Below are positions 1-22,731 of a DNA stretch of 22,731 bases, one piece after another. The notes below the pieces were generated by a model. That model was given only the letters and a program-made list of their open reading frames with translations. It did no database searches and was not told where the DNA came from. Source of the stretch: a virus; IMG/VR virus record IMGVR_UViG_3300026521_000077, positions 1 to 22,731 of that record; one strand, given 5' to 3'. Both the position numbers and the translations under genes were made by a program. How positions within the stretch are numbered: position 1 is the first letter of the stretch; each line of letters starts with the position of its first letter.

Positions 1-189
1 TTTATTAGCATAAAAGCTAATCTCATCTGTTCCAGTTTCTATAACAACATCTTGAGCTTGTTGCTTGATTAAATCAACCGTGCTTTTTAGATGCCCAATA
101 TAGAACCACGCCCCAGAGCCGAACACCCCCCCAACGATTGTAATCAATACCATTGGGTTTTTTAGTATTTTCTTTATGTCTATAATCAT
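1..189 (-). CDS. Membrane-anchored small protein, C-terminus beyond window edge
   Basis: An open frame begins at an ATG at 189 and runs off the left edge after 63 codons without a stop. It reads MIIDIKKILKNPMVLITIVG, followed by a glycine-rich hydrophobic stretch (about residues 13-33) that looks like one transmembrane segment, then a more polar part rich in Gln, Asp and Lys. Its ATG overlaps the stop of the 38-residue gene upstream (ATGA), so translation is probably coupled. An N-terminal anchor with a polar remainder after a holin gene would fit an inner-membrane spanin or another lysis accessory protein, but no family motif is seen. A seven-G run in the coding strand (126-132) lies in the membrane segment. 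Confidence 0.6.
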   Translation of the reverse strand, partial: MIIDIKKILKNPMVLITIVGGVFGSGAWFYIGHLKSTVDLIKQQAQDVVIETGTDEISFYANK

Positions 190-302
190 CTTTTGCCTTT
201 TACATAAGAGAGTAGATACTTAACCCCTGCCCATAATATAGCCTTATATTTGCTAGATACAAATCTATCAAAAAGCCATCTTGCTATTTTATAAGTTATC
301 AT
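186..302 (-). CDS. 38-residue protein between holin and membrane protein genes
   Basis: A 38-codon frame starts at the ATG at 302 and ends with TGA at 186-188. It begins MITYKIARWLFDRFVSSKYK and ends in a basic VKGKR tail. The ATG overlaps the stop of the holin gene (ATGA) and its own stop overlaps the next ATG in the same way, so three genes form a chain of translationally coupled frames. That exact junction geometry is the main evidence that so short a frame is real. The peptide is basic and aromatic with a moderately hydrophobic centre (around ILWAGVKYLLSYV), compatible with membrane association. I recognise no family. It could be a lysis accessory peptide. Confidence 0.55.
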   Translation of the reverse strand: MITYKIARWLFDRFVSSKYKAILWAGVKYLLSYVKGKR

Positions 303-730
303 TTTTTTACACCAAACATATCTCTTATTCTTTTCCCAATGAGAGAAATAGCGTCCCACTCAGGTAACTCCTGCTTTGTTCTTAGGCTGTAAATATTCCC
401 TATCGTGCTATAAACTTCACTTACAATTAGTAAATTCAGTCCATATATAAAAAACTCTGTACTATTTTGTCCTAAAGCTCTTGCCCCTGCCCCCATAACT
501 ATCGGGATAATTAGTAAGCTGAACTTACTTAATACCCCGTATTTAGCCCTATTTGATGTAACTTCTACTCCTAAACTGTGTGCTTTCCAGACACCAGTAA
601 TGAAGTCTATCATAATTAAAAATGCCAACAAACTAAAAGGCTCTATTGGTATCCCTAGATATGTTAAAACTCCTGCTAAATTAGCTAAAAATATTGTAAA
701 CGCCACAATATACTCATTCTCATTCATCAT
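299..730 (-). CDS. Phage holin (holin_4/TIGR01593-like)
   Basis: This 143-residue protein has about four hydrophobic segments (roughly residues 9-26, 33-50, 68-84 and 90-107) and a charged C-terminus ending in VKK. The stretch LIMIDFITGVWKA followed by SKFSLLIIPIVMG is typical of the phage holin family that includes toxin-secretion/lysis holins. Such proteins form lesions in the cytoplasmic membrane to release or activate endolysin. The gene overlaps the preceding 117-residue gene, and its TGA overlaps the ATG of the 38-residue gene. Two adjacent ATG codons can serve as start (730 or 727); the second is better spaced from the AAAGGA upstream. No endolysin is visible inside the window, so it may lie to the left. 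Confidence 0.8.
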   Translation of the reverse strand: MMNENEYIVAFTIFLANLAGVLTYLGIPIEPFSLLAFLIMIDFITGVWKAHSLGVEVTSNRAKYGVLSKFSLLIIPIVMGAGARALGQNSTEFFIYGLNLLIVSEVYSTIGNIYSLRTKQELPEWDAISLIGKRIRDMFGVKK

Positions 731-1073
731 AATCCTTTTCTATATTGGATAGGTCTAGTCTATCCTTTTTAATTTCCCATTCAAAAGAGTTCTTACAATG
801 TTCTCTCCCAAAAAAGAAGTCTATAAACTTCTCAAACCAACATTTTGTACACTCATATTTACATAAGTAGTGCGTATAAGATGATATTGTATAGTTCTCT
901 TTGCCATACATTACAGAACCACCTGCTTGGTCAAACCCGATAGCTGATATTTCTAGGTACTCTTTTATAGGTAAGCCCTTTAATACCCTAGTCATAACCC
1001 CAAATGTTATTACAAAAGGGGTTAAAACAAATACTAATATAAAAGCCAATAAAAACAACCCAAACTGCTTCAT
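720..1073 (-). CDS. Membrane-anchored Cys-rich phage protein of unknown function
   Basis: A 117-residue protein with an N-terminal hydrophobic segment (about residues 5-27), then a central GFDQAGGSVMYGKENYTISS motif and a Cys-containing C-terminal half (CKYECTKC, later GREHC). The order of DQ, G-rich turn, TIS, aromatic-rich helix and HC...SFE matches a small family I recall from many phages (typically written D-Q-x-x-N-x-L-x-x-G-x-x-x-E-T-x-S followed by H-C), which is usually unannotated and often sits near lysis or tail genes. Its role is unknown. The ATG overlaps the stop of the propeller gene (TAATG), so it is the last-but-three gene of the late operon in this window. The hydrophobic start could be an uncleaved anchor. 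Four of the cysteines lie close together and could bind metal or form disulfides. Confidence 0.65.
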   Translation of the reverse strand: MKQFGLFLLAFILVFVLTPFVITFGVMTRVLKGLPIKEYLEISAIGFDQAGGSVMYGKENYTISSYTHYLCKYECTKCWFEKFIDFFFGREHCKNSFEWEIKKDRLDLSNIEKDYDE

Positions 1074-2296
1074 TATTTTAGCCTATATGTCAAGTGTAGG
1101 GTCGGTGGTTCTTCACCTACTGGAACATCAAATAGTCCAGTATCTTCGTTTCTTGTAACTGAACTGTAAAGTATATCTATGTTTTCAGGTATTGGATAAT
1201 CAGGGTGGATATAGTCATCTTTAAATATCTCAATAATATTATAGTTTGAGTAGTCCGATACATACATTCGACCATCATCTTTCACAACCAAATTTTTAGG
1301 GGAATTTAATCCGTTCCCCTTGTGTGGGATATCTGAACCTGCCTCATAACTAAATGCTCCAGCACTAAACTCTACATTACCAGTAATCACATTAAAGCCT
1401 ATAACTTTTCTCATATTGTTAGATAGCACATAGAGCAAGTCGCCTTTTAATGTAAAATCAGACAAGTCTAAATCATCAACTCCAGCACTAGCAGGTTTCC
1501 TGATTGTTTTTATGTAAGCTAACCCATCATCTTCATCATAAAAAAATACATCTATCTCATTATTTTTGCCTACATATATAACATCATCTATAACTTGGAT
1601 AGCTTTAGGGTTGTAAGTCTCTAAGTTTGAGCCGAGTCCAGAGCCTTTGTTTTCGAGAAGAGTTTTAATCCAGTTTCCATCAGTATCAAACTCCTCAAGT
1701 GTACCATAGTACCTATTAGCATCTCCAGCACCATCATAAGTAAGTACCAAAACATTGCCATTTGGGGCTATGCCTAAGTTGTAAACTTTACCAATCTTAT
1801 TATCGGAACATTTACCTCTCGAATTGTATTTTCCAAACTCCCAAGCTACATCACCAGTATCTTTATCAATTGCCAAGAACCTATTGTAATATGTCCCTAC
1901 AAAAATGTGAGTATCGTTAAAAGTGGCACTTATACACGACCTATTATCACTGTTCTTGTTTACTTTGTACCCATGAACTAAAACACTGTCCTCATCAAAA
2001 TAGTAGATATAACTCTTGCTATAATCAATAGACACAAAGTGTTCACCGTCCATCTCTAGCCCCCACGGGGTTGAGCATACATCAGGGTTTTTGTATCGAC
2101 CGAGCCTAAATCCGTTATCTACAACATAGGTTCCATCTATTGGTTTTAGTTCGGAATAATTCACTATATTTTTCATCATCTCATCGACACATAATGGTAA
2201 CATAGCACTCGGGGTATTACATTCTCGACTCATTGCCGATGGGCTTATGACTCTAATTTCGTCATTTTTGATACTTGTAAAAAACTCTTTTAGCAT
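1073..2296 (-). CDS. Six-bladed NHL-like beta-propeller protein, probable tail or receptor-binding component
   Basis: The 407-residue protein has about 70 N-terminal residues without repeats and then six sequence blades, at roughly 75-113, 120-158, 168-215, 227-268, 277-318 and 328-360. Blade six (LNSPKNLVVKDDGRMYVSDY) is a textbook NHL blade, and the second contains a PQQ-like AIDKDTGDVAWEF. A short tail (about 361-407) ends in LTYRLK. NHL and related propellers bind proteins, glycans or RNA. No catalytic signature is apparent. There is no obvious signal peptide. The gene has a strong AAGGAG site five bases before the ATG and follows the fibre-assembly-like gene by two bases, so it belongs to the tail end of the structural operon. 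I infer a virion or host-recognition role from position only. An alternative is a moron-type gene acting on the host surface. Confidence 0.7.
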   Translation of the reverse strand: MLKEFFTSIKNDEIRVISPSAMSRECNTPSAMLPLCVDEMMKNIVNYSELKPIDGTYVVDNGFRLGRYKNPDVCSTPWGLEMDGEHFVSIDYSKSYIYYFDEDSVLVHGYKVNKNSDNRSCISATFNDTHIFVGTYYNRFLAIDKDTGDVAWEFGKYNSRGKCSDNKIGKVYNLGIAPNGNVLVLTYDGAGDANRYYGTLEEFDTDGNWIKTLLENKGSGLGSNLETYNPKAIQVIDDVIYVGKNNEIDVFFYDEDDGLAYIKTIRKPASAGVDDLDLSDFTLKGDLLYVLSNNMRKVIGFNVITGNVEFSAGAFSYEAGSDIPHKGNGLNSPKNLVVKDDGRMYVSDYSNYNIIEIFKDDYIHPDYPIPENIDILYSSVTRNEDTGLFDVPVGEEPPTLHLTYRLK

Positions 2297-2298
2297 CT

Positions 2299-2769
2299 CT
2301 ACTCCTTAAAGTCTGGTATTTTTTTCAATAACTGCTCAATCCCTAAATCGGCTATTTCTTTTGATGTTATCTTTTCAGACTCGAAGAATACTTCAGCTAT
2401 CCACGCACCTAGCCTTTCAGCTATCTCGCGATACTTGTTTGGATAACCTACATAATTAGCTATGGAACGATAAGGTCGAGTTTTGTTATCTCCAGTAAAT
2501 CCGTATTTTTGACAAGTTTCATCAAGTTTTCTTAATACGGAATTCTCTAGCTTTCTTTTTTTGCTTTCTAATACTTCTTCTTCTGTTCTAAAGTCTTTCT
2601 TAGACAAAGTGTTGTTTTTTACATCGACATAGTTATAATTGTTTTTTATAGACTCTTTCCATTTTTTTTCTGAAACTTCCAGGTTTGGAGTAGGTATCTT
2701 ATTATGTATATCTTTAGAATACCAGCCTAAAAGCTTACCGTCTTGTTTATTATAATGTGCGTATTTCAT
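2299..2769 (-). CDS. Tail fibre assembly-like protein
   Basis: The 156-residue protein begins MKYAHYNKQDGKLLGWYSKD and continues with IPTPNLEVSEKKW. This layout (Tyr-rich strand, a G-x-x-x-G-W-Y turn, an IP segment and a Trp at the start of a helix) is seen in small proteins encoded directly after phage tail fibres, several of which act as fibre chaperones. A charged coiled region follows (about 60-95). The C-terminal half (about 95-156) is helical, including a segment around GAWIAEVFFES. The ATG lies 11 bases after the stop of the fibre gene, behind AAAAGGAT. A role in folding or attaching the fibre is inferred from family resemblance and position. It may instead be a structural connector. 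Confidence 0.55.
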   Translation of the reverse strand: MKYAHYNKQDGKLLGWYSKDIHNKIPTPNLEVSEKKWKESIKNNYNYVDVKNNTLSKKDFRTEEEVLESKKRKLENSVLRKLDETCQKYGFTGDNKTRPYRSIANYVGYPNKYREIAERLGAWIAEVFFESEKITSKEIADLGIEQLLKKIPDFKE

Positions 2770-2780
2770 TCTTTATCCTT

Positions 2781-3515
2781 TTAATACCCTATTGCTACCC
2801 AACCAAATTTATTGTCTTCAGAATTGTCTTGTAGTTTAGCCTCAAACTCACTTTCGTCGATAATGTGTACTAATAAAGCTCTAGCTGTTTCGTCTGTTAT
2901 ACTCGCATCATTGTAGTCACAACCTATCAAGCTTAGACAAGCATTTGGAAAAGATATATTGTAATTAAATGTCTCAGCATCACCCCCACTTAAGGTAAAT
3001 TGCCCCCATTGAATGATTAGACCATTAGGTAATTTCTGATAACCATTTTCCGACAAATCGTTATCGAAATCATTCATTAAGGCAAAATCCGTTGAGTCTT
3101 TGCCGTCTAATGTATCAGCATCACCCCCGCCCAAGATTACCCAATTCGTACCATCATCGGTAGTTGGGTCATTACCCTGGTTAGGTTCACTTTCCGTTCC
3201 TGAAACACTTTTATATATTTCTCCATCACTACTGACTGTATAACTGTTCTCTAGGTAATCTTGATGAGTATTCCATTCGCTAATCCCTTGTTGATATAAA
3301 TAGGAAACTAGATTGCTAACCGTAAAAGCTAATGCGTTAAAGTCTTGTTTTGTGGGGTTATCGTTTGCCCCCACGATTTCCCACCCTAATTTAAAATCAT
3401 CATTTAAATTGTCATCAATATCGTCACTTTGGGTTGTGTCCCCAAAAACGGTTCTATTGTCACTTGTACTATTACTAGCAAAAGGTACAACATTGCCATT
3501 GTATCGCTTAAACAT
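2781..3515 (-). CDS. Tail fibre protein with gp53-like C-terminal domain
   Basis: This 244-residue protein shows three parts. The N-terminus (about 1-75) contains DDFKLGWEIVGANDNPTKQD, typical of proteins that attach short fibres to baseplates. The middle (about 76-130) has a WNTHQDYLENSYTV...GEIYKSVSG block with PNQGNDPTTDDGTNW, resembling small carbohydrate-binding-like modules in fibres. The segment DADTLDGKDSTDFA (132-145) is a common trimeric fibre repeat. The C-terminus (about 157-244) starts NGYQKLPNGLIIQWGQ, carries ISFP, and ends GWVAIGY, the hallmark of the phage fibre tip domain related to gp53. It probably forms a trimer that binds the host surface. The gene is preceded by AAGGAG and lies nine bases after the DUF2612 gene. 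Confidence 0.8.
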   Translation of the reverse strand: MFKRYNGNVVPFASNSTSDNRTVFGDTTQSDDIDDNLNDDFKLGWEIVGANDNPTKQDFNALAFTVSNLVSYLYQQGISEWNTHQDYLENSYTVSSDGEIYKSVSGTESEPNQGNDPTTDDGTNWVILGGGDADTLDGKDSTDFALMNDFDNDLSENGYQKLPNGLIIQWGQFTLSGGDAETFNYNISFPNACLSLIGCDYNDASITDETARALLVHIIDESEFEAKLQDNSEDNKFGWVAIGY

Positions 3516-3524
3516 TACTACTCC

Positions 3525-4232
3525 TTATATTATTTTGTTGGCAAAATAGCTATCTATCTTGTCGTCGAACTTGTCACCAAACCCCGTATTGTGTGGGTTA
3601 AATCCGAAAGTGCCTCTACTGTCATAACTTATAAAAACACTACCCACGCCTTGTGGTCTAGGAACTAAATCCAACTGCTTGATGTATTGTATCATATTGT
3701 ATGTGAAAGTTTTATCCATATAAACCCCCATCACCATATTTCTCATATCTGTAACATAAGCTAATCCGTCAAAAAGATAATCCACGGCGTTTTGTACGCT
3801 AAAATGGTTACTATCTATCATTGTGGCTTTGGCATAATTTTTCGTGATTTTTGCTTTTATGAAAAACCTATAATCCGTATCATCTAGCTCACTTGTGGCA
3901 TAAGGTATTTCAAACTTGTCCTTAAAAGTATGGGATACTACCCCGTCATCAAACTTGTCTCCCATTGGGTAGGCTGATGGGTTGTCCCTAAAGCCAAAAT
4001 ATTTTTTAGGTACAGAAAAAGGCACTATTCTACTCACCCCTACAATTTTACCGATAATATCTAATTGTTTACCAATAGCCAAATCAACATCAAAAGCCCT
4101 ATCAAAACTATTTAGTAAGTCATAGATTTCACTAAACTTACTAATAATTGCCTCTATATGCTTGTTTGCTTTTGGCTTGTTGGCATATTGAATAATTAAA
4201 AGCTTTTTATACTCACTAATAAATAAATCCAT
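3525..4232 (-). CDS. DUF2612-type baseplate protein (tail protein I equivalent)
   Basis: The 235-residue protein starts with a helical segment (about 1-45) followed by AFDVDLAIGKQLDIIGKIVG, which is the recognisable core of DUF2612. The family sits directly after the J-like wedge gene in many contractile-tailed phages and takes the place of P2 gpI, linking baseplate wedges to fibres. The C-terminal part has aromatic and glycine-rich repeats of the GFNPHNTGFGDKFDD kind; a related GFRDNPSAYPMGDKFDD occurs near residues 84-100, so the protein contains two copies of a short G-x-KFDD motif. The SD GGAG lies inside the end of the J gene, one base separates the two genes, and the fibre gene follows. 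Confidence 0.75.
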   Translation of the reverse strand: MDLFISEYKKLLIIQYANKPKANKHIEAIISKFSEIYDLLNSFDRAFDVDLAIGKQLDIIGKIVGVSRIVPFSVPKKYFGFRDNPSAYPMGDKFDDGVVSHTFKDKFEIPYATSELDDTDYRFFIKAKITKNYAKATMIDSNHFSVQNAVDYLFDGLAYVTDMRNMVMGVYMDKTFTYNMIQYIKQLDLVPRPQGVGSVFISYDSRGTFGFNPHNTGFGDKFDDKIDSYFANKII

Positions 4233-4233
4233 C

Positions 4234-5400
4234 TTATATCTCCGTAATTGTTATATTGTCCCCCACTATGATTAGACGCTCGTCATAGTTAGATACAAGT
4301 AAGTCATCAACATAAACATCATCATCTAGGCTCAACTCTAAGTCGGACGCAATAAAATTGCTACCCACAGAGTAGATTGTAGAATATAATTCTGTCACGG
4401 TTATATTTTGGGCAATATTAAAGTTTAGTTCAGCTAATTTTCTTTTTATACTATAAACATCAATCACATCTGATGGGTGTCTTTTTTTTACATTCAACTT
4501 GATAAAAATTTCCGTCTCCATGGGTCTATCAAATCTAACTTCGTGGTAAAAAATTCTCTCTGTGCCATCACCCCTAATAAATGTTTCTGTATGTGTAGCT
4601 TCAACCAAGCCTTTTAATCCACAACCGATAGTTTTGTCCGTTGCGATAATTTCAGCTATTTTGTCTATATCTCCACCATCTACAATTATCCAAATGCTAT
4701 GTGCTGGTAACTCTCTCTCGGTATCATATAGAGATGTTTTGTTTTCATATAAAATACAATCGTTTACACTTTCTAAGTTTAATATTTTACCGACAATAGA
4801 GCTTATTAAGCTTGTAGCCCGATAACCTATAAGTTGGTTTCTTCTTTTTCTTAGGGCAACATCGCTCTCCTCATCTCTACCCTCTACGGCGGGGTTAGGG
4901 TTGTTAACAGTGTCTATTTCTGTAAGTATCGTTACGGGGGTTGTAATACTGTTAGGCATAGCACTTATTGACCCCCATTCCTTTGCTTCAAAGCTTACGG
5001 TTGTTGTCCCGCTGCTTATGCTTTGTGGTGTGCTAATAATCCACTCGATTTTATTATCATCTCTTACAGTGTAATTCTCATCAAGATATACACTCTTATT
5101 AGCCGTTATTTCTAAATCGACTGTACTTTTAGTTGCTGGTAGCCTAACGGACGCAATAAGTTTTAAGATTTTATCAAGCTCGTGACCCTCTGCCAAATCT
5201 GGGTCTAAAGCATTATATAATCTAGCTATCTGCGTCTGTAAATCGTATATCATATTTGTATAAATCCCAATCTGTTGTCCGTCGGGGGTGTCTTGGTCTA
5301 AGTTTATATCTTCTCCATAAATCGCTTTAAACTGCTCAGTGAAAGAGTCAAATATTTCACTAAAACTATCTAGCTGTAAACCATCTTTATCTATAATCAT
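4234..5400 (-). CDS. Baseplate J-like wedge protein
   Basis: The 388-residue protein has the layout of the Baseplate_J family. The N-terminus contains IFDSFTEQFKAIYGEDINLDQDTPDGQQ (seen in shorter form as LDQDTPDGQQIGIY), followed by an ALDPDLAEGHELDKI segment and a beta-rich middle (about 95-185). The VEGRDEESDVALRKRRNQ element (about 180-197) is highly characteristic of the family. In the virion these proteins assemble into the wedge around the hub. The start ATG overlaps the stop of the gp25-like gene (ATGA) and is preceded by AGGAG. The length is usual for the family. Confidence 0.9.
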   Translation of the reverse strand: MIIDKDGLQLDSFSEIFDSFTEQFKAIYGEDINLDQDTPDGQQIGIYTNMIYDLQTQIARLYNALDPDLAEGHELDKILKLIASVRLPATKSTVDLEITANKSVYLDENYTVRDDNKIEWIISTPQSISSGTTTVSFEAKEWGSISAMPNSITTPVTILTEIDTVNNPNPAVEGRDEESDVALRKRRNQLIGYRATSLISSIVGKILNLESVNDCILYENKTSLYDTERELPAHSIWIIVDGGDIDKIAEIIATDKTIGCGLKGLVEATHTETFIRGDGTERIFYHEVRFDRPMETEIFIKLNVKKRHPSDVIDVYSIKRKLAELNFNIAQNITVTELYSTIYSVGSNFIASDLELSLDDDVYVDDLLVSNYDERLIIVGDNITITEI

Positions 5401-5747
5401 AAAGTAACTCCTAACTCATTATCTTTTTTGTATATTGTATCCAAACTGATTGAGATTGTTGCTTCACGATTATCGGGAACCGATATATCTATCGAGATAA
5501 TCCTAACCACGCCGTATGTATCTAGCGTGACTCGTTCAACTTCTCTTAGAATAACATCTTTTGTATCTTTGCTCCCCAAAAGCCTAAACCAGTCGATATT
5601 GGCTTCACTATCTAGAAACCAATCATTTTTAAAACTCTTCAATCGGGTGGTTACGCTTTGTAATATAGCATCATTCTCTCTAAGATAGTTTGCTTGTCCA
5701 TTTCCAAAAGTCCAATCCCCGTCTTTATCCAGTCTTCTAACTCTCAT
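5397..5747 (-). CDS. gp25-like baseplate wedge protein
   Basis: The 116-residue protein contains DGDWTFGNGQANYLRENDAI near the N-terminus and a later RVTLDTYGVVRIISIDISV strand pair. Small size, position directly before the J gene and this fold pattern match the T4 gp25/P2 gpW group, in the variant found in small myophages. The protein is a wedge core component joining sheath and baseplate. The ATG overlaps the stop of the spike gene (TAATG), with GGAG eight bases upstream. Its TGA overlaps the next ATG, so spike, gp25 and J are coupled. The segment NIDWFRLLGSKDTKDVILRE is well conserved in such proteins. Confidence 0.75.
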   Translation of the reverse strand: MRVRRLDKDGDWTFGNGQANYLRENDAILQSVTTRLKSFKNDWFLDSEANIDWFRLLGSKDTKDVILREVERVTLDTYGVVRIISIDISVPDNREATISISLDTIYKKDNELGVTL

Positions 5748-6325
5748 TATGCTATCTCCGTAATTAGTCCATTAGTAACAGTTATCACCTTATCGTCTTT
5801 ACTCTCAAAAGTTCCACTTACTCCCGCAACGCCACTCGTACTATATGTGTTAGCGTCAAGATTACCCAAAATGGTATAATCACCTTTTAATCTACCATCT
5901 CCATTAAATGTCATAATATCGGGGATAGTAAGTTCTCCTGTCTTGTTGTGAATACCAACAAGTGCGATACTATCACTATAATCGTGAGTTCGTGCGTCCA
6001 GGGGCTTCTCAAAATCCTTACCGATATACCAAGTATCAAAACATCTTTCAGAAACAAACAAGATACAGTAATCCCCAACACTAATTGGCATTTGAATGCT
6101 ACTTGTTCCACCTAAAAAGTTAATAATTGGAACATTGGCAAATTCAGGCAAATCCCGTTTTTCGCCATTTACGACTCGACTGATAACGGGTTTACAGTTT
6201 ATATTTTTACTATTCACCTTTGTTACTCGAGCAAGTAGATTGGTGTGGGTATTGGCTAGCGTTTCAGCTATCGCACTCATTATAACATTGTCTAGTTGTG
6301 GCTTTTCGTTATTGTTGTGTATCAT
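5747..6325 (-). CDS. Baseplate central spike, Gp138/gpV-like
   Basis: The 192-residue protein has an N-terminal domain with LARVTKVNSKNINCKPVISR and ISVGDYCILFVSERCFDTWY (about 98-118), the OB-fold pattern of the Gp138 N-terminal family. A repetitive beta C-terminus follows (about 130-192: GELTIPDIMTFNGDGRLKGD, then GTFESKDDKVITVTNGLITEI), as expected for a trimeric needle that leads membrane puncture. The closing VTVTNGLITEI-like sequence is common in such spikes. The ATG overlaps the hub stop (ATGA) and the stop overlaps the gp25-like ATG. No metal-binding HxH apex motif is seen at the extreme C-terminus, so a separate tip protein might exist, or the tip may be blunt. Confidence 0.75.
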   Translation of the reverse strand: MIHNNNEKPQLDNVIMSAIAETLANTHTNLLARVTKVNSKNINCKPVISRVVNGEKRDLPEFANVPIINFLGGTSSIQMPISVGDYCILFVSERCFDTWYIGKDFEKPLDARTHDYSDSIALVGIHNKTGELTIPDIMTFNGDGRLKGDYTILGNLDANTYSTSGVAGVSGTFESKDDKVITVTNGLITEIA

Positions 6326-7146
6326 TTTAAAACCTTATACTCTTTAGATGATTGGCAAATACATTCCTGTAACCAGTCCTTTCCATAATTGTCCCCACTA
6401 TATCGTATAGTTATGACTTTATATACCCCGTTTAAATGTTCAGCTGTCGTTGATTTTAATTCAACTAACCCACCAATCTTTACAACAGGGTTCATTAGGG
6501 TCGAAAAGCTAACCTCTTTATTTTTTCTAACAGGTGTATTGAGTAGCCCCGTGCTTGGTTGAATTAAGGGGATATAATCATCAATGACCTCATCATCTTT
6601 AATTATATGTAGCTTTTCGTTATCTATAAAGTATGTTTCATCTTCAGCTAACATATCCGAAATGAGTTTAAAGGTTTTACCCACAAAGACTCTTGGTCTA
6701 AAAAGTTGCTTCAACTCTGTGATTTTGCCTTTTTCTATATTGGGTGAGTCTGTCAATAGATTATCTATATTGTTGTTGGTAACCGTTTTAGATGTGTAGC
6801 TGTTTATAAAATCATATCCCCCATCTAAACAATTAATAGTAGTCACGAAATCAACCCCCTCTCGAACCGAACTCGCTTCTAAAATAGTACCTTTGAAGAT
6901 GGTCTCTATTTTCTCATATCCTGCTCGAAACAAAAAAGGCATTTTGATAGAGTTGTCCGTTTTATCTTTTATGAGTTTTTTTCTCTTGTCGGCACTCAGG
7001 TTGTATATTTTTATTCTACAACTATTTAACCCACCTTTTACAGATTTTGTTATATCAAACTGTACTCGTAGCTCGGGTATAATTCTTACAACTTCATCTG
7101 TATTTAGAGTTAAAACCAATTCGTAATCACGCATAAATCTATTCAA
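6322..7146 (-). CDS. Baseplate hub protein (gpD/late-control-like)
   Basis: The 274-residue protein carries RVQFDITKSVKGGLNSCRIK and IYNLSADKRKKL (about 27-56), a signature shared by phage hub proteins that sit between the plug and the spike. It is followed by FRAGYEKIETIFKGTILEAS and a beta-rich remainder; the C-terminus contains GVYKVITIRYSGDNYGKDW, resembling late-control gpD endings. The hub connects tail tube, spike and wedges. The best start is a TTG at 7146: it has AGGGGG seven bases upstream, whereas the in-frame ATG at 7134 (codon 5) has no SD. The gene overlaps the plug gene by eight bases. The stop overlaps the spike ATG. Confidence 0.7.
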   Translation of the reverse strand: MNRFMRDYELVLTLNTDEVVRIIPELRVQFDITKSVKGGLNSCRIKIYNLSADKRKKLIKDKTDNSIKMPFLFRAGYEKIETIFKGTILEASSVREGVDFVTTINCLDGGYDFINSYTSKTVTNNNIDNLLTDSPNIEKGKITELKQLFRPRVFVGKTFKLISDMLAEDETYFIDNEKLHIIKDDEVIDDYIPLIQPSTGLLNTPVRKNKEVSFSTLMNPVVKIGGLVELKSTTAEHLNGVYKVITIRYSGDNYGKDWLQECICQSSKEYKVLK

Positions 7147-7462
7147 CTTTATACCCCCTCAACTCAGCCAACTCATATCTATCTATAAAGTAAAAATCAA
7201 ATAATCCACTACTAAAGCTATCTACACTAAAGGGGTCTGTTAATAGATTTTTATCATCAACAATTATATCAAAAGGTAGATTTAGCCCCATTAGCAACAA
7301 AACAGCTGAAGCAACCCTTATCCCGTTTACTGCCTTATTTTTATAGGAAACGCTCATAAACCACGAACCTTGTCTAAAGTTCATCACAATGTTAACATTG
7401 TTCCCCTCAAATGGAACAACAAACTCTTGATGCTCATCATTGTCAATTTGTATCTTTCTCAT
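7139..7462 (-). CDS. Baseplate plug protein (Pam3 gp18/DUF6983-like)
   Basis: The 107-residue protein has an FVVPFEGNNVNIVMNFRQGS start, a WFMSVSY strand, then GIRVASAVLLLMGLNLPFDI and DDKNLLTDPF, ending with FYFIDRYELAEL. This arrangement of conserved elements is typical of the small plug-type baseplate proteins described for cyanophage Pam3 and found before hub genes in similar phages. It is thought to close the baseplate channel. It starts four bases after the Dit-like gene and overlaps the hub gene by eight bases. Assignment is by pattern recognition and gene order. Confidence 0.7.
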   Translation of the reverse strand: MRKIQIDNDEHQEFVVPFEGNNVNIVMNFRQGSWFMSVSYKNKAVNGIRVASAVLLLMGLNLPFDIIVDDKNLLTDPFSVDSFSSGLFDFYFIDRYELAELRGYKVE

Positions 7463-7466
7463 AGCC

Positions 7467-8240
7467 CTACTTTAAGATTGTGTATAAAAATGATTTATCT
7501 TCATTTTTTTGTGAACTGCTCGAGCTTTGGGGGTTATTTTTTTGCCCCTCTACCACACCTTTATTTTTTTTACTTTTCACTTTACCTTTTGTGCTGGGTG
7601 TAGGGGCTTTAAAATACTTATCTTTTTCTACGGTTATAGTTTCAGCAAAACGAATTTCTTTCGCACTCAATTTGTATCTTAGTGCTTGCTTCGTCGTGTT
7701 GTCTCTAGTGATAATCAAAGAAGTTATTCTCATATTATCATAATTTTTAAAAGGTGTTTCTATACTAATAAGCTCTTTGGTTGTGTAAACCTTGTCTATA
7801 AAAGTAAAAAAATCATCTTGGGGTGTTTTTTGCTCTGCCCCACTAAAGATATTATATAATTGTTCACCTACACCAATAACATCGGAAATTGAACTTATTT
7901 CTTTTGTTTGCTTGGCAACTCTTTCTAATGTTTGTTGAGTTTTTCTAGCACTGTAAAGCGTATCTATAATAGTATTTGCCTTATCGATTATATCGCCTAA
8001 TGGCGTACCATCTGAGAAACTCGGTTTTACTTGAATATCCGACACTTGCCCATCTATTGTAATAGTTACAGGATTGTTTATAATGTGGTCGTGAATAATT
8101 GTGCCATCTTCCACATAGCTATCTGGAGCTTCGCTACTAAAAGCAATACTTGTATTTAGTTGAACATCAGCCGTAAAGCCACCTATCCCTACATTTACAG
8201 TGTTCTCAACTGATAAAAAGCTAGCAATCTCATCTATCAT
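7467..8240 (-). CDS. Dit-like baseplate/tail protein
   Basis: This 257-residue protein contains TADVQLNTSIAFSSEAPDSY, VEDGTIIHDHIINNPVTITI and a later YTTKELISIETPFKNYDNMR. These are hallmarks of the Dit-like phage tail N-terminal domain. The C-terminal 55 residues are low complexity, with many Lys, Ser and Asn and an SSSSS run, and are probably a flexible tail. It likely forms the ring that joins tube and baseplate hub. The start overlaps the stop of the tape measure gene (ATGA), and the gene is followed by plug, hub and spike, the order expected for a Pam3-like baseplate. Confidence 0.75.
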   Translation of the reverse strand: MIDEIASFLSVENTVNVGIGGFTADVQLNTSIAFSSEAPDSYVEDGTIIHDHIINNPVTITIDGQVSDIQVKPSFSDGTPLGDIIDKANTIIDTLYSARKTQQTLERVAKQTKEISSISDVIGVGEQLYNIFSGAEQKTPQDDFFTFIDKVYTTKELISIETPFKNYDNMRITSLIITRDNTTKQALRYKLSAKEIRFAETITVEKDKYFKAPTPSTKGKVKSKKNKGVVEGQKNNPQSSSSSQKNEDKSFLYTILK

Positions 8241-9790
8241 CTACCACCCCCACTAAATTGAAAGTTAGCGTTATCAAACATTGTTTGTAATTCGTCTGTT
8301 ACGGCTTGTCCTGCCATCTGGGGGTTATCTGTTTTTATCTCGATATGAATATTATTGTCCGTTTTGCTTGAGTTATTGACAACTCCACTTTGGTTCGGTA
8401 TAGCAATTTTTTGTGGGTTTATAGGTATAGTAGCTTGGTTGTCCATATACTCAATTTTGCCACCATCACCTAGAAAATTTGGCAATTCAAAGTTAGCTAT
8501 TGATTTCATAATATCTATCACGGGTTGAAAAAAGTCCAACACCTTAGCTATCATGTTCTTAAAATATTGTTTAAAACGACTTAGCCCATCATTAACCCCA
8601 GCTACCATACCACTAAAAGATATATCTATACTATCCATTGCTTCCATAAAAGAGTCATTTATGTCTTTAATAGTTTCTACAATATCTATATTGAACCACT
8701 CTTTAAACCACTCCTTAATAACACTCTTCCCACCTTTCATCGCTGTCATCAAGTCATCATAGACTAAAATCAAACTTGTTACTCCAGCAATAATCGCACC
8801 AATAGGGCTGAACCACATAGCTCTATTTAAGTATATCATAGCTCCACCCGCCAAAAGCAAGACGCCTTTTAATCCGATAGTGTTATCTATCAAGCTATAC
8901 AATAGCCCACCAAATCTAAATATAGCCCCTAAGCCATTATTCATCAATTCAAAAAACTTTTTTAGCCCCCCATCAATCAGCTCTCTATTTGCTATGAGAA
9001 CATTTGTGAAGTTTTCGGCTAAGTTTTGAAGCTGTGGTGCGAAGGATATAGCTAATCTTTTTTGAACATTGTCTAACCCAAACTTTAATGTAGTAAGGCT
9101 ATCGTTAAAACTCGCTATCTGATTTGCGTCATCTTGAGATAACACGCCTAATGCTTTAGCTTTTTTAATTAGTCCATCTATTGCGTCGGTACTTAGTTGT
9201 AGGGTCTGAAGCATAGACTCATCTATTCCTAGCTTATCTAAGTATGCTTTTTGCTCTTGAGATGATAAGTTGAGTCTCTTAAAGCTATCAGCTAACTCTC
9301 GCATAACAACATCAGCTGTTTTCATATCTCCGTTATTATCTCTTAATGAAATACCCAACCTATCGAATGCTTTTGTGACTTCATTGTTTTCAATAACGGC
9401 TTCACCCATTCTTTTGGATAACTCGTTAATCGACGACTCTAAAGCTTCAGCAGATGAGCCGTTTACACTAGCCACATATCCCCACTCTTGTATTGCCTCC
9501 ATCGAGATATTCGTTTCTCGGCTCAACTGTACTTGAGCATCAGCCGTCGAGAGAGTGTGAGCCAGATAGCCATTCAGAGCCACGGTAGCCGTACTTAAAG
9601 CCCCATAATGAGTTACAACACTTTTAGAAACCCTAGAAAACGACTCGCTTATTTTACTAGATGTTTCCCCTAGCTTTGAACTTATTTTTTTTACTTTAGC
9701 TATTCCAGCAGATAACCCCGCGTTTAACTTATCAAGGGGGCTTAAACTCCCTGTAAAGCTAAACTTGGTTACTAATTCAGCTACTTCCAT
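8237..9790 (-). CDS. Tail tape measure protein
   Basis: The 517-residue protein is mainly helical. It has an N-terminal coiled region (about 1-55), a conserved-looking segment around LSRETNISMEAIQEWGYVAS (about 89-108) common to tape measures of Mu-like and related phages, and two hydrophobic stretches (about 290-315 and 325-345) that may insert into the host membrane. The C-terminus (DNNIHIEIKTDNPQMAGQAV and a final SGGGR) is typical of short tape measures. The protein sets tail length; at roughly 0.15 nm per residue it would specify a tail of about 75-80 nm, which is an inference. The ATG follows the stop of the frameshifted chaperone frame immediately (TAAATG), with AAAGGTGA as SD. Confidence 0.9.
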   Translation of the reverse strand: MEVAELVTKFSFTGSLSPLDKLNAGLSAGIAKVKKISSKLGETSSKISESFSRVSKSVVTHYGALSTATVALNGYLAHTLSTADAQVQLSRETNISMEAIQEWGYVASVNGSSAEALESSINELSKRMGEAVIENNEVTKAFDRLGISLRDNNGDMKTADVVMRELADSFKRLNLSSQEQKAYLDKLGIDESMLQTLQLSTDAIDGLIKKAKALGVLSQDDANQIASFNDSLTTLKFGLDNVQKRLAISFAPQLQNLAENFTNVLIANRELIDGGLKKFFELMNNGLGAIFRFGGLLYSLIDNTIGLKGVLLLAGGAMIYLNRAMWFSPIGAIIAGVTSLILVYDDLMTAMKGGKSVIKEWFKEWFNIDIVETIKDINDSFMEAMDSIDISFSGMVAGVNDGLSRFKQYFKNMIAKVLDFFQPVIDIMKSIANFELPNFLGDGGKIEYMDNQATIPINPQKIAIPNQSGVVNNSSKTDNNIHIEIKTDNPQMAGQAVTDELQTMFDNANFQFSGGGR

Positions 9791-10395
9791 TTAGTCACCT
9801 TTATTTTCTTCATAAGCTAAACTCTCTATATCGCCTAGGATACTCTCATACTCTAGAATTTTTAGTAATTCAGGAGTATCCATCTCTTTTATTTCTTTTA
9901 GGCTGCCATACCCTTTTTTAACCAAGCTAAAAAACAATATGTCGGTATGGGATAGGTTTGTAAAATCTACATATTTATCCCAATAGTTTACGCTACTTAC
10001 AAACCGATTTAACCGATATTTAGCTTGTTTTTGTAAAAAGGGTAGCTAATCACCTTTAAAGATAGAGATACATAGTCTAGGTAATCCTCAGCATACTTGT
10101 CAAAATGATTTGGGATTTTACTTATTTGGCTACCATCAAAAAGTATTCTATCATCAACTTTTCTCATCAGCTTTTTAAAATCTTCATTCATGAAAAAGCC
10201 ATAATTACCCATAGTGAGATTAGCTTCAATTTGGCTATATATTGCCACAACTTCCAATCTAAACTGGTGTGACAACTTGGAAATTTCATATCTTCTACCG
10301 TTTATCTCAAAGTAGCCATTCTCTGACCACTCCGAGATTTGAGCCAATATCTCGCTTCTCTTCTCTTCAAGTTCTTTTTTAAACTCTTTTCCCAT
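9791..10395 (-). CDS. Tail assembly chaperone, long -1 frameshift product
   Basis: Downstream of the short chaperone frame, the -1 frame is open from just before 10036 to a TAA at 9791-9793 and encodes a protein-like sequence (KYRLNRFVSSVNYWDKYVDF, then LFFSLVKKGYGSLKEIKEMD and TPELLKILEYES). This frame has no ATG until 'GAG ATG GAT' deep inside it, so separate initiation is unlikely. Shifting at CCCTTTT (10036-10042) joins 120 codons of the first frame to 81 of the second, giving about 201 residues. This corresponds to the lambda gpG/gpGT arrangement, in which a minority long form binds tape measure and tube proteins. The second frame ends directly at the tape measure start, as expected. The frame assignment is read from sequence; the shift itself is inferred. 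Confidence 0.75.
10009..10395 (-). CDS. Tail assembly chaperone, short form
   Basis: The 128-residue protein is charged and helical (MGKEFKKELEEKRSEILAQI, then a WSENGYFEINGRRYEISKLS strand pair). It lies between tube and tape measure genes, where tail assembly chaperones are encoded in nearly all long-tailed phages. The middle has FDGSQISKIPNHFDKYAEDY. It starts behind AAAAGG, one base after the tube gene. Its zero-frame stop (TAA, 10009-10011) comes eight codons after the slippery sequence, so the unshifted product carries the short tail YKNKLNIG. The short and long forms would share the first 120 residues. Confidence 0.75.
   Translation of the reverse strand: MGKEFKKELEEKRSEILAQISEWSENGYFEINGRRYEISKLSHQFRLEVVAIYSQIEANLTMGNYGFFMNEDFKKLMRKVDDRILFDGSQISKIPNHFDKYAEDYLDYVSLSLKVISYPFYKNKLNIG
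10036..10042 (-). promoter_or_regulatory. Putative -1 ribosomal frameshift heptamer
   Basis: On the minus strand the seven bases read C CCT TTT in the zero frame, a canonical X XXY YYZ slippery pattern (codons 119 and 120 of the chaperone). The -1 frame has a TAG only three codons upstream of the slip position, and the zero frame stops eight codons downstream, so any shift must occur within this short interval. Nothing else in that interval has the full heptamer form; the nearby A-rich CAAAAAC is a weaker candidate. I did not identify a downstream pseudoknot. Confidence 0.65.
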
Positions 10396-10396
10396 C

Positions 10397-10825
10397 TTAC
10401 ACTAACCTTTTGGCAAAACATTCGATAGTGTACTCTATTTGAGCATTGCCATCTTGATTGTTTTTGATATAAGTTGGCTTGTCTGTAAAGCTTCCCGCTG
10501 TGAGTTGGAATGTTTCAGTCATCTCTTCACCATCTTTCACAAAAAGTTCTTTAACTGAGCCATTGAAAACTACGGGTCTATCTGAATTTAGTTGAGCATT
10601 TAAGAATATATCACTATCGCTATCTTTCATAATTCTAAATTTTAGAGTGTAAACATCTTTATCACTTCTTTGATGTATATTTACTGCCCTATTGCTCCCA
10701 TACACCCTAGATGTTTCGGGGTTCTGTGGAGCTAACTCGATAATGTCACCATTTATAAAGTCACCAATCACTTGCCCGTTTAAAACAAGTGTTGTACTAT
10801 CTGATTTAAAACTAACTATTGCCAT
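10397..10825 (-). CDS. Tail tube protein
   Basis: The 142-residue protein is beta-rich and begins MAIVSFKSDSTTLVLNGQVI, followed by GDIIELAPQNPETSRVYGSN and NIHQRSDKDVYTLKFRIM. Length and strand pattern, the start motif and the position directly after the sheath gene match tube proteins of small contractile phages (the DUF3277/KPP10-like group). It polymerises into the inner tube through which DNA passes. It is preceded by AGGAG and lies nine bases after the sheath gene, consistent with both being made in high amounts. Confidence 0.85.
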   Translation of the reverse strand: MAIVSFKSDSTTLVLNGQVIGDFINGDIIELAPQNPETSRVYGSNRAVNIHQRSDKDVYTLKFRIMKDSDSDIFLNAQLNSDRPVVFNGSVKELFVKDGEEMTETFQLTAGSFTDKPTYIKNNQDGNAQIEYTIECFAKRLV

Positions 10826-10834
10826 ACATTACTC

Positions 10835-12355
10835 CTATAAGTTGTAGTTAATGATTGTATCTACGCTATGGATTGCTCCAGCATTTTTGAATGCCACTTG
10901 AATAACTGGACTCTTTCTCTCTTCTCTATCACTTTGAGCTTGTTCGCTCAATGGTTTAGCATATACATAATACCCGTTTGTCTCGATAGCTCTCTTGAAT
11001 ACAGCTTCATTCCCAAAAGTATCCGAGCTTGTCCAAGTACCAGGTGCTATGGCTTTAGCCTTAACGAATAAATTCAATGTGTTCTCAACTGTTGCTATGA
11101 TTTTAGCTACATCACCATCTGTTTGAGCTAGTTTTGTAGTTGTTGTACCTAAAAGGTTGAAAAGGTCGATTTGTATATATTTTTTGATAGCTATAAAGTT
11201 ATACACATTATCTGTAAAGTCATTTGCTCCACTTGTTAGTAGCTTAGGTATGCCACCAAGAGTGGTGTAGCAATCTAGTCCTACTTTTTTAAGTGTATGT
11301 AGCTCATTATCTGTATAATCAGACGGTTCAATACCTGTAAGCTCTTTCAAGTTCATAGTTATTGCACTGTTTTCAGCGTTAAAATTTACAGTATGCATAC
11401 GAGACATATAAGCCGTAGCTATTCTTCTGTTCACTTTCTTACTAAATATAGGTCTAAAGTTATCTCCTCCTGCCAATTTTATTTTTATAGCCATAGAGTC
11501 GGGATTAGATATTGTATTTATATCTACAATATCATCGTTAGTGTCATAATAAATAATATCGTTAGCTTTCAAGTACGATATAAGATCTAATATGTCCACA
11601 AGTGGAACTGTTCCATCATCAACCCTACCTAACGAAGTAACACCCCTAATTGCTTCATTCTTGCTTATTTCCGTTAACCCATCAATTAAGCTCTCTGCTG
11701 CTAAAGTTTTCTCATCCTCCCCAAGATAAAACGCTACACCTGAACCTGCTGTCAATTTCAAAATATCACCAACAAAGGTACCAGCACTGTCATTGTCAAT
11801 TAGATATGATACTGTACTTGTAGCTCCTGTAGTGTTTGAAGTGATTTTTATAGCATCGTTCACAATATCAACCGTTACGCCTGTTATTGCATCGCTCAGG
11901 ATTGATTTTATTTCATCTAAAGTATCTACAGCTCTAAAGTCCAAACTTCCAACATCTTGAGCTGTACCATCAACTGATATTGTAAATTTACCATCATTTA
12001 TTTGTTGTAGATTTTTTATAAGCTCGTTTTCATTGAGTTTCCCACTTAACAGATAACCTGAACTTGCAGGGACTACCTCATCAAATTTACGCCAATATCC
12101 CATTACGAGATATCCTCCTGAATTGCAAGGGTTTTTAGATTGTGCGAATAATACTGATGCGTGGATATACTCAATACTTGTTGTACCGAAATCTTCAGCT
12201 ACCCCTTTTAAATGAGTATAAACTCTTGTTCTGTTGGCACTATTTAATACCCCTACATTTCCCGTAACCAACCCTACAATATTCATATTTGTACGGCTTA
12301 CTGTTCTACCACTTGGTACAATCGACACACTAACCACATTGCTTATATCTGCCAT
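10835..12355 (-). CDS. Tail sheath protein (DUF3383-like)
   Basis: The 506-residue protein starts MADISNVVSVSIVPSGRTVS and contains FAQSKNPCNSGGYLVMGYWR (about 109-128), both typical of the DUF3383 sheath-like family. A DNDSAGTFVGDILKLTAGSG insertion-type domain (residues about 130-230) is likely surface exposed. The C-terminal half has the conserved polymerisation core, including DCYTTLGGIPKLLTSGANDF and a following IAIKKYIQIDLFNLL. The sheath contracts to drive the tube into the host. Located between the neck terminator and tube genes. The start ATG follows AAAGGATAATAT. Confidence 0.88.
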   Translation of the reverse strand: MADISNVVSVSIVPSGRTVSRTNMNIVGLVTGNVGVLNSANRTRVYTHLKGVAEDFGTTSIEYIHASVLFAQSKNPCNSGGYLVMGYWRKFDEVVPASSGYLLSGKLNENELIKNLQQINDGKFTISVDGTAQDVGSLDFRAVDTLDEIKSILSDAITGVTVDIVNDAIKITSNTTGATSTVSYLIDNDSAGTFVGDILKLTAGSGVAFYLGEDEKTLAAESLIDGLTEISKNEAIRGVTSLGRVDDGTVPLVDILDLISYLKANDIIYYDTNDDIVDINTISNPDSMAIKIKLAGGDNFRPIFSKKVNRRIATAYMSRMHTVNFNAENSAITMNLKELTGIEPSDYTDNELHTLKKVGLDCYTTLGGIPKLLTSGANDFTDNVYNFIAIKKYIQIDLFNLLGTTTTKLAQTDGDVAKIIATVENTLNLFVKAKAIAPGTWTSSDTFGNEAVFKRAIETNGYYVYAKPLSEQAQSDREERKSPVIQVAFKNAGAIHSVDTIINYNL

Positions 12356-12365
12356 ATATTATCCT

Positions 12366-12842
12366 TTAATCTGTTTTGTACGATATAGGTATCTCTTCGA
12401 TTCGGAGAGTATCTATAACCGTGCTAATATTGTATTGTATAATAACTTCAATTTCATATCTATTAAAGTATCTGTTCCCGTATATCTGTTTTAGGTTATT
12501 TACAGAGTATCCCCTAAATACAGATATACCATAACTTTTTTGTAAATCTCGAGCTTTTTGGCTACTTTGAAGGTTCACAAAAGTGTTAGCATTTTGTTCA
12601 GCATTATCACCATAAAACTCGAGAGTAAAACGCCCTCTGAGAGTCGTGATTAATGTTTCTCTTTCTGTTTCGCTATCATACTCTCGATTACTTGAAATGT
12701 TCTCAGAGGCTGTTAGCGTATCGACCACAATATAATTTTGAGCAAAAGTTTCTTTTGTGGCATTCTCTCTGCCTATTAAAACTTTTGTAGGCTCAAAAGT
12801 CATCAAACTTGTTATATAATTAGCTAAATCATCTAATATCAT
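12366..12842 (-). CDS. Neck/tail terminator protein (gp12-like)
   Basis: The 158-residue protein starts MILDDLANYITSLMTFEPTK, then VLIGRENATKETFAQNYIVV, matching the neck terminator group that caps the tail tube in small myophages. A middle strand reads LITTLRGRFTLEFYGDNAEQ, with an ARDLQKSYGISVF helix-strand after it. It sits directly before the sheath gene, where terminators are usually encoded. The start overlaps the stop of the stopper gene (ATGA). Assignment rests on pattern and order. Confidence 0.65.
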   Translation of the reverse strand: MILDDLANYITSLMTFEPTKVLIGRENATKETFAQNYIVVDTLTASENISSNREYDSETERETLITTLRGRFTLEFYGDNAEQNANTFVNLQSSQKARDLQKSYGISVFRGYSVNNLKQIYGNRYFNRYEIEVIIQYNISTVIDTLRIEEIPISYKTD

Positions 12843-13159
12843 TTTATCTCTTCAAATGTGGTTTCATAATATCCATAATCTGAATAATTCGCATCTTCAA
12901 AAGCTCGGTATTCTTTGCCTTTATACTCTATTTTGTCATTCTTTTTTATAGTTTCTAGGCTATGTACCCAAAGATAGCCCAAACTCCAATCTATCAAATC
13001 TTTATTTAATTTGCTTTTTTGAGCAGGTTGAATTACGGCTTTAATTGACTTGTATTCTTCTGTGTTTTGTGGCTTGTGATTGATTATCTCTTCGGTAGTA
13101 CGAATGAGTACCACAGATTGAGAAAATCTCCTGATTGTATTGGATAGGTTTGGTAGCAT
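12839..13159 (-). CDS. Head-tail stopper/head closure protein
   Basis: The 106-residue protein is small and beta-rich, beginning MLPNLSNTIRRFSQSVVLIR, with AVIQPAQKSKLNKDLIDWSL and later KNDKIEYKGKEYRAF, the latter resembling the beta hairpin that closes head-completion proteins of the SPP1 gp16/HK97 connector kind. It is encoded between the gpG/gp10-like and neck terminator genes. The ATG overlaps the previous stop (TAATG), and its TGA overlaps the next ATG. Function is inferred from size, order and that hairpin. Confidence 0.55.
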   Translation of the reverse strand: MLPNLSNTIRRFSQSVVLIRTTEEIINHKPQNTEEYKSIKAVIQPAQKSKLNKDLIDWSLGYLWVHSLETIKKNDKIEYKGKEYRAFEDANYSDYGYYETTFEEIK

Positions 13160-13614
13160 TATTTATCCTTTATAACCCAGTAAGTTATTGACTGAACCAA
13201 GCGACCAGTATCAAAGAGTATTTTAGATGATTTTTTGGCTTTTTTGGTGCTCTCTTTTATGTCTTTCCACCCACCATAGCCCTGATTTTTAAAAGCATTT
13301 TTAGAAATACCCTGAGCGATTAAACCTATTTTGTTTAGATTTTTTATAGCGTCATCACCTTTTAGGATACTTTTAAAACCACTTTTAAGGGCTTCTTGTA
13401 ATACTTGTTTTTCTTTTTCAAAAGGTACTCTTAAAAAACTTCTTCTTGGTACACCCAGTCCGTATTCGTGAGCTGCGCCAACAACTACTACGGGTGTGTT
13501 TGTTTTTATATAGTGTCCCACATCAGCAGGTAAGCCTACTTTTACAACAGTTTTTTTGGCTATTTTCATCTGTTTTGTTATCTCGTGAAGTTTTGATAAA
13601 TCATTCTTTTTCAT
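13159..13614 (-). CDS. Mu gpG/HK97 gp10-like virion morphogenesis protein
   Basis: The protein contains KVGLPADVGHYIKTNTPVVV, then AAHEYGLGVPRRSFLRVPFE, and near the end GYGGWKDIKESTKKAKKSSK with ILFDTGRLVQSITYWV. The E-x-G-x-x-x-P-R-x-x-L and L-x-D-T-G-x-L-x-x-S-I patterns are the hallmarks of phage virion morphogenesis proteins in this group, which act in tail or head-tail completion. I prefer the ATG at 13614 (151 residues) because it overlaps the DUF4054 stop as ATGA; an upstream in-frame GTG at 13626 would add MLFR. The next gene overlaps the stop. Confidence 0.8.
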   Translation of the reverse strand: MKKNDLSKLHEITKQMKIAKKTVVKVGLPADVGHYIKTNTPVVVVGAAHEYGLGVPRRSFLRVPFEKEKQVLQEALKSGFKSILKGDDAIKNLNKIGLIAQGISKNAFKNQGYGGWKDIKESTKKAKKSSKILFDTGRLVQSITYWVIKDK

Positions 13615-13967
13615 ACGAAATAACACCCTATATTTTTACTTTTTAACATTAGATATGTTTGTCCATATATCGTCGAGTTAAAAAACATATCTTCATTTGT
13701 GCTTGGGGCTGTTGGAGTAGCGTAAGACACGGAAACACTACCTACGGACTCACTAGCTGTTTGCCTAACTGCTGTACCATCAAATTGTTTATCTGCTGTA
13801 AAAATGAGATGTGCCAATAGATGTAAAACAATCTCATCATCACACGAATTTCGACCATAGTTCGCCCCGTAATAGCATTTATAACTATTCTCATACATAG
13901 GCAAGTATCTATCAATTACCCTAGGGTCTAAATCTTTGAATTTGCTCTTTAAATCATCTGCTAACAT
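13611..13967 (-). CDS. DUF4054 head-tail adaptor protein
   Basis: The 118-residue protein has an N-terminal helix pair (FKDLDPRVIDRYLPMYENSY), then DDEIVLHLLAHLIFTADKQF and ASESVGSVSVSYATPTAPST, ending GQTYLMLKSKNIGCYFV. Conserved 'LHLLAHL' followed by the 'SESVGSVSVSY' strand is diagnostic of DUF4054, which docks on the portal ring as the head-tail adaptor. It lies downstream of the capsid and unknown 127-residue genes, as in Pam3/XM1-like phages. Six bases separate it from the upstream gene; the stop overlaps the start of the gpG-like gene. Confidence 0.85.
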   Translation of the reverse strand: MLADDLKSKFKDLDPRVIDRYLPMYENSYKCYYGANYGRNSCDDEIVLHLLAHLIFTADKQFDGTAVRQTASESVGSVSVSYATPTAPSTNEDMFFNSTIYGQTYLMLKSKNIGCYFV

Positions 13968-13973
13968 AATATG

Positions 13974-14357
13974 TCACACCTTTTCGATTAAACCGATAGC
14001 AATCGCAGTTGAGATTTTAGGGTGTTTAGCTTCTCTAGCTGATAATTCAAACTCACCAGCAAATACCTTTCCTTTAAATCCAAACAACCCCTTGATTTTT
14101 TTTCTAAATTTAACTTTTAAGTCACCCAAAGGGTATGTGTCAACTGCCTCCACAGGTTCAACAACTTCAGCCAACTCGGGTTTAGAAATCTCTTTTTTAG
14201 GCAAACGCTCAATTATCTTAAGAATATACCCCTCAGACTCTTTTGTGAGATGGTGGTCTTGCTTTAGCTTTATTTTTGATAAAGTAATCTTTTTTAAAAC
14301 TTCATCTACTCGGTCGGTATGTGTTTTTGTAAATTTTTCAACTGCCTCTCTTTTCAT
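13974..14357 (-). CDS. Unknown small protein between capsid and adaptor genes
   Basis: A 127-residue protein I do not recognise. The first 55 residues are very charged and helical (many Lys and Glu, MKREAVEKFTKTHTDRVDEV). A Val/Glu/Pro linker follows (PELAEVVEPVEAVDTYP, about 60-76), then a compact C-terminal part (about 77-127: GDLKVKFRKKIKGLFGFKGK, FAGEFELSAREAKHPKISTA). The two-domain layout with a flexible linker would suit a head accessory or connector-associated protein. The RBS is AAAAGGGTAAG. The gene lies in a conserved position where small-phage relatives often carry an unannotated protein. Confidence 0.6.
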   Translation of the reverse strand: MKREAVEKFTKTHTDRVDEVLKKITLSKIKLKQDHHLTKESEGYILKIIERLPKKEISKPELAEVVEPVEAVDTYPLGDLKVKFRKKIKGLFGFKGKVFAGEFELSAREAKHPKISTAIAIGLIEKV

Positions 14358-14383
14358 ATCTTACCCTTTTGCGTGACTAGGCA

Positions 14384-15337
14384 TTAAAGCCCAGCCAATA
14401 CCCTACCTGATGTATCTTCAAGCACATCAAGCCCCCCAATACGGAACTTACTATCAACTCTATAAGAGAAAGATGTTTGCTTGACAATTTCCCCTATTGT
14501 CAGTCTGGTTGGTATCCTCATCATCATAGCATCATCATTTGTAGAATACGCTACAACTTTAGACGACCCACCAACATCACTAGCTCTAAACGAAGTCACA
14601 AATTTAACTCCGCCGAAGTTGTCTTGTAAAGCTCTTAGCACGGTTGAAGAACCAGCAGAACTGTTTAAAATAGTAACCTGTAACTTGTTTAGTACATAGA
14701 TTGGCATAACAACAGTATCACAAGAATACTCTGGTGTGTTATTTACCGCATTTCTCTGCTCAACAATAAGTGTAGCTATTTCATCATACATGTCTTGAGC
14801 AGATAGATTATCTATCGTATCACTCGCACTTGTAGTAACAAAGCCATCATAGTTCAATAGCCCCTTTTGACCATTATGCCCAAGATAACCGATTTCATCA
14901 ACTTTTTGATTATAAACCTTGTTGTGGGTTGTTAGATATCTTTGAACTAAGTTCACATTTTGTAACTCAGCTTCTTTGATTTCATCTTCTGTCCAGATAG
15001 AATGTGCTTCTTTTGGAAAGACTTTTATGAAGCTATCCTCAGCACTTAAAGAGATGCGTCCCTTGCCTGAGTTTAAATCTGAACTATCAGCAAAATCCCC
15101 TTGCTCAGCAACTCTCAAAGATTGAATACGACGAGAGTATCCCCCTGTATTATCTACTTGAATGCCCGAGTTTACAAAACTCAACTCAGGGTATTTTTTC
15201 TCAAAAATTTTAGGGTTTATAGCTGTTAAGTTTCCAGCAAGAATAACCCCACCAGCACTATCCTTAAACCCAATAGCACCAGCACTATCAACAAAGCCTT
15301 TAAAACTATCTAAATTATATAATTGTCCGATTTTCAT
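14384..15337 (-). CDS. Major capsid protein (DUF2184-like)
   Basis: The 317-residue protein is the right length for the DUF2184 major capsid family with the HK97-type fold. Recognisable parts are SFVNSGIQVDNTGGYSRRIQ, then AEQGDFADSSDLNSGKGRIS, HNKVYNQKVDEIGYLGHNGQ and KGLLNYDGFVT (central) and the closing FSYRVDSKFRIGGLDVLEDT. It follows the cement gene and is preceded by the strong SD AGGAGAGATAG. It assembles the shell around the scaffold encoded upstream. No N-terminal delta domain of HK97 size is present, consistent with the scaffold being supplied separately by the DUF2213 product. Confidence 0.9.
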   Translation of the reverse strand: MKIGQLYNLDSFKGFVDSAGAIGFKDSAGGVILAGNLTAINPKIFEKKYPELSFVNSGIQVDNTGGYSRRIQSLRVAEQGDFADSSDLNSGKGRISLSAEDSFIKVFPKEAHSIWTEDEIKEAELQNVNLVQRYLTTHNKVYNQKVDEIGYLGHNGQKGLLNYDGFVTTSASDTIDNLSAQDMYDEIATLIVEQRNAVNNTPEYSCDTVVMPIYVLNKLQVTILNSSAGSSTVLRALQDNFGGVKFVTSFRASDVGGSSKVVAYSTNDDAMMMRIPTRLTIGEIVKQTSFSYRVDSKFRIGGLDVLEDTSGRVLAGL

Positions 15338-15346
15338 CTATCTCTC

Positions 15347-15805
15347 CTACTTTAGGCGTACAGCCCAAACATCTGTATTAACTTCTTTATAGAAGTATCC
15401 ATCAACTAAAATCGCATCAGTAGCATCATTTGTCGCTTTCCCTTGGTCTTCTGTTGTAGCACCATTATATACATAAACGGGGTCAAACTTTTTGACATCT
15501 AATCCAGCCACAACATCTACTGTAACAATACCACTCTCGATAACATCTACAATATTTGAGTTTGTTGCTTTATATAGTCCATCATCTTCTAAAGCCCCTG
15601 TAATATCTCTCTTTACAACTCCTGCCATAATTGAGTCTGCTTCGCCATCTACAAACTCAACCACACCAGCATTATATTTGGCAAACAAACCACCTTTAAG
15701 ACCCTCTTCGAAATCGGTGTATGTAGATACAACACCTACATTTCCAACAATCTCACCTGAGCCAACTTTACCAATTTCATCTTGTCTAGCACTTTGAAAT
15801 GACAT
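15347..15805 (-). CDS. Capsid cement (decoration) protein
   Basis: The 152-residue protein is beta-rich, starting MSFQSARQDEIGKVGSGEIV and containing EFVDGEADSIMAGVVKRDIT, SGIVTVDVVAGLDVKKFDPV and YVYNGATTEDQGKA. The A-x-V-K-R layout and 'vDVvaG-v-KgdPVyv' pattern are typical of phage structural cement proteins (Gp24-like/DUF2190 group) that stabilise the capsid surface. Its position between protease/scaffold and capsid genes is normal. The ATG overlaps the preceding stop (TAATG) with AAGGAAATATA as SD, which should give tight coupling to the scaffold gene. Confidence 0.82.
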   Translation of the reverse strand: MSFQSARQDEIGKVGSGEIVGNVGVVSTYTDFEEGLKGGLFAKYNAGVVEFVDGEADSIMAGVVKRDITGALEDDGLYKATNSNIVDVIESGIVTVDVVAGLDVKKFDPVYVYNGATTEDQGKATNDATDAILVDGYFYKEVNTDVWAVRLK

Positions 15806-16281
15806 TATATTTCCTTATCTGCTATTTTGTTCCATTCTCCATCTGCTTTAGCATCAGCAAACTTCGAATAGTCTCTTACCTTTTTAAGCATCTTAAATGC
15901 CACTTTTAGCTCTTCATCTTTAAACTCATCTTTGGTTTGAGTTGCTATCGCATCTCTCATAATAGTCAAACTATCTTTAGTGAAATCATAATTGCCATCT
16001 AAAAAAACCTTGGCTTTATCTATAATAGATACTCTCTCATCAGCAAACTGCTTTACTGTATCTTTAAACTCTTGTGAGTCTTTAAATTCAGCTAGTTTAT
16101 CAGCTTGTAGCTGCTTAAACTCATCACTATCTTTAAAAGTAGTTTTAAAGCTTTCAACTGCTTGTTTAAACTCTTGTGAGTCTGTTATCTCAACTTTAGC
16201 AGGTGTAGGGGCTACTTTATTTAAAAAAGCTTTTTTATCTTCATCAGATAAAGCTCCCCAAATCTTCCATATTTCTTCCAT
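15805..16281 (-). CDS. Putative scaffold protein from internal start within the protease gene
   Basis: The in-frame ATG at 16281 (codon 166 of the protease-scaffold gene) is preceded by AAAGGA with five bases between, as good as the SDs of the main genes here. Translation from it gives a 158-residue protein beginning MEEIWKIWGALSDEDKKAFL, which is exactly the charged helical scaffold part without the protease domain. The arrangement is that of lambda C/Nu3 and other phages in which a free scaffold is made from an internal start. Expression is an inference; the start signal and domain boundary are read directly. Confidence 0.5.
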   Translation of the reverse strand: MEEIWKIWGALSDEDKKAFLNKVAPTPAKVEITDSQEFKQAVESFKTTFKDSDEFKQLQADKLAEFKDSQEFKDTVKQFADERVSIIDKAKVFLDGNYDFTKDSLTIMRDAIATQTKDEFKDEELKVAFKMLKKVRDYSKFADAKADGEWNKIADKEI

Positions 16282-16776
16282 AGGTATCCTTTCATCTTTA
16301 AATTTACAAATATCACCACATCTACCACTTTTTACGATAGCTAAATGGTGGGGCTGTATGTCAAACTGTTCAAAATCATATAAGTCGTGTTCTCGCATAT
16401 CAGCAAAATATCCTAAACTTAGTTGATTTTTACTACCTAGTAATTGTACCACATTTTCGGGTATTTTTACTTTATTCTCTATAATTAAAGTTGTATTTGT
16501 TTTTGCTTCGCTAACATCTATTATCTTACTGCTCTCTATTTTGCCTATAATATCTTTTTCATCTATCTCCTTCAGTTCGATATGCTCATTTGTTACGGGT
16601 AACCCTTGTAAGTCTTTAATTGTCGCCTTAATTGTTTCTGGAGAGCGATATATTTTAAATATTTTATCAAACGGTTCTATGCCCAACTCTATTCCTAAAT
16701 ACTCTTGAACTCCGTCACGGATTGACACAACCGTTTTAGAATTATCAAGAGTGTTTTTGTCAAAAAAAAGTTTCAT
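15805..16776 (-). CDS. DUF2213-type prohead protease fused to scaffold
   Basis: The 323-residue protein has an N-terminal DUF2213 domain (about 1-160): LQGLPVTNEHIELKEIDEKD with H65, NQLSLGYFADM with S120, and HHLAIVKSGRCGD. In this family, by analogy with U35-type prohead proteases, His and Ser of these motifs are the probable catalytic residues. The C-terminal half (about 166-323) is highly charged, helical and scaffold-like, with three tandem 17-residue repeats at 199-249. The gene follows the minor head gene by eight bases with AAGGAT as SD. An internal ATG with strong SD lies at codon 166 and may express the scaffold alone. Confidence 0.85.
   Translation of the reverse strand: MKLFFDKNTLDNSKTVVSIRDGVQEYLGIELGIEPFDKIFKIYRSPETIKATIKDLQGLPVTNEHIELKEIDEKDIIGKIESSKIIDVSEAKTNTTLIIENKVKIPENVVQLLGSKNQLSLGYFADMREHDLYDFEQFDIQPHHLAIVKSGRCGDICKFKDERIPMEEIWKIWGALSDEDKKAFLNKVAPTPAKVEITDSQEFKQAVESFKTTFKDSDEFKQLQADKLAEFKDSQEFKDTVKQFADERVSIIDKAKVFLDGNYDFTKDSLTIMRDAIATQTKDEFKDEELKVAFKMLKKVRDYSKFADAKADGEWNKIADKEI
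16030..16182 (-). repeat. Three tandem 51-bp (17-residue) repeats in scaffold
   Basis: Three consecutive in-frame units of 51 bases encode DSQEFKQAVESFKTTFK, DSDEFKQLQADKLAEFK and DSQEFKDTVKQFADERV. Each begins D-S-x-E-F-K and continues with a charged helical pattern. They are part of the scaffold domain and probably form a regular helical rod or coiled-coil segment; the period could change by unequal recombination. Confidence 0.8.
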
Positions 16777-16784
16777 TATTATCC

Positions 16785-17615
16785 TTAATCAAATTTTACT
16801 ACATAAGTAGCATAGCATCTACAATTTATCTCTTCCCCAGCTTTCAAATGTTTACCGTCGCAACTATGATAAAGTCCTTTATCCAAATCATACTCCATTC
16901 CATCTCTAGCTTTGTGGCACTTTCGAGTTCTTTCGTCCCCTACTGTATTCCAAATCGCTTTCTGAACCCCTATGTTTTTTGCCCGTTTATCACTAAGTTG
17001 CTGGTTGAATGTTTTTAGCTCATTTCTAGCTACCAATTCAGCCTTGTGAAGATTTCTTTTTTTATGTATTGTAACCTCTTCATATAGAGAACTTAAGCTT
17101 TTCCCAGCACTCATTAATCTTAGTGTATTTTGACTTAAGTTTTCCACAGCTTCATTTTTGAGTTTCAAAATTTGTAATGTGGTCTCTAGTGTTTTCGCGT
17201 TTATAAAACTGTTCAAGCCATCTGTTTTAATTATCTGTTTTACATCAACCCCTAACTCTTTGCTAACAGATTGATAAAATTTCTTATCGTTTATATTGTT
17301 AGTTCTTTTATATAATTTCGCTACATATTTCTTGATTCTATCCTCACCAAATTGATTGTTTATGCTCTTCTTAAAATCTCTTGTTAGCTTTTGTAATACT
17401 TTAGAGTAGTTCCCTGCTTGAGCGTCTGAGAACTTTGATATAGTATTTTTATCTAATTGTTTCAAAACTTTATTTTTAAATCTATTGTTTATAGTTTTAA
17501 TCATAAAGCTATTGAAGTTTAAAAGCTCTTTCTCTAACTCCGTCGGTATTCTTAATGGTTTAATTGTTGCCCGTTTTTTCTTTGTGGGTATCAGACCAAC
17601 ATCAAACTTCGCCAT
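16785..17615 (-). CDS. Mu F-like minor head (head morphogenesis) protein
   Basis: The protein (276 residues from the chosen start) has a basic N-terminus (IPTKKKRATIKPL), a long helical body and a C-terminal Mu F domain: HKAELVARNELKTFNQQLSD, then GVQKAIWNTVGDERTRKCHK, ARDGMEYDLD and EINCRCYATYVV. The D-E-R-T-R-x-C-H and C-R-C elements are the family signature. It is an internal head protein probably ejected with, or associated with, DNA. I chose the ATG at 17615 (MAKFDVG), which has GGAGAAGAA directly upstream and overlaps the portal gene by 14 bases; an upstream in-frame start at 17645 would add ten residues and lacks that support. Confidence 0.85.
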   Translation of the reverse strand: MAKFDVGLIPTKKKRATIKPLRIPTELEKELLNFNSFMIKTINNRFKNKVLKQLDKNTISKFSDAQAGNYSKVLQKLTRDFKKSINNQFGEDRIKKYVAKLYKRTNNINDKKFYQSVSKELGVDVKQIIKTDGLNSFINAKTLETTLQILKLKNEAVENLSQNTLRLMSAGKSLSSLYEEVTIHKKRNLHKAELVARNELKTFNQQLSDKRAKNIGVQKAIWNTVGDERTRKCHKARDGMEYDLDKGLYHSCDGKHLKAGEEINCRCYATYVVKFD

Positions 17616-18792
17616 CTTCTTCTCCGAATTCAACACTAAAGTCATCGCGAGCCTTAATATCTACACCTCTATCCGTTAAGTATGTAGTAATATCATACCC
17701 TAAATCATAGAGCTTGAGAGCGTTATCAATAGCTTTGTTTTCGTATTCTATCTTTTCCAAAGGCGTAACATTTTGATTATCCCTAAAAGATATAAGCCCT
17801 AGACCAATCTTATCAAACAACTCCCTTAGCCCACCAAGCAAATAATCTTGCTGGAGTATTTCTATCATCTCGTTAAAAGTAGTCTTCTCTTGTTGTCCTG
17901 AAGAGTTTAACCCCTTAACATTCTCCCCTACGAGCATTGGTAACGGTATCCCTGTCACTAATGCCAATCTCCTCAGGGAAATGTCATCTGTATCTTTTAG
18001 GTTTGTAAGAGATTGAGACACAGAAACAACATCATCATCTATATCTATTAATCCTGCTCCGTGAATACCCCTTTGGTCTTCTGATATCCCATAAAACTTA
18101 ACAATAGACTCCTCCTGCTTGTTTTGTAAAGCTTGTTTAAACCCTTTTATTTTATAAAAAAATGATGAGTTTTTCTCAAGAATAGACGCACTAGCTCTTT
18201 CCACTACCCCATCGTTTATTATCTGATTATATATAAGCTCAAACTCGCTTATGCCACCAAAGTTATATTTGGCTCTATCGTTTTGTGTTGCTTTCAGATA
18301 TGTAAAATCTATTACTCTGGAATGATGAAAATCAAAGCCATTTATATTGTAGTATTCTGGCTTAAAATAATCAGCTTTTGATAAATCGTGCTGATAGGAT
18401 ACTACGCTTACCATATCTCCACTAAACACATCAAATTTTACTTTATCTTTGTCTAAAACACCTTTAAGTGGCATAGATAAGTCGCTCCCGTCGTTTATCA
18501 CGATAACCCCACGCCCAAATACTAAGCACCATACAAAAGCCTCTTTGACATACTTTTGTAGGTTAGAGATGTAAAACTCTTTACTCTCATCACTCTCAAA
18601 AATAATCGCGTCCGACTTAGTAGCATACCCTGCCTTTATTCGTACAATCTTATTCCCTATCCCTGTCTTATATATATCATTTAACTCTGAGAAAGGAATA
18701 CGCATAGTTCCTGCTATACGGTTGTTTTGCGTAGCATTTCTCCTATTCGCTAAACTATTAAATAAATCTACAATACCATCTAAAAACAACAT
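17602..18792 (-). CDS. Portal protein (DUF1073-like)
   Basis: The 396-residue protein contains RIPFSELNDIYKTGIGNKIV (about 31-50), EAFVWCLVFGRGVIVINDGS (about 84-103), FHHSRVIDF, and a late IPLPMLVGENVKGLNSSGQQ (family motif 'G-x-P-x-x-x-L-x-G-x-x-x-x-G-x-N-x-t-G'). These identify the DUF1073/anti-CBASS Acb1-type portal family. It forms the dodecameric ring through which DNA enters and leaves the head and on which the connector proteins dock. The gene starts 30 bases after the terminase gene, behind an AGGAG site, and has its own extended -10-like element (18812-18820), so extra transcription may begin here. Confidence 0.88.
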   Translation of the reverse strand: MLFLDGIVDLFNSLANRRNATQNNRIAGTMRIPFSELNDIYKTGIGNKIVRIKAGYATKSDAIIFESDESKEFYISNLQKYVKEAFVWCLVFGRGVIVINDGSDLSMPLKGVLDKDKVKFDVFSGDMVSVVSYQHDLSKADYFKPEYYNINGFDFHHSRVIDFTYLKATQNDRAKYNFGGISEFELIYNQIINDGVVERASASILEKNSSFFYKIKGFKQALQNKQEESIVKFYGISEDQRGIHGAGLIDIDDDVVSVSQSLTNLKDTDDISLRRLALVTGIPLPMLVGENVKGLNSSGQQEKTTFNEMIEILQQDYLLGGLRELFDKIGLGLISFRDNQNVTPLEKIEYENKAIDNALKLYDLGYDITTYLTDRGVDIKARDDFSVEFGEEDGEV

Positions 18793-18811
18793 ATAAACTC
18801 CTATTTATTAT

Positions 18812-18820
18812 ATTATAGCA
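18812..18820 (-). promoter_or_regulatory. Extended -10 promoter motif before portal gene
   Basis: The minus strand reads TGCTATAAT, a perfect extended -10 element (TG-N-TATAAT), in the 30-base gap after the terminase stop. With the next two bases it makes the 11-mer TGCTATAATAT that also stands before the small terminase gene. No consensus -35 is seen. The portal ATG is about 20 bases downstream, behind AGGAG. Confidence 0.5.
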
Positions 18821-18822
18821 AA

Positions 18823-20241
18823 CTATACTAAATCATTGTAGTTAAAGGTTTGCTGTTTAAACGCTATTTCTACCCCATCAATCAATGTATCTACTATATC
18901 ATCATGGGTAGAGTTTGGGAAACTACTATATTCACTTATTAAAGCATCAAGATATGGCAAATCATCTACTATATAAAGCCCAAAAGTTTCTATATACGGG
19001 GCTACATCTTCAGCCCTAAAAACTTTATCCCTGTTTCTTTCTATTTCGTACACCATATAGCCATCATCTGTCATTCTTTGGTACAAGTCTATTCCACTTG
19101 CTTTCTGTTCAATATACATTCCCTGGAAAGGATAGCTATAATTTTTATTATAAAAACTCTTAGCTATAATTTCTCTTTCCTTACTTCTCGGCTTCCCCCT
19201 GTATATATCCAAAAGATATAGCTTGTTATCAAATAAACCGAAAGCACTATACACAGTGTAATCATTTATCTCCTTATCTTTTAAAGCAGTATCTACCGTA
19301 ATAAATTTTTTTTCAAAGCTAATATCTTCTATCATTTGCCGATTAACATATTTTAGCCAATCAGTTTTTAGCAGATTACCACTCTTAATAATGGGGTTTT
19401 GCTGATAAAGGGCTTCAAAATTCTCAAGAGTCATTGTTTTCTTTCTCTCTAAGATAAAGTCAACTGATTTATGTTCTGGCAAAAGGGCTTCACCTTTTTT
19501 TCTACACTTCTCATCTTCTTCGGCGATAGCCTTGTATGTTACAACCTTATACCCCCCTAGCTTTATCATTCTTCCAGCTGGGTCATCAATATGCCATCTT
19601 GTTAAAATCATCAAAAAACCAGCGTTTTCATCGAAACGAGTTAAAAAGTCATCTGTGAACCAATCCCAAGTTTTCTCTCTAAAAGTCTCACTATTTGCTG
19701 TTTCTCTACCTTTCAGGGGGTCATCAATTACGCCCAAATCCAATGTTTCCCCTGTAATACTCCCTTGAACAGTTGTGTTTCTAAAATAACCATCTGTACC
19801 AGCATATTCTATTATATTTTTGTTTTTTTGTGTAGTAACATTGGTTATAGTATTGCCATTTGTTGTTAATTTTGGAAATATCGACTTGTATATCTTTTTC
19901 TCATAAATCCTCTGAAGAGACAAGTTAGCTCTTACCCCTAGCCTATCACTAAAACTTGCGTAAATAATTCTAAACTCGGGGTGCTTACCACTTAGCCACG
20001 CGATAAAGTCTATAATCGCTGTACTCTTCCCGTGTTGGGGCGGGGCTTGAATAATAAGCTTAGGCTTTTTACCACTCATTAAGTCATCATAAAATTTTTG
20101 GAGATGATTGCTCATATCCTCCAAAAACCAGTTTGTTTTTAATTTTGGATTTAAAAGCTTTCTAAAAGTTGAAAAATCATCTCTAGCTAATGCTACTTTG
20201 TAATTAAAGATGGCTTCTAATTGCTCAGCTGTGTAGTTCAT
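18823..20241 (-). CDS. terL: Terminase large subunit
   Basis: The 472-residue protein has an ATPase with Walker A QAPPQHGKST (about 65-74) and Walker B LGVIDDP (about 169-175), then LMILTRWHIDDP (coupling motif). The nuclease domain shows FITVDTALK with D317, MYIEQK with E379 and THDDIVDTLIDG with D447/D448, a complete acidic triad of the RNase H-like fold. It cleaves and pumps phage DNA into the prohead at the portal. The start overlaps the small subunit stop (ATGA). Length is normal; the active-site residues all look intact. Confidence 0.95.
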   Translation of the reverse strand: MNYTAEQLEAIFNYKVALARDDFSTFRKLLNPKLKTNWFLEDMSNHLQKFYDDLMSGKKPKLIIQAPPQHGKSTAIIDFIAWLSGKHPEFRIIYASFSDRLGVRANLSLQRIYEKKIYKSIFPKLTTNGNTITNVTTQKNKNIIEYAGTDGYFRNTTVQGSITGETLDLGVIDDPLKGRETANSETFREKTWDWFTDDFLTRFDENAGFLMILTRWHIDDPAGRMIKLGGYKVVTYKAIAEEDEKCRKKGEALLPEHKSVDFILERKKTMTLENFEALYQQNPIIKSGNLLKTDWLKYVNRQMIEDISFEKKFITVDTALKDKEINDYTVYSAFGLFDNKLYLLDIYRGKPRSKEREIIAKSFYNKNYSYPFQGMYIEQKASGIDLYQRMTDDGYMVYEIERNRDKVFRAEDVAPYIETFGLYIVDDLPYLDALISEYSSFPNSTHDDIVDTLIDGVEIAFKQQTFNYNDLV

Positions 20242-20774
20242 TTTACCAACACCTCTAACGGAACACCAAGAGACAGAGCTTTTTCTCTTGCTTCGTCTAG
20301 TGTCAAAATTACACCTGATTGATTATTATTGTTTTGAGTAACATTGAATTCAGTTTTACTGTTTTGTGGATTAACCATACTCTCCAAGTCTTTTACAGAA
20401 CCCGTTAAGCTTTTGACATTTTTTAAGGTTATGTCATCTTTATTTTTTAGGATTATAGCTTGAAAAAGCTTTGCGAGTTTTCTATTATTTAACATTATTT
20501 CGTTGTCAAGTTCTGTTGTAGAAATACGCTCTTTTACTGCTTGTTCAATAGCCTTGATTTCTGTTACGCTTTTGTTACTTTTTGCCTGCTCCAAAATCAA
20601 TGAAGCTTCGACTATACCAGCATTATCTCTAAATTTGAAGTTGTTACTTTTTTCTAATTCGTAGTATGTTTTTCTAGCTATCTTATGCTTTTTACACAAG
20701 TCTGTTACATTTTTAAATCTTCCTGCTTTAGCGTCTGCTATAATTTTATCTTTTTTAGATTGTTTTAGTGCCAT
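20238..20774 (-). CDS. terS: Terminase small subunit
   Basis: The 178-residue protein has an N-terminal helix-turn-helix region (about 20-42: NVTDLCKKHKIARKTYYELE), typical of small terminases, which bind packaging sites. A central charged helical part (about 60-130) is probably the oligomerisation domain. A Gln/Asn-rich linker (FNVTQNNNNQSG, about 144-155) leads to a short C-terminal helix (LDEAREKALSLGVPLEVLVK) that may contact the large subunit. The ATG is preceded by AGGGGGG, with a six-C run on the plus strand at 20778-20783. The stop overlaps the start of the large subunit gene. Confidence 0.85.
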   Translation of the reverse strand: MALKQSKKDKIIADAKAGRFKNVTDLCKKHKIARKTYYELEKSNNFKFRDNAGIVEASLILEQAKSNKSVTEIKAIEQAVKERISTTELDNEIMLNNRKLAKLFQAIILKNKDDITLKNVKSLTGSVKDLESMVNPQNSKTEFNVTQNNNNQSGVILTLDEAREKALSLGVPLEVLVK

Positions 20775-20793
20775 AGTACCCCCCTAAAAGGAT

Positions 20794-20802
20794 ATTATAG
20801 CA
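20794..20802 (-). promoter_or_regulatory. Extended -10 promoter motif before small terminase gene
   Basis: The minus strand reads TGCTATAAT (extended -10), in the 44-base gap between the PLD-like gene and the small terminase gene. The following AT extends it to TGCTATAATAT, identical to the element before the portal gene. A transcript starting about seven bases downstream would have a leader of only around a dozen bases that still includes AGGGGGG. I see no consensus -35. Confidence 0.5.
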
Positions 20803-20818
20803 TATTTTTACACTAGAG

Positions 20819-21460
20819 CTACATATCTAAGTGTAAATCATCTAACTCACTAAAATCAGGCTCGGGTTCTTCTTTCTTATATTTGTTGTATTTACTATCT
20901 TCCCCAAGCTTGTCAAACTCAAAATAACTATACTCTTTGTTCATAATGTCTTTACAAATCTCTATCATATAATCATAAAAGGCTTTATCATCACTAATCT
21001 CAAAGTTCTCAAGCCTTTTGTTTTCGTTTAGGTTCATAGATGTTCTAACTACTATGTTAAATTTCTCATTTCTTATTAGCACAAACTTAGCGTGAGAGTT
21101 TGTTATATGTATATGCCCCTCAAACAACTCTTCAAATACTTTGAAGTTATCGCCCCCGACTTTTGTTCTAGCACTTCTATCTAATATAAAATCTATTTTA
21201 TTTATTAGTTTATTCTCTTTTAGTGTGTTTACTTTTCTTATGTCATAGTTAGCAGCCGTCCAAGTTGCTATCACGACACCACACACTCCTATTTCTCTTA
21301 CTATATGCTCTATAATGTTTATTATAGAAAATTGACCTTTAGTTAAACAGTATAGGTTAATATTTGGCTCTATCTTCCCTATTGCTTTTTTAGCATTCTC
21401 ATTATAGAGAGCGTGTCTAATCTCTCTGTTTTTCTGCCTAGTTCTATATGCTTTTGTCAT
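20819..21460 (-). CDS. PLD-like phage protein
   Basis: The 213-residue protein has a basic N-terminus (TKAYRTRQKNREIRHALYNE), an IATWTAANYDI strand (about 64-74), FILDRSARTK, and HITNSHAKFVLIRN (about 118-131), followed by VVRTSMNLNENKRLENFEIS (about 137-156). H123 and K125 with S141, N143 and E151 fit a single half of the phospholipase D fold (HxK...S-x-N...E), without the usual Asp of HKD. Related proteins occur in other phages next to terminase genes, where their role is unknown; a nuclease or DNA-end role is possible. The gene is the first of the leftward series. It is preceded by AAAGGAACGAG and separated from the next gene by 44 bases. Confidence 0.7.
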   Translation of the reverse strand: MTKAYRTRQKNREIRHALYNENAKKAIGKIEPNINLYCLTKGQFSIINIIEHIVREIGVCGVVIATWTAANYDIRKVNTLKENKLINKIDFILDRSARTKVGGDNFKVFEELFEGHIHITNSHAKFVLIRNEKFNIVVRTSMNLNENKRLENFEISDDKAFYDYMIEICKDIMNKEYSYFEFDKLGEDSKYNKYKKEEPEPDFSELDDLHLDM

Positions 21461-21482
21461 TCTACTCGTTCCTTTTTTGTTT

Positions 21483-21488
21483 ATTATA
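21483..21488 (-). promoter_or_regulatory. Leftward promoter -10 candidate for the PLD-like gene
   Basis: The minus strand reads TATAAT 22 bases before the ATG at 21460. No consensus -35 lies at 16-18 bases. The perfect operator (21512-21525) is centred 33 bases upstream of the -10, so a bound regulator could activate from there. The leader would be about 16 bases and includes AAAGGAACGAG. Confidence 0.45.
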
Positions 21489-21511
21489 CATCATTTGGGC
21501 TTTCAAAATGC

Positions 21512-21525
21512 TTGACTCGAGTCAA
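21512..21525. promoter_or_regulatory. Operator 1: perfect 14-bp palindrome
   Basis: The sequence TTGACTCGAGTCAA is a perfect palindrome (two 7-base arms) in the divergent intergenic region. The same arms, TTGACT and AGTCAA, recur in operator 2, 66 bases away centre to centre, about six helical turns. It sits on the leftward side, upstream of the leftward -10, in a position for a dimeric phage regulator that is not encoded in this window. Confidence 0.65.
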
Positions 21526-21577
21526 AAGAAGATATTTAAAAAAATACAAATATTTCTCTTTTTTATTGTCTAAACTA

Positions 21578-21591
21578 TTGACTGAAGTCAA
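21578..21591. promoter_or_regulatory. Operator 2 overlapping rightward -35
   Basis: TTGACTGAAGTCAA has the same six-base arms as operator 1 with GA instead of CG at the centre, so it is an imperfect palindrome only at the middle two bases. Its left arm is also the -35 box of the rightward promoter, so bound protein should block RNA polymerase there. Confidence 0.65.
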
Positions 21592-21606
21592 TATATATGA
21601 TATAAT
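21578..21606 (+). promoter_or_regulatory. Strong rightward sigma70-type promoter
   Basis: TTGACT (21578-21583) and TATAAT (21601-21606) are separated by 17 bases, and the -10 is extended by TGA. This is close to a consensus sigma70 promoter. Transcription would start near 21613 and the first gene's ATG at 21637 follows AAAGGA. Operator 2 covers the -35. Confidence 0.75.
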
Positions 21607-21636
21607 ACGGGTACATTTAAACAAAGGAATAACGAA

Positions 21637-21972
21637 ATGAAAAAGATAAGAATAAGCACAATAGAAAGATTAATAAAAGAGGATATGTTTCCCAATGTAG
21701 ATGGAGAATTATTTGGAGAAATACAGCAAACTGAGCTTGCTGGTAAAAAAACGATAGATAAGAGCTTCTTTGATAGCTGGGTAAAAAAGCAAATCGATAT
21801 TATAAAAGAGCGTATTAAGACAGTAAAAAACCCGAATCGAATAAAGGAGGCTTTCGAAGATGGGAGGGACGGATATGAAATTTTTGATGGGATAATAGTA
21901 TGGGACAAAAAAGAATTAAAAGACATACAAAGAAATCTAGAAAAAAAAATAAAAAAAATGTCAAAAATATAG
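21637..21972 (+). CDS. Unknown 111-residue protein, first gene of rightward operon
   Basis: I recognise no family. The protein begins MKKIRISTIERLIKEDMFPN, has a DGELFGEIQQTELAGKKTID middle and a short YEIFDGIIVWDKKEL stretch, and ends with a very basic helix (KDIQRNLEKKIKKMSKI). The N-terminal ISTIERLIKEDMFPNV resembles a winged-helix or HTH segment used by small phage DNA-binding proteins, but this is a guess. It is directly behind the operator-controlled promoter with AAAGGA eight bases before the ATG, so it is the first product expected when the operator is free. It is distinctly Lys-rich. Confidence 0.6.
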   Translation: MKKIRISTIERLIKEDMFPNVDGELFGEIQQTELAGKKTIDKSFFDSWVKKQIDIIKERIKTVKNPNRIKEAFEDGRDGYEIFDGIIVWDKKELKDIQRNLEKKIKKMSKI

Positions 21973-21973
21973 C

Positions 21974-22022
21974 CTCCAAAGTGGGGGGTAACCCCCTAAT
22001 TGACACGCGTTGCCCTTTGGGG
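21974..22022 (+). other. GC-rich structured element between two early genes
   Basis: In an AT-rich context, 49 bases contain an outer stem (CCTCCAAAG, from 21974-21981, pairing with CTTTGGGG at 22015-22022; eight pairs including one G-T) that encloses an inner five-pair stem of G's and C's (21983-21987 with 21992-21996) closed by a GTAA loop of GNRA type, plus a CACGCGTTG segment. It starts just after the stop of the first gene and ends 31 bases before the next ATG. It is not followed by a T run, so a simple intrinsic terminator is unlikely; a leader structure, small RNA, or a recombination or packaging site are possible. Confidence 0.5.
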
Positions 22023-22053
22023 TTAAAGCATAAAATAAAAGGAAGAGAATAGA

Positions 22054-22287
22054 ATGGAAATGGAAACAGTAAAAGATAATATCACTTTGTGCTGTCCATA
22101 TAAGGAGTATTTGATGATACAAATAGACTGGACAGAGTTTAACCCTTCAGGGTGGCATATAGAAAAAGAAGGAGATAAAGAAGTGATAAATTTCAACAAT
22201 ATATTTATCACCGATAGGGATAATTTTAAAGGCGATGAGTATGGCAATCTTTATGTGCCTAAAAGTTTTTTGTCTGAAGCCAAATAA
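22054..22287 (+). CDS. Unknown 77-residue protein
   Basis: The protein begins MEMETVKDNITLCCPYKEYL, then IQIDWTEFNPSGWHIEKEGD, and ends NLYVPKSFLSEAK. It is acidic and beta-like and has two adjacent cysteines; no family is recognised. The ATG follows AAAGGAAGAG at suitable spacing, and the gene lies on the same strand as, and between, the first and third rightward genes. Its start is well supported by the RBS; a second in-frame ATG (codon 3) is possible. Confidence 0.55.
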   Translation: MEMETVKDNITLCCPYKEYLMIQIDWTEFNPSGWHIEKEGDKEVINFNNIFITDRDNFKGDEYGNLYVPKSFLSEAK

Positions 22288-22326
22288 GGTCTTTTAGGTG
22301 ATTTACATTAAACAAAAAGGATAAAA

Positions 22327-22731
22327 ATGAGACACATAATAATACCGTTCCAAATCTGGGACACGAATAAAAAGAAACCCAAAGATTATGCTATATCATA
22401 CTTAGCATCAAGAGAGAAGTTAGAAAACATATTTTTTTATACTCTTTCCGACTTTCAAAATGTAAACGCTTTTTTATTTAGCCACCAAAAACCCTTTATT
22501 GAAAAGGCACAAATAAAAGATGGAAGAGCTGGGGAAGATGGAGAGTATTTTGTTTATAAAAATAAGTTCGATAGCTATACGGCTATCCATCGCTCAGCCT
22601 TTTCAGTGGGGGCTTATGATGTAGAGGATAGAGCTACATACATAGCCCTTCTCAAATGGGGTGCTAAAAACAATATTAAGATAAACTTACTCAAAGAGTT
22701 TATTAAAAAAGATGATAGAGTAGAGAAAGTG
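22327..22731 (+). CDS. Unknown protein, truncated by the right edge
   Basis: An open frame starts at an ATG at 22327, five bases after AAAAAGGAT, and stays open for 135 codons to the window end. It starts MRHIIIPFQIWDTNKKKPKD, then YAISYLASREKLENIFFYTL, and contains AGEDGEYFVYKNKFDSYTAI and RATYIALLKWGAKNNIKINL. There is no stop within the window, so only the N-terminal part is seen. No family is recognised. The gap before it (22288-22326) holds nothing beyond the RBS. It is third in the rightward operon. Confidence 0.6.
   Translation, partial: MRHIIIPFQIWDTNKKKPKDYAISYLASREKLENIFFYTLSDFQNVNAFLFSHQKPFIEKAQIKDGRAGEDGEYFVYKNKFDSYTAIHRSAFSVGAYDVEDRATYIALLKWGAKNNIKINLLKEFIKKDDRVEKV

Follow-up and report, generated by a model that had tools for sequence, protein, structure and literature searches.

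The window analysed here is a whole IMG/VR record of 22,731 bases and holds the late part of a phage of the contractile-tail type. Its leftward late genes include those for TerL and the portal, for a Mu F-like protein and for a protein with DUF3383, whose relatives in some phages carry the annotation tail sheath. Leftward and rightward transcription part at a 176-bp divergent gap. The gene that adjoins the gap on the left, and the first to be read leftward, encodes a phage endonuclease (phrog_16945, NucT-like; 20819..21460, minus strand), and is followed in the same unit by a TerS-like gene (20238-20774) and then by the gene for TerL (phrog_38; 18823-20241). On the other side lies the first rightward early ORF (21637..21972, plus strand; 111 amino acids), for which no homologue was found. 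The rightward ORFs of the window are orphans, a search for relatives of these early ORFs having found none, and the last of them is broken off at the record end.

Between the ORF starts at 21460 (leftward) and 21637 (rightward) lie two 14-bp palindromes to which no strand is assigned: a putative left operator that is fully self-complementary (TTGACTCGAGTCAA, 21512..21525) and a putative right operator (TTGACTGAAGTCAA, 21578..21591), each made of the 6-bp arms TTGACT and AGTCAA around a 2-bp centre. Their starts are 66 bp apart, and the pair is thus found, at exact coordinates, where an earlier note on this DNA had described two palindromes with the same arms in a divergent region. The record holds these two exact TTGACTNNAGTCAA copies and no others, as judged by a scan of arm spacings from 0 to 12, against 0.0029 sites expected under a first-order Markov model. 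A pair of same-arm palindromes (defined by 6-bp arms, a spacer of 0-8 and both palindromes no more than 150 bp apart) occurs once in the window and in 0 of 300 dinucleotide shuffles; taken together, these results exclude a chance origin of the pair.

In the rightward early promoter (21578..21606, plus strand), 17 bp separate TTGACT (21578-21583) from TATAAT (21601-21606) and TGA precedes the -10, as in an extended -10; the right palindrome covers the -35 position and reaches through the upstream half of the spacer. The same note had seen here a near-consensus promoter with the palindrome at its -35, in an interval closing at 21606, which is the last base of the -10; that description holds, with 11 of 12 sigma-70 consensus positions matched. 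Since the same scan averages 1.5 matches per shuffle of the region, the match by itself is not significant. The promoter is followed by a leader (ACATTTAAACAAA, 21613..21625, plus strand) and then GGA, an arrangement conserved behind all four operator-promoters of the window and of the related phage described below.

On the minus strand, a perfect TATAAT (21483..21488) is the -10 of the promoter of the nuclease and terminase transcription unit. This leftward promoter has no -35, the best hexamer 15-19 bp upstream of the -10 matching TTGACA at 1 of 6 positions, and it also lacks TGn. The left operator ends 23 bp upstream of the -10, and its centre falls at about -42.5 from a start inferred by the position of that -10.

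The palindrome in a related phage

When 2.9 million viral contigs were scanned for the operator joined to a -10, 43 stretches matched; in the contexts examined they belong to several unrelated families. They include one true relative of the window, G050 (IMGVR 3300026521_000280), a linear metagenome record of 38,162 bases that is possibly incomplete, and this relative carries three copies of the operator (449-462, 32094-32107 and 32916-32929; 0.005 expected), each ahead of early genes. Further copies in phage DNA, which the earlier note had proposed to look for, are therefore present as three exact ones with the geometry of the right site, and its idea that the divergent region holds paired operators has good support. 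Every G050 copy has the same anatomy: TTGACT..AGTCAA, nine bases ending in TGn, TATAAT, ACATTTAAACAAA, a GGA-type ribosome-binding stretch and ATG, with the TGnTATAAT -10 placed 17 bp after TTGACT, as at the right site of the window.

The early-promoter cassette of the window (21539..21642, plus strand) is 95% identical to G050 501-398, and the homology ends short of the left operator. When the right site is compared with the first G050 operator, the arms agree at 12 of 12 positions and the flanks at 38 of 40 and 9 of 9, while the two central bases both differ (GA vs TC, 0/2). In every other pairing of the four promoters, only 12-16 of the 40 bp upstream are alike, yet both arms agree at 6 of 6; arms that are kept while the sequence upstream diverges are the mark of a site to which a protein binds.

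Besides the early cassette, G050 shares the left end of the window (94% over 2134 bp), but its late module has a lambda GpA-type terminase, split by a LAGLIDADG element, and a lambda-type portal. Judged by its sequence, G050 is a mosaic. Because its terminase is unrelated to that of the window, the cassette survives an exchange of late genes, and the sites and their geometry are shared by phages with unrelated late modules; the support for the cassette comes from this one related phage, itself a metagenome record. The left operator of the window adjoins a late module that is absent from G050, and has no counterpart there. Among the leftward, early genes of G050 are those for a Sak single-strand annealing protein (SSAP), a YqaJ nuclease, SSB and a DnaB-like ATPase.

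Behind the first early gene, a stretch with a GGGGGTAACCCCC dyad (window 21977-22040) is 86% conserved in G050, though the genes differ; this stretch has no Rfam match and folds no better than its shuffles (z -0.93). Farther along the window there is a possible decayed operator (TTGTCTGAAGCCAA, 22270..22283, plus strand) with 2 mismatches, 38 bp ahead of a TTAAACAAAAAGGA leader. The offset nearly equals that of the intact cassettes, in what is a post hoc find that overlaps the end of the ORF at 22054-22287.

The motif in other phages

In 1.63 Mb of phage loci that had not been selected for the palindrome (overlapping loci were retained, and 57 loci had been picked by the TATAAT-leader motif), none of 46 TTGAC[AT]-N16-18-TATAAT promoters has the second arm, and the second arm stands at the right distance from none of 855 TTGACT words. 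It is thus not a by-product of promoter sequence. A scan for the leader gave 59 stretches; among the contexts examined, operator and leader occur together in G050 alone, and the rest look like chance or unrelated leaders.

The closest terL relatives (L003-L009) are 57-75% identical to the window. When 83 sequences (L001-L082 and the window) were searched for the motif, matches were confined to those derived from the window. For 48 of the 80 terL loci whole records were searched, the remaining short-contig loci being covered by the 83-sequence search alone; these 48 gave one match, in G020, where by ORF reading the single site falls in a structural-type gene region, and none in L003-L009. In the three upstream regions that were read (L003, L005 and L006) the terminase sits behind genes on the same strand, so these loci lack an equivalent gap. 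Nor is the intergenic region shared with relatives of the PLD nuclease (0 of 49 records), and the viral scan gave none. In L209 (G069) a different palindrome lies over a -35, but in a single place of that locus, so that a parallel system is not claimed. The 14-mer of the window operators is also carried by a TTGACTNNAGTCAA array at 3942-4018 of IMGVR 3300037296_000224 (L083), which probably represents origin iterons.

Probable host and search for a regulator

The G050 helicase matched 25 phage records, 18 of them named Helicobacter phages and 7 named 'Bacteriophage sp.', all seven of which are listed with Helicobacter hosts. The host is therefore probably a member of the Campylobacterota, and this bears on a claim of the earlier note, that the palindrome arm doubles as a -35. 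TTGACT does sit at the -35 position, in all four early promoters of the window and G050, but its role there is uncertain: promoters of C. jejuni show a periodic A/T pattern in place of a -35, together with TGxTATAAT (PMC3656092). All four phage early promoters have TGnTATAAT and in this resemble the Campylobacterota housekeeping promoters, to which a TTGACT at -35 is foreign; in the phage it is perhaps an operator arm. A host that uses extended -10 promoters makes the arm doubtful as a -35, and the TTGACT of the early promoters may be there for the regulator alone. A leftward promoter with no -35 may be normal in the suspected host.

No regulator was found among the 9 window proteins scanned, and HTH_3, S24 and tyrosine-integrase searches of the window gave no match. 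For both the S24 repressor and the tyrosine integrase there were 0 matches in the window record and in G050, each possibly incomplete, where G072 and G001 were positive. The Crp-type HTH (PF13545) was found in 0 of 8 phage records, the window and G050 among them, and in 14 of 14 control genomes. The sole HTH_3 match in G050 is its TerS-like protein (phrog_57). The expectation that the regulator is encoded outside the window was thus not borne out by the 38 kb of G050, possibly incomplete, which are without S24, tyrosine-integrase and Crp-type HTH matches. Two small G050 proteins were considered and are not claimed as regulators: the model of a 118-aa protein was too poor to use (pLDDT 38.7), and a 72-aa protein at the head of the late operon, modelled with helices at 5-14 and 18-25 and then a long helix (pLDDT 81.6), returned nothing from Foldseek at E <= 0.001. 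Among the paper titles listed in literature searches, none showed a phage operator of this sequence.

Discussion

The reading we favour, at a probability of roughly 0.6, is that one dimeric regulator represses the early promoters at sites of the right type and activates the late genes from the left site. Since the palindrome recurs at three early promoters of the related phage, a single control protein very probably binds both palindromes of the window; we infer that it is a dimer, probably of the helix-turn-helix kind, with both palindromes as its operators. At the right site and the three G050 sites it would cover a strong extended -10 promoter from the -35 into the spacer, turning the early genes off. 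The centre of the right site is at about -28.5 of the inferred start, from where a bound protein would exclude polymerase, and the genes shut off in G050 would be those for replication and recombination. At the left site, about 42 bp upstream of the nuclease-terminase start, the regulator would contact RNA polymerase and turn the late genes on, and one protein would in this way flip the phage from early to late. Activation from a position near -42 is the mode of lambda CI at OR2 and of class II Crp/Fnr proteins. The placing of the left site at about -42 from a -10 that has no -35 suggests activation as well as repression, so that the packaging genes may be activated from it. For repression the scheme draws on four sites in two phages; for activation it has a single site and inferred starts. 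Against the reading count the failure to find a regulator gene, the lack of the motif in the closest terL relatives, and a leftward promoter that may be without a -35 simply because this is usual in the suspected host.

A host protein might do the same work. A Crp/Fnr-superfamily regulator, similar to HcpR or NssR and sensing NO or redox state, could activate from the left site at about -42 as in class II activation, for which the position is typical, and repress at the right one, with no need of a phage repressor; it would suit this unlikely reading that neither the window nor G050 has an S24 repressor, a tyrosine integrase or a Crp-type HTH. That a phage with no repressor of its own should use such a host protein as its early/late switch, tied to the nitrosative or redox state of the cell, we think rather unlikely. 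The HcpR box has the consensus wyTTGACnnnnGTCAArw, whose core (TTGACnnnnGTCAA, that is TTGAC-N4-GTCAA) fits all five phage sites, and NssR, a Crp-Fnr regulator of C. jejuni, has the motif TTAACnnnnGTTAA (PMC1274295). However, all five sites also have a fixed inner T at position 6 and A at position 9, where the HcpR consensus is free, their flanks match wy..rw only in part, the other phage loci scanned (L003-L009 and L209-L213) have no HcpR-core site, and the phage records are without a Crp-type protein. The C-boxes of restriction-modification controllers, inverted repeats to which very small HTH proteins bind and whose core is GACT/AGTC, share that inverted core with the phage sites, but the order of the repeats is unlike that of the AhdI box, AGTCCN2GGACT (PMC5282649), and no restriction-modification genes were noticed among the phage proteins scanned. 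Both resemblances are leads, not memberships.

Improbable, too, is a classical lysogeny switch like that of lambda, in which a CI/Cro-type repressor from the unsequenced part of the genome would silence the prophage through these operators. As at OR and OL, one palindrome recurs in several copies at early promoters and the same operator stands at divergent promoters, overlapping the early one, with a copy at about -42 from a promoter that lacks a -35, as for CI at PRM, although here the likeness is one of geometry only and the start is inferred; moreover L212 (G072), which has a relative of the G050 helicase, possesses an S24 repressor, a Cro-like protein and an integrase. Yet the gene opposite the early promoter is the repressor in lambda and here the late nuclease-terminase operon, each promoter has a single site where lambda has three, the window and the 38 kb of G050 gave no match to a CI-type (S24) gene or to a tyrosine integrase, and L212 has no exact copy of the palindrome. 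It is very improbable that the palindromes are iterons of a replication initiator or other DNA-processing sites and not transcriptional operators: beyond these phages, closely spaced copies were found in L083 alone, where four TTGACTNNAGTCAA follow one another in 21-bp steps inside an O-like initiator gene, but the promoter copies in the window and G050 are single and fixed relative to TATAAT, and the initiator gene of G050 has no such array. Coincidence, with AGTCAA falling by chance behind good -35 hexamers, is hardly credible. Many of the 43 palindrome-TATAAT stretches of the viral collection are in unrelated phages, so that a lone case can be due to chance or to independent origin; against this stand the 0 of 855 TTGACT words in the background, the five sites across two related phages, and a left site that is not at a -35.

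Under the favoured reading of one regulator acting at both kinds of site, this is a sound and well-conserved phage operator system whose design is of a familiar kind. To our knowledge, gene control in the phages of the deep-branching, AT-rich Campylobacterota has been little described, and a defined operator, a portable cassette of operator, promoter and leader, and a paired late site offer a concrete handle on it. Should a redox regulator of the host prove to be the binder, the development of the phage would be coupled directly to host respiration.

Several minor observations were made along the way. The GpA-type TerL gene of G050 (L149, 1586-4738) carries an in-frame LAGLIDADG/homing-endonuclease insertion ahead of the ATPase match and is intein-like, and a 121-aa protein from the early region of G050 (L150, 12929-13294) matches the Thoeris inhibitor Tad3, though below threshold (E 0.0068). 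The leader TACATTTAAACAAAAGGA, or near variants of it, stands behind TATAAT in other phages that have no operator (L199 at 11029, L179, L184 and L204) and may be a common translation leader. Finally, many isolate phages have an unrelated promoter family in which TTGACT(T/C)AAGTCAACT lies over the -35, ahead of a small gene of the MDW(L/I)II type (L106, L109-L111, L113, L115, L118, L119, L124, L125, L127, L130-L132 and L134); it looks like another design with a palindrome over the -35.
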